Origin: Bacteroidota bacterium
GTDB lineage: Bacteria > Bacteroidota > Bacteroidia > Cytophagales > Cyclobacteriaceae
Reading direction: 5' to 3'
Length of the DNA stretch: 64,000 nt
Assembly (NCBI GenBank): GCA_016866235.1
Contig: VGMW01000001.1
Location: 799,731-863,730, forward strand
How positions within the stretch are numbered: position 1 is the stretch's first letter; every line of letters begins with the position of its first letter. The notes beneath the pieces are model-generated. The model was given only the letters and a program-made list of their open reading frames with translations, was not told the DNA's origin and searched no databases. Made by a program: the position numbers and the translations under genes. Shown here one piece after another: positions 1 to 64,000 of the stretch.

Positions 1-1022
1 ACTCTTCCCATGATGATGTCACGGGCGGTTCCATACTGCCGCTCTTCCAAAAATCCATGATCCTTCATCCACTGATCGTTGTATACCTTGTTCAGGTAGC
101 GGGTACCATGATCAGGCAGAAGAATTACCATCGTATCACCGGCCTTCATAAATTCACGTGCATACTCCAGCGCGCCGTGCACGGCGGAGCCACTGCTCCA
201 ACCCACAAACATTCCTTCTTCCCGCGATAACCGCCGCGCCATGATTGCACCGTCTTTGTCGGTGACCTTAATGAACGAATCAATGACTCCGAAATCCACA
301 TTTTGCGGCAGGATGTCTTCTCCAAATCCCTCCGTCAGGTAAGGATAGATTTCATTTTTATCGAATACCCCGGTCTCCTTATATTTTTTAAACACGGAGC
401 CATAGGTATCAATGCCCAGGGCAAAGAGATTTGGATTTTGCTCCTTGAGAAATTTTGCTGTTCCACACATCGAGCCGCCCGTACCGACGGTCGCAACGTA
501 ATGTGTAATTTTTCCTTCTGACTGAGTCCAGATTTCAGGGCCGGTAGCGGCATAATGCGCTGCAGCATTTGATGGATTGTCGTATTGATTCGGATAAATG
601 GAGTTCGGAATTTCCTTGTTGAGTTTGCGCGCAACGGAATAATAAGATCTTGGATCATCGGGCTCTACATTGGTAGGACAGACCACCACCTCGGCACCCA
701 CTGCCTTAAGAATGTTGATCTTCTCCTGTGACTGTTTATCGGCCATGGTGAAAATGCACTTATAGCCTTTGGCTACGGCAGTCAGTGCCAGTCCCATTCC
801 TGTGTTGCCTGAAGTACCTTCTATGATGGTGCCCCCTGGTTTCAATATTCCGGCACGCTCAGCATCCTCAATCATTTTTAAGGCCATTCGGTCTTTCGTG
901 CTGTTGCCTGGATTGAAATATTCGACTTTGGCTAAGTAAGTGCCAGGCAGTCCACGGAAAATCCGGTTGAGCTTGACCATTGGGGTATTCCCGATGGTTT
1001 CAACGATGCTGTTGTATATCAT
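1..1022 (-). CDS. Cystathionine beta-synthase / cysteine synthase-type PLP enzyme, C-terminus cut off
   Basis: The ORF track misses this gene because it runs off the left edge. The complement reads from an ATG at 1022 (MIYNSIVETIGNTPMVKL) for 340 codons without a stop. The fold type II PLP signatures are clear: NPGNSTKDR with the Schiff-base lysine, EGTSGNTG, and the phosphate-binding loop GTGGSMCGTAKF. The family carries out beta-replacement on serine or O-acetylserine in cysteine or transsulfuration metabolism. The visible end (FLEERQYGTARDIIMGR) goes beyond the catalytic core, where cystathionine beta-synthases continue into a CBS-domain pair, so I favour CBS over a short CysK. The part that would decide this lies outside the window. 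It is divergent from the esterase gene at 1121. Confidence 0.85.
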   Translation of the reverse strand, partial: MIYNSIVETIGNTPMVKLNRIFRGLPGTYLAKVEYFNPGNSTKDRMALKMIEDAERAGILKPGGTIIEGTSGNTGMGLALTAVAKGYKCIFTMADKQSQEKINILKAVGAEVVVCPTNVEPDDPRSYYSVARKLNKEIPNSIYPNQYDNPSNAAAHYAATGPEIWTQSEGKITHYVATVGTGGSMCGTAKFLKEQNPNLFALGIDTYGSVFKKYKETGVFDKNEIYPYLTEGFGEDILPQNVDFGVIDSFIKVTDKDGAIMARRLSREEGMFVGWSSGSAVHGALEYAREFMKAGDTMVILLPDHGTRYLNKVYNDQWMKDHGFLEERQYGTARDIIMGR

Positions 1023-1120
1023 CCCTGTAATTTTCGGCAATTTAGCCACGATCGCCCAGATGTGTAAAAGACTGTTTCAGTGTAATCCGAATAGGCCTAA
1101 CTTTAACCAAAAGTGTTGTT

Positions 1121-2038
1121 ATGCGAAATGGTTTTATTTTTCTCTTTGTACTGCTGGCCTCAGTTACTATGTCTGCTCAACAATTGATTCCCTTATACGA
1201 TGGACCGGTTCCGGGGTCTAGGGACTGTGAAGATCAGGAATACACGGGCAAATGGAATGGCATCAACATACTGTACAAAATTTCAAAGCCTGCAGTGGCC
1301 GTCTATTTACCAGACAGAAAGAATGGTGAGCTTGTTGCTGCGGTGATCATTTGTCCTGGTGGAGGCTATGGTGTTAATGCCTGGCAACATGAAGGCAATG
1401 AGGTTGCAGAGCTTTTTCAAAAGTGGGGGATGGCGGCTTTTGTGGTTAAATACCGATTGCCTGACGATGGTTGTATGGTTGATAAAAAATATGCGCCATT
1501 ACAGGATGTACAACGCGCCTTCCAGTTGGTGCGATCCAGGGCGAAGGAGTGGGGCATCGATGAGAAAAAAGTCGGTGTGATGGGATTTTCTGCCGGAGGA
1601 CACCTTGCTTCAACAGCTGCGACACAATACCATAATCCGGTCCTGGAAAGTTTTAAGCCGGCGAACCTGCGACCTGATTTTCAGATTCTGGTTTATCCTG
1701 TGATTAGTATGCTCCCAGAAATTGGTCATCAGGGTTCAGCCGATAATCTCCTGGGTAAGGATGCGTCACGCGATTTGAAAGTCAGGTTTAGCAGTGAACG
1801 CAATGTGCCCGCTGATGCGCCGCCAGCCTTTTTGATCCATGCCTCCGATGATGAGGTGGTCAACCCGGATAACAGTATTCTGTATTACCAAAGTCTCCTC
1901 CGAAGAAAAATCAGTGCATCGATGCACCTGTATCCTAAAGGTGGACATGGTTTTGGAATGAACAACCCAACCTCCTCCGATGCCTGGATGGACAGGTTGC
2001 ACGCCTGGCTTAAAGATCAAATGGTATTGTCTAAATAG
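1121..2038 (+). CDS. Secreted alpha/beta-hydrolase, BD-FAE/acetyl-esterase type
   Basis: This 305-aa protein starts with a signal peptide (RNGFIFLFVLLASVTMSAQ) and should be periplasmic or secreted. The nucleophile elbow is GFSAGGH, the oxyanion-hole region is CPGGGYGVNAW, the acid is in ASDDEVV and the catalytic histidine in GGHGFG. That spacing is typical of the small esterases that remove acetyl or feruloyl groups from plant polysaccharides; the substrate here is not known. It ends 5 bp from the convergent GH65 gene, so a role in carbohydrate breakdown is a reasonable inference. A near-consensus -7 element (TAACTTTA) lies about 20 bp before the ATG. Confidence 0.85.
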   Translation: MRNGFIFLFVLLASVTMSAQQLIPLYDGPVPGSRDCEDQEYTGKWNGINILYKISKPAVAVYLPDRKNGELVAAVIICPGGGYGVNAWQHEGNEVAELFQKWGMAAFVVKYRLPDDGCMVDKKYAPLQDVQRAFQLVRSRAKEWGIDEKKVGVMGFSAGGHLASTAATQYHNPVLESFKPANLRPDFQILVYPVISMLPEIGHQGSADNLLGKDASRDLKVRFSSERNVPADAPPAFLIHASDDEVVNPDNSILYYQSLLRRKISASMHLYPKGGHGFGMNNPTSSDAWMDRLHAWLKDQMVLSK

Positions 2039-2043
2039 GCAAC

Positions 2044-4077
2044 CTAGCGCTGATTGCTGAAACTCTTTTTAGCCGCGTTGTCCGGACACAGAACAGTTAC
2101 TTTTTTCCAACCCAGCGGCAAGACAGTTTTTACTTGTTGCAATCCGGTATCGGTAAAGGTCAATCCGGCAAACCCGAAAATCACAGACTGTAACATGCCT
2201 CCGGCGCCGGTGGCAAAGTAGGGATTGCTTCCACCAGCTGTTTCCGAAATCACACCGAAAGGAGGCACTGCATTGGGCTTATAGCTCCTCGGAAAATATT
2301 CTGATGCCTTCTCCGTGTTTCCAAGCCGTGCGTGCAGCGTTGTTAAAATGGCCAGACCCATCGCAGGTCCATCCTTGGCATAGCGCGGCTCATAATACCT
2401 GAGGTCTTTTTCGATTTGGGTGCGGTCGGTATAAAATCCAAGTGGATAGGACAGCAGGTTAACATCGGCCTGTTTTATGGTCACGCCGTCGTAGGTGGCA
2501 TTTTCTTTTGTTGTGCCATCGGGAAATTTAAGGATAGGTATGTTTTGTGCAACATGCTCCCAATCCGGATCAGGAACGATTCCCAAAATTCTTGCTGCCT
2601 GAGAAGCGTAGCGCAATACCGTAATCGCCATAGCATTGGTAAAGGCATTGTTGTCGATGTTCTCCTGCCACTCGTTCGCTCCAATGACATTGTTGATTTC
2701 ATAACGACCAGGTCCCTTGCGCTCGACTCTACTTGCCCAAAAATCAGCTGCCTCGCGCAACACCACGAAGCCTTTATCTTTTAACCATTCTTTGTCGCCG
2801 GTTACCTGATAGTATTTCCAGAATGCCCATCCGATACAACCGGTGATGTGGTGTTGAAAGGGTCCGGTGAGTGCCCAGACCGGTGTGTCTTCATCGCCCG
2901 TACCGGAGGACTCCCATGGAAACATGGCTCCTTTATAACCATGACTGAATGCATTTCTTTTTGCTGCTTCCAGACGATTGAAGCGGTAGTCGAGGATGGA
3001 ACGCGCGAGATCAGGTTTTAGGGCAAGAAGCGGTGGATACATCCAAAGCTCGGTGTCCCAAAATACATGACCATTGTAACCTAAGCCCGACAAGCCCATG
3101 GGCGACAAACTGTATCCGGTGCCTTCCCGGACAAAACTATACAGGTGGTACAATGCAAACCGGATATCTTTTTGAGCAACAGGATCGCCTTCAACCACGA
3201 TATCGCTTTTCCACATCTCTTCCCAGTCACGATAATGCCTTTCCAGGAGTCTGTCGGTACGCTCTAAGGCTGCAAAGATGGTCAGGCGCTCAGCTTCATT
3301 CAGAGGATCCTGGTAATGTTCGGTGGAGGTAGCGGAACTCACCAGACTAAACCGATAGATTTCACCTGCCTTTAATTTCCTGTGAAACTTCGCCAGGTGC
3401 ATGTTGTAATCCCAGTCTTCGTGGATCAGATCGGGTTCCTGGCCATGGGGTTCATCAAAAATGAATCCGTTGCTGGCTGCCACAGTATGTCGGCCACTCG
3501 GACTTTTTGCCACGGAGGTTAGGAGAGGGATTAATACATGTGGCCGGTCGATTTCGGAATACAGGTTTTTCACATCGCTGAGGTGATCAGGCGCTTCGAT
3601 CACACTCATGGGTGTAATGGTTACTTCTTTTTTAGCGGTAATCTCTATTATGGTTAAGGCGGTAAACGGAAGGTGGCGCAGTGCAAGAAGACGATGTTTT
3701 ACTTCTACGGCACCGAGTGCTGTAAAGGTGGTAACCAGTTCAGCCTTTTTCATGTCCAATACCTGACGGTAATCGGAAATGTCATTCAACCCTATCCTTC
3801 TGCCGTCAACATCCAGATTCATGTTGACGTGGTTAAAGGTTTTAAGAATGTTTGATACGCGTCCACGTTGATAATAATCGTACACCCCATTCAACACGAC
3901 ATCTTTGACCTTCATGGGTTGTGGTGAGGACACAATGCCGACCATCCCATTGGCCACCGTAACACCAAAGTATTTGGAGGGATCTATGTTCTTGGCCTCC
4001 ACCTGCCATTCATCGCTCTGAGCGCTGGACTTTAAGTGGATAAGAACGAGTAAGAGGATGAGCAGGTGGTTTTTCAT
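2044..4077 (-). CDS. Secreted glycoside hydrolase family 65 protein
   Basis: The ORF opens at 4092, but the internal ATG at 4077 gives a standard signal peptide (MKNHLLILLLVLIHLKSSAQ), so I use that start (677 aa). GH65 enzymes are inverting (alpha/alpha)6-barrel glycosidases or phosphorylases acting on alpha-glucosides such as trehalose, kojibiose, maltose or glucosyl-galactosyl-hydroxylysine. The barrel signatures are visible: GHVFWDTELWMYPPLLAL, then GANEWQENIDNNAFTN, where the glutamate sits at the general-acid position. A signal peptide fits hydrolysis better than phosphorolysis, since periplasmic phosphate is limiting; that is inference. The 3' end faces the esterase gene with no recognisable terminator between them. 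Confidence 0.85.
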   Translation of the reverse strand: MKNHLLILLLVLIHLKSSAQSDEWQVEAKNIDPSKYFGVTVANGMVGIVSSPQPMKVKDVVLNGVYDYYQRGRVSNILKTFNHVNMNLDVDGRRIGLNDISDYRQVLDMKKAELVTTFTALGAVEVKHRLLALRHLPFTALTIIEITAKKEVTITPMSVIEAPDHLSDVKNLYSEIDRPHVLIPLLTSVAKSPSGRHTVAASNGFIFDEPHGQEPDLIHEDWDYNMHLAKFHRKLKAGEIYRFSLVSSATSTEHYQDPLNEAERLTIFAALERTDRLLERHYRDWEEMWKSDIVVEGDPVAQKDIRFALYHLYSFVREGTGYSLSPMGLSGLGYNGHVFWDTELWMYPPLLALKPDLARSILDYRFNRLEAAKRNAFSHGYKGAMFPWESSGTGDEDTPVWALTGPFQHHITGCIGWAFWKYYQVTGDKEWLKDKGFVVLREAADFWASRVERKGPGRYEINNVIGANEWQENIDNNAFTNAMAITVLRYASQAARILGIVPDPDWEHVAQNIPILKFPDGTTKENATYDGVTIKQADVNLLSYPLGFYTDRTQIEKDLRYYEPRYAKDGPAMGLAILTTLHARLGNTEKASEYFPRSYKPNAVPPFGVISETAGGSNPYFATGAGGMLQSVIFGFAGLTFTDTGLQQVKTVLPLGWKKVTVLCPDNAAKKSFSNQR

Positions 4078-4204
4078 AGCCGGGTGATTCAAGGATCGGC
4101 AAAATAAGTAGGCTTACGGTGCCAGTCAACGGTTCAAATTCCGTCATAAATAGGTTTTTGCATGCTGATTTGTTCGGTATCTTGAAGGACAGATTTAAAA
4201 TCCA

Positions 4205-5899
4205 ATGCCCATGAAATACGTTTTGCCTGTAATGCTGTTGTTGATTTTTGTTTCTTGTAAACCTGAATATGATGTGGTAATCAGAAATGGTAACGTTTAT
4301 GATGGTTTGGGTGGAGCCCCTCAGTCGGTCGACATAGGAATTAATGCCGACACCATCGCTTTTATTGGCGATTTGAAAGGTGGGTCTGGTAAAATCGAAA
4401 TCGATGCACAGGGAAAGGCTGTGACGCCCGGATTTATCAATATGCTGAGTTGGGCTGTGGAATCATTGATCGTGGATGGTAACGGTGAAAGCGATATTCG
4501 GCAGGGTGTAACCCTTGAAGTTTTTGGTGAAGGTATGTCGCTGGGTCCTTTGAACGATGCCATGAAGGAAGACATGCGTTCAGGCATGAAGCGCAATCCT
4601 GATTTTGCTTACGATATCGATTGGACTTCACTGGGTGAATACCTGGAGTCGCTTGAACGCCGTGGGATTTCGCCCAATGTGGCTTCTTTCGTTGGTGCCA
4701 CTTCGGTTCGTGTCCATGAACTGGGCTATGCCAACCGTCCACCTACTACCGAAGAACTGGAGCGCATGAAAAAATTGGTACGCGAAGCTATGGAGCAAGG
4801 TGCCATGGGAGTGGGTTCTTCCTTGATTTATGCACCGGCCAATTACGCATCCACACAAGAGTTAATGGAGTTGTGTAAGGAGGCAGCGCAGTATGGTGGA
4901 ATGTACATCACCCACATGCGCAGCGAAGGCAATGCCATGGAGCAGGCTGTACAAGAGACCATCGATATTGCGCGTGAGGCTGGACTGCCAGCAGAGATTT
5001 ATCACCTGAAATTCAGCGGTAAAGACAACTGGAATAAAATTGATTCGGTGGTGGCCATGATTGATCGGGTACGAAAGGCAGGCATTCGGATCACTGCCGA
5101 TATGTACACGTATCCTGCAGGTGCAACCGGACTCGATGCCTCCATGCCTCCTTGGATTCAGGAGGGTGGATTGCACCAATGGATTGCAAGAATGAAGGAC
5201 CCGGTCATTAGAAAAAAGGCGCTGCAGGAAATGCTGACGCCAACCAATAAGTGGGAAAACTTGTTAAGGTTGGCCGGTGATCCTGAAAAAGTTTTGCTGT
5301 TGGAATTTGCCAACGATTCACTGAGAAAAAATTTCACTGGTAAAACCCTGGGTGCGGTTGCTAAAATTTATGGCAAGTCTCCTGAAGAGACCGCCATGGA
5401 CCTGGTGATCACCGATAGTACCCGTGTAGGTACAGCGTACTTTTTGATGGACGAAGGAAACATCAGCCGTCAGTTTAAACTTCCCTACGTAAGTCTGGGT
5501 TCCGATGCGGCTGCGCCGGCCACCACTGAGCGATTCATGAAAGGACGGGAGCACCCCAGGGCCTATGGTAATTTTGCTCGGTTTCTGGCCAAATACGTTC
5601 GTGAGCAAAAGCTTATGGCATTGGAAGAAGGTGTTCGACGTCTGACCTCTTTGCCAGCTGAAAATTTAGGGGTTAAAAAACGCGGAAGACTGGCGGTAGG
5701 CTATTATGCCGACGTCAATGTTTTTGATCCTGCATTGGTTCAGGATCATGCCACATTTGAGAATCCTCATCAGTATAGCACGGGAATGAGCCATGTGCTG
5801 GTGAATGGGGTTCAGGTGCTCCGCGATGGTGAGCATACCGGCGCCAGACCCGGAAGGGTAGTGCGGGGTCCGGGTTACCGCGGCACCGATCAGAAATGA
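4205..5899 (+). CDS. D-aminoacylase-like amidohydrolase lipoprotein with altered metal site
   Basis: The 564-aa protein has a lipoprotein signal (LLLIFVSCKPE), so it is probably anchored in the envelope. The amidohydrolase TIM barrel resembles N-acyl-D-amino-acid deacylases: HMRSEG and YHLKFSG supply the two beta-site histidines, ADMYTYPAGATGL follows, and GSDAAAP carries the catalytic aspartate. Two expected features are changed. The usual PGFIDxHxH metal motif reads PGFINMLSW, and the GNCG segment with the zinc-ligand cysteine reads VFGEGMS. Either a mononuclear enzyme with a glutamate ligand or a different substrate is possible. The stop codon overlaps the end of the convergent NagB-LmbE gene by 10 bp. 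Family assignment is firm; substrate is not. Confidence 0.85.
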   Translation: MPMKYVLPVMLLLIFVSCKPEYDVVIRNGNVYDGLGGAPQSVDIGINADTIAFIGDLKGGSGKIEIDAQGKAVTPGFINMLSWAVESLIVDGNGESDIRQGVTLEVFGEGMSLGPLNDAMKEDMRSGMKRNPDFAYDIDWTSLGEYLESLERRGISPNVASFVGATSVRVHELGYANRPPTTEELERMKKLVREAMEQGAMGVGSSLIYAPANYASTQELMELCKEAAQYGGMYITHMRSEGNAMEQAVQETIDIAREAGLPAEIYHLKFSGKDNWNKIDSVVAMIDRVRKAGIRITADMYTYPAGATGLDASMPPWIQEGGLHQWIARMKDPVIRKKALQEMLTPTNKWENLLRLAGDPEKVLLLEFANDSLRKNFTGKTLGAVAKIYGKSPEETAMDLVITDSTRVGTAYFLMDEGNISRQFKLPYVSLGSDAAAPATTERFMKGREHPRAYGNFARFLAKYVREQKLMALEEGVRRLTSLPAENLGVKKRGRLAVGYYADVNVFDPALVQDHATFENPHQYSTGMSHVLVNGVQVLRDGEHTGARPGRVVRGPGYRGTDQK

Positions 5900-7791
5900 T
5901 AGCGTACGAAGGCCTCCATGGCCTCGTATTCAGCAAGCCCAAGTTTGTTGTACTCGTTTGCAGTAGCGTGGTTCCGATCTTCGGCGCGCTGCCAGAATTC
6001 TCTTTTATCGCTACCGGGAAATACTGCGCTGTCTTTTTGTGATTGATGTTTGAAGATTGCTCTTCGCTTGCGCATCAATTCCTCAGGACTCAGCGGTACG
6101 GCCATTTCAATTTCATCGATATCCCATTCCTGCCATGCGCCCCTGTACAACCAGAGGTAGCACTGCTTCATAAATGGTTTGTTCTTCAATCGCTGTACAG
6201 CCTGGAAAATTGCAGAAAGACAAACCCTATGGGTTCCATGTGGATCGGACAAATCACCCGCAGCATAGATCTGGTGGGGCTTTACCTTTTCAATCAGGTC
6301 AGCAATAATGTTGATGTCCTTGTCGCCCAAAGGTTTCTTCTTGACGGCGCCCGTCTCATAAAACGGCATATCCAGGAAATGAGCCTGGCTGTCAGGAATA
6401 CCTACATAGCGGCAACCTGCTTTGGCTTCACCTCGACGAATCAATCCTTTGATGGCCATTACTTCAGCACTATCTACAGCGCCGGGCTTCTTTTCCCTGA
6501 TGTCCCTGGTAACTTTTTTAAAGAATCTTTCGGCATCAGCCTTGGTTAGACCGAATGCATTGTTGAAGTCACGGACAAAATCTGCAAAGCGAATGGCGTC
6601 ATCATCGAACACCGCAATGTTGCCCGACGTCTGATAGGCTACATGGACTTCGTGGCCTTGATCGACCAGACGAATAAAGGTTCCACCCATTGAAATCACA
6701 TCGTCGTCGGGGTGGGGTGAAAATATAATTACACGCTTAGGAAACGGTTTAGCCCGCTCCGGTCTGTGGGAATCATCGGCATTGGGTTTGCCTCCTGGCC
6801 AGCCGGTAATGGTGTGCTGGAGTTCATTAAAAACCCTGATGTTCACTTTATAGGCAGATCCAAACTCGGTAACCAGATCGCTCATGCCATTTTCCATGTA
6901 ATCCTGATTGGTGAGTTTCAGGATTGGCTTTCCTGTTTTCTGACAGAGCCATACCACGGCACGGCGCCTTAGTTTATCGGTCCATGTACAGCCATCCACA
7001 AGCCATGGTGTATAGACGGCAGTGAGCTTGCTGGCAGAAGCATCGTCTAATACCGTAAGGGTATTGCTATGGTTTTGAAGGAAGGAAGAAGGGATCTGAT
7101 CGGAAACAGGACCTTCCAGTGCTTTCCGGATAATGCCAGATTTTCCTTCACCCCAGGCCATCATGATGATGCGCTTAGCCTTCAGGATGGTGCCTACGCC
7201 CATGGTGATGGCTTTTTTTGGCACATTCTCTTCTCCAAAAAAGTCACCCGATGCATCAATTCTGGTTACTTGGTCAAGGCTCACCACGCGGGTGGAGGTT
7301 TTTTCATTGCTGCCCGGTTCATTAAAACCAATGTGGCCGGTGCGTCCAATTCCCAATATCTGTAAATCCAGTCCGCCTAACTTTTGAATGCTTGATTCAT
7401 ACGCCTGACAGAATTTTTCGATCTGGTTTGCCTTCAGGGTACCATCCGGAATATGAATATTCTTTTTTGGGATGTCGATGTGGTTGAACAAATTCTCGTT
7501 CATGTAGCGCACATAGCTTTGAAGCGATTGCGGATTCATCGGGTAATACTCATCCAGATTAAAAGTGTGAACGTTTTTAAAGCTCACCTTTCCGGCCTTA
7601 TGAAGCCGAACCAACTCGCTGTAAACGCCGGTCGGTGTAGAGCCTGTAGCCAGGCCCAAAACACATGGCTTTTTTTGTTTTTCTTTTTCTTTGATCAGAT
7701 CAACCATCTCTTTGGCTACAAAAGCAGAGGCCAATGATGAATTGCTGAAGATTTTGTAAGGAATTTTTGCTGCGTGTTGATGAGAACTCAT
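5890..7791 (-). CDS. nagB: NagB-like glucosamine-6-phosphate deaminase fused to LmbE/PIG-L deacetylase
   Basis: At 633 aa this is more than twice a normal NagB (about 260 aa). Residues 1 to about 270 form the NagB domain: LATGSTPTGVYSEL, TFNLDEYYPM with the base aspartate, and GIGRTGHIGFNEPG. Residues from about 350 form a PIG-L/LmbE zinc deacetylase domain with IIFSPHPDDDVISMGGT and SDPHGTHRV. NagB turns glucosamine-6-phosphate into fructose-6-phosphate and ammonia; LmbE domains remove N-acetyl groups from sugars, so the fusion could combine deacetylation and deamination. This long architecture is known in Bacteroidota. The E. coli Asp141 position of the D-H-E triad is threonine here. No signal peptide, so cytoplasmic. 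Confidence 0.85.
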   Translation of the reverse strand: MSSHQHAAKIPYKIFSNSSLASAFVAKEMVDLIKEKEKQKKPCVLGLATGSTPTGVYSELVRLHKAGKVSFKNVHTFNLDEYYPMNPQSLQSYVRYMNENLFNHIDIPKKNIHIPDGTLKANQIEKFCQAYESSIQKLGGLDLQILGIGRTGHIGFNEPGSNEKTSTRVVSLDQVTRIDASGDFFGEENVPKKAITMGVGTILKAKRIIMMAWGEGKSGIIRKALEGPVSDQIPSSFLQNHSNTLTVLDDASASKLTAVYTPWLVDGCTWTDKLRRRAVVWLCQKTGKPILKLTNQDYMENGMSDLVTEFGSAYKVNIRVFNELQHTITGWPGGKPNADDSHRPERAKPFPKRVIIFSPHPDDDVISMGGTFIRLVDQGHEVHVAYQTSGNIAVFDDDAIRFADFVRDFNNAFGLTKADAERFFKKVTRDIREKKPGAVDSAEVMAIKGLIRRGEAKAGCRYVGIPDSQAHFLDMPFYETGAVKKKPLGDKDINIIADLIEKVKPHQIYAAGDLSDPHGTHRVCLSAIFQAVQRLKNKPFMKQCYLWLYRGAWQEWDIDEIEMAVPLSPEELMRKRRAIFKHQSQKDSAVFPGSDKREFWQRAEDRNHATANEYNKLGLAEYEAMEAFVRYHF

Positions 7792-7887
7792 GTATACCGT
7801 CGGGTTTGGAATCAGCTAAAATAGCATGTTCCGGCTTGATTTAGAAATGAATTTAAACAGGAGGGATGTAGTAATTCATCGCGGCAG

Positions 7888-9891
7888 TCAGACCGCCTTG
7901 AAATCATTGTAGCGGATTTCCTTTTCTCTGGCCGCATCTTCTTTTTCACGCTTGATCTTCACTTTGGCCTGTGGGCCGACCATGATGGGTACGCGCTCGA
8001 CTTCCACGTTGGCAAGTTCGAGTCCATACTGCTCTTCAGTAGAAAGGCTGTATTTTTTAATGAATCGATACCCCTGAATGATCACATTGTCGAAAGTGGA
8101 GATTTCGCTGTCAATGGAAGCAAGGGAGTGAAGAATGATGAATTTGAAGTCCGCGGACATGCTGTGCTTTCTTAGCGAGTCATAATGACTCACCAGATCT
8201 ATTTCACCGTTCTCACTCATATCGTGGAGAATCTTGTTGAAAAGAAGATTCACGCGGTGGTCGGCTTTAAAGCCCAGTTTGATGCGGACAAAAAAGCATT
8301 TTTTTGGAATGATGGTGTCCACCGAATATTTACTGGTGAACGGGCTGTCCACCGTATCGACATGAAGGAACCAGTAAACATCTGCACGTTTAGGTCTCTT
8401 TCGGAAGATGGAATAAATGATGTTGTTGTCGATCTGTCTTCGGCTATCGGCCAAAGCCATGTAAACAAGGTTGGTAGATTCCTTTGGAATGGTGGTATCG
8501 GATTGTAAATCCTGAATCAGCGGCACGTAGTGTTTGAGATCGACGAAGTCGGTATGACGTTCACGCAACTTGCGTGCTTTCATTTGAATGAACATCATCA
8601 GGAACATGATGAAGGCAACGGAGAACGCGAACCATCCACCATGGGTGAATTTGTCCAGATTAGAAATCAGAAAAGATCCTTCTACGGTTATAAAAACCAG
8701 GGCCATAAATCCGGCCCGCACCCTTGATTTTCTGGTCATACCGAAATAGAACACCAGCAAAGAGGTGGTCATGAGCATGTCAAACGTAATGGCCAAACCA
8801 TAGGCAGCCTGCATGGCATCGGATTCTTTGAACCTTAATACAACCAGGATGCTACCCAGCATCAACATCCAGTTGATGGCCGGCATGTAGATCTGACCTT
8901 TCAGTTCGCTAGGGTAGCGTACCCTAGTACTGGGCCAGAGTTTGAGTTTCATGGCCTCGTTCACCATGGTGAAAGTTCCGGAGATCAAGGCTTGGCTGGC
9001 AATAACCGTTGCCATGGTGGCAATGAGAACGCCAAACAGTTCAAATCCATTGGGTATAATGGCGAAGAAGGGGATGGTGTCGCCGAGTTGTTCGCCGCTG
9101 TGTTCCAACAGGTAGGCACCCTGACCAAAATAACAAAGCAGCAAACAGATTTTTACAAGCGTCCAACCCACGCGAATGTTCACCTTGCCGCAGTGACCAA
9201 GGTCGGAATACATGGCCTCTGCTCCGGTGGTACAGAGGAAAATCGCACCTAAAATCCAGAATCCTCTCGGGTATAAAGTCAGTAAGTCAATCGCATAGGA
9301 AGGGTTGAGTGCTTTGAGTACTGAGAGATTTTCAAAGAGTTTAATTCCGCCGATGGTGCCAATAAACGCAAACCACACCAGCATCACAGGTCCAAAAGTT
9401 TTGCCAACCACGCTGCTACCGAACTGCTGGAATAGGAAAAGGGCAATTAGAATTCCGATGACGATTGCGATGATGGTCTCCTGTTCAATTCCAGGTGAGA
9501 TGGACCTCAATCCTTCGATCGCCGATGTAACGCTGATGGCGGGCGTGATGAATCCATCGGCGATCAGCGTACAACATCCAATGATGGCGGGAAATATGAC
9601 CCAGCCTGCCTTATAACGTCTGACCAGGGCATACAAGGCAAATATTCCACCTTCCCCTTTGTTATCCGCATTGAGTGCCAGAATCACATATTTGATGGTG
9701 GTGATGATGGTCAGTGTCCAAAAGACACAGGAGAGTCCACCCAGAATTAGTTCTTCGGAAATGGTGCGGTCGCCGACAATAAATCTCAGGGTATAAATCG
9801 GTGAGGTACCGATGTCTCCGTAGATGATCCCCAGAGCAACCAATAGGCCTGCTGAGGTCAGTTTGTTCCTTTGTGCTTCCTTGTCGGACAT
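7888..9891 (-). CDS. kup: KUP-family potassium uptake protein
   Basis: A 667-aa polytopic membrane protein with about 12 hydrophobic segments in the first 430 residues and a hydrophilic C-terminal region, matching the layout and length of Kup (E. coli 622 aa). The family start LGIIYGDIGTSPIYTLRF is present, and ALNADNKGEGGIFALYAL follows a short way downstream. Kup transporters bring K+ in with protons. The gene stands alone, with a 96-bp gap to the NagB-LmbE gene and a 300-bp divergent region on the other side. Together with CaxA, CorA and MscS downstream it makes this part of the window rich in ion-transport genes. Confidence 0.95.
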   Translation of the reverse strand: MSDKEAQRNKLTSAGLLVALGIIYGDIGTSPIYTLRFIVGDRTISEELILGGLSCVFWTLTIITTIKYVILALNADNKGEGGIFALYALVRRYKAGWVIFPAIIGCCTLIADGFITPAISVTSAIEGLRSISPGIEQETIIAIVIGILIALFLFQQFGSSVVGKTFGPVMLVWFAFIGTIGGIKLFENLSVLKALNPSYAIDLLTLYPRGFWILGAIFLCTTGAEAMYSDLGHCGKVNIRVGWTLVKICLLLCYFGQGAYLLEHSGEQLGDTIPFFAIIPNGFELFGVLIATMATVIASQALISGTFTMVNEAMKLKLWPSTRVRYPSELKGQIYMPAINWMLMLGSILVVLRFKESDAMQAAYGLAITFDMLMTTSLLVFYFGMTRKSRVRAGFMALVFITVEGSFLISNLDKFTHGGWFAFSVAFIMFLMMFIQMKARKLRERHTDFVDLKHYVPLIQDLQSDTTIPKESTNLVYMALADSRRQIDNNIIYSIFRKRPKRADVYWFLHVDTVDSPFTSKYSVDTIIPKKCFFVRIKLGFKADHRVNLLFNKILHDMSENGEIDLVSHYDSLRKHSMSADFKFIILHSLASIDSEISTFDNVIIQGYRFIKKYSLSTEEQYGLELANVEVERVPIMVGPQAKVKIKREKEDAAREKEIRYNDFKAV

Positions 9892-10192
9892 TAAAAAATG
9901 CCTCTGCTAAGAGGTTTAAGTTTTACCGCTTCTGGACCCTTGATGAAATCCATATTGCGGGCTTTCATTTTAGGGTATTTTACCGGTAAAGGCCGCGCGA
10001 ATTTACCTGCATTGGGGAAATGACTATAAAAAATTGTCAAAATATTTTCGGGCCTAAAACCTGCGTCGCAGGCTTTCTTTTAGATCTTTTTGGTTACTAA
10101 AGGTCAATTTTTGGCGTTGATTTTTAATTAAAACGCTGCCTCAGCATCGATCTGATTAATTTTGAATCGGAAATAATTCAACCACAAGTGCT
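9892..10192. other. Divergent intergenic region with two palindromes
   Basis: No gene is seen in these 301 bp between kup and the lipoprotein gene. Two symmetrical sequences stand out. TTTACCGGTAAA at 9979-9990 is a perfect 12-bp palindrome of operator size. CCTGCGTCGCAGG at 10060-10072 can form a 5-bp hairpin with a 3-nt loop and is followed by a T-rich stretch (CTTTCTTTTAGATCTTTTT) on the plus strand. The hairpin resembles a weak terminator, but no known plus-strand gene lies upstream of it. Confidence 0.4.
10157..10164 (+). promoter_or_regulatory. Bacteroidota -7 promoter element for the coiled-coil lipoprotein
   Basis: TAATTTTG is an exact match to the TAnnTTTG -7 consensus of the primary sigma factor in Bacteroidota and lies 28 bp before the ATG at 10193. 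I see no good TTTG at the -33 position, so this is a half-supported promoter. Confidence 0.45.
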
Positions 10193-10951
10193 ATGAAATT
10201 TCTTACTGTTATCGGCTTAATTATTCTGATTCTTCCTTTTCAGGGTTGTATAAAGCCCGGTGATCAGGAGAAACTTCAGTCGCAGGTCGACTCTCTTCGC
10301 AATGAGCTGGAGACCAGTCAGGAGATGGCTGAAACTTTAAGTGAGGTCAGTGTTTTAATGGACTCCATTGATGCCAACCGTCAGGCCATTCGCATCAATA
10401 TGGTTGAAGGTACAACCTATGCCGTTACCGTAAACCGTATGCAGGGACTCAACCGATATGTGCGGGAGACCCAAAAGAAGATTACAGAGCTTGAGAAAAA
10501 TTTGAAGCGTTCAAGGGCAGCTGCAAAGGCCTACGCGGCAACCATTGCCAGCTTAAAGGCAGAAATTGCTTCTAAGGATGAGGAGATCGCCAGACTCAAT
10601 GAGACCATTGAAAAATTTCGAAACGAAAATCAAAATCTGCTGCGGGTGGCAGAGTTACAGGAAATGGAGCTTGAGGATAAGCAACTTCAAATTGAATCTA
10701 AGAAACGAGAGCTTACTGTGATTGAAAGGCGGATCGAAGAAGTTCTTCAGAATTCACAAATCAGTGAGGCTGAAGGCTTGTATGCCCGTGGGCTCGCAGT
10801 TGAAGAAACGGCTAATCGAACCAAGTTGGCTCCTAAAAAAAGGAAGGCGACGTTATTGGAGGCGCTGGAGCTTTACAAAAAAGCTCAGTCACTCGGTCAC
10901 ACAGGTGCCAAAGCCAAAATCAAGGAGCTCGAAGCTGAAATCAATAAATAA
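10193..10951 (+). CDS. Coiled-coil lipoprotein of unknown function
   Basis: A 252-aa protein with a lipoprotein signal peptide (LIILILPFQGCIKPG; lipidated cysteine in FQGC). The rest is almost entirely charged heptad sequence, from about residue 24 to 195, rich in Glu, Lys and Leu, and predicts a long coiled coil. The tail (EALELYKKAQSLGHTGAKAKIKELE) resembles one degenerate TPR/Sel1-like helix pair. It probably acts as an envelope spacer or scaffold; no enzymatic motif is visible. It is transcribed alone, converging on the antiporter gene 24 bp away. Confidence 0.75.
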   Translation: MKFLTVIGLIILILPFQGCIKPGDQEKLQSQVDSLRNELETSQEMAETLSEVSVLMDSIDANRQAIRINMVEGTTYAVTVNRMQGLNRYVRETQKKITELEKNLKRSRAAAKAYAATIASLKAEIASKDEEIARLNETIEKFRNENQNLLRVAELQEMELEDKQLQIESKKRELTVIERRIEEVLQNSQISEAEGLYARGLAVEETANRTKLAPKKRKATLLEALELYKKAQSLGHTGAKAKIKELEAEINK

Positions 10952-10975
10952 TTGTTTGGATCCTTTTCATAGGAT

Positions 10976-12004
10976 CTACTCCATACCGATCAGGTATAGG
11001 GTGTAGGCTAGATACAGCGTCAATAGAATAGCGGCTTCCCAACGATCAAGTTTTTTGGTGTTGATCGTGAACATAAAGAGCATTAAAATAATTGTTGCGC
11101 CAAACAGAACATAAAAATCTGAATTCATCGTGGCGTGATAGGGGATCGGATTTACCAATCCCGTAAATCCAAGGATAAAAAAGATGTTGAAAATGTTTGA
11201 TCCTACCACATTGCCTATGGCGATGTCGGTGTTTTTCCGGTAAGCAGCAACGGCCGAAGTAGCCAATTCGGGCAGCGAAGTACCTGCTGCCAGTATGGTT
11301 AATCCAATCAATTTTTCGCTCAATCCATAATGATGGGCAATTCCGATGGCGCTGTCAACCACCACTTTGCCACCTGCTATGAGCATTGCAAGCCCTGCAA
11401 TAATCATAGCGACCGAAGCATACATAGAAAATATCTTCACCCCATCGCCATTGTCGCTGGAACTGCCGGCTGACTTCATGGTGAGGTATACAAACCAAAG
11501 GAAAAGGCAAAAAATACCAAGCAGGATTATACTGTCTACGGTGCTTAAGATGCCGTCGTATCCACTGGCGGCCTGACTGTTGTCACCCCATAAGAGCGAA
11601 TCATTCACCAAAACCCAAAGGACAACTGCAGCGAAAAGTGAGATCGGAATTTCATAGCGGACGGTATTTTGATGAACCACCAATGGATAAATGATTCCGG
11701 CAATACCGAGGATAAACATGAGGTTAAAATTGTTGCTGCCAATGACGTTTCCAAAGGAAGCATCATTTTTTCCGTCGAGGGCTGAAAGCAGGCTAACTAT
11801 TAATTCAGGCATTGAAGTGCCAAAAGCAACTACAGTTAATCCGATGGTCAGGTCAGAAACGCCAAATCTCTTTGCTGCAGAAGATGCGCCGTCGACCAGA
11901 AAATCAGCCCCCTTAATGAGAATACCGAATCCAACCAGCAACAGTAAAGTTGCTATCCAAATTGAATCGAATGAAAAAAACCAAACCTGGATTTCTGAAA
12001 TCAT
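10976..12004 (-). CDS. Calcium/sodium antiporter, CaCA family (YrbG-like)
   Basis: The 342-aa membrane protein shows the internal duplication that defines the CaCA superfamily. The first alpha repeat is GTSMPELIVSLLSALDGK followed by GNVIGSNNFN; the second is GTSLPELATSAVAAYRK followed by GNVVGSNIFN. The conserved glutamate in each GTSxPEL motif is the cation ligand. Ten or so membrane helices are apparent. It should exchange Ca2+ for Na+ or H+ across the inner membrane. The product is close in length to E. coli YrbG (325 aa). Confidence 0.93.
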   Translation of the reverse strand: MISEIQVWFFSFDSIWIATLLLLVGFGILIKGADFLVDGASSAAKRFGVSDLTIGLTVVAFGTSMPELIVSLLSALDGKNDASFGNVIGSNNFNLMFILGIAGIIYPLVVHQNTVRYEIPISLFAAVVLWVLVNDSLLWGDNSQAASGYDGILSTVDSIILLGIFCLFLWFVYLTMKSAGSSSDNGDGVKIFSMYASVAMIIAGLAMLIAGGKVVVDSAIGIAHHYGLSEKLIGLTILAAGTSLPELATSAVAAYRKNTDIAIGNVVGSNIFNIFFILGFTGLVNPIPYHATMNSDFYVLFGATIILMLFMFTINTKKLDRWEAAILLTLYLAYTLYLIGME

Positions 12005-12055
12005 GTGGGGTAATTTTTTTTAAAGTAAAATAAAAAATACAAGCGTTGAAAATCA

Positions 12056-13075
12056 TTAGAACCACTTCTTATACCTGAAATAAAAAATCATCGAACCCAT
12101 GATAAGTCCCATAAGAATCATGACATATAGATACCCAAAAGGCCAGTGCAATTCAGGCATAAACTCGAAGTTCATGCCATAAATACCCACAATAAAGGTT
12201 AGCGGCATAAATATGGTCGATATAACCGCAAGTACCTTCATCACCTCATTCATTCTGGTGTTCATGGCATTGATGTGAATGTCCATTAAGCTGGTCGTTA
12301 GATCCCTGTAGGTGTCCATCGTGCTGATCAGTTGGGCCACGTGGTCATGCAAGTCAGAAAAGTAGCGCACATTTTCCTGCGACACATAATCACTTTCGCC
12401 TTTGGTAAGCTTACTTATGGCGTCGCGTAATGGATACAAGGCCTTGCGAAGAAAAATCAACTCTTTTTTGGTGTGTTGAATTCGTCTAAATCCCTCAGCT
12501 GAAGGTTTTTCTAAAATCTCTTCTTCAATGTTTTCAATTTTTCCGCCCAGGTCATCCAGCACCACGTAATATTGATCGATAACGATGTCCAGCAAGCGGT
12601 ACAGCAGATAATCTGTTTTGAGTTTCCTAACCCTTCCCTGATCAGATCTGATTTTTTCCCTGAACGATCCAAAAAAATCTCCCCCTTTCTCCTGGAAGGA
12701 AAGCAGAAAGTCCTGACCCAATACAAAACTCACCTGTTCATAATCGACCTTCTCCTGAGTAATGTGGTGCAGCATTTTCAGGGTGAAAAACAAATAGCTG
12801 TCGTACTCTTCGGCTTTAGGCTGATTTTCGGTAGTAAGATCTTCCAGTAAAAGATTGTGCAGGTTGAACTTTTGCCCAATCTGATCGAAAACCTTTTGCT
12901 CATGGAGCCCGTCCACGTTGATCCAATTTACGCTTCCGGGTTTTATTTCTTCGAGCAGCTTCTCCACAGGTAGATCCCTGAATTCATTCACTTCACCTGA
13001 ATTGTAACGGATAAGCTCTAAGGTAGAGCCATCGGCCTGAACAAATTTTTTATCGGATGTGCTGACCAGTGTCAT
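12056..13075 (-). CDS. corA: CorA-type magnesium/cobalt transporter
   Basis: The 339-aa product has a long cytoplasmic alpha/beta domain and two C-terminal membrane helices joined by the signature GMN loop (IYGMNFEFMPELHWPFGY), the Mg2+ selectivity filter of CorA pentamers. Length and layout are normal. The start overlaps the stop of the upstream mscS-like gene by 4 bp (ATGA), so both are almost certainly cotranscribed and translationally coupled. Confidence 0.95.
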   Translation of the reverse strand: MTLVSTSDKKFVQADGSTLELIRYNSGEVNEFRDLPVEKLLEEIKPGSVNWINVDGLHEQKVFDQIGQKFNLHNLLLEDLTTENQPKAEEYDSYLFFTLKMLHHITQEKVDYEQVSFVLGQDFLLSFQEKGGDFFGSFREKIRSDQGRVRKLKTDYLLYRLLDIVIDQYYVVLDDLGGKIENIEEEILEKPSAEGFRRIQHTKKELIFLRKALYPLRDAISKLTKGESDYVSQENVRYFSDLHDHVAQLISTMDTYRDLTTSLMDIHINAMNTRMNEVMKVLAVISTIFMPLTFIVGIYGMNFEFMPELHWPFGYLYVMILMGLIMGSMIFYFRYKKWF

Positions 13076-13920
13076 GATTTTTTGCTCGCGGACAGTAATA
13101 TGCCCGGAGGGTAGGGCGATTCCATTCCAGCTTTGGTCATTTCATCTTTGATGGTGCGCATGAGGTCACACTTTAGTATAAAGGCCTCAACCGCATTTTT
13201 AGACCACACCGAAACACGAACCTGGACATTGAGTTCATTGAGTGCAGTAACCCTCACCATCACTGGTTTTTCACCACGCTGCAATTCATCTTCATTTCGG
13301 TTGTCAATGTAATAGGGGTGGCTCGTGGCGGAGCGCTCTGCAATCTCGAATACTTTGGCCAGATCAGCCTGATAGGAAACAGGAAACTCCAACAAAACAC
13401 AAATCTTTTCATCTTCTATCGTACTGTTGAGGATGACTTCGTTGCTGATTACCGAGTTGGGGATCACCACCCTTCGGTTTTCAAAATCCTTGATAACCGT
13501 ATGCCTAAGGGTAATATCTTCTACATCGCCTGAATACAAGGTTCCAATTTTCACCCTGTCACCAACGCTAAATGGCTTAAAAATCACCAGAAATAATCCA
13601 CTGACAATATTTGAAAATGCCTGCTGGCTGGCGAAACCGACAATAGCGGCCAATACTCCGGCACCAGTAAGCAGGGTGGTTCCAAATGATTCAAGTGCGG
13701 GGATAGATCTGAATATGATGATCGTGACGACCAGGAAAATGACAAGATCGACGGCGTTCTTAAAAAAACTGTAGTGGGTGGGATCAACTTTTAATTTCTG
13801 CGCTGCCTTTTTAAAGAACCTTCCCACGATGGCCCTCAGGATCCGGCTGGCTATAAAACCTGATGCCAATACGGTCAGAATGAATATGACTTGCTCCCAG
13901 TTTTTATCAGGATTCCACAT
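13072..13920 (-). CDS. Small-conductance mechanosensitive channel, MscS family
   Basis: The ORF track opens at a GTG (13938); the ATG at 13920 (MWNPDKNWEQ) is the more likely start and gives 282 aa, close to E. coli MscS (286 aa). Three N-terminal hydrophobic helices lead into the pore segment GFASQQAFSNIVSGLFLVI and the family signature FSVGDRVKIG, followed by the cytoplasmic beta and alpha/beta vestibule. The channel opens under membrane tension to release solutes in hypo-osmotic shock. It is the first gene of a two-gene unit with corA. Confidence 0.93.
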   Translation of the reverse strand: MWNPDKNWEQVIFILTVLASGFIASRILRAIVGRFFKKAAQKLKVDPTHYSFFKNAVDLVIFLVVTIIIFRSIPALESFGTTLLTGAGVLAAIVGFASQQAFSNIVSGLFLVIFKPFSVGDRVKIGTLYSGDVEDITLRHTVIKDFENRRVVIPNSVISNEVILNSTIEDEKICVLLEFPVSYQADLAKVFEIAERSATSHPYYIDNRNEDELQRGEKPVMVRVTALNELNVQVRVSVWSKNAVEAFILKCDLMRTIKDEMTKAGMESPYPPGILLSASKKS

Positions 13921-14041
13921 ATCATCAAAATAACACACTATTTACGCCCTTTCAAAGGTTTTCTCGCGCAATGCCTCATAAAGAATTCAATAAAAAACTA
14001 CGGCCGTAATCGAGTTGCTCTAATTATTATTGCAAATCCGC

Positions 14042-15016
14042 ATGTCTTCCATCACCGATCAAATCAAAGCGCCCATTGTACAAGAGATGGAGGCATTTGA
14101 ACGAAAGTTCAGATCCTCCATGAGCACCAAGGTGATGCTGTTGGATAAAATCATGGACTACATCGTTCGTCGTAAGGGCAAACAAATGCGTCCGATGTTT
14201 GTTTTTCTTTCAGCAGGCGTTTCCGGCGGCATAAGTGAATCAACCTACCATGGTGCCAGTCTGATTGAGTTACTCCACACCGCCACCCTTGTTCATGATG
14301 ATGTAGTTGACGATGCGAACTACCGACGCGGATTCTTTAGCATTAATGCCTTATGGAAAAACAAGGTAGCGGTTCTGGTGGGTGATTTCCTCTTGTCCCG
14401 TGGTTTATTATTATCGGTTGAAAACAAGGAATTCGGTTTGTTGGAAATTGTTTCGGAAGCAGTGCGGGAGATGAGCGAAGGCGAGCTGCTGCAAATGGAA
14501 AAAGCCAGAAACCTGGATATCACGGAGGACCTTTATTTCGAAGTCATTCGTAAAAAAACTGCTTCCCTAATTGCTGCATGTTGTGCAGTCGGCGCCTCGT
14601 CGGCAAAGGCAAGTACAGAAGTGGTGCGAAAAATGAAAATGATTGGCGAAAAGGTTGGGATGGCTTTTCAGATTAAGGATGATCTATTCGATTATGGTGA
14701 GGCAGAAATTGGAAAGCCGCTGGGCATCGACATCCGTGAGAAAAAATTGACCCTTCCCTTAATCCACGCAATCGGAAAGGCCTCCTGGTCGGAAAAGCGC
14801 CGTGTAATTTCCTTAATCCGAAATGCAGAAAAGGAATCTGGCAACATTAAAAAGGTGATCGAATTCGTCCGCCATTCCGGTGGAATCGATCATGCCAATA
14901 AGGTGATGAAAAATTTTCAGGATGAAGCCCAGCAGCTGCTCAACGAAATGCCTGCATCCTCCTATAAGGACTCACTCCGTTTGATGATCGACTACACGAT
15001 CTCCCGGAACAAGTAA
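14042..15016 (+). CDS. Long-chain polyprenyl diphosphate synthase
   Basis: The track uses TTG 14030, but the ATG at 14042 (MSSITDQIKAPIVQEMEAF) matches the usual family start. It is a trans-isoprenyl diphosphate synthase (324 aa) with the first aspartate-rich motif in LVHDDVVDDANYRRG and the second in QIKDDLFDYGE. KGKQMRPMFVFLSAG is the substrate-binding start of the fold. Length and motif context fit octaprenyl/heptaprenyl synthases that make the menaquinone side chain; the exact chain length cannot be read from sequence. The gene is divergent from mscS with about 120 bp between. Confidence 0.9.
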   Translation: MSSITDQIKAPIVQEMEAFERKFRSSMSTKVMLLDKIMDYIVRRKGKQMRPMFVFLSAGVSGGISESTYHGASLIELLHTATLVHDDVVDDANYRRGFFSINALWKNKVAVLVGDFLLSRGLLLSVENKEFGLLEIVSEAVREMSEGELLQMEKARNLDITEDLYFEVIRKKTASLIAACCAVGASSAKASTEVVRKMKMIGEKVGMAFQIKDDLFDYGEAEIGKPLGIDIREKKLTLPLIHAIGKASWSEKRRVISLIRNAEKESGNIKKVIEFVRHSGGIDHANKVMKNFQDEAQQLLNEMPASSYKDSLRLMIDYTISRNK

Positions 15017-15025
15017 GATCACCAA

Positions 15026-16462
15026 CTATTTTTTTGCCGGCGGCTTTGATGCAGCAGCCATCTTTTCCTGGTTGGTGAAGAAATTCACCAGTTCCTCAAT
15101 CGGTGGTTTTTTAGCAATAATCTTTTTACGCTCATCAATGATGTATAAGCTAGGCGTCTGGTCTGCATCATACAGTTTTTGATAGCTGCCAACGTAACTT
15201 CTGGGTCCATTGACTGTAATCCAGGGCATTTTATAATCTCTTATAAAATCTTTCATCTTTTGCATAGAGGTGTCCGCACTAACGGCGAATACTTCAAGGT
15301 TCCACTTGGTCTTATACTTATTGTAGAAATCGACAAGCTTAGGTGTCTCCTGTCGGCAGTGTCCGCAATCTGGATCAAAAATGTAAAGAATGGTGTACTT
15401 GCTGTTAAGCTCATGCATATTCCGGACATTCTTGTTCTGATCCAGCATAATCAGGTTTTGTGATTTCATTCCGATCATGCTTAGTCCAAGCTGGTCAGCC
15501 CGGTCTTTCAAATTTTTCTTCATGGTGGCATTCATCCAAAAGTCCATTTCGCCACTATTAAAATATTTACGAATCAAATGGACATACACAGCGTCTAGTC
15601 CCATCACTTTGGGATTTTGGAATTCAATCACACACATCCAAATAAAGTATTTATAGGTTTCCTGGTTGCTCTTCGCTACCGCAGCCAGTCGGTCGATCTC
15701 GGCATTTACTGAATCAGCAACCGGCGGGACAAGGCGTGTGAGGTACTCTCGGATTTTCTCCTGATAAACCGGTCTTGGCAATCGGATCATGCCGTCATCA
15801 GCCAAATTGAAATTATCCCAATAATGCTTTCGGTAGTACTTAAATTGGAAAGTTGAATCAACACGTCCATCTGCATTTTTCGGCGGATCGGGAACTTGAA
15901 TCTGCCGGGTTGACTTCATAATCCTGGTGGTGAGCATCGTTGGATGGTTGGAAATGATTCCATCCTGATAGCTTATGACTTTTTCGTTCACAACTTTTAA
16001 GGATTCCTCTGCTTTCTTTTTTTCCTCTGCGCTCGCCAGGCTGTCTCTTATAACTTTGACAAATGGCTCTGCTTCCTCATTCCGCGCTCCATTGAACAAC
16101 ATCCCCTCGAAGAACAGTCGGTTGTCCTCATCACCCACTACCTTCATTTTACGGATGTAATCTTCTGTCGAAGTTTCCAATGAAAAAAACTGATCCTTAC
16201 CAACGACAAATTCAAAAATTCTGGTTTTGTTCAGCACCAGAAAATAAACGCCTTCACCCAAAGATTTCTTTCCATCAAAAACCAAGGAGCCTTTCGTATC
16301 TACCCGGGCAGTATCGTTCAGGTAAGTAGATTCCCCGTAATAATATCCGAGGTACGCTGTGGTGTCCCGCAGGCCATTGATTTTCATCTCGATTTTGTAA
16401 CCGGTCTGACCCAGGGCCGTCACAGAAACAAAAAATACCAGTAGTCCGAACAGATGCTTCAT
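15026..16462 (-). CDS. Periplasmic thioredoxin-fold protein (TlpA-like, N-terminal DUF4369-like)
   Basis: A signal peptide (MKHLFGLLVFFVSVTALGQ) exports this 478-aa protein. Residues about 25-110 form a beta-rich domain of the DUF4369 type common in front of Bacteroidota thioredoxins. The middle is helical, possibly DUF5106. Residues about 340-470 are a thioredoxin fold with the redox motif FDPDCGHCRQETPKL and a cis-proline segment (ADQTPSLYIID). It likely reduces or rearranges periplasmic disulfides, or supplies electrons to envelope proteins; the partner is unknown. It converges on the polyprenyl synthase gene and is divergent from gldA. Confidence 0.85.
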   Translation of the reverse strand: MKHLFGLLVFFVSVTALGQTGYKIEMKINGLRDTTAYLGYYYGESTYLNDTARVDTKGSLVFDGKKSLGEGVYFLVLNKTRIFEFVVGKDQFFSLETSTEDYIRKMKVVGDEDNRLFFEGMLFNGARNEEAEPFVKVIRDSLASAEEKKKAEESLKVVNEKVISYQDGIISNHPTMLTTRIMKSTRQIQVPDPPKNADGRVDSTFQFKYYRKHYWDNFNLADDGMIRLPRPVYQEKIREYLTRLVPPVADSVNAEIDRLAAVAKSNQETYKYFIWMCVIEFQNPKVMGLDAVYVHLIRKYFNSGEMDFWMNATMKKNLKDRADQLGLSMIGMKSQNLIMLDQNKNVRNMHELNSKYTILYIFDPDCGHCRQETPKLVDFYNKYKTKWNLEVFAVSADTSMQKMKDFIRDYKMPWITVNGPRSYVGSYQKLYDADQTPSLYIIDERKKIIAKKPPIEELVNFFTNQEKMAAASKPPAKK

Positions 16463-16583
16463 AAACCTTGTTTAGCGTGCTGCAAAATTGAAAAAAAAGA
16501 AATAACTGCCGTCCGAACCGACAAGGATGGTGCCAATTTTTCTCAAACTCCCTTAGATAAGCGGAAGTGCCGTGGTTTCATTC

Positions 16584-16591
16584 TAATTTTG
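16584..16591 (+). promoter_or_regulatory. Candidate -7 element immediately before gldA
   Basis: TAATTTTG matches TAnnTTTG exactly but ends only 4 bp before the gldA ATG at 16596. If it is used, the transcript would begin at or within the start codon (leaderless), or translation starts further downstream. There is no clear -33 TTTG, so a chance match remains possible. Confidence 0.35.
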
Positions 16592-16595
16592 AACG

Positions 16596-17525
16596 ATGTC
16601 GGTGTCTGTTAAAAGCCTGTCAAGGTTATTCGGAAGTCAAAAAGCAGTGGATAACATCTCTTTTTCTGTAGGGAAAGGAGAGGTGGTTGGTTTTCTGGGT
16701 CCCAATGGCGCCGGTAAATCCACCACCATGAAGATGATCACCGGGATTTTGGCTCCGTCGAACGGCGAGGCCTATGTTTGCGGATACCCTGTTAATCGCC
16801 CCAACCCCGATACGAGAAATTTTATTGGCTACCTCCCGGAAAACAATCCGTTGTACCCGGAAATGTTTGTTCATGAATACCTGGAATTCAGTGGCGGATT
16901 TTATGGTCTGAAGGGTGCTGCTTTAAACAAACGGATTGCCTTGCTCATGGATACCTGTGGTCTGGCGCCCGAGCAAAACAAAAAAATTCAGCAACTCTCC
17001 AGAGGCTACCGTCAGCGGGTTGGCCTTGCGCAGGCACTGCTCCACGATCCGGAGGTTCTGATTCTCGACGAGCCCACTTCCGGACTTGATCCCAATCAAC
17101 TGGCCGAAATCCGTGCACTCATCCGAACGGTGAGTGCCAATAAAACCGTTCTCTTCTCTACACACATCATGCAGGAAGTTGAAGCCATCTGTGATCGTGC
17201 ACTGGTTATCCACCAGGGGAAATTGGTAGCCGACGACACCATAAAAAACCTCGTTGGGTCATCAGGCACTGCACTGCTGGCAGAGTTTGCTACACCGGTT
17301 GAACATACTGAGCTGATGCTCCCCGATGGCACGATCCCGGAAAAATGCGATGAGCGGATCTATCGATACAAATCCAGTGGCGTAGACCTCCGTCCTGCTG
17401 TATTTCGCCTTGCGGCTGAAAAAAATCTACCGCTGGTCGGATTGAAAGAAGAAAATTTTTCCATCGAACAGGTTTTCAGAAAGCTTACGGCGAATGTCAA
17501 AACCGAATCCGATCAACAGCCATGA
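16596..17525 (+). CDS. gldA: GldA, gliding motility ABC transporter ATPase
   Basis: 309 aa with a complete ABC ATPase: Walker A GPNGAGKST, signature LSRGYRQRVGLAQAL, Walker B VLILDEPTSGLDP and the switch histidine in FSTHIMQEVEAICDRA. A further 90 residues follow the ATPase, as in GldA. GldA, GldF and GldG form an ABC transporter required for gliding in Flavobacterium johnsoniae; its cargo is not settled. Identification rests on the ATPase plus the two following genes. The stop overlaps the gldF start by 4 bp (ATGA), so the operon is translationally coupled. Confidence 0.9.
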   Translation: MSVSVKSLSRLFGSQKAVDNISFSVGKGEVVGFLGPNGAGKSTTMKMITGILAPSNGEAYVCGYPVNRPNPDTRNFIGYLPENNPLYPEMFVHEYLEFSGGFYGLKGAALNKRIALLMDTCGLAPEQNKKIQQLSRGYRQRVGLAQALLHDPEVLILDEPTSGLDPNQLAEIRALIRTVSANKTVLFSTHIMQEVEAICDRALVIHQGKLVADDTIKNLVGSSGTALLAEFATPVEHTELMLPDGTIPEKCDERIYRYKSSGVDLRPAVFRLAAEKNLPLVGLKEENFSIEQVFRKLTANVKTESDQQP

Positions 17526-18247
17526 TTACGGTTTTTAAAAAGGAGTTGGCTAGTTTTCTGAATTCCTCCGTCGCCTGGATGGTCATCCTGGTTTTTCTCG
17601 CGGGTATTGGATTGCCGACCTGGGTTTTTCCAGAAACCTCCGTCCTGGATTATGGTTATGCTGATTTGACTTCGCTGTTTACTACAGGTCCGTGGCTTTT
17701 AATGTTTCTCTCCTCCGCGGTGACCATGAAAACTTTTGCTGAGGAAAGAAAGATGGGTACGCTGGATATGCTCTTAACGCGACCGGTGGGTGACCTGGGT
17801 ATTGTTGCCGGTAAATTTCTGGCGGCCTGGACCTTGGTTTTTCTGGCGCTCCTTCCAACCGTCACATATTACTTCTCAGTTTATGAGTTGGGCAATCCGC
17901 CGGGAAATCTGGACACACCCGGTTTCCTAGGCTCGTGGTTGGGTTTGATGCTGCTCGCAGGGGTATTCACCAGTTTTGGGATCCTGGGGTCATCGATCAC
18001 CAACAGTCAAATTGTTTCCTTTTTGGTTTCTGCGTTGTTGTGTTTTCTGATGTGGACAGGTTGGGAATCAATGGCTGAAATATTATCCTGGGCTGACGCC
18101 ACGATCATCAGGCAGTTGGGTATTTTCAATCATTACGAATCAATCGGCCGCGGGCTTATCGATAGTCGTGATTTGGTATATTTTCTTTCCCTGATTGTCA
18201 TCAATCTCACCGTTTCCTTAACCATCCTCGCTTCACGAAAATGGTAA
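17522..18247 (+). CDS. gldF: GldF, gliding motility ABC transporter permease
   Basis: A 241-aa ABC-2-type permease with six hydrophobic segments. It starts MITVFKKELASFLNSSVAW, the usual N-terminal amphipathic helix, and includes KTFAEERKMGTLDMLLTRP, a segment typical of GldF/NosY-like permeases. It should form the membrane channel partnered by GldA. Length matches F. johnsoniae GldF (about 240 aa). The gene overlaps gldA by 4 bp and gldG by 7 bp. Confidence 0.92.
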   Translation: MITVFKKELASFLNSSVAWMVILVFLAGIGLPTWVFPETSVLDYGYADLTSLFTTGPWLLMFLSSAVTMKTFAEERKMGTLDMLLTRPVGDLGIVAGKFLAAWTLVFLALLPTVTYYFSVYELGNPPGNLDTPGFLGSWLGLMLLAGVFTSFGILGSSITNSQIVSFLVSALLCFLMWTGWESMAEILSWADATIIRQLGIFNHYESIGRGLIDSRDLVYFLSLIVINLTVSLTILASRKW

Positions 18248-19932
18248 ACAGGAAAATTGCCCTACTGACTTTAGCCAATGTATTGGTTCTGCTCGTGGTG
18301 TTGAATCAGTTGTCGTCCATTTGGTTTTTTAGAATTGATCTTACCGAAGAAAAAAGATTTACGGTTAAGCCTCAGACCAAAGAATTGCTGGGGCGGCTAA
18401 ACGATGATGTTTTGATTGAGGTTTTTTTGGAAGGCGATCTCAATCCGGGGTTTAAAAGATTCCAAAAACAAATTCGGGAATTGCTGGATGAATTTCGAAT
18501 CCACTCCGATGGTAAGCTCAACTACCTAATTACTGATCCAACTTCTGCTAAAAGTGAGAAAGCGAGGAATGAGTTCATGAGCGGACTCATCTCAAAAGGT
18601 GTTCAGCCCATCAACATCATTGAAAACAAGGATGGTCAACGAAGTGAGAAAATTGTTTTTCCTGGTGCACTGCTTACAACGGGTGGTAATGAATGGCCGA
18701 TCAATCTTCTTCGCAACAGCAGTGCTCAGGGTTGGCAGGCGGCATTAAATCAATCCATGGAATCCATGGAGTTTGAATTTGTGCTGGTGCTGCAGCGCCT
18801 CATCGAGGAAGATCGAAAAACAATTGGATGGATTACTGGCCACGGCGAGGCGGATGGACCTAAAGTGACTTCCGGAAAAGCCTTGCTTGCAGAATCTTTT
18901 GATCTGCTCACCATAAATGCTGAAGATCTGTTGAAGTCCCGTCCGGTTGACCTCGCCATGGTTGTCCAACCGACCATGCCATGGAGTGATCGAGATTTGT
19001 TTGCCTTGGATCAGTATGTTATGCGGGGTGGCAAGGTTTTATTTTTTGTCGATCAGATTAAGGTCGATATGTCGCGCGCATCTGATCCTGATTATTTCGC
19101 AGAAATACCTGCGCATGGATTAAACAACCTGTTGTTTCGCTACGGTATTCGATTGAATTCAGATGCAGTTCAGGATGCAGTTGCATTACCGTTTCCGGTG
19201 GTGACCGGTTCGGTGGGTGGACGTTCGCAGATTACGCCAATTGAGTGGCCGTTTTATCCGCTGGCTTCTGTTATGGCAGATCATCCTGCCACCAGGAACC
19301 TCGATGCAGCCTGGTTCAGGTTTGCTTCGACCACCGACACGGTGAAGGCAGAGGGAATTCAAAAGACTCCGTTGATTTGGTCATCACCCTACACAAGAAC
19401 AATAGGTGCGCCGGTGAAGGTATCTGTTAGAGATTTGCAAGCCGATCAGAATCGTTCGGATTTTAATCAGGGCCGGAAGCCGCTGGCATGGTTGCTGGAA
19501 GGCAGATTTACTTCTTTGTACCGAAATCAATTTACCCCGGAAAATTTAGTTCCAATTGAAAAAATAGAGGAAGGTGTTCCAACAAAAATTGTTTTGATCA
19601 GTGATGGTGACTTTTTTCAAAACGATGTTGACGCCCGCAACGGAACCCCACCTCCTGTCGGCTTTGATCCAAATACGCGGCAAACCTTTTCAAATGGCGA
19701 CCTCGTCATGAACCTGGCGCGGTGGTTAACCGATGAAAATGGGGTCATTCTTGCGCGCAGCAAAAAAATTGAGGTTCGTCCATTGGATAAAAATAAAATC
19801 AGAGCGGAAAGAAAATTTTGGCAGGCGCTCAATTTAACGTTGCCAATACTCATCATGGGTTGTTTTGGTCTGATCTGGCATTGGATCAGGAGAAAAAAGT
19901 ACACATCGTTTAACCAGGGCAGCAATGGATAG
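18241..19932 (+). CDS. gldG: GldG, gliding motility ABC transporter auxiliary protein
   Basis: The 563-aa protein has an N-terminal membrane anchor (LLTLANVLVLLVVLNQL), a large periplasmic ABC-transporter auxiliary domain, and a C-terminal membrane helix (LTLPILIMGCFGLIWHWI). LTEEKRFTVKPQTKELL near residue 35 and the WITGHGEADGP segment are characteristic of GldG. It is the third component of the GldAFG complex. Its start overlaps gldF by 7 bp and its end overlaps the next gene by 8 bp, so all four genes of the unit are interlocked. Confidence 0.92.
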   Translation: MVNRKIALLTLANVLVLLVVLNQLSSIWFFRIDLTEEKRFTVKPQTKELLGRLNDDVLIEVFLEGDLNPGFKRFQKQIRELLDEFRIHSDGKLNYLITDPTSAKSEKARNEFMSGLISKGVQPINIIENKDGQRSEKIVFPGALLTTGGNEWPINLLRNSSAQGWQAALNQSMESMEFEFVLVLQRLIEEDRKTIGWITGHGEADGPKVTSGKALLAESFDLLTINAEDLLKSRPVDLAMVVQPTMPWSDRDLFALDQYVMRGGKVLFFVDQIKVDMSRASDPDYFAEIPAHGLNNLLFRYGIRLNSDAVQDAVALPFPVVTGSVGGRSQITPIEWPFYPLASVMADHPATRNLDAAWFRFASTTDTVKAEGIQKTPLIWSSPYTRTIGAPVKVSVRDLQADQNRSDFNQGRKPLAWLLEGRFTSLYRNQFTPENLVPIEKIEEGVPTKIVLISDGDFFQNDVDARNGTPPPVGFDPNTRQTFSNGDLVMNLARWLTDENGVILARSKKIEVRPLDKNKIRAERKFWQALNLTLPILIMGCFGLIWHWIRRKKYTSFNQGSNG

Positions 19933-20839
19933 ACGGGAGATACGACTTTGGACAAGTTTATTTTTATTGACTGCACTCTCAGTTGCGATCGGACTATTTT
20001 CATCCATGGACCAAAAAATCGCCATTGATCCATTCTGGCGTTTTGGAAATGATCCGGTTAACAGAATCCTGATCAGCAAGGGATCAGAAAAGGCTGATTT
20101 AACCTTTCAATCAGGAACCTGGCAGGTAGGGGATAGCCTCCGTGCAAATTCGGATCGTATTTCAGTTTTCCTGGCAGCCTTGGCCCGCGCTCAGGGACGA
20201 CGATATGCTTCACCTGAACAAAATGATTCATTGGTGCGCCTCGTGGTTAAAGAGGGTGTAAGGGTTGAAATTTTTTCAGGCGATAAGCGGTTGACTGAAT
20301 TTTTGGCATTTGGAAATCCGGAAAAACAGGAGACCTGGTTTATGAAGGCTAAAGGTGTTCCTGTGCAGGTCGCCATTCCAGGCTACCGAACCTATTTATT
20401 CTCCGCGTTTGATGTAGATCCAAATCGGTGGCGGGACTTAAGGGTATTTGATTTTAATTGGAGAAATTTTTCTGGCTTTAAAGTTGAATTCCCAAAAGAT
20501 GAATCGTCCAGTTTTTCAATTGAACCTGCTGATGGATGGTTTGGAATTCCGGGCATAGCGCCTGTCGATACGGCGAGAATAAATGATTACCTCGATGCTG
20601 TTTCATTGTTGAAGGCCGATGAATACAGGACTTCGCAAGGCCCTCTTTTGGATTCACTTATAAGGGTTGATCCAACAGCCATACTATCCGCCCGGGAAAC
20701 TTCGGGCGCCATCCACCGATTAAGGGTCTTCGACCAGGGTCTGGCCATGTTGGACGACAAGCAGGTTTTGTTTTTCGGACGGTCAAAGAGTGGCCTACTG
20801 CTTACAAGAAAAGGAGCCTTCCGGCTGAAATCAAATTGA
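19925..20839 (+). CDS. Membrane-anchored DUF4340-like protein, gld operon partner
   Basis: 304 aa. An N-terminal membrane segment (LWTSLFLLTALSVAIGLFS) is followed by an extracytoplasmic beta-rich domain with repeated short units, e.g. DLTFQSGTWQVGDSLRANS and LTEFLAFGNPEKQETWFM. The layout resembles DUF4340 proteins, which commonly sit beside GldG-type auxiliary proteins. Overlap with gldG by 8 bp indicates a common function, probably an accessory subunit of the transporter. No enzymatic residues are recognisable. Confidence 0.8.
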   Translation: MDRREIRLWTSLFLLTALSVAIGLFSSMDQKIAIDPFWRFGNDPVNRILISKGSEKADLTFQSGTWQVGDSLRANSDRISVFLAALARAQGRRYASPEQNDSLVRLVVKEGVRVEIFSGDKRLTEFLAFGNPEKQETWFMKAKGVPVQVAIPGYRTYLFSAFDVDPNRWRDLRVFDFNWRNFSGFKVEFPKDESSSFSIEPADGWFGIPGIAPVDTARINDYLDAVSLLKADEYRTSQGPLLDSLIRVDPTAILSARETSGAIHRLRVFDQGLAMLDDKQVLFFGRSKSGLLLTRKGAFRLKSN

Positions 20840-20879
20840 TTTAAAGGTCAATTAGGGTCTGTCGGTGACCCAATGCTGG

Positions 20880-20910
20880 TTTCTGAGGTAAGGTTTTATT
20901 TCTAAATTTG
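20880..20910 (+). promoter_or_regulatory. Promoter for dnaN
   Basis: TAAATTTG at 20903-20910 is an exact -7 consensus match. A TTTC at 20880-20883 stands 19 bp upstream, one base from the -33 TTTG. The ATG at 20938 lies 27 bp downstream. This suggests dnaN has its own promoter although it follows the gld operon. Confidence 0.5.
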
Positions 20911-20937
20911 GTCGTTAAAACCAAACCACTACAACCG

Positions 20938-22062
20938 ATGAAATTCATCGTTAACTCCAGCTATCTTCTTAAACAACTTTCCGCGATAAATGGTGTGATT
21001 ACCACCAATCCTGTGGTACCCATCCTCGAAAACTTTTTGTTTGAAATCGATAAAAACAGGCTTACGGTTACGGCCTCTGATCTTCAGACATCGATGGTCA
21101 GTGAACTGAATATTGAATCAAAAGAAAAGGGAAACATTGCCGTTCCAGCCCGCATTTTATTAGATACCCTGAAAAATCTTCCCGACCAGCCGGTGACTTT
21201 TTCCATGGATGAATCTACCTATGCCATTGAAATCAGTTCCGACAATGGACGCTACAAGCTTGCAGGAGAAAACGCGACAGACTTTCCGAAAGTGCCGTCG
21301 GTTTCCAACGATTTTAGTGCGGTGATTCCCAGTGATGTGCTGTCCCGTGCGCTCAGCAACACCATTTTTGCGACCAGCAGCGATGAGCTTCGTCCGGCCA
21401 TGACGGGCGTGTACATCAACATAACCGACAAGCACGCAACATTTGTTTCTACCGACGGACATCGATTGGTTCGCTACCGCCGTTCGGATGTTACGACCGA
21501 CTCAGGCAATGCGATCATTGTGCCACGTAAGGCACTTAATTTGTTGAAATCAACCTTGCCAACCGACAATACCGAGGTGAGCATGGATTTCAATTTGTCA
21601 AATGCTTTCTTCCGTTTCGGAAACATCAAGATGATCTGCCGCCTCATTGATGAGCGGTTCCCAGATTATGAAAATGTAATTCCGACCCAGAACCCGATAA
21701 AGATGACCATCAACCGCAGCGAGTTTCTCGCGTCTTTAAAGCGGATCGCTATTTACGCGAACAAGACAACGCATCAGGTGCGGTTGAAAATAACCGGCAG
21801 TTCATTGCAGGTTTCGGCAGAAGACTTGGATTTCAGTAATGAAGCCAACGAGCGCCTCGCCTGCGAACATGAAGGAGGCGATATTGAAATTGGCTTCAGT
21901 GCAAGATTTTTGGTTGAAATCCTTTCCAACCTTGATTGTGAGTCGGTTAAGCTGAATATGTCAGCACCAAATAAAGCTGGCTTGATTGTTCCGGCGGATA
22001 AATCCAAGGATGAGGACATCCTAATGTTGGTGATGCCGGTGATGTTGAATCAGTACGCCTAA
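20938..22062 (+). CDS. dnaN: DNA polymerase III beta sliding clamp
   Basis: The track begins at a TTG (20908) inside the proposed promoter; the ATG at 20938 (MKFIVNSSYLLKQLSAING) is the true family start and gives 374 aa, matching beta clamps. The three-domain clamp is complete. Family segments include PVVPILENFLFEI, RPAMTGVYINI, TDGHRLVRYR and the C-terminal LIVPADKSKDEDILMLVMPV. The homodimeric ring tethers polymerase III and other repair proteins to DNA. dnaN sits next to the gld genes here rather than beside dnaA. Confidence 0.97.
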   Translation: MKFIVNSSYLLKQLSAINGVITTNPVVPILENFLFEIDKNRLTVTASDLQTSMVSELNIESKEKGNIAVPARILLDTLKNLPDQPVTFSMDESTYAIEISSDNGRYKLAGENATDFPKVPSVSNDFSAVIPSDVLSRALSNTIFATSSDELRPAMTGVYINITDKHATFVSTDGHRLVRYRRSDVTTDSGNAIIVPRKALNLLKSTLPTDNTEVSMDFNLSNAFFRFGNIKMICRLIDERFPDYENVIPTQNPIKMTINRSEFLASLKRIAIYANKTTHQVRLKITGSSLQVSAEDLDFSNEANERLACEHEGGDIEIGFSARFLVEILSNLDCESVKLNMSAPNKAGLIVPADKSKDEDILMLVMPVMLNQYA

Positions 22063-22109
22063 GTAAGGCTTACAAAGATTTTAGGGTTCGATAGGGTAGT
22101 AGGTGCTGG

Positions 22110-22910
22110 TCAGAGCCAACGCTCCATTTCCTTTTTCACTTTTAGTGCTTCAGTGCGGGCTGCTTCGGCAAAATCCTTTCCGGAAGATGCGTAGATAATT
22201 GCCCTGGAGGAGTTTACCAACAGGCCACACTCGGAGGTGATGGCCTCTTTAGAGACCTCTTCCAGGCTTCCACCTTGTGCGCCAACGCCGGGCACCAGAA
22301 AGAAATTTTTAGGAGACAGTTTTCGAATGTGACCTATGCGGTCGGCTCTGGTGGCTCCTACCACAAACATCATTTGGTCTGGGCTGGCCCACTGTTGGGA
22401 TTTGGTAACCACTTCCTCGTAAAGATTTTTCTTACCGTCGGAAAACAATTGAAAGTCGGACGACCCTGGGTTGCTGGTGTGGGCAAGAAGAATAATCCAT
22501 TTTCCCTTGGTGTTGAGAAAGGGTTTCACGGAATCTTCTCCCATGTAAGGTGCCACCGTTAACGCATCGTAAGCCATTTGATTAAAAAACGCTTCAGCAT
22601 AGCGTTCGGCAGTATTTCCGATATCACCTCTTTTGGCGTCAGCGATTCGAAGGTGTTTATCGCCGATGTAGTCGGCTGTCTTTTTTAAAGTTTCCCAACC
22701 TTTGGCGCCGAGGGCTTCATAAAAAGCGGTGTTTGGCTTATAGGCAACACAAAGATCTTTGGTGGCATCTATGATTTGCTTATTGAATTCAAAAACCGGG
22801 TCGGGAGAATCGAGCAGATGGGTAGGGATTTTGGACAAATCAGCATCCAATCCTACGCAGAGGTAGGATTTTTTGCTGAAAATATTGTCAATAAGCTGAT
22901 CTCTAGTCAT
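22110..22910 (-). CDS. pyrF: Orotidine-5'-phosphate decarboxylase, type 2
   Basis: The listed ORF begins at 22961, but the preceding residues are hydrophobic filler; the ATG at 22910 (MTRDQLIDNIFSKKSYLCV) is the natural start and gives 266 aa, the type 2 PyrF length. The catalytic Asp-Lys-Asp motif is IADAKRGDIGNTAERYA; the substrate aspartate lies in VGLDADLSKIP; and PGVGAQGGSLEEV is the phosphate-binding loop. It makes UMP in the last step of pyrimidine synthesis. The gene converges on dnaN. Confidence 0.95.
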   Translation of the reverse strand: MTRDQLIDNIFSKKSYLCVGLDADLSKIPTHLLDSPDPVFEFNKQIIDATKDLCVAYKPNTAFYEALGAKGWETLKKTADYIGDKHLRIADAKRGDIGNTAERYAEAFFNQMAYDALTVAPYMGEDSVKPFLNTKGKWIILLAHTSNPGSSDFQLFSDGKKNLYEEVVTKSQQWASPDQMMFVVGATRADRIGHIRKLSPKNFFLVPGVGAQGGSLEEVSKEAITSECGLLVNSSRAIIYASSGKDFAEAARTEALKVKKEMERWL

Positions 22911-23133
22911 CAATTGGAGTTGAGTTATAAAGAAAAATATTTTCAGCGATAATTCAATCAAAGAGTTAATTTCTCTTTCCTCAGTCGGTCTGCATTTTTG
23001 AGCCCATCGGAATGATCATCCGCCTAATGATGGTAAGGTGTTTTGTGAACCATTAAGATCCAATACTTGAAAACATCCGCTTCCGTTTTTTGTCCGCTTT
23101 TGTGATTAATTTGCGACCCATTTTAATACCTGT

Positions 23134-24192
23134 ATGGCCAATTACCCTGTTCAAAAGATTACCAAGTCGCGAATTGCTGAAGTTGATTTTTCCAACCTCG
23201 AATTTGGAAAACATATCTCCGACCATATGTTGGTCTGTGTTTTCGAGAACGGGAGCTGGGGACAACCCTCCATTGTTCCTTTTGGTGATCTAAGTCTTTC
23301 ACCGGCTATGCTGTCTCTGCACTACGGACAAGCAATATTTGAAGGCATGAAGGCTTTCCGGATGAACGATGGCCGGATTACCATTTTTCGCCCGGATAAG
23401 CATTATCTGCGCTTAAATCGTTCACTCGATCGGATGTGTATGCCGACCCTGCCAAAAGAAATTTTCCTGGAAGGACTTTCTCAATTGATTCGATTGGATG
23501 AACAGTGGTTGCCGGGTACCCATGGATCGTCACTTTACTTAAGGCCTTTTTCATTTGCTTCTGAATCGAGGTTGGGTGTAAAAATTTCAGATAAATACCA
23601 TTTTATCATTCTGACCAGTCCGGCGGGATCTTATCAGCCCAAACCTTACCGTCTCAAGGTTGAAAAGCATTACGCCCGCACTGTAGAAGGCGGTACTGGT
23701 TTTGCCAAATGTGCAGGTAATTATGGTGGCGCCTATTATCCTACCCGCATGGCCGTTCGCGAGGGCTATGATCAGGTTCTTTGGACCGATGGAAAAGAAC
23801 ACCAATACATCGACGAAGTAGGCATGATGAATGTGATGTTTATGATCGATGGCGTATTGCATACCCCTCAACTTAATACTGCGATTCTGGAAGGCATCAC
23901 CCGTGATTCCATTCTTACGATCGCTCGCGATATGGGACTGAAGGTTGAAGAGCGCCGGATTAAAGTTTCAGAGATTGAGCAGGCCTTTAAGGAAAACCGA
24001 ATTACTGAGGCCTTTGGCGTTGGTACAGCAGCTGTGGTCGCCCCCATCGCTGCCATCAACATTGAAGGAACGGATTATACAGTTCAGGCGCCTGATTCGA
24101 ATTCATTTCAGCTTAAGGCCAAACAATTGCTCCACGATATGCGGATGGGGGTTTCTCACGATAAGTATGGTTGGAATTATATTGTGGGGTAA
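23134..24192 (+). CDS. ilvE: Branched-chain amino acid aminotransferase
   Basis: A 352-aa fold type IV PLP aminotransferase. The Schiff-base lysine is in GTGFAKCAGNYGGAY, and the family segments ALHYGQAIFEGMKAFR, LYLRPFSFA and YIDEVGMMNVMF are intact. The long form (over 340 aa) with this N-terminus is the BCAT group shared with eukaryotes. It interconverts leucine, isoleucine and valine with their 2-oxo acids using glutamate. TTAATTTG about 20 bp upstream of the ATG may be a variant -7 element. It ends directly at the tandem repeat array. Confidence 0.95.
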   Translation: MANYPVQKITKSRIAEVDFSNLEFGKHISDHMLVCVFENGSWGQPSIVPFGDLSLSPAMLSLHYGQAIFEGMKAFRMNDGRITIFRPDKHYLRLNRSLDRMCMPTLPKEIFLEGLSQLIRLDEQWLPGTHGSSLYLRPFSFASESRLGVKISDKYHFIILTSPAGSYQPKPYRLKVEKHYARTVEGGTGFAKCAGNYGGAYYPTRMAVREGYDQVLWTDGKEHQYIDEVGMMNVMFMIDGVLHTPQLNTAILEGITRDSILTIARDMGLKVEERRIKVSEIEQAFKENRITEAFGVGTAAVVAPIAAINIEGTDYTVQAPDSNSFQLKAKQLLHDMRMGVSHDKYGWNYIVG

Positions 24193-24194
24193 AG

Positions 24195-24758
24195 GAGAGC
24201 GCGAGAGCGAGATGGCAGTGATCGGCTATCAATTAAATTTCTAACACTCTTTTCTCGCTTTCGCTCTTGCTCTGTTTTTTTTCTCTTTTCTCGCGCTCGC
24301 TCTCGAGCTAAATCAGATCGAGAATCAGATCGAGATGGGAGTGATCGGCTATCAATTAAATTTCTAACACTCTTTTCTCGCGCTCGCTCTGTTTTTTTCT
24401 CTTTTCTTGCGCTCGCTCTCGAGCTAAGCCAGATCGAGAATCAGATCGAGATGGTAGTGATCGACTATCAATTAAATTTATAACACTCTTTTCTTGCGCT
24501 CGCTCTCGAGCTAAGCCAGATCGAGAATCAGATCGAGATGGCAGTGATCGGCTATCAATTAAATTTCTAACACTCTTTTCTCGCTTTCGCTCTCGCTCTG
24601 TTTTTTTTCTCTTTTCTTGCGCTCGCTCTCGAGCTAAGCCAGATCGAGAATCAGATCGAGATGGGAGTGATCGGCTATCAATTAAATTTTTAACACTTTT
24701 TTCTCGCTCTCGCTCTCGCTCTGTTTTTTTTCTCTTTTCTCGCGCTCGCTCTCGAGCT
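24195..24758. repeat. Five-copy tandem repeat array, unit about 120 bp
   Basis: The 570 bp between the convergent ilvE and BNR-protein genes is filled by five tandem units. Each begins near gatggNagtgatcggctat, at 24211, 24334, 24450, 24537 and 24660. The units measure 123, 116, 87, 123 and about 100 bp. The 87-bp unit has lost a block rich in ctcgctctg/poly-T, and the last unit stops after ctctcgagct. Within each unit, atcagatcgaga occurs twice in tandem and one strand is strongly pyrimidine-rich. The left edge (gagagcgcgagagcgaga) resembles the reverse complement of the right edge (tctcgcgctcgctctcgagc). No continuous reading frame crosses the array. Confidence 0.95.
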
Positions 24759-24764
24759 CATTCT

Positions 24765-27700
24765 CTACTTAATCAACCTACTCTCCAACCACGCTTTATC
24801 CTTTCTCACCCGCAGAATATATCCTCCCTTGCTAAGCATCGAAACATCAATAGGTGCATCTGAAAAATGTGTTCTCGAAAGAACCTTTTCACCAGTCATT
24901 TTAAATATCTCCAACGCTACGCTTCCACCACACCACGCTGTTGGCAACCTTAAGGTCACCCATTCGGTAGCGGGGTTTGGATAAAGTGTCAGGTGGTCCG
25001 GACTATCCTTCATGAGTGCCGTGACAATCACCGGAAATACATCCGAAAATGTTTTACAAGTACCTACCGAGTAAGCAACCTGATAATTGCCTTCAAGGGT
25101 TGGACTAAATTCCTGTTTATTTTCTCCGGTGAGGGGATTGCTGTTGCGGTACCATTCGATGGAGCTGGCGTAATCCGATTTCAGCACCACATTCGTTCCC
25201 TCCAATCCAGTTGCAGTGATCACCGGTTTTTTCGGGTTGATGCAAAATGTTTGCGACACCGAAGCAGCTTCTTTGAAAATTTCACTTCCACCCTGATTGG
25301 CTTGGATGGTGACCTGGCCGGGCTTCAAAATCGTCACCTTATTTCCACTAATACTAATCTTGTCACCATCAACTGTTGAGTAGGTCAATGACAATCCGGA
25401 AGTTGATTTTCCATTCAGATCAAAAGATCCAACCGTTTCATCCCGGCTTCCGGGATTGCCAAAACTGATCGTCTGCTGATAACGGTCTGTCGCCGCTGTC
25501 CATATGCCTCGGCCGTGGGTTGCAATGACAATTAGATTTTCACGCTCCTTAAGCTCCCAAACCGATACCGCCGGAAAATCTTCTCTTAGATTCCAGGTTA
25601 AACCTTCGTCGGTGGATTCAACAATTCCGATCTCCGTTCCAGCCCACAAAAGTTTTGGATTCTTTGAATGCACCAATAGGGTATAAGTTGCGACATCTGG
25701 AAAACCGCGGTTACCGGCCGGATTGGATTCAAAGCCTGAAATATCCTCCCACGATGCACCCTTATTTTTTGTCCTCAATATTTTTGGTCTACCGGAAAAT
25801 GAAAACAACGCATAAGCAGTGCCAGGTTCGGTTGGATGACTGGCCAATCTGCTGATGTTACCCATTACAACCTTATCGTAATTGTTTACTGCATTGAATG
25901 TCACGCCCAAATCCTCTGAAATAAACAGATTCCTTAGGGTTCCCGTTGTGCTCATCCCTGTCCCGGCCCAAACAATATTTTCATTGGCTCTGGAAACCTC
26001 AACATCCATCAAACTTCCACTGCCAAACCGCTCCGCAATGGGTGATAAGGTCCAGGTCTGACCAAAATTTTCAGACCTGAAAACACCAGCGGAGGAAAGC
26101 GTATAAATTCGGTCCGGCAGTTTATCTGAATTGGCAAGCTTCGAAACAAATGGGTGGGTCCCTGAAAGTCCACTGGTTGCATCGGTCCAGGAATTGCCAC
26201 CATCAACCGATCGCACAAACCGATTGCCTTGTGATCCACCAATCAACTTTTTACCATCTGTCTGATGCCAGATAACTTCAAATCCATCACCACCGATTTC
26301 AAAATCATAATTGGTCCCAGATGAACTGACTACACCGTCTGGTGTTTTCCAGGTGCCGTTGTCCTGGGTGCCGCCAAAAAATTCTTCAAAACCCGGCCGC
26401 TTATCGGCGCCATAAAACTGCGTGGTGCGAAAGCCGGTGCCTCGCATTGACCAGTCTCCTTCGTTCACTCCGGGTGTAGCAGATAGGTTTGATAGGAAAA
26501 TACCGCCATCATTGGCGGCCAACAGCCGGAAGGTCGATGCAGTGCCCGCAATGGGTACCAGATTATGTTGGTCAGGATGCATGTCGCGGCCAAATACGCT
26601 GAATTTATTCAGACCCCCGTAATTCGAATAAGCATCGGAAACCACTGCGGTGGTGGCGTTTAACACACTAACGTCCCTTGATAAAAATTTCAACTTTGAT
26701 TCAACCACACTTCCGGGCCAGCTTTTGTTTGCAGCCAATACCGGCCAGAAAAAAAGCATTTCCCTGAATTTGTGTCCGCCAGCCACCGCCATCTGCGCAT
26801 CCGGACTCGTCGCATTGTAATCAACATCAGAGATGTAAACATATTCCCTGGCTTGAACTGTAGATTCACCGGTGGTGTTCTCAGGCAAAAGATTAAAAAG
26901 TCCATTGCGGTCCTGATCACGGAAAGAAACCATCAACTGTTTGTTGCGCGTGATATCCCAAACTTCAAAAGGAATTTGAACATAGTCGGCATAAGAATAA
27001 TTGGCATCCGCAACGCCTGATGTAGCACCAACCGGTGTCAAAAATCTGTGGGCCTTTTGGCTTTTGGTCGCGCCAAACCTTACTTCAATCGAATTAAAAC
27101 CTGCAAAACTTGAAACGGTATAATTTCCGTTCGTGGCGCCGGTAAAATTGACAAGGCTTAAGAACTGATCGGTATTATCTTGCTCCAAACTGCGCACCGG
27201 TCTTTTGGTTGAACCAGAAGTGGTCTGGATTCTGAAAAAATTAACCCCGCCAACATAAACGGTGTTCTGATTTAATGGATCGCACGTAACGACATTGTCG
27301 TACCAACCCTGGTCGCTCAAGAAATTAAACAATTCACCATTGTAGGTAACACCAATAATTTTCCAGGTCTGCGCACCATCTTCTGATCGATATAAAACCG
27401 AGCCTGATTCCGTGAGGCTGGACTGCGCTGCAGCATAGACCACATTTCCGTTCAAAGGCGAGACATCAATCTCCACTCTTCCGCTGGCCACCAGATCTGT
27501 ATTCGACGGACCCCAGTTGATGCCACCGTCCACCGACTTGATCACCCCAAATCCATACTGGGCTGCATACTGTATTTGAAAATTATCTGCAACAGCGTTC
27601 AGATCCTGTACATTTTTTCGGTCTGAAACCAATGTCCAACTGCTGCCGCCATTGGTGGTGCGGTAAATGCCTTTGGTGGTTGCGGCCACCACAACATTGG

Positions 27701-28352
27701 CATCGGTCGGCGAAACAATCATTCGGTTCACATCGCCAATATCAGCAGAGGAAGAAAGCCAGGCCCAGCTTTTCCCTCTGTTCGATGATTTAAAAATCCC
27801 GTTTCCGGAAACACCATCAAGGTTTCCAAAACCTTCTCCCGTCCCTGCATAAATAATTTCTCTGTTGGATGCCGCCATCACCAATACCGACATCGCCAGG
27901 TTGGGTAGTCCTTCGGTAAGATGGGTCCACGTCTGTCCACCATCGGTTGTCTTCCATGCACCACCGCTCACTGATCCTGCATACCAGGTGTTTTTGCTTG
28001 CATCGTCGGGATCAACAATCAGACCTCTTGTGCGCCCAGGCACATTGTTTGGTCCTCGTTCCTTCCACTCTAATACAACTGAAGCATCGGTTCTCATGGC
28101 CTGATTCCTTAGCCTGGCCTTTTGATATTCCTTCATCAGATAAGCCGGATGGTACATTGGTCTGAAGGCATCATCCGGCGTCCGCATTTCACGGTGCATT
28201 CGGAAAAATTCGGCCGGTCCATCGAATTTTTGTTTACCCTGACGACCAGCATCGGTTGGAATTGAATGGCTGGTCCATTCGTTTCCTTGGATGACCATCA
28301 GGCAAGAAACGGAAACCGCCAGAACACCAATTCCAATAAATATTTTTCTCAT
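24765..28352 (-). CDS. T9SS-secreted BNR/Asp-box repeat protein
   Basis: The track start (28463) lies inside the upstream lipoprotein gene; the ATG at 28352 gives a signal peptide (MRKIFIGIGVLAVSVSCLMV) and a 1195-aa protein. Many Asp-box repeats are visible, e.g. KTTDGGQTWT, RTTNGGSSWT, RSVDGGNSWTD and ESTDEGLTWN, which predict one or two beta-propellers of the sialidase/VPS10/photosystem-stability-like class. An Ig-like region around residue 1050 is followed by a type A T9SS sorting domain (LTLYPNPATEWVTLRLP ... GGYILRVR). The protein should be exported by T9SS and anchored at or released from the surface. Enzymatic activity cannot be inferred. It overlaps the upstream gene by 4 bp. Confidence 0.9.
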   Translation of the reverse strand: MRKIFIGIGVLAVSVSCLMVIQGNEWTSHSIPTDAGRQGKQKFDGPAEFFRMHREMRTPDDAFRPMYHPAYLMKEYQKARLRNQAMRTDASVVLEWKERGPNNVPGRTRGLIVDPDDASKNTWYAGSVSGGAWKTTDGGQTWTHLTEGLPNLAMSVLVMAASNREIIYAGTGEGFGNLDGVSGNGIFKSSNRGKSWAWLSSSADIGDVNRMIVSPTDANVVVAATTKGIYRTTNGGSSWTLVSDRKNVQDLNAVADNFQIQYAAQYGFGVIKSVDGGINWGPSNTDLVASGRVEIDVSPLNGNVVYAAAQSSLTESGSVLYRSEDGAQTWKIIGVTYNGELFNFLSDQGWYDNVVTCDPLNQNTVYVGGVNFFRIQTTSGSTKRPVRSLEQDNTDQFLSLVNFTGATNGNYTVSSFAGFNSIEVRFGATKSQKAHRFLTPVGATSGVADANYSYADYVQIPFEVWDITRNKQLMVSFRDQDRNGLFNLLPENTTGESTVQAREYVYISDVDYNATSPDAQMAVAGGHKFREMLFFWPVLAANKSWPGSVVESKLKFLSRDVSVLNATTAVVSDAYSNYGGLNKFSVFGRDMHPDQHNLVPIAGTASTFRLLAANDGGIFLSNLSATPGVNEGDWSMRGTGFRTTQFYGADKRPGFEEFFGGTQDNGTWKTPDGVVSSSGTNYDFEIGGDGFEVIWHQTDGKKLIGGSQGNRFVRSVDGGNSWTDATSGLSGTHPFVSKLANSDKLPDRIYTLSSAGVFRSENFGQTWTLSPIAERFGSGSLMDVEVSRANENIVWAGTGMSTTGTLRNLFISEDLGVTFNAVNNYDKVVMGNISRLASHPTEPGTAYALFSFSGRPKILRTKNKGASWEDISGFESNPAGNRGFPDVATYTLLVHSKNPKLLWAGTEIGIVESTDEGLTWNLREDFPAVSVWELKERENLIVIATHGRGIWTAATDRYQQTISFGNPGSRDETVGSFDLNGKSTSGLSLTYSTVDGDKISISGNKVTILKPGQVTIQANQGGSEIFKEAASVSQTFCINPKKPVITATGLEGTNVVLKSDYASSIEWYRNSNPLTGENKQEFSPTLEGNYQVAYSVGTCKTFSDVFPVIVTALMKDSPDHLTLYPNPATEWVTLRLPTAWCGGSVALEIFKMTGEKVLSRTHFSDAPIDVSMLSKGGYILRVRKDKAWLESRLIK

Positions 28353-28726
28353 GGATTCTCCGGTCTTTTGAATGAAATGGTTTTGATGAAGTCTGCCTCC
28401 CGCTGATCTGCCCGCATCACTCCAGGCATATCCTGGTACTCGAGCGTGGCCACGCCTGACCACCGTGCAAACCCTGGCCGATATACTCGCTCTTCAATAA
28501 GTTTCATGCCCTTCTTTTCATGAACACAAAAAGTTGCCTTTCCCCCTGCATCCGTTGGTGAAATTTTTCCAAGAAAAAGTACAAGGGTGCCTCCTGGGTC
28601 GACTGTTGGGGTTTGATCCTGATGGATTAAATCATGCTGACGGTTAACTGTCCTTTGTGGTGACTTGCAGGATGCGCCACAAACCATGAGCACCAAAATA
28701 AACAAGGACGTAATTTTTGACATCAT
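28349..28726 (-). CDS. Small lipoprotein paired with the T9SS protein
   Basis: The ORF in the track starts at 28903, inside the divergent amylase gene, so most of its N-terminus is artefact. The ATG at 28726 gives a 125-aa lipoprotein (SLFILVLMVCGASCKSP; lipidated cysteine in GASC). The mature part is a small beta-rich domain with no recognised family: PGGTLVLFLGKISPTDAGG and ATLEYQDMPG are its most distinctive stretches. Its stop overlaps the start of the BNR-repeat gene (ATGA), so the two are cotranscribed and may act together at the cell surface. Confidence 0.7.
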   Translation of the reverse strand: MMSKITSLFILVLMVCGASCKSPQRTVNRQHDLIHQDQTPTVDPGGTLVLFLGKISPTDAGGKATFCVHEKKGMKLIEERVYRPGFARWSGVATLEYQDMPGVMRADQREADFIKTISFKRPENP

Positions 28727-28820
28727 GCGCACTACGGGAAAATGTGGATTTAGCGATACGCAATATGTAAAATTTACCTTAAGGCTTGTTTGCCCCAGGC
28801 ATATCAAATAGGTTAGGGCT

Positions 28821-30368
28821 ATGAAAAAATTTACTCGTACCGTTCTACCTATTCTGATTGTTGCACTTTTTGCCATCCAATGCAAAGAAACCAATGTGGT
28901 CAAATGGCCTCATGGGGTCAACTATGAGGTTTTTGTACGGTCTTATGCCGACAGCAATGGTGATAGTATCGGTGATTTTAGGGGACTTATTTCCAAGCTG
29001 GACTATCTGAAAGATCTTGGAATCGGTGGAATTTGGCTCATGCCCATCATGCCTTCTCCGTCCTATCATAAATATGACGTAACCGATTATAAAGCGGTAG
29101 ATCCGCAATACGGCACTACCGAAGACTTTGTCTCACTGGTCAATGAAGCCCACAAACGCGGAATCCGAATCCTGGTCGATTTGATTGTTAACCATACAGG
29201 TACTTCGCACCCTTGGTTTCAGCAAGCCCTAAGCGGAACGGACAATCCATACCGTGACTATTATGTGTGGGCGAAAAAGGATTCTATTCGAAAGCAAATC
29301 TCAAAGAAGGCCATCTCGCTTGATTCCGATAACCTCACCCAATGGCATGCGGTAAATGGCGACACCACCGCAGAACATTACTATGGATTTTTTTGGGGAG
29401 GTATGCCTGATTTGAACCTGGACAATCCAAAAGTCAGAGAGGAATTTATTTCTATTGGTCGCTTCTGGCTTGATTCCATGAAAGTAGATGGCTTTCGATT
29501 GGATGCGGCCAAACATATTTTTCCCACCGAGCGTGCTTTGGACAACCATGCCTTCTGGATTTGGTTTCGGGAGGAGATGCAAAAAATTAAACCGGATGTC
29601 TACCTGGTAGGCGAGGTCTGGTCAAAGGCAGAAGACGTGGCGCCTTACCTGAAAGGACTTCCTGCGCTTTTCAATTTCGACATGGGTTATGCAATAAGTG
29701 CTGCAGTGGCTGCAGGTAAGGATAGCCTTGGACTCATCCATCGGTATAAATCCATTCTTGATTATTACTCGAGTCATACCAGCGATTACATCGATGCCAC
29801 CTTTTTACGAAACCACGATCAAAACCGGATTTTATCTGAACTGAACGGTGATAATCAAAAAGCCCGGTTGGCAGCATCCATTTTATTCTCACTGCCCGGT
29901 ACACCGTACGTCTATTATGGAGAAGAGATTGGGATGCTTGGAAGGAAACCGGATGAACAAATCCGAGAGCCTTTTCTGTGGAAAAATATTGAAGCCGATC
30001 ATGACCGTACGCGGTGGGAGCAAGCCGTTTACAGCACTGATGCTACTGTTGTTCCGCTGGAACAGCAATGGAATGATAAGCATTCTATCCATCAACATTA
30101 TAAGGATTGGATCACCTTCCGAAACAGTAGTGCTGCGCTGACCTATGGATCGATTGAAGTTTTTGATGTGGGTGATTCAAGAATAATCGGATTTGTACGA
30201 CGTCACCAAAATGAATCACTGCTGGTCTTTCACAATCTTTCGGACAATTCAATAGCGATCAAAGTCCCTCAGGAGTTTTCTGAAATACTTTTTTCGGCCA
30301 ATGGTCAAGGCTCGGTAGCAGGTCTGGAAGTGACGTTAGCAGGAAATAGTTCTGTGGTGCTGAAATAA
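28821..30368 (+). CDS. Alpha-amylase family (GH13) lipoprotein
   Basis: 515 aa with a lipoprotein signal (PILIVALFAIQCKETN). All GH13 regions are present: region I DLIVNHTG, region II VDGFRLDAAKHIF with the nucleophile aspartate, region III YLVGEVW with the acid/base glutamate, and region IV FLRNHDQNR. The start YEVFVRSYADSNGDSIGD and GIGGIWLMPIMPSPSYHKY resemble neopullulanases, oligo-1,6-glucosidases and trehalose-synthase-like enzymes; the exact bond is uncertain. It sits in the envelope and should trim alpha-glucans. It is divergent from the lipoprotein/T9SS pair, sharing about 95 bp of upstream DNA. Confidence 0.92.
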   Translation: MKKFTRTVLPILIVALFAIQCKETNVVKWPHGVNYEVFVRSYADSNGDSIGDFRGLISKLDYLKDLGIGGIWLMPIMPSPSYHKYDVTDYKAVDPQYGTTEDFVSLVNEAHKRGIRILVDLIVNHTGTSHPWFQQALSGTDNPYRDYYVWAKKDSIRKQISKKAISLDSDNLTQWHAVNGDTTAEHYYGFFWGGMPDLNLDNPKVREEFISIGRFWLDSMKVDGFRLDAAKHIFPTERALDNHAFWIWFREEMQKIKPDVYLVGEVWSKAEDVAPYLKGLPALFNFDMGYAISAAVAAGKDSLGLIHRYKSILDYYSSHTSDYIDATFLRNHDQNRILSELNGDNQKARLAASILFSLPGTPYVYYGEEIGMLGRKPDEQIREPFLWKNIEADHDRTRWEQAVYSTDATVVPLEQQWNDKHSIHQHYKDWITFRNSSAALTYGSIEVFDVGDSRIIGFVRRHQNESLLVFHNLSDNSIAIKVPQEFSEILFSANGQGSVAGLEVTLAGNSSVVLK

Positions 30369-30369
30369 G

Positions 30370-31131
30370 CTAGCGCAGGAAAAAAAGCTTGGCCACCAGA
30401 TTATGTTGTTTCCATAACTGGGTATGGAGGTCGGTCCGTAAAATCTCTTCTACCCGGCCATGCTTTCTTCCAATCCAAATACCACCCTCTTTGCGGTGAT
30501 TTCTGTAGTCGGTTAGCCTGAACCAGGATGAAAAGGATGGCAGCTCGGTGAAATAATCATCCCGGTTGGCATCATGAACCACCACGACACCATTTTCGGA
30601 AACAAGCTCGAAAGCTATTTTCAGACATTCTTTTCTTGCGCGTCCGTCGATAAAAATAAAATCAAACCGATGGCCAAAATTTTTTGGTGTAAGGATATAG
30701 GTTTTAAAATCTTCAAATAGCCCCTCTCGTTTTGGGTTGTATTTGCCTGTGAGCTTAAAGTGATCGGGATCGTCAGGCTCCACCAACTGGAGATTCACCT
30801 TTTCGCCGGTGATCATGCGCTGTACATTTTCAAACCACCCTTTGTGGTGCTCCAGTGCATACCAGGTTTTTAGGGAAGGAATCTGATTTGGAAAATAAAC
30901 AGTACTCAGGCCGCTGCCCCATTCAAGACAATATTCGGGCTGAATGTTGTACAAGACCTCGTTAATGATGTCCAGTTCCCGGGTGCGCATCCACGGTACG
31001 AGAACTTTTCCGGTTAGTTTCCGATTCACTTTGTTGGTGAAATCGCGCCACGTTTGTGAGCGTAGGGTTGGGGTATTAATGCTTCCGGCTCCGGCGGCTG
31101 ATGAGACTTCGATGGGAAGTGAGGTGGACAA
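30370..31131 (-). CDS. SAM-dependent methyltransferase-like protein
   Basis: About 253 aa with a class I methyltransferase fold: motif I is CLEWGSGLSTVYF, and DFIFIDGRARKECLK plus NGVVVVHDANRDDYF resemble the O-methyltransferase motifs that follow. It may methylate a surface sugar or lipid. The only start in range is TTG 31131; no in-frame ATG lies nearby, so the true N-terminus is uncertain. Its stop is 1 bp from the convergent amylase stop. It is divergent from the GT90 gene by about 60 bp, suggesting a shared surface-polysaccharide role (inference). Confidence 0.75.
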   Translation of the reverse strand: MSTSLPIEVSSAAGAGSINTPTLRSQTWRDFTNKVNRKLTGKVLVPWMRTRELDIINEVLYNIQPEYCLEWGSGLSTVYFPNQIPSLKTWYALEHHKGWFENVQRMITGEKVNLQLVEPDDPDHFKLTGKYNPKREGLFEDFKTYILTPKNFGHRFDFIFIDGRARKECLKIAFELVSENGVVVVHDANRDDYFTELPSFSSWFRLTDYRNHRKEGGIWIGRKHGRVEEILRTDLHTQLWKQHNLVAKLFFLR

Positions 31132-31192
31132 GGTCTTTTGAATTTCCCGAAAGTTAAGATTAATCCGCCGCTTTCTATATTTTAGGCTCGCT

Positions 31193-32176
31193 ATGGCCTA
31201 CGGCAATAATAAGTTTCTCTATTACCTGAAAGGAGTGTTGGGTGAATTGTTGCCTGATGAATTCTATGCTCGTCGGTTGGAGGATATACTGAAATCTTTT
31301 GATGGTTTTTCACCGCAGACCATTGGCGACCGACTTCATTACTATAATAAGCTTGCTGGTTTCTCGATGGACTTAGGAAATGAGCCTTTGGCTTTGAGTG
31401 AATTGAGGCGACCGGTTAAGGGTAAGGTTTATTATTTTGATTTTCGTGAATATGCCCGCTGTTTCGATCAGCGCTTAAAAGCCATCTGGCGATTTGGGGA
31501 CATTACGGATGTCCCGGCTTATCCTTCATTGGTGAAAAGCAGGCCAGTCGATGGTGAAAACCAGAATTCGGTGTTATTAAAATGGAATAAGGTCCGGCAT
31601 TTTCAGTACATCAGCGATCCGGTTCCTTTTGAAAAGAAGGAGGATAAACTGGTTGGTATGGCGATGGTCAAAGTTCCGCATCGTGTGCGGTTTTATGAGC
31701 AGTATTTTGATCATCCGTTGTGCGAATTAGGACAGATCAATCAGGGTACCGATCACGATCAATGGATTAAACCAAGAATGACCATTAGAAATCACCTGAA
31801 TTACAAATTCATTTTGTGTTTAGAAGGTTACGATGTTGCTTCTAATTTGAAGTGGGTGATGAGCTCCGGGTCCTTGGCGGTAATGCCTAAGCCACGGTAT
31901 GAGACCTGGTTTATGGAAGGCAGGCTAATTCCTGATGTTCATTATATTTTGTTGAAGGATGACTATAGTGATTTGGAGGAAAAACTTCGGTTTTACAGTG
32001 ATCATCCGGATGAAGCAAAAAGAATGGTGCAAAATGCCAACCGGTATGTTGAGCAATTCAGAAATGAAAAGCTAGAGGCGCTGTTATCCATTTTGGTGAT
32101 GGGAAAATATTTTCAATCCACCGGCCAGCAAACCATGCTGCCCACCGCACTTCAGGAAATACTTTTTAAATTTTAA
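31193..32176 (+). CDS. GT90 / CAP10-type glycosyltransferase
   Basis: 327 aa. The C-terminal half carries the GT90 donor-binding region: NYKFILCLEGYDVASNLKWV, GSLAVMPKPRYETWFMEG and HYILLKDDYSDLEEKLRF, ending in a helical DEAKRMVQNANRYVEQF. GT90 includes lipopolysaccharide glycosyltransferases and the cryptococcal CAP10 xylosyltransferase. There is no signal peptide, so it should act on the cytoplasmic side. Isolated rather than in a large LPS cluster; the acceptor is unknown. Confidence 0.88.
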   Translation: MAYGNNKFLYYLKGVLGELLPDEFYARRLEDILKSFDGFSPQTIGDRLHYYNKLAGFSMDLGNEPLALSELRRPVKGKVYYFDFREYARCFDQRLKAIWRFGDITDVPAYPSLVKSRPVDGENQNSVLLKWNKVRHFQYISDPVPFEKKEDKLVGMAMVKVPHRVRFYEQYFDHPLCELGQINQGTDHDQWIKPRMTIRNHLNYKFILCLEGYDVASNLKWVMSSGSLAVMPKPRYETWFMEGRLIPDVHYILLKDDYSDLEEKLRFYSDHPDEAKRMVQNANRYVEQFRNEKLEALLSILVMGKYFQSTGQQTMLPTALQEILFKF

Positions 32177-32274
32177 AAGTTGAGGGTTTGGCCCGCCAGC
32201 AATCTTCCTTACCCCTGCTATTTTTCAACCCAAATTCTAAATAAATTGCTCCACCTATTCTTAAACCACTTTTA

Positions 32275-33471
32275 ATGATTCGTCATCTACTCCTGGTGCT
32301 GATATTTATCATTTCTGTTGCGGCACCTTCCTATGCTCAACCTGCTATCTCCCCGTCTCCTTATTTTACTTTTGGTAAAGGACTTGGTATTATTTCACCC
32401 GACAGCCTGTTTTTGCTCAACATCAGGTTCCGCATGCAAAACCGTGCTGCCTTCACTACCGTAAGCGATGAGGACTTATCCATCGACCGAGTTGAAGCTC
32501 GGGTTCGAAGATTGCGGTTGCGTTTTGATGGTTATCTGTACAACCCACGATTGACCTATTTAATTCAATTGGCCTTTACCCGAGGTGACATGGATTGGGA
32601 CGACACCAATTTCCCGAATGTCATTCGCGATGCAATGGTCATTTATGCGGTGAACAGTCATTTCTCTATTGGACTCGGACAAACCAAATTACCGGGCAAC
32701 CGCCAGCGTGTTAATTCTTCCGGTGACCTTCAGCTGGCCGATCGTTCCATTGTGAATTCCACGTTCAATGTTGATCGTGACTTCGGTGCACAAGTTTATT
32801 ACAACAACACCATCGATAAATTTTATTACGTTTTGAGGGGTGCCATCTCCAGCGGTGAGGGCCGAAATGTCACCTCCTCTGATAAAGGACTTGCCTACAC
32901 CGGGCGGGTCGAGTTGTTGCCTTTAGGAAAGTTTACCAACGGTGGTGACTATTTTGAAGGTGATTTGGCGCGTGAAAAAAAACCTAAGCTTTCGGTCGGT
33001 GCCACCTGGTCCGGAAACTACAACACATTGCGAACCGGCGGACAGCTTGGTAAGAGTTTGTATTCACCACGTGACATGAAAACGGTGATGTTGGACGTCT
33101 TGTATAAACACAAAGGTTTTGCGCTGGCAACGGAATTCCTAAAGCGGACTTCACCGGATCCCATTACCACCAACACAGCGGGTGACAAGCGATTTATTTA
33201 TGTCGGCCATGGAGAAAATTACCAGGCCAGTTATCTGATGAAAAATGATTTTGAATTGGTGACCCGTTATTCTGCGGTTACCCCATCAGAGGAGATTACT
33301 GATCTGGAGGAACAGATCAAGCAATACACGTTTGGTATGAATAAATATATCCGTGGACATCGGATCAAGTTGCAGTGGGATCTTACGTATGAAAAAAATA
33401 TCTGGCTCAAACCGGTTGATGACAATTTAAACCGTTGGCAAGTCCGTTTCCAGGTCGAAGCTGGAATTTGA
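32275..33471 (+). CDS. Phosphate-selective porin O/P-like outer membrane protein
   Basis: 398 aa with a signal peptide (HLLLVLIFIISVAAPSYAQ). Alternating beta-strand patterns run through the protein, and the start of the barrel (LRLRFDGYLYNPRLTYLIQLA) is characteristic of the OprP/OprO family. The protein ends WQVRFQVEAGI, the aromatic-rich terminal strand expected for BAM insertion. A trimeric anion channel is the usual role; no phosphate-starvation motif is seen upstream. It is monocistronic, with the repeat field following. Confidence 0.88.
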   Translation: MIRHLLLVLIFIISVAAPSYAQPAISPSPYFTFGKGLGIISPDSLFLLNIRFRMQNRAAFTTVSDEDLSIDRVEARVRRLRLRFDGYLYNPRLTYLIQLAFTRGDMDWDDTNFPNVIRDAMVIYAVNSHFSIGLGQTKLPGNRQRVNSSGDLQLADRSIVNSTFNVDRDFGAQVYYNNTIDKFYYVLRGAISSGEGRNVTSSDKGLAYTGRVELLPLGKFTNGGDYFEGDLAREKKPKLSVGATWSGNYNTLRTGGQLGKSLYSPRDMKTVMLDVLYKHKGFALATEFLKRTSPDPITTNTAGDKRFIYVGHGENYQASYLMKNDFELVTRYSAVTPSEEITDLEEQIKQYTFGMNKYIRGHRIKLQWDLTYEKNIWLKPVDDNLNRWQVRFQVEAGI

Positions 33472-33544
33472 TTTTACCTATACCTGTTTGTGCCTGTAAC
33501 AACTTTGCGCAAAGCCATCCTAGGTTTTACCGAGCCGATTTCAA

Positions 33545-33700
33545 CAGGCCTTCTTTAAAGCCAATAGACCCCTGAGCTTGTTTATGCCGAGCGTTTAACT
33601 TTGCGTATACCTTCAAGACCCCTGAGCCGACCCCTGAGCCGACCCCTGAGCCTGTCGAAGGGGTCGAAGGTGTCGAAGGTGTCGAAGGCATCGAAGGGCC
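33545..33700. repeat. CCTGAGC/TCGAAGG palindromic repeat field 1, with amplified arms
   Basis: The field opens with aggccttctttaaagccaat (also found in field 2) and continues with GACCCCTGAGCC repeated three times (from 33617). These are followed by five tandem 9-mers of the form nnTCGAAGG ending near 33697. The left and right arms are complementary (GACCCCT / AGGGGTC), so the whole can fold as a hairpin. CCTGAGC-nnn-TCGAAGG palindromes are known as dispersed repeats in many bacteria. Confidence 0.9.
33569..33593 (+). repeat. 25-bp direct repeat, left copy
   Basis: Contains TGAGCTTGTTTATGCCGAGC and is identical over 25 bp to 34982-35006. The two copies flank the MbfA-like gene in direct orientation. 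Confidence 0.9.
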
Positions 33701-33765
33701 CCCCTCTCTTCTTCCCCCTCATTTCCTCCTTACTCGTTAATTTTACCTCTTGACATAAGAAAAGT

Positions 33766-34863
33766 ATGGTGAATCTGAATGCAGTGAAGGTAGAGGTGGA
33801 TGCTTCCTATTTGTATGGAATACTGGCAAAACATGAGCCCGATCCTGATATGGCCTATGTTTTCAAAGAGATGAGCGAAATCGAGCGTGGTCATGCAATT
33901 GCATTTATGACAAAGAACGGTCTGACTGAAGCCGATCTGCCTGCTCCTTCTGGTAGGGCTCGGACCCTTGAGTTTATCGGACGGGTATTGGGCTACGATT
34001 ATATCCTTGGCGTATTGTTGGATACAGAAAAGCGCTTGTCGGCCTCCGTGTTGAAGGCCAGGAAAGATGCAGGTTTACCCGTGTCCTTGTCCGATACCGC
34101 GCATGTCACGATTGTGAAAAACATCATGACGGGCGGAAGGAACCTATCGGGTTCTAATTTAGCCCGATTCGAAAAGCGCCATCGTTCGGTGGGGGGCAAT
34201 GCATTGAGGGCTGCGGTGTTGGGCGGTAACGATGGATTGGTATCAAACTTTTCGCTGGTGATGGGAGTGGCTGGGGCGGTAAGTGGACAGCAGGAAGTAT
34301 TGATTACAGGTTTGGCAGGTTTGTTGGCCGGTGCGTTATCGATGGCCATGGGTGAGTGGATTTCGGTAAAAAGCTCGCAGGAGTTGTATGAGAATCAGAT
34401 GGAAGTGGAGATGGAGGAGTTGGAAAACAATCCGGAGGGGGAGGAGCGGGAGTTGGCCTTGATTTATCAGACCAAAGGCATACCGGAGGCCCAGGCAAAG
34501 GCGATGGCGAAGGAAATAATGGGCAACAAGCAGCAGGCCCACGATGTATTGGTGAAGGAGGAATTGGGGATCAATGCGGAGGAATTGAAGGGTTCGGCAA
34601 TGGAAGCTGCGGTTGCGTCTTTTGTCTTTTTTGCTGTTGGAGCGATCATCCCTGTTATTCCCTTCTTCTTTTTCGGCGGCATGAAAGCTGTATTGATCAG
34701 TGCCGGTTGCAGTACGGTAGGATTGTTTATGATTGGTTCAGCGATCACCTTGTTTACTGGCCGCAGTGTTGTTAAAAGTGGCTTGCGACAGGTTGTTTTT
34801 GGCCTTGCAGCTGCAGCCGTCACCTACGGCATCGGTACCTTAATAGGTGTAAGCTTACAGTAG
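33766..34863 (+). CDS. Ferritin-like/VIT1 fusion iron transporter (MbfA-like)
   Basis: 365 aa in two parts. Residues 1 to about 130 form a ferritin/rubrerythrin-like helical domain with one clear metal motif (EMSEIERGHA, an ExxH) and another glutamate in KVEVDASYLY. Residues about 140-365 form a VIT1/CCC1 transporter: ALRAAVLGGNDGLVSNFSLV, AGALSMAMGEWISVKSSQEL, and the helices AVASFVFFAVGAIIPVIPFF and the C-terminal pair. Membrane-bound ferritin A exports iron and protects from oxidative stress in rhizobia. Here the second ExxH of a full di-iron site is not apparent. The gene sits between two fields of the same repeat. Confidence 0.85.
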   Translation: MVNLNAVKVEVDASYLYGILAKHEPDPDMAYVFKEMSEIERGHAIAFMTKNGLTEADLPAPSGRARTLEFIGRVLGYDYILGVLLDTEKRLSASVLKARKDAGLPVSLSDTAHVTIVKNIMTGGRNLSGSNLARFEKRHRSVGGNALRAAVLGGNDGLVSNFSLVMGVAGAVSGQQEVLITGLAGLLAGALSMAMGEWISVKSSQELYENQMEVEMEELENNPEGEERELALIYQTKGIPEAQAKAMAKEIMGNKQQAHDVLVKEELGINAEELKGSAMEAAVASFVFFAVGAIIPVIPFFFFGGMKAVLISAGCSTVGLFMIGSAITLFTGRSVVKSGLRQVVFGLAAAAVTYGIGTLIGVSLQ

Positions 34864-34980
34864 TGTAGGTGCTCATCAAAAGCCCTATCCTCCCCACTCG
34901 CTCTCCTCCTCGCTCTATTCCAATTCAGGTTTTTGCTATTCCGAGTCAGGTGTTTTCACCTGACTCAACCAACTATAAAG

Positions 34981-35664
34981 CCCCCTGAGCTTGTTTATGC
35001 CGAGCGATTACTCTGTGAAGAATTCAAAGGCCCCTGAGCTTGTCGAAGGGGCCGTGTTGTAGCCGAGGTACCGAAGGTGTCGAAGGGGCCGAGGTCTGGT
35101 GACCGGCCTTCGACTTCGCTCAGGCCTCCTTTAAAGCCAATAGACCCCTGAGCCGACACCTGAGCCTGCCGAAGGTGTCGAAGGGGCCGAGGTCTGGTGC
35201 CCGGCCTTCGACCACCTCGGCTGCGCTCGGTGACTAAGCTCAGGCCTCCTTTAAAGCCAATAGCCCCCTGAGCCGACACCTGAGCCTGCCGAAGGTGTCG
35301 AAGGGGCCGTGTTGTAGCCGAGGTACCGAAGGTGTCGAAGTGGCCGAGGTCTGGTGACCGGCCTTCGACCACCTCGGCTGCGCTCGGTGACTAAGCTCAG
35401 GCCTCCTTTAAAGCCAATAGCCCCCTGAGCCGACACCTGAGCCTGCCGAAGGTGTCGAAGGTGCCGTAGTGTAGCCGAGGCATCGAAGGTGCCGAAGGTG
35501 TCGAAGGGGTCGAGGTCTGGTGACCGGCCTTCGGCTTCGCTCAGGCCTCCTTTAAAGCCAATAGACCCCTGAGCCGACACCTGAGCCTGCCGAAGGTGTC
35601 GAAGGAGCCGAGGTCTGGTGACCGAGCGAAGCCGAGGTCTGGTGACCGAGCGAAGCCGAGGTCA
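34981..35664. repeat. CCTGAGC/TCGAAGG palindromic repeat field 2, nested units
   Basis: About 680 bp of composite repeats. The anchor aggcctcctttaaagccaat recurs at 35122, 35242, 35399 and 35543, giving units of 120, 157 and 144 bp. Each unit contains CCTGAGCCGACACCTGAGCC, then GAAGGTGTCGAAGG-type arms, then the inverted arm (GGCCTTCGAC...GCTCAGG), so each can fold back on itself. The right end decays into two copies of gaggtctggtgaccgagcga. The ORFs called here on the minus strand are repeat translations, not genes. Confidence 0.95.
34982..35006 (+). repeat. 25-bp direct repeat, right copy
   Basis: Identical to 33569-33593 and in the same orientation, downstream of the MbfA-like gene. It also marks the start of repeat field 2. 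Confidence 0.9.
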
Positions 35665-36145
35665 CACCCCATTCCCCATCCGGCCCATCCGCGGTTTCCC
35701 TGACCATCATTTAGCTCAAGTAAAGGTTTAACATGTCATTTCTCCATTTTTTCCCATTTATGAACTTTTTGAAAAAATATTGGGAATTGGATTGGAAAGG
35801 AATAGGAGGTAGCCTTTATCTCAATTATAATTCAAGCATAAATGCTGATATTGATACCAAATGGGGGAGTTCAAGGGGTGGATAATTCTAATGGTAGCTA
35901 ACCACGGTTAGGTTGAAATTGGTTTTTTTGATCCATCGGCATTTTATAACGGTTTCATTCTGGGAAATATTGTTCAGGCTTGGAAAAAAAATATTGACAT
36001 GCATATGTGTAGTCTCATATGGCGTCATAATTTTACTCAGGGCTTGGTCTGACCAGCGACAAAAAGTTGTTCAGGCCACCACTAAAAAACGACCACTACG
36101 ACTAAAAATTTTACATTAAAAAAGATGATTATGAAAAACGTCTAA
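35665..36145. other. AT-rich stretch between repeat field 2 and the secreted-protein fragment
   Basis: No convincing gene. It is visibly more AT-rich than the rest of the window. The 68-aa ORF at 35913-36119 has no start signal and no recognisable domain, so I do not call it. At 36131 there is ATGAAAAACGTCTAA, a start codon followed four codons later by a stop in the same frame as the secreted fragment downstream. Confidence 0.5.
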
Positions 36146-36481
36146 TTGTCCTCTGCCGATCAGCGACAACAAACGACCTGGATGCGGCGAGTAGCCGTGG
36201 TTTGGGTGATGCTTTTGAGCAGCTTTGGGGTGTTTGCACAGCCTCAACTCAATTTAACAGGGAATACTCCTGTTCTTACAGAATGCAATCCGACAGCAAA
36301 AACAATTGAGGATGCGTTCGGAACAGTAACAGTTTCAGGTGACAATTGCCCATCTAATAGTCAAACTGCATTTGCTGGCAACATTAAAAGTGAAGGTCCA
36401 AGCTGTGATAAATCTGGCAATCCACAAGGTGGAGGAAGTAGCTTTTTCAGGTACTTTTCAGCCACAACAGCATCCACTCAA
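36146..36481 (+). pseudogene. 5' fragment of a secreted-protein gene
   Basis: The frame from 36146 (TTG; first ATG 36182) encodes a signal peptide (MRRVAVVWVMLLSSFGVFAQ) and then about 80 residues of low-complexity, Thr/Ser/Gly-rich sequence (PQLNLTGNTPVLTECN, GNPQGGGSSFFRYFS) of the kind that begins large T9SS adhesins. After about codon 112 the sequence switches into oxidoreductase sequence read in another frame and the ORF dies at 36559. The rest of the gene is missing. Its own start is odd: an upstream in-frame ATG is stopped after four codons by TAA at 36143-36145. It is either a deletion remnant or an assembly join. Confidence 0.7.
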
Positions 36482-37661
36482 AATATCAGGTGTCGAATTG
36501 GCCGCCGTCTGCGACCTATACCAGGGCCGTCTGGTCAATGCAAAAGAGGAATTTGGTGAGAGCCTGTTCACGACAATCAATTACAAAGATCTCCTCGATA
36601 GAAAAGACATCGACGCGGTATTGATCTGCACCACCGATGTATGGCATGCACGCATTGCGATGGATGCTCTGGCCAAAGGAAAACATGTGTACTGTGAAAA
36701 GCCAATGGTCTATAAAATCGATGAGGGTTATCCGGTCATGGACGCAGCGAAAAAATCCGGTAAAGTGTTTCAGGTCGGTAGTCAACGGGTAAGCAGCATC
36801 GGATACCTGAAAGCAAAGGAATTGCTGGCAGCAGGCGAAATTGGAAAACTCAATATGGTCAACGCAGTGTACGACCGACAAAGTTCCATCGGCGCCTGGG
36901 AATACACGATCCCCAAAGACGCAAATGCCCTAACGACCAACTGGGATAAATTCATCGAAGCCACCGAAAAGATGGCCTATGATTCAAAAAAGTTCTTCTG
37001 GTGGCGAGCCTTTAAAGAGGTGGGTACAGGAGTCGCAGGTGATCTGTTCATCCACCTGCTTAGTGGTTCACACCTGATCACCGGATCCAAAGGTCCGGAA
37101 AGTATTTACAGCACCGGACAACTTAGCTACTGGAAAGATGGTCGCAACCTACCCGATGTAATGTCCGGCGTGCTCCATTATCCGGATGCTCCCGAACACC
37201 CTGGTTTTTTAATGACCCTTCAGGTGAATTTCATCAGCGGCACCGGTGGACAAGAGATTATCAGACTCGTAGGTTCAGAAGGTGTAATGGAAGTAAAAGG
37301 AAATAGCCTGACCATAAAGCACAGTCTGATGCCCGAAGCACCTGGCTTTGGGGGATACGATTCATTGTTCACATTTTCAAAAAGCATGCAGGAAGAGATG
37401 CAAAAAGAATACAATGCCAGGTGGACCCCCGAACAACAAAAGCGGAAAATAAAAGAAGACGTCATCTTTAAAGCACCTGCCGACTACAGCGACCACCTCG
37501 ATCACTTTACCAATTTCTTTGATGCCGTACGAACCGGTAAGCCTGTGGTGGAAGATGCTGAATTTGGTTTCAGAGCCGCGGCACCTGCGTTGGCCTGCAA
37601 CGAGAGCTATCTTAATAAGAAGATCATTCAGTGGGATCCCGTCAACATGCGGCTGAAATAA
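36480..37661 (+). pseudogene. Gfo/Idh/MocA oxidoreductase lacking its NAD-binding N-terminus
   Basis: From ISGVELAAVCDLYQGRL onward this is a typical Gfo/Idh/MocA dehydrogenase: VLICTTDVWHARIAMDAL, GKHVYCEKPMVYKIDEG, FQVGSQRVSS and VAGDLFIHLLS in the substrate domain. The expected first 60-70 residues (Tat signal and Rossmann GxGxxG loop) are absent. The track start at 36339 merely reads the other gene fragment out of frame. Without the dinucleotide loop the protein should be inactive. Compare the intact paralogue at 47620-48969, whose VALIGCGWYGK loop precedes the equivalent position. Confidence 0.8.
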
Positions 37662-37716
37662 TTTTTAAAATCATCTCCTAAAAAATCATTTCGCCTTTTT
37701 AGCGGCTTCGGTTCGC

Positions 37717-37724
37717 TATTTTTG
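37717..37724 (+). promoter_or_regulatory. Candidate -7 element directly before the NeuD-like gene
   Basis: TATTTTTG matches TAnnTTTG exactly and ends 4 bp before the ATG at 37729, the same tight spacing as at gldA. A leaderless or near-leaderless transcript is implied if the site is active. Confidence 0.4.
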
Positions 37725-37728
37725 AGCC

Positions 37729-38367
37729 ATGGAAAATCCTGTAATAATTTTTGGCACCGGTCCCATTGGTCGTTCTGCCCGCGACATCTTTGAAGCCAAT
37801 GGAAACATGGTTTATGGCTATCTGGACGATCGTTCTGATCTCCATGGTACACAAATCGATGAAATCACCGTCCTGGGAAATACAGACGATGACGGTTTCC
37901 TGAAATTGATAGGTAAAAAATGTGAGGCCTTTGTGGCCGCTGATGATCTCCGTCTTAGGAAATCATTGGTGAAGATGCTCAATGATGTAAGACATGTCCA
38001 GCCGGTAAACGCAGTTCATCAACGGGCAGGTCTTTCGCCTTTGGCCATCATCGGACATGGTAATTATTTTGCTGCCCGCACTGAAGTTGGTCCCGGAGCA
38101 AGCATTGGTAATCATGGTTTATTTCATACCGGTTCGCAGGTCGGAGCTGAATGTGTGGTTGGCCACTATGTTCAGATCGGCGCTGGTGCTGTGATTAATC
38201 CAGGTGTGATCATCGAAGATGATGTTTTCATTGGGTCAGGTGCCATAGTGGTTTCAGGTGTTAAGCTTGGTAAGGGCGCCCGGATCGGTGCTGGTTCAGT
38301 GGTTATTGCACCCGTTGCTGCGGGTGAAACTGTTTTCGGAAATCCCGCTAAACCCGTTAAGTCCTGA
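37729..38367 (+). CDS. NeuD-like sugar O-acyltransferase (left-handed beta-helix)
   Basis: 212 aa. The N-terminal part is a PglD/NeuD-type nucleotide-sugar-binding domain (VIIFGTGPIGRSARDIF); residues about 100-205 are hexapeptide repeats (VGPGASIGNHG, VIEDDVFIGSGAIVVSG, ARIGAGSVVIAP) ending in the usual FGNPAKPVK. These enzymes transfer acetyl groups to amino sugars or sialic acids. No sialic acid or polysaccharide cluster is nearby, so the acceptor is open. The next gene starts 2 bp after its stop, showing an operon. Confidence 0.88.
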   Translation: MENPVIIFGTGPIGRSARDIFEANGNMVYGYLDDRSDLHGTQIDEITVLGNTDDDGFLKLIGKKCEAFVAADDLRLRKSLVKMLNDVRHVQPVNAVHQRAGLSPLAIIGHGNYFAARTEVGPGASIGNHGLFHTGSQVGAECVVGHYVQIGAGAVINPGVIIEDDVFIGSGAIVVSGVKLGKGARIGAGSVVIAPVAAGETVFGNPAKPVKS

Positions 38368-38369
38368 AG

Positions 38370-39224
38370 GTGAAATTCTCTGCGACAGATTTGATCATCA
38401 ATCGAGATGGATCCATTTACCATCTCCACCTTAAACCGGAAATGGTAACCGACAAAATTATTCTGGTCGGTGATCCAGGCCGGGTTGGTCGGGTTAGTCG
38501 TCACTTCGACTCCATCGAGTATAAAATCACCAACCGCGAATTCGTTACGCACACAGGCTACTATCATAAAAAGCGAATTAGTGTTATCAGTACCGGGATT
38601 GGCACCGATACGGTGGAGCTGGTGCTCACTGAACTTGATGCCCTCTTCAATATTGATTTGAAAACAAGAAAAGCACGCACTAAATCCAAGAAGTTGACAT
38701 TAATCCGGGTTGGCACCTCGGGATCACTGCAGGACGATGTAGCTCCGGGCTCTTTTTTGGTTTCGCAACTGGCCATCGGAATGGACAATCTGATGAGTTT
38801 TTACCATCATCCCACCACACTTGGTCAACGTCAGTTTTGCGATTCACTTCGGATATATACCGGACTTCCATTCACGCCATATGCAGCAGCCGGTTCCAGT
38901 CGTTTGCTGAAAAACTATAAGCCCTATATGATGGAAGGGGTGACCGTTACCGCTCCAGGTTTCTATGGCCCCCAGGGAAGGCTTACCCGCAAGGGCAATC
39001 GTTTCCCCGGATTCCTGAATCGGCTTTCTTCCTTCCGTTTCAATGATCAGCGCTTGACCAATTTTGAAATGGAAACTTCCGGACTCTATGCGCTCGCACG
39101 CATCATGGGTCACGACGCCATCAGCCTGAATGCCATCCTTGCCAGCAGGATGGGGGAAAAGTTTGCCACCAACCCGACCAAGATCATCGACGAATTGATC
39201 CAGGTCGCTCTGGATCGGATTTGA
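38370..39224 (+). CDS. Nucleoside phosphorylase (uridine/purine type)
   Basis: 284 aa from a GTG start. The PNP/UDP family motifs are present: ILVGDPGRVGRVSRHF, VISTGIGTDTVELVLTEL, IRVGTSGSLQDDVAPGSF and the ribose-binding FEMETSGLYALARIMGH. It splits nucleosides into base and ribose-1-phosphate for salvage. The region between the phosphate and ribose sites is longer than in E. coli uridine phosphorylase (253 aa), so base preference is not assigned. Second gene of the 37.7-41.1 kb operon. Confidence 0.9.
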   Translation: MKFSATDLIINRDGSIYHLHLKPEMVTDKIILVGDPGRVGRVSRHFDSIEYKITNREFVTHTGYYHKKRISVISTGIGTDTVELVLTELDALFNIDLKTRKARTKSKKLTLIRVGTSGSLQDDVAPGSFLVSQLAIGMDNLMSFYHHPTTLGQRQFCDSLRIYTGLPFTPYAAAGSSRLLKNYKPYMMEGVTVTAPGFYGPQGRLTRKGNRFPGFLNRLSSFRFNDQRLTNFEMETSGLYALARIMGHDAISLNAILASRMGEKFATNPTKIIDELIQVALDRI

Positions 39225-39254
39225 GGCGGAGTCTTTTTCATTATTTTGCGGGAA

Positions 39255-40499
39255 ATGACTGAACCCGAAATCTTCTCACTGCCCAACGGTATTCGGGTAG
39301 CCTATAAAAGAGTGACATCTTCGAAAATCGTTCATTGCGGCATCATGTTTAACATCGGCAGCCGCGATGAGAACCGAACCAATCAGGGGATTGCTCATTT
39401 TTGGGAACACATGGCCTTTAAGGGTACTCGTAAGAGAAACGCCTTTCAAATACTCAACCGTCTTGAAACCGTGGGAGGGGAGTTGAATGCATTCACGGAC
39501 AAGGAAAAAATCATGTTCTATGCCTCGGTCCGCAGTGAACACGCAGAACGTGCTGCTGAATTGCTATCCGATATTGCCTTTCATTCCATTTTTCCGGAAA
39601 ACCACATCAAGCGTGAACGAAGGGTTATTCAGGAGGAGATGGCCATGTATTACGATGATCCGGACGGTGCACTCCAGGACGAGTTTGATCAGCTGATATT
39701 CCACCGCCACCCGATGGGGATGAATATCCTGGGAACTGAAAAGACCATTTCTGCCTTTAGCCGGACCGACTTTAAAACATTCATCCTAAAAAATTTTGAT
39801 ACACGTGAGGTAGTATTTTCAATAACCGGTGATCTGACCATGAGCCAGGTTCAGACGATTGCCAAAAAATCTCTAGAGCCAGTGAAGCGACAGATCTCAC
39901 GACGCAAGCGTACCGTCTTTGAAGACTATACGCCTAAAAAAGTCACCATCAGGAGACCGGTAAAGCAGGCCCGCTGTGCATTGGGACGGCCATCTTTTTC
40001 CATACGCGACGATCGACGTGTGCTGCTGTATTTCCTCAACAATATTCTTGGTGGACCAGGGATGAATTCCAGGCTTAATTTGTCGCTACGCGAAAAGCAT
40101 GGTTATGTTTATTCCGTTGGCTCCCAGTACATTCCCTTCTCCGATACAGGTTTGTTTGTGATTTCGTTTGGAACAGAGCCGGGTCAGATCAAAAAGACCA
40201 TAGCGTTGGCCAAAGACGAGTTGAGAAGGTTGGTCGACAGACCTCTTAGTCAACGACAGCTGAGTATTTCCCGCGAACAATTTTTCGGTCAGTTGGCAAT
40301 GGCGGAAGAAAACCACATTGGCTTTATGATGATGATGGCGCGCAACGTTCTGGATTCCGGTGTTGTGATGTCGTTTGACCATATCCTGGAGAGAATCCGG
40401 GCTGTTACTCCAAAAGAATTACAGGTTGTGGCCTCTGAGTCCTTTGGACTCTCAACACTTAGCACGCTTATTATGGAACCCGATCCCTTGGTGGCATGA
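39255..40499 (+). CDS. M16 family zinc peptidase
   Basis: The track starts at TTG 39246; ATG 39255 (MTEPEIFSLPNGIRVAYKR) fits the family. 414 aa. The inverted zinc motif HxxEH is HFWEHMAFKGT, and the third ligand glutamate is in VIQEEMAMYYDDP. The C-terminal half has the R/Y pair segment (GPGMNSRLNLSLREKHGYVY), so the chain carries both half-sites and probably works as a homodimer on peptides, like bacterial processing-peptidase relatives. No signal peptide is seen. The next gene overlaps its stop by 4 bp. Confidence 0.93.
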   Translation: MTEPEIFSLPNGIRVAYKRVTSSKIVHCGIMFNIGSRDENRTNQGIAHFWEHMAFKGTRKRNAFQILNRLETVGGELNAFTDKEKIMFYASVRSEHAERAAELLSDIAFHSIFPENHIKRERRVIQEEMAMYYDDPDGALQDEFDQLIFHRHPMGMNILGTEKTISAFSRTDFKTFILKNFDTREVVFSITGDLTMSQVQTIAKKSLEPVKRQISRRKRTVFEDYTPKKVTIRRPVKQARCALGRPSFSIRDDRRVLLYFLNNILGGPGMNSRLNLSLREKHGYVYSVGSQYIPFSDTGLFVISFGTEPGQIKKTIALAKDELRRLVDRPLSQRQLSISREQFFGQLAMAEENHIGFMMMMARNVLDSGVVMSFDHILERIRAVTPKELQVVASESFGLSTLSTLIMEPDPLVA

Positions 40500-41140
40500 T
40501 CGATTCTGATTTTAGTGGTTTACTTGGATATGCGGAGCGGCACACTTCACCAGAGTCAGTTTGGCTTAAGGAAATTCGTGAAGAAACTGAACGTGAGGTT
40601 CGGTCGCCACACATGTTGTCGGGTCATCTTCAGGGGCGATTGCTTGCCTTGTTAAGTAATTTAATTCAGCCTGAATTCATTCTTGAAATCGGCACCTATA
40701 CGGGCTATAGTGCATTATGTCTGGCAGAAGGTGTTAGACAAAAGGTCGTTACCATTGAACAAGACGCAACGCTTGAGGAACGAATTCGAAAAAATTTAAG
40801 CAGATCTCCATTATTAAATAAAGTAGATCTCAAAATTGGTTCAGCGCGTAATGTCATCCCTGAACTCAATCAGACATTTGGGCTGGTGTTTATTGATGCA
40901 GACAAAAAGGCCTATGCCGATTATTACGACATGATCTTTCCGAAGGTATTGTCAGGTGGATTGATTCTGGTGGACAATGTCCTGTGGAAGGGAAAGGTGA
41001 TGGATGAGGTTCAGGATGCTCGTACAGCCTCTATTGTTGCGTTCAATAAAAAGATTCTTAACGATTCCCGCGTCGAGCCGCTTTTGCTCCCCCTTCGTGA
41101 TGGTTTGTTGATCATCCGAAAAAAGCCTGAAAACCAGTAG
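40496..41140 (+). CDS. Class I O-methyltransferase (CCoAOMT family)
   Basis: 214 aa. Motifs of the cation-dependent O-methyltransferase family are clear: ILEIGTYTGYSALCLAEG (SAM site), GLVFIDADKKAYADYYDM (metal-binding aspartate) and LILVDNVLWKGKVMD. Related bacterial enzymes methylate catechols, phenolics or lipids. It is the last gene of the operon, overlapping the M16 peptidase by 4 bp (ATGA). Confidence 0.9.
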   Translation: MIDSDFSGLLGYAERHTSPESVWLKEIREETEREVRSPHMLSGHLQGRLLALLSNLIQPEFILEIGTYTGYSALCLAEGVRQKVVTIEQDATLEERIRKNLSRSPLLNKVDLKIGSARNVIPELNQTFGLVFIDADKKAYADYYDMIFPKVLSGGLILVDNVLWKGKVMDEVQDARTASIVAFNKKILNDSRVEPLLLPLRDGLLIIRKKPENQ

Positions 41141-41234
41141 GTTGTCAGGAGGTTAGATTTTCACTGTTATTAGTCATTTCAGTCGTTGCGCCATTGGTGA
41201 AATAATCCTACTTTGAGCATCGAAAAATTTTACC

Positions 41235-42980
41235 ATGGCTGATTTCCAGATCAAAAAAAATCCAAAAAAGTACGACGTCTGTATCATAGGCTCAGGTGCG
41301 GGCGGAGGGATGGCAGCATACATGATGGCGCAGGCAGGCATCAAAACTGTTCTGCTCGAAGCCGGACCTATGTATGATCCAAAGAAAAATGTAACCCAGA
41401 TGAAATGGCCGTGGGAATCGCCTCGTCGAGGTGCCAGTACGGCCCACCGTAACTTCGGTGACTTTGATGCTGCTTACGGCGGATGGTCGCTCGAAGGTGA
41501 GCCCTATACCCATAAGGATGGCACCAAATTCGACTGGTTCCGTTCCAGAATGTTGGGTGGCCGAACCAACCACTGGGGAAGAATTTCACTGCGATTTGGC
41601 CCAAAGGATTTTAAACGAAAGAGCATCGATGGTATGGGCGACGATTGGCCGATTGGCTATGAGGATGTAGCGCCCTACTATGATCGTGTTGATAAATTGA
41701 TCGGTGTATTCGGTTCAAAGGAAAATCTGCCAAACGATCCAGACAGTATTTTTCTACCCCCGCCAAAACCACGTTTGCATGAACTTATTATTAAGGATGC
41801 AGCAACTTCGATTGGAATACCGGTAATTCCGTCACGATTGTCCATCCTCACGAAGGCTTTACCAGACAACAAAGATCGTGGTGCTTGTTTTTATTGCGCA
41901 CAATGCAATCGGGGTTGTCAGGTTTACGGCGATTTTTCATCGTCTTCTGTTCTGGTTAATCCTGCCATCAACAGTACCCATGTCGATGTCATTGCCAATG
42001 CAATGGTACGGGAGGTTTTGACCAACGATGAAGGCTTGGCCACCGGAGTTTCTTATGTCGACAAAACTGATATGCAGGAATATACGGTTCAGGCACGTGT
42101 GGTCATACTTGCGGCGAGCGCCTGTGAGTCGGCCAGGTTGCTGATGAACTCTAAGTCAGCCCGCCATCCAAATGGTATTTCCAATTCAAGCAACATCGTT
42201 GGAAAATATCTACACGACAGTACCGGTGCAGCCATGGGCGGTATTTTGCCGAAGCTGATCGGACGTAAGCGGTACAATGAAGATGGGGTAGGTGGAATGC
42301 ACGTTTATACACCTTGGTGGTTGGACAATAAAAACTTGGATTTCAAAAGAGGTTACCACATCGAATATTGGGGTGGTATGGGTATGCCTGGTTATGGATT
42401 TGGTTTTGGTATGCAGGGCCTCAACGGAAAATATCCGGGCCGAGATGGCAAAATGAAACCCGCTGGTGGATATGGCGCTTTGCTGAAGGACGATTACCGT
42501 TATTTCTATGGAGCAACTTTCGGAATGTCTGGAAGGGGAGAGGCCATAGCAAGGGAAGACAACTACTGTGAGATCGATCCGAAGGTGGTGGACAAGTTTG
42601 GTATTCCTGTGCTTCGATTCCATTACAAATGGAGCGAAGAAGAGGTGAAGCAAGCGCGACACATGAAGCAGACCTTCGCCGAGATCATTGACAAAATGGG
42701 TGGCGTGGTAACGTGGGGAAATGATGGAGCGGAAAAGGATTACGGACTTGAAGCTCCCGGTCGGATCATCCATGAGGTTGGTACCACACGGATGGGTGAT
42801 GACCCCAAGCGTTCGGTGGTTAATCGATACAACCAGGCGCACGAGTGTAAAAACCTTTTTGTGGTCGATGGTGGACCTTTTGTTTCACAGGCTGATAAGA
42901 ATCCAACCTGGACCATTCTTGCGCTCTCTATGCGTGCAAGCGAATACATCATTGAGGAAATGAAAAAACAAAACATCTGA
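41235..42980 (+). CDS. GMC-family FAD oxidoreductase (sugar/gluconate dehydrogenase large subunit)
   Basis: 581 aa. The FAD Rossmann loop is VCIIGSGAGGGMAAYMMA; the GMC signature RMLGGRTNHWGRISLRF follows, and the C-terminus has HEVGTTRMGDDP and NLFVVDGGPFVSQADKNPTWT. CAQCNRGCQ in the middle is the cysteine-rich segment common in this branch. With the adjacent small subunit it should form a membrane-associated dehydrogenase oxidising sugars or polyols. It starts without a signal peptide; export may occur with the Tat-signalled partner, as in gluconate dehydrogenases. A TACTTTG element lies about 20 bp upstream of the ATG. Confidence 0.92.
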   Translation: MADFQIKKNPKKYDVCIIGSGAGGGMAAYMMAQAGIKTVLLEAGPMYDPKKNVTQMKWPWESPRRGASTAHRNFGDFDAAYGGWSLEGEPYTHKDGTKFDWFRSRMLGGRTNHWGRISLRFGPKDFKRKSIDGMGDDWPIGYEDVAPYYDRVDKLIGVFGSKENLPNDPDSIFLPPPKPRLHELIIKDAATSIGIPVIPSRLSILTKALPDNKDRGACFYCAQCNRGCQVYGDFSSSSVLVNPAINSTHVDVIANAMVREVLTNDEGLATGVSYVDKTDMQEYTVQARVVILAASACESARLLMNSKSARHPNGISNSSNIVGKYLHDSTGAAMGGILPKLIGRKRYNEDGVGGMHVYTPWWLDNKNLDFKRGYHIEYWGGMGMPGYGFGFGMQGLNGKYPGRDGKMKPAGGYGALLKDDYRYFYGATFGMSGRGEAIAREDNYCEIDPKVVDKFGIPVLRFHYKWSEEEVKQARHMKQTFAEIIDKMGGVVTWGNDGAEKDYGLEAPGRIIHEVGTTRMGDDPKRSVVNRYNQAHECKNLFVVDGGPFVSQADKNPTWTILALSMRASEYIIEEMKKQNI

Positions 42981-42985
42981 TCGAT

Positions 42986-43633
42986 ATGGATCGCAGAAAA
43001 TATCTTAAATCATTTACCGTAGGTGCCATCGGAACCGGTGCACTGCTACAGTCCTGTGCTCCAGGTGAAAAAACCAGTCAGGTTGCACCGTTGAATCATG
43101 ATCGTACGCCCGAGGAAAAGGCGCACTATGAAAAGCTCATGTCAGAGAAATTTTTCACCGAACATGAGATGAAAACCATCACGGTGTTATCGGATTACAT
43201 CATTCCAAAGGATGAAACCTCCGGAAGCGCCTCAGAAGCCGGTGTGCCTGATTTTATCGAATTCATTGTCAAAGACATGCCTCATCATCAGGTTCCTATG
43301 CGTGGCGGATTGAAGTGGCTCGATTTACGTTGTAACAAGGAATTTGGAAAACCATTTGTTGAAGGGTCTGGGGAACAACAGACCGCGATGTTGGATCAGA
43401 TTGCTTATCCCGATCAGGCCAAGCCAGGTGTTGAACAGGGTGTTGCCTTTTTCAACCTGATGCGCGACCTGACCGCCTGTGGATTCTTTTCAAGCAAAAT
43501 GGGAATCAAGGATCTTGGCTATATGGGCAATACACCCAATCAATGGGATGGTGTGCCGGATGAGGTCTTGAAACAATACGGACTTAGCTATGACCAGCGA
43601 ACGCTGGACATCAGCGTGAAGTTTGATTCCTGA
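42986..43633 (+). CDS. Gluconate 2-dehydrogenase subunit 3-like protein (Tat lipoprotein)
   Basis: 215 aa, starting 5 bp after the GMC gene. The N-terminus is a Tat-like signal (MDRRKYLKSFTVGAIGTGAL) with a lipobox (LLQSCAPG), so the complex can be exported folded and anchored. The mature part has the family pattern EMKTITVLSDYIIPKDETSGSASEAGVPDFI. It is the small subunit that chaperones or attaches the FAD subunit. No cytochrome c subunit gene follows, so electrons must go to a partner encoded elsewhere. Confidence 0.92.
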   Translation: MDRRKYLKSFTVGAIGTGALLQSCAPGEKTSQVAPLNHDRTPEEKAHYEKLMSEKFFTEHEMKTITVLSDYIIPKDETSGSASEAGVPDFIEFIVKDMPHHQVPMRGGLKWLDLRCNKEFGKPFVEGSGEQQTAMLDQIAYPDQAKPGVEQGVAFFNLMRDLTACGFFSSKMGIKDLGYMGNTPNQWDGVPDEVLKQYGLSYDQRTLDISVKFDS

Positions 43634-43640
43634 GCAGGCA

Positions 43641-45230
43641 TCAACAGACCTTAAAGCCCTTTACGGTTTCTGTAGCGCTGTTCGCGTTTAGACGCGCTTC
43701 AATTTCTTTCGCTGTTTTGGTAATGGCCAATCCGCCAAGCCCAGTACATCGAAGGGTATTGGGAATGGCATCACCAACTTTTTTCATGGTTTCGATTACT
43801 TCATCCAAGGGAATCAGATGTTGGTAATCTGCCAGCGCCATGTTGGTGCAGGACAGTGCCTGGGTGGCGGCCATAACATTACGGTTCAGGCATGGGGCTT
43901 CAACGCGGTCGGCAATGGTATCGCAAACCATTCCAAGCGACGTTTGAAGAGCCATCGACGCGGCTGCCAGTGATTGATTCAGTGTTCCATTTCTAAGCAC
44001 AACCAGCCCTGCGGCAGCCATACCGCATCCGGAGCCACATTCAGCCATACATCCACCAACCTCTGCCGCAAAGGTTGCGTGGGCAGCGATGAAAACTCCA
44101 ACCAGTCCGGCGGCCAGCATCGCCTTCACCATTTCATCTTCTGAAAGTCCAAGGACATCCGCTGTGCCGAGCACTGCGCCTGGCAGTGCGCCACAAGATC
44201 CGGCGGTGGGTGCTGCAACGATAACACCCATTGAACTTTTAACTTCCATAATGGCTGAAGTATAAAGAATGATCGTGTTGAGCACATCTCCTTCAACCAA
44301 TCCGCCTTCCTCCATTCTTTTTCTGAATCCCGGTGATTGACTTCCAAGGATACGGTCTTTCCATTCGGTGCCGTTTAAACCGGTCTTAACGGCATTCCTC
44401 ATGATCCGTACTATCGTACGCATCTGATCGAAAACCTCTTGTTCCGAAATGTTGCCACGTGCCGCTTCATAGTGAACCGCCAGCTGCCAAAGGGATAAAT
44501 TTTTTCCCTGATTGTACCTAAGCATTTCCTCGGCGGTAATAAATGGTACCCGTAATCCCTTTCTGGAGAGTACGGGTAATACAGGCTCAAGGATTTTTAT
44601 TTTTTCCGTTCCTTCCAACGCACTCAGTTCTTCCAGTAAACTGGTGCTGAGTTTTTTCGTGGATTTAATTTCAGCGAATGTTTTAGCCCCACGATGTGAT
44701 TTAGCCAACTCAATTTCATCGTTGCCATCGATCAGTTTAAGTATGGCATCGGGTTGACTCGTATAGACCAATGTTTCATAGAAGTCACCATACATTTCTA
44801 CAAAAGCGCTGTCAATGGCGATAACTTCGATCATTCCGCCTCCGGTGGAAAGTGCAATCAGGCTATGCGATTCAGCGTCGTTCTGAAGGGTTATTTGATA
44901 GGTGTTTGGATGGGTGGCGCCGATGGGATGAATGTCGATGGTAATGTCGATGCCTGCTTCGTCGATGGCCTGGAGATAATCGGGTAGTCGTTCATCGTCT
45001 GCGGACCAGCCAAGAAATCCTCCGAACAATCCCATGTCCGAGCCTTGACCTTTGTGGGTGGTTGCGAGCGAACCATTGGGATCAAATTCAATGTAGGCTT
45101 TGGTGATTTTACCGCCCATCAGGTCACGGCACAAACGTCCGATCCGAAGCGATGCAGCACAATGGGAGCTGGAGGGCCCGCGCATGACAGGACCGATAAC
45201 GTCATTGAAAATGCTTGGAAATTTTTCCAT
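43641..45230 (-). CDS. sdaA: L-serine dehydratase, single-chain iron-sulfur type
   Basis: 529 aa, the fused form with the beta domain first (GPVMRGPSSSHCAASLRIGR) and the alpha domain after about residue 250. Cysteines in GGCMAECGSGCGMAAAG, EAPCLNRN and LRCTGLGGLAITKTAKEI match the [4Fe-4S] site and the conserved tail cysteine. It converts serine to pyruvate and ammonia in the cytoplasm. It is longer than E. coli SdaA (454 aa), with extra length in the beta domain. It faces the GMC operon tail to tail. Confidence 0.95.
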   Translation of the reverse strand: MEKFPSIFNDVIGPVMRGPSSSHCAASLRIGRLCRDLMGGKITKAYIEFDPNGSLATTHKGQGSDMGLFGGFLGWSADDERLPDYLQAIDEAGIDITIDIHPIGATHPNTYQITLQNDAESHSLIALSTGGGMIEVIAIDSAFVEMYGDFYETLVYTSQPDAILKLIDGNDEIELAKSHRGAKTFAEIKSTKKLSTSLLEELSALEGTEKIKILEPVLPVLSRKGLRVPFITAEEMLRYNQGKNLSLWQLAVHYEAARGNISEQEVFDQMRTIVRIMRNAVKTGLNGTEWKDRILGSQSPGFRKRMEEGGLVEGDVLNTIILYTSAIMEVKSSMGVIVAAPTAGSCGALPGAVLGTADVLGLSEDEMVKAMLAAGLVGVFIAAHATFAAEVGGCMAECGSGCGMAAAGLVVLRNGTLNQSLAAASMALQTSLGMVCDTIADRVEAPCLNRNVMAATQALSCTNMALADYQHLIPLDEVIETMKKVGDAIPNTLRCTGLGGLAITKTAKEIEARLNANSATETVKGFKVC

Positions 45231-45314
45231 GGGGGTTTGATCGTCTGGCGAATGTATCTAATTTACTGACCAATTGTAATAGAACCAACCCTCTTCAACC
45301 ATCAACTACCTGAC

Positions 45315-46199
45315 ATGATAAACAAAGAGATGATTTTGCCTGTCCTTATCGCTGCTTTTGCTGTGCTGGGGGTAATTCTTGCTGTGGCATTGATTCGTGA
45401 TTATCAAAAGCATAAAAATCAATTGGAACCCAACAGCTGGACCAAAACTGGTTTGATTGGATTTATTTCCAACTTCCTGGACACGCTGGGGATTGGATCT
45501 TTTGCGACGGAAACGGCGATGTTCAAATTTTTCCGGCAGTCCGAAGATCGGGTTATTCCCGGTACGTTGAATGTTGCCAACGCGATTCCAACCATTGCGC
45601 AGGCCATTATCTATACGCAGATTGTTGAAGTAGAGCCGCTGACGTTGGTGTTGATGTTGTTGTCGGCTGTGGCGGGGTCTGTTCTGGGCGCAGGTATTGT
45701 TGCCAAGCTGCCGGAAAAGAAAATCCAACTCACCATGGGTTTTGCCTTGTTTGTCACCGCTGGATTTTTGGTCGCCAAGGCACTCGGTTACATGGAAACC
45801 ACCGGCGAAGTAATTGGCTTGGAAGGTAAAATGCTCGCCATTGGCGTTGGTGCCAATTTCGTTCTTGGTGCGTTGATGACTGCAGGAATTGGACTGTATG
45901 CCCCTTGCATGGCCCTGGTTGCGATGTTGGGTATGTCGGCCAAAACAGCCTTTCCAATTATGATGGGTTCCTGCGCGATGTTGATGCCTGTTGCAGGATT
46001 GAAATTCATTAAAGAAGGTGCTTACAACAGACGAGCATCTTTTGCTATTGCCATCACCGGAGTATTCGGTGTTTTGATTGCAGCCTACATCGTCAAGTCA
46101 CTTCCTATGGAGTACCTGCGTTGGCTGGTGGTATTGGTGGTGATTTATACCTCAGTCGTGATGTTGCGTTCGGCGCTTCAGCCAAAGGCAATAAAATAG
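45315..46199 (+). CDS. TauE/SafE family permease
   Basis: 294 aa with about eight hydrophobic segments in two related halves. SNFLDTLGIGSFATETAMFKF and VANAIPTIAQAIIYT resemble the first half-repeat of the TauE/SafE (DUF81) family; GANFVLGALMTAGIGLYAP and PIMMGSCAMLMPVAGLKF resemble the second. Members carry sulfite, sulfoacetate or other organic anions. The substrate is not inferable: the neighbours (serine dehydratase, TPR protein) do not point to sulfonate metabolism. Confidence 0.85.
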   Translation: MINKEMILPVLIAAFAVLGVILAVALIRDYQKHKNQLEPNSWTKTGLIGFISNFLDTLGIGSFATETAMFKFFRQSEDRVIPGTLNVANAIPTIAQAIIYTQIVEVEPLTLVLMLLSAVAGSVLGAGIVAKLPEKKIQLTMGFALFVTAGFLVAKALGYMETTGEVIGLEGKMLAIGVGANFVLGALMTAGIGLYAPCMALVAMLGMSAKTAFPIMMGSCAMLMPVAGLKFIKEGAYNRRASFAIAITGVFGVLIAAYIVKSLPMEYLRWLVVLVVIYTSVVMLRSALQPKAIK

Positions 46200-46207
46200 C
46201 GCTCGAT

Positions 46208-47587
46208 TTATTTTATTTCTACCGGCATTACGACCCCAACGTTTAGCGGGGCGTCAATTTCCTGAACCTTCAGCCAAAGGCTGTATTTACCTGCAGGCAC
46301 ATCTTTGGTGCTAAAGTCAAGTTTGATGTGTTCACCATGGTAAACGGCTTTGCCTTTGCTTTCCAGAATAATTTTACCTGCCGGGTTAAGAAATCTGAAA
46401 ATGAAGTGGGAATGTTTGTTTAGATTTTTCACTTCTGTAGCAGTGAAAGTGTAATCGGTATTGGATTCTATTTTGGAGGAATCAACAGGAGTTCCTTTGC
46501 CCTTATGATGCAATTCCAGTCCTGAAAGGGTGCCGCCCAAGCCTTCTATTACGATGCCATTTTTTAAGACCTTTTTTTCAGTCTTCAGGTTGATCGTGTG
46601 TAGTGTGGTTTTGGTGATTTTAAATGGAAGTTCAACGAACAACTCTGCATTGCCTTTGGTATCGAAGAAATGCGCGGTAAGCAAGTATTGTTTTTCTGTT
46701 GAAAGTGTTTCAGGAAAATCAATTTTAAGGGTTAGGTTTTTCGCCTCCTCGCCCGAAAAACTTTTATCGTTCGGAAAGATATTGTGGACTTTTTCTACCT
46801 CTCTTCCACCATTTTCACGCAGTTCGAATCCAATGCCGACGTGTATGGTTTCGGGAACTTCACTGCAAAAACCGGAAACTCCCTTCAGGATAATACTCAG
46901 CTCCTCGATTTCAGAGAACTCGGGTCCACTGACCTCGTGACCACCTTTGGTCAATAGTTGAAAAGACTCATAGCCAAGTCCCTTGGAAACGAATACGGCG
47001 CCGTTGAGTGGCTCCATTTCTACTTTTGAAATGGGTGCATCGCCCGATGGACAGGTTTGGGTACCGGTAATTTGTTTGACCCATGGACAGGCGAGTTTTA
47101 CTGCCCGAGGTCTTGCGTTCCGGTTTCCAAGGGCGTGTGCTTGCTGATAATCTGCACAGGCTTTGGGAACCTGCTTTAACATTTCATAGGTATCCCCTCG
47201 GTACAGCCAGGTGGTCGCACTTTTAGGATCCAGTTCGATGGACTTTGTGTAATCAGCTTCTGCGCGGGCATAGTTTTTCATGTCATAAAATCCGTCGCCA
47301 CGTAACCTTCTGTATTTGGCATTTTTAGGATCCAGATCCAGTGCATTGGTATAATCCTCGATGGCGTTTTCATAATCCTTCAATTCACGATACGCATCTC
47401 CTCTGAAATAATAGGCCTTGGGTTTATTGGCCTCTAGGCCTAAAGCAAGGGTGAAAAAGTGAATGGCTTGTGCATAATCCCGGGCTGCATAATACTCATC
47501 GCCCTGTGCAACGTATTCTTCATACGTCTGTGCACTCAACCAATTCGAGGCTAAAACCATCACTGCCAACATCAAACGAATCTTCAT
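46208..47587 (-). CDS. Secreted TPR-repeat protein
   Basis: The track start is TTG 47623; the ATG at 47587 (MKIRLMLAVMVLASNWLSAQ) gives a proper signal peptide and a 459-aa protein. Residues about 20-140 are three to four TPR repeats (DYAQAIHFFTLALGLEANKP, NAIEDYTNALDLDPKNAKY, RAEADYTKSIELDPKSATT). The remaining 300 residues form two beta-rich domains without a recognised family. It probably scaffolds protein contacts in the periplasm. The gene follows the Gfo/Idh oxidoreductase by 32 bp and is likely cotranscribed. Confidence 0.8.
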   Translation of the reverse strand: MKIRLMLAVMVLASNWLSAQTYEEYVAQGDEYYAARDYAQAIHFFTLALGLEANKPKAYYFRGDAYRELKDYENAIEDYTNALDLDPKNAKYRRLRGDGFYDMKNYARAEADYTKSIELDPKSATTWLYRGDTYEMLKQVPKACADYQQAHALGNRNARPRAVKLACPWVKQITGTQTCPSGDAPISKVEMEPLNGAVFVSKGLGYESFQLLTKGGHEVSGPEFSEIEELSIILKGVSGFCSEVPETIHVGIGFELRENGGREVEKVHNIFPNDKSFSGEEAKNLTLKIDFPETLSTEKQYLLTAHFFDTKGNAELFVELPFKITKTTLHTINLKTEKKVLKNGIVIEGLGGTLSGLELHHKGKGTPVDSSKIESNTDYTFTATEVKNLNKHSHFIFRFLNPAGKIILESKGKAVYHGEHIKLDFSTKDVPAGKYSLWLKVQEIDAPLNVGVVMPVEIK

Positions 47588-47619
47588 ATGGTTATAATTT
47601 TTATTTTTTTTAATCAACA

Positions 47620-48969
47620 TCAAATTATGCCTGGCTCAGGGTGGGTGTAGCCGTTTCGGTAGGAGCGCTTAAGCAACGCCGTCGCCTGGACGTCGCCCTT
47701 TACGGTCATTGTTGCCGGGTCATAAACCAACGGTCTGCCAAGATCCATAGATAGATTGGCCAGAATACAACTGGCTGTAGAAATATGGGCTTCGTGTATG
47801 TCGGCTACAGGTTTTCTTTTCTCCTCAATCGCCTGAAGAAAATCCACCATTTGTCCACGGGTGGCGGGAGCACAATGCAATTCAATCATTCTTTCTGTGA
47901 CATCCTCAGGATATTTCTCCCGTTCGTAAAGGACATCGCCATGGATAACATCGCCTTTTCCTTCCGGATAGAAATCATAACGAGTGGTGCTTGCCCATAG
48001 GGTTCCTTTCTCACCGTAGATGGTAAACGCCCACGGGTAATCGGGGTTAACGGGTGTTCCCCAGGTGCGGTGTTGCCAAACGCAGTTTAACTCTGGATAT
48101 TCGAATACAGCGGTCTGCGTATCGGCAATATTGGATGCCGCATCTTTATCCATGAAGATTCCTCCGGTGGAAGAAATTTTTTGAGGCCATCCCAATTGAA
48201 GTAACCAGCGGACCGAATCGAACATGTGCACGCACATATCGCCCATAATCCCATTTCCATATTCCCTGAATGCTCGCCACCAGCCTCGGTGAGGATCATT
48301 ATCGTATACCCTTAGCGGTGCTGGTCCTGTCCAACGGTCATAATTCAGGAATTCTGGAATTGGTTTGGGATCTGGCCGCGATGAATTTCGCATGTGGTAA
48401 TAGCAACACATTTCCACATGTCTGATTTTCCCCAACAGTCCGGCGTCGAGAATATTTCTCTTGGCATCCAATAAATGGGGTGTAGATCGACGCTGTAAGC
48501 CTACCTGTACGGTGCGGTTGTATTTTCTCGCAGCAGCCACCATCGCTTCCCCTTCAATAACGTCGACGCTGATTGGTTTTTGAACATATACATGAGCGCC
48601 GGCTTTTATGGAATCGATGCAGGTGAGCGCATGCCAATGATCTGGCGTTCCTATCAGAACAATTTCTGGTTGGGTTTCTTTCAGCATTTTCTGATGGTCA
48701 TCGAAGAGTCGGGGTTTCGATAAAGGGCTACGCTCTTTGATCAGTGCTCGCGCTTCCTCAAGATGATTTTTGTCCACGTCGCACAATCCAACCACCCGAA
48801 CCGGTGCCACCTGAATCAGACGGAACAGGTCACTTTTGCCGTACCAACCACAACCGATCAAGGCGACCTTATACTCTTTGGGTGCCATTTCACGCATCAG
48901 GGCTGTTGCATCCAGTGCGCCGAGTGCAAGTCCGGAAATGGAGCTTTGTAGGAAAAATCGTCTCTGCAT
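47620..48969 (-). CDS. Gfo/Idh/MocA family oxidoreductase, Tat-exported
   Basis: 449 aa. The N-terminus (MQRRFFLQSSISGLALGALD) is Tat-like; the dinucleotide loop is YKVALIGCGWYGK, the substrate-domain motif GAHVYVQKPISVDVIEGEA, and the catalytic-region histidine is in GNGIMGDMCVHMFDSVRW. The family oxidises or reduces sugars with tightly bound NAD(P), and Tat-exported members are common in Bacteroidota glycan loci. It is a complete paralogue of the headless gene at 36480, with a different C-terminal half. It precedes the TPR gene in the same direction. Confidence 0.9.
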   Translation of the reverse strand: MQRRFFLQSSISGLALGALDATALMREMAPKEYKVALIGCGWYGKSDLFRLIQVAPVRVVGLCDVDKNHLEEARALIKERSPLSKPRLFDDHQKMLKETQPEIVLIGTPDHWHALTCIDSIKAGAHVYVQKPISVDVIEGEAMVAAARKYNRTVQVGLQRRSTPHLLDAKRNILDAGLLGKIRHVEMCCYYHMRNSSRPDPKPIPEFLNYDRWTGPAPLRVYDNDPHRGWWRAFREYGNGIMGDMCVHMFDSVRWLLQLGWPQKISSTGGIFMDKDAASNIADTQTAVFEYPELNCVWQHRTWGTPVNPDYPWAFTIYGEKGTLWASTTRYDFYPEGKGDVIHGDVLYEREKYPEDVTERMIELHCAPATRGQMVDFLQAIEEKRKPVADIHEAHISTASCILANLSMDLGRPLVYDPATMTVKGDVQATALLKRSYRNGYTHPEPGII

Positions 48970-49038
48970 GGCTAGGGTGTGGTTTTAATTTTCAGAACTG
49001 AAAAATAAAGCAATACCGCCGTAAACCAAAGCCTGGAA

Positions 49039-49072
49039 TTTGGCGCATACAATCCCCAAAATCCTACCTTTG
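49039..49072 (+). promoter_or_regulatory. Bacteroidota promoter for the orphan ABC ATPase
   Basis: TTTG at 49039-49042 and TACCTTTG at 49065-49072 match both the -33 and -7 consensus elements with a 22-bp spacer. The ATG at 49084 is 11 bp further, leaving a very short leader. This is the best complete promoter I can read in the window. Confidence 0.6.
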
Positions 49073-49083
49073 AGCCTTCGACC

Positions 49084-50037
49084 ATGTCCTTTTTAGAACT
49101 ACAAAAGATTTCATACGCCGATCCCGGTGGATTCACTTTACAGGAATTATCGCTGATTCTTGAGGAGGGCAAACGGATTGCCTTTGCCGGTGAAACTGGC
49201 TCTGGTAAAACAACCGTTTTAAAACTGATTTCTGGTTTGCTGCAACCAAGCTCTGGAAGAGTAATTCTCAAAGGAGATCAGGTTCGTGGTCCGGTCCAAA
49301 GCCTGGTTCCAGGAAACGAACGTGTGGCCTACTTATCACAGTTTTTTGAACTTCAAAAATTCCTGCGTGTAGAACAGATTTTAAAATATGCATCGCGTAT
49401 TTCCTCCATGGCCACCGAGCGCATCTATCGGATCTGTGAAATTGAGCACTTGCTGGAGCGAAAAACCGATCAGCTTTCTGGCGGTGAGCGACAGAGAATT
49501 GCCTTGGCAAGGCTTTTGGTGATGGCACCGGATCTCCTGTTGTTGGATGAACCATATTCTAACCTTGACTCCGCACACCGGATTAAAATGAAATCGGTGG
49601 TTGATAAGATTGGCGATCAACTTGGGATCACTTCCATCCTGGTTTCCCACGACTCTTTCGATACGTTACCGTGGGCTGATGAGATTTTTATTTTAAGAAA
49701 TGGTTCAGTCGTTCAACACGGTTCACCTGAAATGGTCTACCGCCGGCCGGTGGACGAGTATGTAGGGGCGCTGTTCGGCCGGTATAACCTCATTGCCATC
49801 GACCCTGGTGTTTCAGACACCAGGGCATTTTTAAGACCCGACGACCTCATCATCACCAAAGAAGAGGATTGTGAGTTGAGTGGTGAGGTAAAAAAAATAA
49901 GTTTTGCCGGTCCTTTCTTTGAAGTTCAGGTATCTGCTCCACAGGGAAACATTACGGTGTTGTCAGGTATGCCTGATTTTAAAGTTGGTGACCGGATCAA
50001 TTTGAAGGTCATTCCTGAGCGCGTTCATTTTCTCTAA
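49084..50037 (+). CDS. ABC transporter ATPase without a neighbouring permease
   Basis: 317 aa. ATPase motifs: Walker A GETGSGKTTVL, signature LSGGERQRIALARL, Walker B LLLLDEPYSNLD, switch histidine in ILVSHDSFD. After about residue 225 there is a beta-rich tail (FLRPDDLIITKEEDCELSGE, VGDRINLKVIPERVHFL) like the TOBE domains of CysA/PotA/FbpC-type import ATPases, which bind a permease and sense substrate. No permease or binding protein is encoded on either side, so its partner and substrate are unknown. Confidence 0.85.
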   Translation: MSFLELQKISYADPGGFTLQELSLILEEGKRIAFAGETGSGKTTVLKLISGLLQPSSGRVILKGDQVRGPVQSLVPGNERVAYLSQFFELQKFLRVEQILKYASRISSMATERIYRICEIEHLLERKTDQLSGGERQRIALARLLVMAPDLLLLDEPYSNLDSAHRIKMKSVVDKIGDQLGITSILVSHDSFDTLPWADEIFILRNGSVVQHGSPEMVYRRPVDEYVGALFGRYNLIAIDPGVSDTRAFLRPDDLIITKEEDCELSGEVKKISFAGPFFEVQVSAPQGNITVLSGMPDFKVGDRINLKVIPERVHFL

Positions 50038-50110
50038 GAACATTTTCTGGTCGTAAAATTTCAGGCTGTTTCGAAGGGTAATTTTTTTAAATTGAGCCTT
50101 CAATTTTATT

Positions 50111-51145
50111 ATGAAAAAAGTCGTCACGTTTGGTGAAATCATGCTGCGTCTGGCTACGCCTGACCATCAGCGCTTTGTTCAGTCAACCCACCTCGAAGCC
50201 ACCTTCGGTGGTGGAGAAGCGAATGTTGCGGTATCGTTGGCCAATTATGGTTTACCCGCAACTTTTGTTACGCGGCTTCCCGACAACGACATCGCTCGTG
50301 CAGCAATGGCCAACCTTCGGAAATTGCAGGTTGACACCACTCAGATTATTTCAGGCGGTGAGCGATTGGGAATCTATTTTTTAGAGACCGGTGCTGTAGC
50401 GCGCCCCAGTAAGGTTGTTTACGATCGTTCCGGATCTTCCATTTCTACGATTCAACCAGGAATGATCAACTGGAATGACGTTTTTAAGGATGCACAATGG
50501 TTTCATTGGACCGGAATAACACCTGCCTTATCGGAGAGCACCGCCAAGGTCTGCCTCGAGGGTATTAAGGCGGCGAATGCATTGGGTATCACGGTTTCGA
50601 CCGACCTTAACTATCGAAAGAATCTTTGGAAATACGGAAAGAAGGCATCGGAAATTATGCCGGAGTTGGTGGAAGGTTGCGACATCATACTCGGTAATGA
50701 AGAGGACGCAGAAAAAGTTTTTGGAATCCATGCTGAAGGTGCTGATGTACACGGCGGTAAGGTGGATGCCGGGGCTTATGAATCTGTATGCCGACAGTTG
50801 TCGGCCAAATTTCCTCGCGCCAAGAAAATAATCATTACCCTCAGGGGGTCGATTAATGCAGACCACAATACCTGGTCCGGCACCCTGTTCGATGGCAAGA
50901 AAATGTATGTTTCACCCACCTACGACATCACACATATCGTGGATAGGGTAGGTGGAGGTGACTCCTTTATGGGGGGTCTTATTTATGGATTGATTACCTA
51001 TCCTGGTGATGATCAGAAGGCTTTGAATTTTGCAGTGGCGGCATCATGTTTGAAACATACCATCCATGGAGACTTTAACATGGTTACCGTGGAGGAAGTG
51101 CTGAACCTCATGAAAGGTGACGGAAGCGGAAGAGTTCAACGATAA
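50111..51145 (+). CDS. kdgK: 2-keto-3-deoxygluconate kinase, PfkB family
   Basis: 344 aa. The PfkB fold is shown by the N-terminal substrate loop FGGGEANVAVSLANYG and the C-terminal ATP/anion-hole motif DRVGGGDSFMGGLIYGL with the catalytic aspartate. The start KVVTFGEIMLRLATPDHQRF is characteristic of KDG kinases. It phosphorylates KDG from uronate or galacturonate breakdown. The aldolase that splits the product starts 9 bp downstream, which makes the assignment firm. Confidence 0.92.
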   Translation: MKKVVTFGEIMLRLATPDHQRFVQSTHLEATFGGGEANVAVSLANYGLPATFVTRLPDNDIARAAMANLRKLQVDTTQIISGGERLGIYFLETGAVARPSKVVYDRSGSSISTIQPGMINWNDVFKDAQWFHWTGITPALSESTAKVCLEGIKAANALGITVSTDLNYRKNLWKYGKKASEIMPELVEGCDIILGNEEDAEKVFGIHAEGADVHGGKVDAGAYESVCRQLSAKFPRAKKIIITLRGSINADHNTWSGTLFDGKKMYVSPTYDITHIVDRVGGGDSFMGGLIYGLITYPGDDQKALNFAVAASCLKHTIHGDFNMVTVEEVLNLMKGDGSGRVQR

Positions 51146-51154
51146 TCCAGGCAA

Positions 51155-51826
51155 ATGGCGAACACGGCGGTAATAACAAATGCGATCATCGCACAGGGCA
51201 TGTTGCCCCTGTTTTACAATTCAGATGAAGGGGTTAGCGTGGAAGTCCTCAGAGCACTTTATCAGGCAGGGGTGAAGGCGGTTGAATACACCAACCGAGG
51301 CGATGCGGCACGCGAAAACTTTAAACGACTTGTTGCGGTTAGGGATAGCGAAATGCCTGGATTGTTTCTTGGGATAGGCACCATAAAAAATATGACGGAA
51401 GCCCGGGATTATATGAGCATTGGAGCAGATTTTCTGGTTAGTCCCGGCTACGTTCAGGACATTGCACAGTATGCTGTCGTGAATCAGATTTTTTATGCTC
51501 CTGGTTGTATGACGCCTTCTGAAATCATTGCCGCAGAAAACACAGGCATTGCATTTATAAAGTTGTTTCCCGGTAACCTCCTCGGCCCTGAGTTTATGTC
51601 CACCATCAAAGACGTATTTCCTAAACTGAAGTTTATGCCCACCGGTGGTGTCGATACCACGCGTGAAAATCTTGAAGCCTGGTTTACATCAGGAGTGTGT
51701 GCCGTAGGAATGGGAAGTAAACTGGTTAGCAAAAAGTTGATGGAACAACGCCATTACGCTGCCATCACGGAGGCAACCCGTGACGTTCTCTCGACAATTG
51801 CTGAAATCAGAAATCATGGAAAATAA
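51155..51826 (+). CDS. eda: KDPG / 4-hydroxy-2-oxoglutarate aldolase
   Basis: 223 aa class I aldolase. The Schiff-base lysine is in GIAFIKLFPGNLLGPEF; the phosphate pocket GVGMGSKLVSKKL and KFMPTGGVDTTREN are in place, and FLGIGTIKNMTEARDYM carries the conserved barrel strand. It cleaves 2-keto-3-deoxy-6-phosphogluconate into pyruvate and glyceraldehyde-3-phosphate. With kdgK it forms a sugar-acid catabolic pair. Its last 11 bp overlap the start of the FAD oxidoreductase. Confidence 0.94.
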   Translation: MANTAVITNAIIAQGMLPLFYNSDEGVSVEVLRALYQAGVKAVEYTNRGDAARENFKRLVAVRDSEMPGLFLGIGTIKNMTEARDYMSIGADFLVSPGYVQDIAQYAVVNQIFYAPGCMTPSEIIAAENTGIAFIKLFPGNLLGPEFMSTIKDVFPKLKFMPTGGVDTTRENLEAWFTSGVCAVGMGSKLVSKKLMEQRHYAAITEATRDVLSTIAEIRNHGK

Positions 51827-53372
51827 ATCCGATGTATTGGTAGTAGGCGCTGGTCACAATGGTTTGGTGGCTGCGTTACTGTTGGCCCGAAGTGGTTTGA
51901 AAGTCACCGTTCTGGAAGACCAACCAGTAATCGGAGGCGCCGTGAGGACGGAATACCCATTTAAAAAGGTGCCCAATCTGGGCACCAGCACCGGTGCATA
52001 CCTGCTTGGTGTTATGCAGCCGGAACTGTTAAAAAAACTTAACCTTGACCTTCCGCTCTACCGCAGAGATCCTCACTACTTCCTTCCCACAACGGGCAAC
52101 AAATACCTTTTGTTTGGGTCCGACCGTGAGGCCATGAAACAGCAATTTGTTTCCTTTTTCTCTGAAGCCGACTGGCGTGCCAATGAGGCGTTAACAGAAG
52201 AGATTGGTCAGATCCGTGACGATGTGGCGCCAACATGGATGCAGGAACCGCTTTCGATCGAAGAAACCGCAGATCGTTTTATCCGGCCTGCACTTCAGGA
52301 GCATTTTATCAGATTGTGCCGCGGTCCGGTAGGCGAGTACATCGACCGTTTTGGTTTTCAAAGTGATCTGGTGAAAGCAATGTATGCCGTTACCGATGGC
52401 TTCTCAGGATTGTTCGGAACCTGGGATACGCCTGGTACCGGAATGAATTTTTTGGTTCATAACATGTGTCGCTTACCGGGTAGCGACGGAACCTGGATGA
52501 TTGTCGGTGGTGGCATGGGCACGGTAACCAGAAAACTTGCTGAAGCATGTCAGGCGGCAGGTGCAACCATCCTCACGTCAAAAAAAGTTTCCGCCATTGA
52601 AACAGAAGCAGGTGTAGCCAAAGGCGTGGTGCTTGCAAACGGAGAGAAATATTCCGCAACAACGGTCGTGGTCAATGCCGATCCATTCCGGATGCGTGAC
52701 CTTATTGGAAGTCATAAACTTCCTGAGGCTTACAACCAGCGGATTGACGGCTACAAAAAGCCGGGCTCTACCATGAAGGTGAACCTCGCCTTAAAGGGAT
52801 TGCCACGATTCACCTGTCTGCCCGAAGACCGTGGACAGTTTGGTCCGACGATACATTTATTGCCGGAAGAAAAAGATGTGATGAGAAGCCTCCAGGATGG
52901 ATTCAAAGCGGTCAGTGAAGGTCGCCTCGATCCATTCCCCACCATTGAATGGTACATCCATACCACGGTTGACCCTTCTTTGCGCGATGCTGATGGTCAT
53001 CACAACTCAGCATTGTTTGTGCAATGGGTACCACTTGAAATCAAGGGTAGTTCCTGGGAGCAGGAAGAGGAGAAATACGTCCGGCATTTGTTGTCCATTT
53101 GCGATCGCTTTGCACCGAACACCAGCAGTCTGGTCGCTGATGTATTTCCACTTCATCCTGGTAAAATTGAAAAGCATTTCGGGATCACCGGTGGCCACAT
53201 CCACCATGTCGATAACAGTTTTGGATTCGCCGATCGCCTTCCTTATGTAACGCCGATTCAGGGCGTTTATTCGGCCAGTGCTGGCACCCATCCTGCAGGC
53301 TCTGTGATTGGTTGTGCGGGTCACAATGCCGCCATGCGCGTAATGAAGGACATGGGTGTTCGCAAGTCCTGA
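51816..53372 (+). CDS. FAD-dependent oxidoreductase, phytoene desaturase-like (CrtI/Pyr_redox)
   Basis: The track start (51780) lies inside eda; ATG 51816 (MENKSDVLVVGAGHNGL) is correct and gives 518 aa. The FAD loop is VLVVGAGHNGLVAALLLARSG and the C-terminal flavin contact is GVYSASAGTHPAGSVIGCAG. It belongs to the NAD(P)/FAD-dependent branch of carotenoid-desaturase-like proteins, many of which have unrelated or unknown substrates. No carotenoid genes are near; the 11-bp overlap with eda ties it to sugar-acid metabolism instead. The reaction is unknown. Confidence 0.85.
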   Translation: MENKSDVLVVGAGHNGLVAALLLARSGLKVTVLEDQPVIGGAVRTEYPFKKVPNLGTSTGAYLLGVMQPELLKKLNLDLPLYRRDPHYFLPTTGNKYLLFGSDREAMKQQFVSFFSEADWRANEALTEEIGQIRDDVAPTWMQEPLSIEETADRFIRPALQEHFIRLCRGPVGEYIDRFGFQSDLVKAMYAVTDGFSGLFGTWDTPGTGMNFLVHNMCRLPGSDGTWMIVGGGMGTVTRKLAEACQAAGATILTSKKVSAIETEAGVAKGVVLANGEKYSATTVVVNADPFRMRDLIGSHKLPEAYNQRIDGYKKPGSTMKVNLALKGLPRFTCLPEDRGQFGPTIHLLPEEKDVMRSLQDGFKAVSEGRLDPFPTIEWYIHTTVDPSLRDADGHHNSALFVQWVPLEIKGSSWEQEEEKYVRHLLSICDRFAPNTSSLVADVFPLHPGKIEKHFGITGGHIHHVDNSFGFADRLPYVTPIQGVYSASAGTHPAGSVIGCAGHNAAMRVMKDMGVRKS

Positions 53373-53382
53373 TTACGTCGGC

Positions 53383-54750
53383 TCACAGGTTGGTGATGAA
53401 CAGCATGGCCAAAATGAAAGGCGCAAAATACCTGATCAAAAAAAGCCAGAGGTTATACAACCCATTGGAAATGGGCTGCATTTCATTTCGGTTCGCTTGT
53501 TGATTGAGTGCCCATCCCGCTACCACTGCCATAAGAATTCCGCAGATAGGCATCACCAAATTTGAGCTGAGGTAGTCCAATGCATCAAAAAAGTTTTTTC
53601 CGAAGAAAGGCTTCCAATCTGCGAGCAGGTTGAAGGAAAGAATACTTGGGATACCAATGATCCACAATAGAATTCCTGCGATGATGGTGATCCTTTTTCG
53701 GTAGCCACCTGATTTGAATTCAAGATGGCCGATAATGGATTCCAGCAGCGAAATACTTGAGGTTAAGGCTGCGATAAAAAGCAGTAGAAAAAATAATGAT
53801 CCAACCACATTTCCTGCGGGCATGCTGATAAAAGCCACCGGTAAAGTGGTGAAAATCAATCCCGGTCCTTCTGCTGGCGACAAGCCATAGCCAAAGACGA
53901 TTGGAAATATTGCCAGACCAGCCAGGATGGAAGCTAGTCCATCCGAAAAAGCAATGATCATTGCCGATGGAAGGATGGAGCTTTTTTCAGGCATGTATGC
54001 GCCGTAAGTAAGCATGACCCCAACGCCAATGCCGAGGGAGAAAAATGCCTGGCCGAAAGCTTTCAGGATTACTTCCTGATTGATTTTTTCAAAGTCAGGG
54101 GTGAATAAAAACCGAACTGCAGCACTGAAGTCGGCGGTCACGGCGCTGTAAACAACCAGCGCGATAAGAATTCCAAAAAGCAAAGGCATCATCCATTTCA
54201 CAGACGACTCAAGTCCTTTTTTAATGCCCATCGCCACAATCCAGATGGTGGCTCCAAGGAAAATCACTTGTCCGACCGACATACGCAAGGGGCTGTTCAA
54301 CAGTTCGTTGAAACGTGCTCTGGACGCTTCACCGGCTTCAATTTGATTTCTGGAGCTTGATTCACCCAAACCAAACAAGGTTGTGAAAAAATAATCAACA
54401 GTCCAACCGGCGATCACACAGTAAAAGGTCAGGACCAAAAACACAGTTGTCATGCCGGTCCATCCAAACCAGGTCCATGACTTGCTGATGCCATCGGTAT
54501 CAGACAAAAGAGACAGGCTGTTGACCATTCCTGTTCTTCCCCTTCTTCCGATAAGAAATTCAGCGGCCAATACAGGGATGCCCATCAGCAAAAGGGAAAG
54601 AAGGTAGACCAATACAAAGGCACCACCTCCATTTTCACCGGCCAGATAGGTGAATTTCCAGATGTTGGAAAGTCCCACCGAGCTTCCAATGGAGGCCAGG
54701 ATAAACAGGTAGTGGGAGGACCAGGTAATGGATTTTTTAGGTGCTTCCAA
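53383..54750 (-). CDS. Sodium-dependent transporter, NSS (SNF) family
   Basis: 455 aa, about 11-12 membrane helices. The family start ASIGSSVGLSNIWKFTYLAG and ENGGGAFVLVYLLSLLL hold the first helix and the sodium/substrate unwound segment; FFSLGIGVGVMLTYGAYM is helix 6. Bacterial members import amino acids with Na+. The start is TTG 54750 because no in-frame ATG precedes the conserved N-terminus and the frame is closed by a TGA about 20 bp upstream. It is the last gene of a four-gene operon, 7 bp after the aldo-keto reductase. Confidence 0.92.
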   Translation of the reverse strand: MEAPKKSITWSSHYLFILASIGSSVGLSNIWKFTYLAGENGGGAFVLVYLLSLLLMGIPVLAAEFLIGRRGRTGMVNSLSLLSDTDGISKSWTWFGWTGMTTVFLVLTFYCVIAGWTVDYFFTTLFGLGESSSRNQIEAGEASRARFNELLNSPLRMSVGQVIFLGATIWIVAMGIKKGLESSVKWMMPLLFGILIALVVYSAVTADFSAAVRFLFTPDFEKINQEVILKAFGQAFFSLGIGVGVMLTYGAYMPEKSSILPSAMIIAFSDGLASILAGLAIFPIVFGYGLSPAEGPGLIFTTLPVAFISMPAGNVVGSLFFLLLFIAALTSSISLLESIIGHLEFKSGGYRKRITIIAGILLWIIGIPSILSFNLLADWKPFFGKNFFDALDYLSSNLVMPICGILMAVVAGWALNQQANRNEMQPISNGLYNLWLFLIRYFAPFILAMLFITNL

Positions 54751-54757
54751 GGGCTGT

Positions 54758-55789
54758 TTAGATGTTGTTCAGGTTGTAGCGCATGATTTTGCCGTGTGGT
54801 CCGTCCTTAATGCGTTCGGCATCGAATACATCACCTTCAGGACCATGGGCAAAGGCAGCAATGGATTCTATTTCTTCGGCAGTCAGTTGAAAGTTGGTGC
54901 AATGCAGATTTTCTTTCAGGAAGCGGGCAGTGCCTGCGCCAATGATCACCGAGGCAACCGCGGGGCGTGAGAGTACATAGGCGGTGGCAACATTGGTGAT
55001 GCTCGCTTCGTATTTTTCTCCAATGGTTTTCAACAGCGCTAATAACTGCTGTAACCGGTTCCATCCGCCGAACGCATCGATGATGAGCTTGTATTTGATT
55101 TGTGATCTGTTTTCAAAGGGTGCTATCGGCTCTGGTTGGTTTTGCCAGCGCTCGCTTAAAAATCCGCCGGCCACCGTTCCATAACACAAAAGTTTGACCT
55201 GGTGCTTCAGGCATAGGTCTACAAGTGATTTTTCAGGTCGGTTGTCGAGAACAGAATATTGTACTTGTAGCGAGGAAAGTTTTATTCCTGATTCCAGGAT
55301 TTCCCTGGTGGTGGTGGTATTAAAATTCGTTCCGGAAATAGTTTTGATTTTGCCTTGTACGCGAAGCTCCTCCAACCAGTGCGCGGTTTCCACATATCGT
55401 TTCACCTCATAATTCCACCAGCTAAACTGCACCATATCAAGGGCCTCCACCCCAAGGCGAAGGAGTGACCGGTCGATTACTTTCTCTACATAAGATTTGG
55501 TGATGGTCTGCAGCGCATCATAATCCGGTACAAATTTCGTAAGCACCCTGATGTTTGCTGCGTGCCCCTTTTTCTTTTGCTCTGAAATAAATTTTCCGAT
55601 GAGCTCCTCCACACCGGTATAGATATCGGCGCAATCGAAGGTGTACACGCCGGCATCCAGAAAGGCTTCCATATCACCAACTGGATTTTGAGCCGGCTGT
55701 TGTCGGTGTCCCTCGCTAAGTTGCCAACCACCCTTAATGATTCGGGAAATGCTTAATCCGCCAGAAAGGGAAATTTGTGGTACGGTCAT
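54758..55789 (-). CDS. Aldo/keto reductase with a substituted catalytic histidine
   Basis: The listed start (55912) is inside the upstream gene; the ATG at 55789 follows a Shine-Dalgarno-like GGAAG 8 bp upstream and gives 343 aa. Of the AKR tetrad, Asp and Tyr are in FDCADIYTGVEELIG and Lys in VLTKFVPD, but the usual histidine (QFHW) is serine in MVQFSWWNYEV. NADPH-binding residues appear near VASVIIGAGTARFLKENL. The fold is certain; the change makes the reaction less certain. It starts 4 bp after the TIGR04076-like gene. Confidence 0.88.
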   Translation of the reverse strand: MTVPQISLSGGLSISRIIKGGWQLSEGHRQQPAQNPVGDMEAFLDAGVYTFDCADIYTGVEELIGKFISEQKKKGHAANIRVLTKFVPDYDALQTITKSYVEKVIDRSLLRLGVEALDMVQFSWWNYEVKRYVETAHWLEELRVQGKIKTISGTNFNTTTTREILESGIKLSSLQVQYSVLDNRPEKSLVDLCLKHQVKLLCYGTVAGGFLSERWQNQPEPIAPFENRSQIKYKLIIDAFGGWNRLQQLLALLKTIGEKYEASITNVATAYVLSRPAVASVIIGAGTARFLKENLHCTNFQLTAEEIESIAAFAHGPEGDVFDAERIKDGPHGKIMRYNLNNI

Positions 55790-55793
55790 TTGA

Positions 55794-56144
55794 TTACTTC
55801 CAGGAGTGGTCTCCATCCTGCGGAACCACGGTCGTGGTTTCGCGTCGGATGATTTGTTTACCAGTCCTGCTGATACGGAATTGTGCTCCGCAATGTGGAT
55901 CCGGACAGGCAATTACATGATCGGTGGCCATCCAGTCCGCTGGATTCAATGGACGTTGTTTGGTGGGCAGCAGTGGGATCAGTGCTGCGAGTGCATACAT
56001 GGAGAACGGCTGATTATTGAGGAAATATAAGTTCTCACCTTTCACCTCAATCGCAGGCCCAATCTGATGGCTGCAAACGAAAGGACGTCCGCTTTCTACA
56101 ACATCAATTCTTAAATCGTAGAGTTCAAATGTAGCTTGTTCCAT
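55794..56144 (-). CDS. Small TIGR04076-like protein
   Basis: 116 aa, cytoplasmic, no signal peptide. ENLYFLNNQPFSMYALAALI and PLLPTKQRPLNPADWMATD match my memory of the TIGR04076 family, and the C-terminal IACPDPHCGAQFRISRTGK carries a CxxxxC pair that could bind a metal. The family has no known function. The gene starts 6 bp after the GH13 lipoprotein and ends 4 bp before the aldo-keto reductase, so it belongs to that operon. Confidence 0.75.
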   Translation of the reverse strand: MEQATFELYDLRIDVVESGRPFVCSHQIGPAIEVKGENLYFLNNQPFSMYALAALIPLLPTKQRPLNPADWMATDHVIACPDPHCGAQFRISRTGKQIIRRETTTVVPQDGDHSWK

Positions 56145-56150
56145 GACTGG

Positions 56151-57509
56151 TTAATTTTTTACAAAGACCAGGTATTGCCATGGCTCCATATTGAGCGGAG
56201 AGCCCATGCTAAGCTTAAATTCTTTTCCGCTGAAATAATCCTGGTAAACACCTTCTACCGATTGATCTGTTAATTGAAAGCGCTGCGGTTTGCCTGAGAA
56301 ATTCAATACACCAATGACGGTATTATTCTCTTTGGTTCTTTTGAAGGCATAGATGTCCTGATCCTGATTGATGCGCACGGGCTGTCCTCCGTATGCGCCT
56401 GCCCACAGTGCTTTATTTTGCTTTTTAAGTGCGGTGAGTTGTTTGTAGAATGGCTGTAGCCCAAGGGAATCTTTCCAGTTGATGTTATCCTTTTCAAAAA
56501 ACTTGAGTCGTTTGGCTAAACCTGCTTCCTGTCCACTGTAAATCATCGGAATGCCATAGGCTGTGAAAATAAACGTAGCGAATGTTTTATGACCGTCGCC
56601 GTATTTTTCAAACATCGTGCCCGACCAGGAGTTTTCATCGTGGTTGGTAATCATGGTCATCCGGAACGGCGCTCTTCCATATTCCTTCATATCCCTGTCA
56701 ATCCAGGCTGCAACGTCGTTGGCGCTTTTCTTTCCGACAGCGACATCTTCTGTCAGATGCAGCAACTCCCAGGCGTAGGTGAGATCGAACTGAAGGTGCA
56801 TGCGTGCACCATCCCATTCAGCGAGCCAAAGCAGATCTTTGATCGGATCCAGCTCCTGTCGCACTTCTTCCCAGAAATAAAGTGGTATCTCGTGGCCTGC
56901 GTGGTCACAGCGGTATCCATCGATATTAAATTCGGTTACCCAGTATTTCATGGCGTCGATCATGGCTGCGCGCGTGCCCGGATTGGTGTGATCAAGTAAG
57001 GCAATATCGGTCCAGTCTGCCTCATGCATGATGTTTCCATCTTTATCGCGCACATAAAATTCAGGATGCTCGGTGGTCCACACATTATCATAAGCACTGT
57101 GGTTGGGTACCCAGTCCATGATCACGGCCATCCCCAAATCATGGGCTTGTTGTACAAGGTTTTTAAAGTCCTCTGCTGTGCCAAACTCTGGATTGACGCC
57201 CTTGTAATCTTTAACGGAGTAATAACTGCCTAAAGGTTCCTTTCTGTTCTTTTCACCGATCGGATGGATGGGCATGAACCATAGCATGTCTATCCCCAAA
57301 TCCTTAAGCCTTGGTAATTCCTTTGCGAAGGCATTGAAGGTGCCCTCCGGCGAGTATTGCCGGATGTTCACCTCATAAATGGTGTAAGATGCTGCCTTGG
57401 CAGGATAGACATCAGTTTCTGAATTGGTCTTGGCTGTTTCTTTGTTCGGCTGACAGGCATTGAACAACAGTAGGTTTATAAGTAAGCAAACGATGATTAA
57501 CCTTTTCAT
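56151..57509 (-). CDS. Alpha-amylase family (GH13) lipoprotein
   Basis: ATG 57509 (MKRLIIVCLLINLLLFNACQ) is preferred over 57530 because it gives a normal lipoprotein signal with the cysteine in FNACQ; the product is 452 aa. Catalytic regions: I MDWVPNHSAYDN, II DGYRCDHAGHEIP (nucleophile Asp), III LLWLAEWDGARMH (Glu), IV MITNHDENSW (Asp). The layout resembles short periplasmic maltogenic amylases. Substrate preference is not readable. It is the first gene of the operon with the TIGR04076-like protein, aldo-keto reductase and NSS transporter. Confidence 0.9.
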   Translation of the reverse strand: MKRLIIVCLLINLLLFNACQPNKETAKTNSETDVYPAKAASYTIYEVNIRQYSPEGTFNAFAKELPRLKDLGIDMLWFMPIHPIGEKNRKEPLGSYYSVKDYKGVNPEFGTAEDFKNLVQQAHDLGMAVIMDWVPNHSAYDNVWTTEHPEFYVRDKDGNIMHEADWTDIALLDHTNPGTRAAMIDAMKYWVTEFNIDGYRCDHAGHEIPLYFWEEVRQELDPIKDLLWLAEWDGARMHLQFDLTYAWELLHLTEDVAVGKKSANDVAAWIDRDMKEYGRAPFRMTMITNHDENSWSGTMFEKYGDGHKTFATFIFTAYGIPMIYSGQEAGLAKRLKFFEKDNINWKDSLGLQPFYKQLTALKKQNKALWAGAYGGQPVRINQDQDIYAFKRTKENNTVIGVLNFSGKPQRFQLTDQSVEGVYQDYFSGKEFKLSMGSPLNMEPWQYLVFVKN

Positions 57510-57624
57510 ACGATGGGTTTTATAGGTCACGAATTTGCAGTAAAACCCCCGTCCCTCAAAATGCCTATTGGTGAAGTTTCCGCTGTCAATTTTATTGTAG
57601 GTTTGTTCGCTAACCGGTTTAGAA

Positions 57625-58776
57625 ATGGACGCCTCATTTGATGTAGTGGTGTTGGGTGTAGGATCAATGGGTTCTGCAGCATGCTACCACCTGGCCAAGC
57701 GTGGTATGAGCGTTTTGGGGCTTGAACAATCGTCGATCGTGCATGAATTCGGATCTCATTACGGGCAAAGCCGAATCATCCGAAAGGCCTATTTTGAACA
57801 TCCCGATTATGTTCCACTGCTGAAGCGCTCGTATGAACTTTGGAATGTTTTGGAACAGGAAACGGGCACCAGATTATATACGGAAACCGGCTTGCTTTAC
57901 GCCGGACGGAAAGACAGTATGCTCATGAAAGGGGTTCGGGAGTCTGCCGGTATCCACGATATACCCATTGAGTTTTTTGATTTTGATCGGCTAAAAAAAG
58001 TATACCCGCCTTTTAGCCTTCATCCTGGTCACGACATCATTTTTGAATCCGGTGCTGGATTTCTGGAACCGGAAAGATGCATTGAAGCGCACGTAGAACA
58101 AGCAAAAATTTCAGGCGCACAAATCCGGTCTCACGAAAAAGTATTGGGTTGGGCCAAATCAGGCTCTGGATATGAAGTAACGACCAACAAGGGTATTTAT
58201 GCTGCAGAAAAGCTTGTGCTGACTGCAGGTGCGTGGATCGGTGGCTTGTTGCCACAAGTGAGTCAGCAGTTAAAAGTTACACGGCAGACTGTTTTCTGGA
58301 TGGCAACAAAGCATCCTGATCTTTTTTCACCGGAACGCTTTCCATGCTGGTTGGCAGAAACGGAAAATTCAGGGGATGTGTATTATGGATTTCCCAACCT
58401 TCAAGCCGGTGTATACGGTCCACTCCATGGGCTCAAAATTGCTCAGCACAATCCGGGGCAGGTCACTGATGCGGATTCGGTAGACAGAATGGTTTCGGCA
58501 GAAGAAAAAGATGCGATGCGGGCTGTGATGGAAGAAATTTTCCCCGGGGAGTATGCGGGGTTGCTGCATACCAAAGTTTGTCTTTACACGTATTCACCGG
58601 ATGAGCACTTCATCATCGATGTTTCAAAAGATGATCCTAACCTGATTTTTGCTGCTGGTTTCAGTGGACATGGATTTAAATTTTGTTCGGTGGTAGGTGA
58701 GGTGCTGGCCGATTTGGCGCAGGATGGAAAATCATCGTTGCCCGTTCAATTCCTCTCAGCGAATAGGTTTTTGTAA
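57625..58776 (+). CDS. solA: N-methyl-L-amino acid oxidase (SolA/MSOX-like)
   Basis: 383 aa flavoenzyme. The FAD loop is VVVLGVGSMGSAACYHLAKRG. The cysteine for covalent FAD attachment is in LHTKVCLYTYSPDEHFIID, as in N-methyltryptophan oxidase and monomeric sarcosine oxidase. ESGAGFLEPERCIEAHV and AGFSGHGFKFCSVVGEVLA are further family segments. It oxidises an N-methyl amino acid to formaldehyde, amine and H2O2; the exact substrate is not fixed by sequence. It stands alone, divergent from the GH13 operon. Confidence 0.9.
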   Translation: MDASFDVVVLGVGSMGSAACYHLAKRGMSVLGLEQSSIVHEFGSHYGQSRIIRKAYFEHPDYVPLLKRSYELWNVLEQETGTRLYTETGLLYAGRKDSMLMKGVRESAGIHDIPIEFFDFDRLKKVYPPFSLHPGHDIIFESGAGFLEPERCIEAHVEQAKISGAQIRSHEKVLGWAKSGSGYEVTTNKGIYAAEKLVLTAGAWIGGLLPQVSQQLKVTRQTVFWMATKHPDLFSPERFPCWLAETENSGDVYYGFPNLQAGVYGPLHGLKIAQHNPGQVTDADSVDRMVSAEEKDAMRAVMEEIFPGEYAGLLHTKVCLYTYSPDEHFIIDVSKDDPNLIFAAGFSGHGFKFCSVVGEVLADLAQDGKSSLPVQFLSANRFL

Positions 58777-58839
58777 CGGGCTGAATTTTTTTGTCTAAAG
58801 AATTTCAGATCTGCTTGATAAGACCGGATTTTCATTCAA

Positions 58840-60483
58840 TCACTTTTGATTTTTTCGTTCGATTTCCCTGAGATTTTCAAGTTTCTTGATGCGAAGGAAT
58901 CCATTAATGTCTTCAAAGTGCTCACGGATGCGCTTGTTCCCAAATTCAAAAACCTTTGTAGCCAAGCCATCCAGAAAATCTCTGTCATGCGAAACAAGAA
59001 TCAAGGTACCGTCAAACGCCTTTAGCGCATCCTTTAAAATTTCCTTGGTGCGGATGTCCAGGTGGTTCGTGGGTTCGTCCAGGATAAGCAGGTTGACAGG
59101 TTGAAGTAAAAGTCTCAGCAGCGCCAGTCGGGTTCGTTCACCCCCTGAAAGGACCTTCACTTTTTTATCGATGGCGTCACCCCCAAACAAAAAGGCACCC
59201 AATAGATCCTTGATTTTGGTTCGGATGTCACCCTCCGCAATCCGGTCGATGGTTTCAAAAACAGTGTATTCACCGTCGAGTAGTGACGCTTGATTCTGTG
59301 CAAAATATCCGATCATGCTGTTGTGGCCGATCTGAACCCTGCCTTCAAATTCGATTTCACCCATGATGGCTTTGATCATGGTTGATTTACCCTCTCCGTT
59401 TTTTCCTACAAAGGCCACTTTTTTCCCTCTGGCGATCGTCATCGAAACGTTTGAAAAAACCAGGTGATCTCCGTATCGCTTACTCATTTCGGTAACGATG
59501 ACAGGATAATTTCCTGATCTTGGCGCCGGGGGAAACTTCAGGTTCAAAGACGAAGTATCCATTTCATCCACCTCTACGATCTCAATTTTCTCCAGCATCT
59601 TAACCCTGGACTGTACTTGCAAGGTTTTGGAATAGGTTCCTTTGAAACGTTCAATAAACTGCGTGATGTCGGCAATTTGTTTTTGCTGATCATCAAATTG
59701 TTTTTGCTGCTGCTCTCGTCTTTCTTTTCGCAGTTGTAAGTAGTGGGAGTAGTTGGTTTTGTAATCGTACATCCTGCCCATGGTTAACTCAATGGTTCGG
59801 TTGGTCAGGTTGTCGACAAACGTTTTGTCGTGACTGATTACAATTACAGCCTTGGCCTGGGACACCAAAAATTCCTCGAGCCACTGAATGGACTCAATGT
59901 CCATATGGTTTGTTGGCTCATCCAGTAGAATCAAATCAGGTTTTTGGAGCAGGATCTTTGCGAGCTCAATTCGCATGCGCCAACCGCCGCTGAACTCGCC
60001 GGTTGGACGGTTAAAGTCTTCGCGCTGAAACCCAAGTCCACCAAGGGTTTTTTCGACCTCTGCATCGTAGTTGATTTCTTCAATGGAATAGTATTTCTCA
60101 CTTAATTCAGAAACTTCTTCAATGATCTTGGCATACTCCTCCGATTCATAATCTGTTCTGGTTTCCAATTGTCGGTTCAGCTCATCCATTTTGGCTTTCA
60201 TACCATGAATGCGGTGGAAGGCTTTAGAGGCTTCCTCAAAAACAGTACAACTGTCCTCGGTGAGCAGATGCTGGGGGAGGTAGGCAATAACTGCGTCTTT
60301 GGGTGCACTCACTTTTCCCCTGCTGGCCTTACCAACGCCGGCCAAAATTTTTAAAAGCGTTGACTTCCCCGCGCCATTTTTACCCATCAGCGCTATTCGA
60401 TCTGTCTCGTTGATGTTAAACGTTATGTCATTGAACAATGCTCTTCCTCCAAAGTCAACACCGATTCCATCTACCGCTATCAT
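58840..60483 (-). CDS. ABC-F family translation-associated ATPase
   Basis: 547 aa with two ABC domains and no membrane segments. First domain: GKNGAGKSTLLKIL, FSGGWRMRIELAKIL, LILLDEPTNHMD. Linker of about 80 residues rich in Glu/Lys (HYLQLRKERREQQQKQFDDQ). Second domain: GKNGEGKSTMIKAI, LSGGERTRLALLRLL, LLILDEPTNHLD. ABC-F proteins bind the ribosome E site and modulate translation; which subfamily (YheS, Uup, EttA or a resistance type) cannot be told by eye. The linker has moderate length, not the long one of resistance factors. Confidence 0.93.
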   Translation of the reverse strand: MIAVDGIGVDFGGRALFNDITFNINETDRIALMGKNGAGKSTLLKILAGVGKASRGKVSAPKDAVIAYLPQHLLTEDSCTVFEEASKAFHRIHGMKAKMDELNRQLETRTDYESEEYAKIIEEVSELSEKYYSIEEINYDAEVEKTLGGLGFQREDFNRPTGEFSGGWRMRIELAKILLQKPDLILLDEPTNHMDIESIQWLEEFLVSQAKAVIVISHDKTFVDNLTNRTIELTMGRMYDYKTNYSHYLQLRKERREQQQKQFDDQQKQIADITQFIERFKGTYSKTLQVQSRVKMLEKIEIVEVDEMDTSSLNLKFPPAPRSGNYPVIVTEMSKRYGDHLVFSNVSMTIARGKKVAFVGKNGEGKSTMIKAIMGEIEFEGRVQIGHNSMIGYFAQNQASLLDGEYTVFETIDRIAEGDIRTKIKDLLGAFLFGGDAIDKKVKVLSGGERTRLALLRLLLQPVNLLILDEPTNHLDIRTKEILKDALKAFDGTLILVSHDRDFLDGLATKVFEFGNKRIREHFEDINGFLRIKKLENLREIERKNQK

Positions 60484-60585
60484 TACGCTGTAATTTTTAT
60501 CTGTTTAATACTGAATTCCATTGCCCGATCTCTAAAAAGACCCGCAAAAATGAACAACTCCTGAAAAGGGTAATACTATTGTTCG

Positions 60586-60617
60586 AAAAAAGTTTTGCTA
60601 AAGCGCCGGGGGGCTTT
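60586..60617 (-). terminator. Possible Rho-independent terminator after nagA
   Basis: On the minus strand AAAGCCCCCCGGCGCTTT can pair at AAAGC/GCTTT, overlapping the last base of the nagA stop codon, and is followed after about 9 bases by TTTTTT. The stem is short and the T-run is displaced, so it is only a candidate. Confidence 0.35.
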
Positions 60618-61792
60618 TAAACGACTTTATTTCCGTTTATATACACGGATTGGACCTGTAATTGGTCATTCATCACCACCAGGTCGGCACTTTTTCCAAC
60701 TTCCAGTGATCCTGTTTGTTTGTCAATTCCGATAATTCTTGCCGGTGTACTGCTGGCCATGGTAACGGCATCGGTTAGTGGTATTCCAGCAATTTCCACC
60801 ATTGTTCTGAGCAACCGATCGGTAGTAGCCACACTACCGGCGAAAGAAGTTCTGTCGGGGAGCTTTGCAACACCGTCTTCAACAATGACGTCCAGTCCAT
60901 TGGATTTGCTTCCGAGTCTGCTTTTACCAGGCGGCATGGCGGCGGCCCGCATGGCATCGGTTATCAAGGCTACTTTGGAAGCGCCTTTCGTTTTATAAAC
61001 CAACTGAAGTAGGGGTGCGGGGAGGTGTACACCGTCGGCTATTATTTCAGCATCGATCTCGTCGAGCACCATGGTACTCTCTACTGCACCAGCATAGCGG
61101 AATGCGTTTCGTCTCGTCACGCCCAGCATCCCTGAGTATAAATGTGTAGCAAGGGTGTACCCAGCACCAAGTGCCTTAACGATATCTTCATGCGTTGCTT
61201 CCGTATGGGCAAAGGAGGGTAGGATGCCTTTCTCGAGTAGATATTTTCCAAACTCCAGTGCTCCCGGTAACTCCGGGGCGGCACTCCAACGACGAATGCA
61301 TCGGTAGGAAGAAACTATTTCTTTGTATTCGGCCGGATCGGGGTTGCGCACGAACCTTGGATCCTGAGCGCCTCGCTGCGCCATCGCAAAATAAGGGCCT
61401 TCAATGTGTAGCCCTGCAAATTTAGAACCTCGGTGTGCCAACTTTTCGGTGCCAGAGTACGACTCCAGTGTGTTGACCAATTCCTCTCTGGTGCTGGATA
61501 AAGTGGTGGGCATCATGGTGGTGGTGCCAAATCGAGCATGAGTTTCTGCGATCCTGATAAATCCATCTACAGTTCCGTCCATGAAATCAGAATCCCCTCC
61601 GCCATGAATGTGTATGTCAATGAACCCCGGCATCAAATAGGATCCATTCAAGTCAATGGATTCTGCATCAATAATGTCAATTGGGCCACTGGTGATCTCA
61701 GCAATTTTATCACCCTTTACGATCAAGCATCCATTGGATTGTATGCCGGAGGGCAACAAGATTTTTCCATTAAAAAATTTTAGTAACCGCAT
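60617..61792 (-). CDS. nagA: N-acetylglucosamine-6-phosphate deacetylase
   Basis: The track start (61870) lies in the upstream transporter gene; ATG 61792 (MRLLKFFNGKILLPSG) overlaps that gene's TGA by one base and gives 391 aa, the NagA length. Metal and catalytic residues are in place: DIHIHGGGDSDFMDG, GLHIEGPYFAMAQRGA (Glu), PSFAHTEATHED and LATHLYSGM (His), and ALITDAMRAAA (catalytic Asp). It removes acetate from GlcNAc-6-P before NagB acts. Coupled to the FucP-type transporter upstream. Confidence 0.93.
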   Translation of the reverse strand: MRLLKFFNGKILLPSGIQSNGCLIVKGDKIAEITSGPIDIIDAESIDLNGSYLMPGFIDIHIHGGGDSDFMDGTVDGFIRIAETHARFGTTTMMPTTLSSTREELVNTLESYSGTEKLAHRGSKFAGLHIEGPYFAMAQRGAQDPRFVRNPDPAEYKEIVSSYRCIRRWSAAPELPGALEFGKYLLEKGILPSFAHTEATHEDIVKALGAGYTLATHLYSGMLGVTRRNAFRYAGAVESTMVLDEIDAEIIADGVHLPAPLLQLVYKTKGASKVALITDAMRAAAMPPGKSRLGSKSNGLDVIVEDGVAKLPDRTSFAGSVATTDRLLRTMVEIAGIPLTDAVTMASSTPARIIGIDKQTGSLEVGKSADLVVMNDQLQVQSVYINGNKVV

Positions 61793-63111
61793 CAGAATTT
61801 CCAGCTCTTGATCAGGTGGCCTTTGAAGGAATACCAGATCAGGTAAAGATAGCACGGCACTAGGATCCAATAGCCTGTTGTGAGGTTGGTTTTATCAGCC
61901 AGCCATCCATACCCCAATGGCATTAGCGCATTGCCACAAAGACCCATGATGAGCAGTGACGAACCTTTTTTGGTGAAGCGGCCGAGTCCATCCATCGCCA
62001 ATGGCCAAATACCTGCCCAAACCAGTGAATTGGCAAGTCCCAGCAGAACTATAAACCAAATAGAAACATGCACAGGATATCCAAGCCACTGAACTTTTTG
62101 GTGAAGCGTGAGGGCGCCGATGGTAAACAACAATCCAAGTAAGGTGCAAATCCGAAGTGCAGTGCGCTGTGAAATAACAGAAGGAATAAGCGCAATACCC
62201 AACAGGTATCCTGTGATCGTGGCCGTTAAAGTGAACGATGGGAATGCTTTTGCCTCCGGTAGGGTGAGCCCCATTCCTTCAGCATAACTGATTACGGTAT
62301 CGATGGAAATGACTTGGGTGCCGACGTGAAAAAAGATTGCAAACGCGCCGAGCACCACATGGGGAAATTCCAAAATACTTTTTTTATGGTCGGCCTGATG
62401 CCGTTCATTTTGTTCCTCTGCGGTTTGAATTTCCGGTAAGGGAGAAAAGCGGATGGCCAAGCCAAGCATCATCAGTACGCCGCCCACCACCGCGTATGGA
62501 TAAATAACCCTTCGTATGAGTTCATCCAAGGCAGAGGCCTTTGCTGTTTCATCCATCGTTTCAAGGGAGCGAAAGAGATCGGTATCCGTTGCGCGCAACA
62601 CCACCGCCGCAAAGATCAATGGTGCCAATATGCCAGCGGTTTTGTTGGCGATGCCCATCAGGCTTAACCTGCGTGCCGCACTTTCTTTTGGTCCAAGGAT
62701 GGTGATGTATGGATTGGCAGCCGTTTGCAGGATGGATAACCCGGTGCCCAACGTAAATAAGCCTACAAGAAAAATTCCGTACGTCCGTCCCAGTGCAGCC
62801 GGGATGAATAGCAATGCTCCGGCGGACATGATCAGGAAGCCTGTCATGATCCCCTTTTTGAATCCTGTTTTTTTAAGCAATTCCGCAGCGGGAACCGACA
62901 TGACCAGATAGGAGATGTAGAATGCAAAGGTGACCAGGTAGCTTTCAACATTTCCTTTGAGTTCACAGGCGATCTTGAAATAGGGAATTAAAATCGCGTT
63001 CACCCACGATACAAATCCGAAGATGAAAAACATGACGGCAATAATGCCGACTGAAATGGTTGTTTGTCGTGGCGTGAGATCTTCCGGCGTGAGAATTTTA
63101 CCTGCGCTCAT
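61792..63111 (-). CDS. FucP-type sugar MFS transporter, probably GlcNAc (NagP-like)
   Basis: 439 aa, 12 membrane helices. It has the FucP/NagP/GluP family segment QTAANPYITILGPKESAAR and the N-terminal FIFGFVSWVNAILIPYFK. The proton-linked transporters of this family take up fucose, glucose/galactose or N-acetylglucosamine. The next gene is nagA (1-bp overlap), which makes amino-sugar uptake the best inference. Overlaps the upstream isomerase gene by 4 bp. Confidence 0.9.
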   Translation of the reverse strand: MSAGKILTPEDLTPRQTTISVGIIAVMFFIFGFVSWVNAILIPYFKIACELKGNVESYLVTFAFYISYLVMSVPAAELLKKTGFKKGIMTGFLIMSAGALLFIPAALGRTYGIFLVGLFTLGTGLSILQTAANPYITILGPKESAARRLSLMGIANKTAGILAPLIFAAVVLRATDTDLFRSLETMDETAKASALDELIRRVIYPYAVVGGVLMMLGLAIRFSPLPEIQTAEEQNERHQADHKKSILEFPHVVLGAFAIFFHVGTQVISIDTVISYAEGMGLTLPEAKAFPSFTLTATITGYLLGIALIPSVISQRTALRICTLLGLLFTIGALTLHQKVQWLGYPVHVSIWFIVLLGLANSLVWAGIWPLAMDGLGRFTKKGSSLLIMGLCGNALMPLGYGWLADKTNLTTGYWILVPCYLYLIWYSFKGHLIKSWKF

Positions 63112-63950
63112 CCTTTTTGCGCCAGGGTGTTGGTTAGTGCGCGAAGGTATCCTATCGATTCGCCGATACCTGTATCGGGCCTGCCAGGAACTTCATATTC
63201 CAGACTGCACATACCTGTATAACCCACTCTTTTCACCGTTGAGAAAAAACCCTTCAGATCAATAATTCCTCTGCCCGGTATGGTTGATTTCCCATCCGGT
63301 TTTTGGATGGTTACATCCTTAATATGCATGTCAATTACCCGTTTATGGAAACGCTCCAGCATAATGGCGGGTTGATGGTTGCAACGAAAGGAATGGCCAA
63401 TATCCAGACAGATCCCAATCCGCCTATCCCGGTTTGCGATCTTTTCATGAATGGTATCGATGTCTGGATAGACTTTGTCTTCGGGGCCATGGTTGTGGAT
63501 GGCAATCCGGATGTTTCGATTTTTGACTTCCTCTTCGACCACCTCCAGCACTTCCGGCACGGGCGAACCCACGATCATGCCTACGCCTGCTTTGGCTGCA
63601 TATTGAAAAGCATTTCGGACTTCCTCCTTCGTTTTCATATAGATGACGCCAAGTCCATAGACCTCGATCCCCTCCTTTGCAAATTTGGCTATGATCGTTT
63701 TGCAGGCATCTTCCGTGCAATTCATCGGAAGGTGAAAGTCTTTTAGTGTGATGCGTCTGACACCTGTTTCTTTTAGAATGCGAATAGCCTCATCGGGTTG
63801 GTCCTTATAATAGGCGAAGGAATACCCTGCAATCCCGAGATTGAATTGAAAATTTTGATTGTAGGCCGGGGTGTCTTTTGCAGACAACTGTATTCTGGAC
63901 GATGCGATGGCGGAAAGGGCTGCTGTGGTGATAAACGCTCTTCTGATCAT
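63108..63950 (-). CDS. Sugar phosphate isomerase/epimerase-like TIM barrel with Tat-like signal
   Basis: 280 aa. MIRRAFITTAALSAIASS is a Tat-type leader, so export is likely. The AP-endonuclease-2-like TIM barrel has metal-site residues in IRIAIHNHGPEDK, GICLDIGHSFRC and VIDMHIKDVT, and ends with YTGMCSLEYE. Such exported isomerase-like proteins are frequent in Bacteroidota glycan loci; the substrate is unknown. The start overlaps the stop of the preceding partial gene by one base and its stop overlaps the transporter start by 4 bp. Confidence 0.88.
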   Translation of the reverse strand: MIRRAFITTAALSAIASSRIQLSAKDTPAYNQNFQFNLGIAGYSFAYYKDQPDEAIRILKETGVRRITLKDFHLPMNCTEDACKTIIAKFAKEGIEVYGLGVIYMKTKEEVRNAFQYAAKAGVGMIVGSPVPEVLEVVEEEVKNRNIRIAIHNHGPEDKVYPDIDTIHEKIANRDRRIGICLDIGHSFRCNHQPAIMLERFHKRVIDMHIKDVTIQKPDGKSTIPGRGIIDLKGFFSTVKRVGYTGMCSLEYEVPGRPDTGIGESIGYLRALTNTLAQKG

Positions 63951-64000
63951 CAGTTTGCTTTTTTCAGGATGGTTGGTGGCAGCAGTGAAGAGGAGTAAGG
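63950..64000 (-). CDS. C-terminal end of the next operon gene (cut by window edge)
   Basis: The minus strand is open from 64000 down to a TGA at 63952-63950, encoding PYSSSLLPPTILKKAN. The TGA overlaps the isomerase ATG (TGATG), the same coupling seen between the next two genes of the operon, which supports a real gene end. It is too short to identify. Confidence 0.5.
   Translation of the reverse strand, partial: PYSSSLLPPTILKKAN

Follow-up and report, generated by a model that had tools for sequence, protein, structure and literature searches.

The window analysed here, a stretch of 64,000 nucleotides from a Bacteroidota genome, contains two open reading frames on the forward strand that overlap in different frames, one at 36146-36559 and the other at 36330-37661. 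The features of the locus are collected in Table 1. Read from its ATG at 36182, the upstream frame encodes MRRVAVVWVMLLSSFGVFAQ followed by PQ, which judged by eye is a plausible signal peptide, and it runs on past the joint, out of frame with the downstream gene, to a stop at 36559. The downstream frame encodes most of a Gfo/Idh/MocA dehydrogenase. A sequence-only reading of this DNA had described the start of a secreted protein up to about codon 112, a change of sequence near 36480, and an out-of-frame junction to a headless Gfo/Idh enzyme. Both positions proved accurate, and the junction itself was borne out by the presence of both frames, by a Pfam match that lacks the beginning of its profile, and by homology to intact genes that starts only at 36477.

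Table 1. Features at and around the joint (positions within the window)
Feature	Positions	Strand	Remarks
GC-rich repeat array	34977..35670		units of ~120-157 bp with CCTGAGCCTGCCGAAGGTGTCGAAG
AT-rich stretch	35700..36140		no coding signal; GC 34-39%; precedes the stub
5' stub of secreted-protein gene	36182..36476	+	signal peptide MRRVAVVWVMLLSSFGVFAQ and ~80 Thr/Ser/Gly-rich residues
Junction interval	36474..36488		homology to intact genes fades out
Headless Gfo/Idh/MocA dehydrogenase	36477..37661	+	residue 73 to end; Pfam, alignment with intact relatives
NeuD/PglD-type acyltransferase gene	37729..38367	+	usual upstream neighbours (DUF2851, membrane protein) not here

Within the headless frame, the match to the NAD-binding domain PF01408 begins at profile position 15, while the C-terminal alpha/beta domain is recognised by PF22725 (9e-12) and PF02894 (6e-7), and the EKP motif (HVYCEKPM) is kept in alignment with relatives. 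Its 393 codons contain no internal stop and no frameshift. The top-scoring named NCBIfam model is that of the BT_2158-type glycoside 3-dehydrogenase (NF058561); since the score is 96 against a cut-off of 750, the remnant was not assigned to that family. The dehydrogenase structures 8tdf and 8tdh are two among its best PDB matches.

Relatives of the dehydrogenase were found at 80 loci among species genomes, and 18 intact ones (462-478 aa) were used for alignment. The full-length relatives are Tat-exported Gfo/Idh/MocA dehydrogenases of ~466 residues, in which a twin-arginine signal, SRRKFLQQIGATS, stands at the start and the NAD-binding loop IRIGVIGYGVQGHFDL comes next. Agreement with them begins in the window only at LKISGVELAAVCDLYQGR, residue 73 of 466, so that 72 residues are missing. 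As the sequence-only reading had claimed, both the leader and the NAD-binding loop are gone: the relatives' SRRKFLQQIGA has no counterpart in frame with the enzyme, and their GVIGYGVQGHFDL is likewise missing, so that the remnant has lost the first beta strand and the GxGxxG-type glycine loop of the NAD-binding fold. The signal-like leader of the stub lies out of frame with the enzyme and contains no SRRxFL motif. The closest intact relatives, L042 and L043, share 87% of residues with the retained part; together with a gene of Emticicia aquatica (L045) they represent Tat-exported dehydrogenases of freshwater Bacteroidota that are 84-87% identical to the remnant over the retained 390 residues and have the C-terminal domains and EKP motif in common with it, but are longer by the 72 N-terminal residues that hold the twin-arginine signal and NAD-binding loop. 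No aligned relative starts naturally where the remnant begins. An essential part present in intact homologues (residues 1-72) has thus been lost, as in a pseudogene.

One could instead regard the arrangement as a functional new gene, in which the Gfo/Idh frame is read from the GTG at 36339, or is reached through a frameshift out of the secreted leader, to yield an exported, NAD-independent protein. The frame is indeed open from 36330 to 37661, its conserved sites are intact, and one shift of frame following STQNI would place the enzyme behind the signal peptide. However, the start of the NAD-binding fold is absent, ahead of the joint the Gfo frame shows a weak codon signal or none, and the arrangement occurs in no relative; we therefore consider this reading very improbable. 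That the chimera is actually expressed, by frameshift or alternative start, as a newly born fusion gene for an exported Gfo/Idh-derived protein no longer using NAD seems, if anything, slightly less probable still.

Nucleotide comparisons place the joint within narrow limits. In blastn searches, matches with many relatives begin at 36467-36489, and CACTCAAA at the joint consists of bases common to intact genes such as L044 and L054. No relative's genome carries the same joint. We also asked if the original start had been retained, given that ATGAAAAAC at 36132 looks like the beginning (MKN) of the intact gene; neither the codons after it nor the DNA before it proved similar to relatives, and since ATGAAAAA starts are common this idea was dropped. 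That the joint occurs in this assembly alone would fit an assembly or binning error, in which two unrelated pieces became linked in silico near 36480 while the organism, or two organisms mixed together, possesses the intact genes. We rate this explanation, the main rival, as unlikely overall, though well ahead of a functional fusion. Against it, the joint does not lie in exactly repeated sequence, and the contig (C1) is very long, with the window at 800-864 kb in an assembly of 12 contigs in all.

The pieces missing from either side of the joint were also sought. A search of the own genome (12 contigs, 95% complete) for the dehydrogenase 5' end or N-terminus, which would represent the reciprocal product of a rearrangement, did not find it; the best match there to the missing N-terminus was a paralogue at 41%. 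The absence of the dehydrogenase 5' part from the other contigs also speaks against an assembly error. For the stub, no source could be traced. It had no Pfam match, no relative at E <= 0.001 in its own genome (itself only), in 97 relatives or in ~390 genomes of the order, and for 397 genomes of the family the best match had E 0.009; plasmids and viral contigs contained no relatives, and matches to long surface-protein ORFs were weak and not significant. Thus, of the two intact genes that the sequence-only reading had suggested seeking in close relatives, the full oxidoreductase was found, whereas the secreted-protein gene had no credible relative among several hundred genomes. A stub without relatives in its family is a further point in favour of an assembly error.

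The DNA upstream of the stub had been described as AT-rich and preceded by a large repeat field, and both descriptions hold, with 34-39% GC at 35700-36100 and the array at 34977-35670. The core sequence of the array is also present at three other places in the genome. The repeat family (CCTGAGCC.../GTCGAAGG, AGGCCTCCTTTAAAGCCAATAG) flanks a VIT1-family gene (33766-34863) as direct repeats at 33537-33700 and 34977-35670. A second, unrelated tandem-repeat field with CTCTTTTCTCGCGCTCGCTCTCGAG... units is located at 24204-24758, downstream of a class IV aminotransferase gene and adjoining a large T9SS-type secreted BNR/sortilin-like protein on the reverse strand. A repeat field less than 1 kb upstream of the joint counts towards an assembly error, but the longest exact match between the joint region and the nearby repeats is 10 bp (AGGTGTCGAA), which is not enough to confuse an assembler. 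The 24 bases at 36488-36511, just inside the remnant, agree with one unit of the array in 21 of 24 positions; no other such match occurs in the window outside the repeat tracts. Similarity to intact genes seems to set in some 11 bp to the left of it (LKIS), which places the match within the native gene. It is a curiosity, which we did not take as proof of a repeat-mediated event. Recombination with the array was rejected as a candidate, the left half of the matching unit being absent from the left flank. The earlier proposal of a rearrangement or assembly error at repeats is therefore upheld as far as the joining of two unrelated gene pieces is concerned, whereas a causal role of the repeats was not demonstrated.

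We then considered the age and origin of the remnant. At 200 positions that are invariant among 24 relatives the remnant has 3 changes, compared with 0-6 in intact genes evaluated by leaving each one out; silent sites are saturated with respect to the nearest relatives. Because there is neither a stop nor an excess of changes at conserved sites, the break is either evolutionarily recent or an assembly artefact. The absence of visible decay is expected for a very young break and likewise for an artefact, and in the latter respect it counts towards an assembly error. The remnant has a third-position GC of 0.53. Genes around it span 0.38-0.57, while values in its closest relatives are 0.24-0.28. 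As the remnant fits its neighbours, unlike the AT-rich relatives, it looks resident and not like foreign contamination, and this agreement with the genome weighs against a joining of unrelated pieces in silico.

The gene neighbourhood provided a further line of evidence. In members of the genus, the acyltransferase gene is often followed by phosphorylase, M16 peptidase and methyltransferase genes, as it is here. At most of the ten loci examined, its upstream neighbours are a membrane-protein gene and a gene that, by its sequence motif, we take to encode a DUF2851 protein; at several of them it comes after pyrF. In several genus members, pyrF and the PglD-like acyltransferase gene are close together with the DUF2851 gene between them, whereas in the window pyrF (22110-22961) is 15 kb away from the PglD-like gene (37729-38367) and on the opposite strand. 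The DUF2851 gene was not found in the whole assembly by a query that finds it in 53 of 58 other genus members. Since pyrF is displaced and the DUF2851 gene absent, rearrangement and gene loss have affected this locus quite apart from the joint.

Taken together, these results make it probable that a real and recent deletion or rearrangement truncated both the dehydrogenase gene and the secreted-protein gene and fused their remains out of frame. A real event is favoured by the lack of a long exact repeat at the joint and the absence of the lost 5' part from the assembly, and also by host-like third-position GC, the other gene loss and rearrangement at the locus, and a genome that is small for its genus; a real recent rearrangement is accordingly the favoured reading and ranks above an assembly chimera. 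The joint would then exist in the cell and may have originated by illegitimate recombination. The deletion or rearrangement would have removed the first 72 codons of a gene for a Tat-exported Gfo/Idh/MocA sugar dehydrogenase along with the 3' portion of a secreted-protein gene, either a neighbour or an incoming one, and the leftover pieces would have been fused out of frame. We infer that both products are dead, one being a stub without its body and the other a remnant without cofactor loop or export signal. Such an event is of an ordinary kind: bacterial pseudogenes truncated at the 5' end by deletion or illegitimate recombination likewise lack their start region, are fused out of frame to a neighbour's stub and sit in an altered gene order, but the remnant in the window is so far without further visible decay. 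Literature searches returned nothing specific to this case.

The finding matters mainly to annotators, who should label neither the ORF at 36339-37661 as a working dehydrogenase nor the one at 36146 as a complete small secreted protein. If the joint is an artefact, it marks a spot in the assembly that needs checking. If it is real, the remnant would represent a pseudogene of recent origin, in a lineage with other genes lost at the locus, and a further example of gene loss in a genome that, at 2.77 Mb against mostly 3-5 Mb, is comparatively small for its genus.
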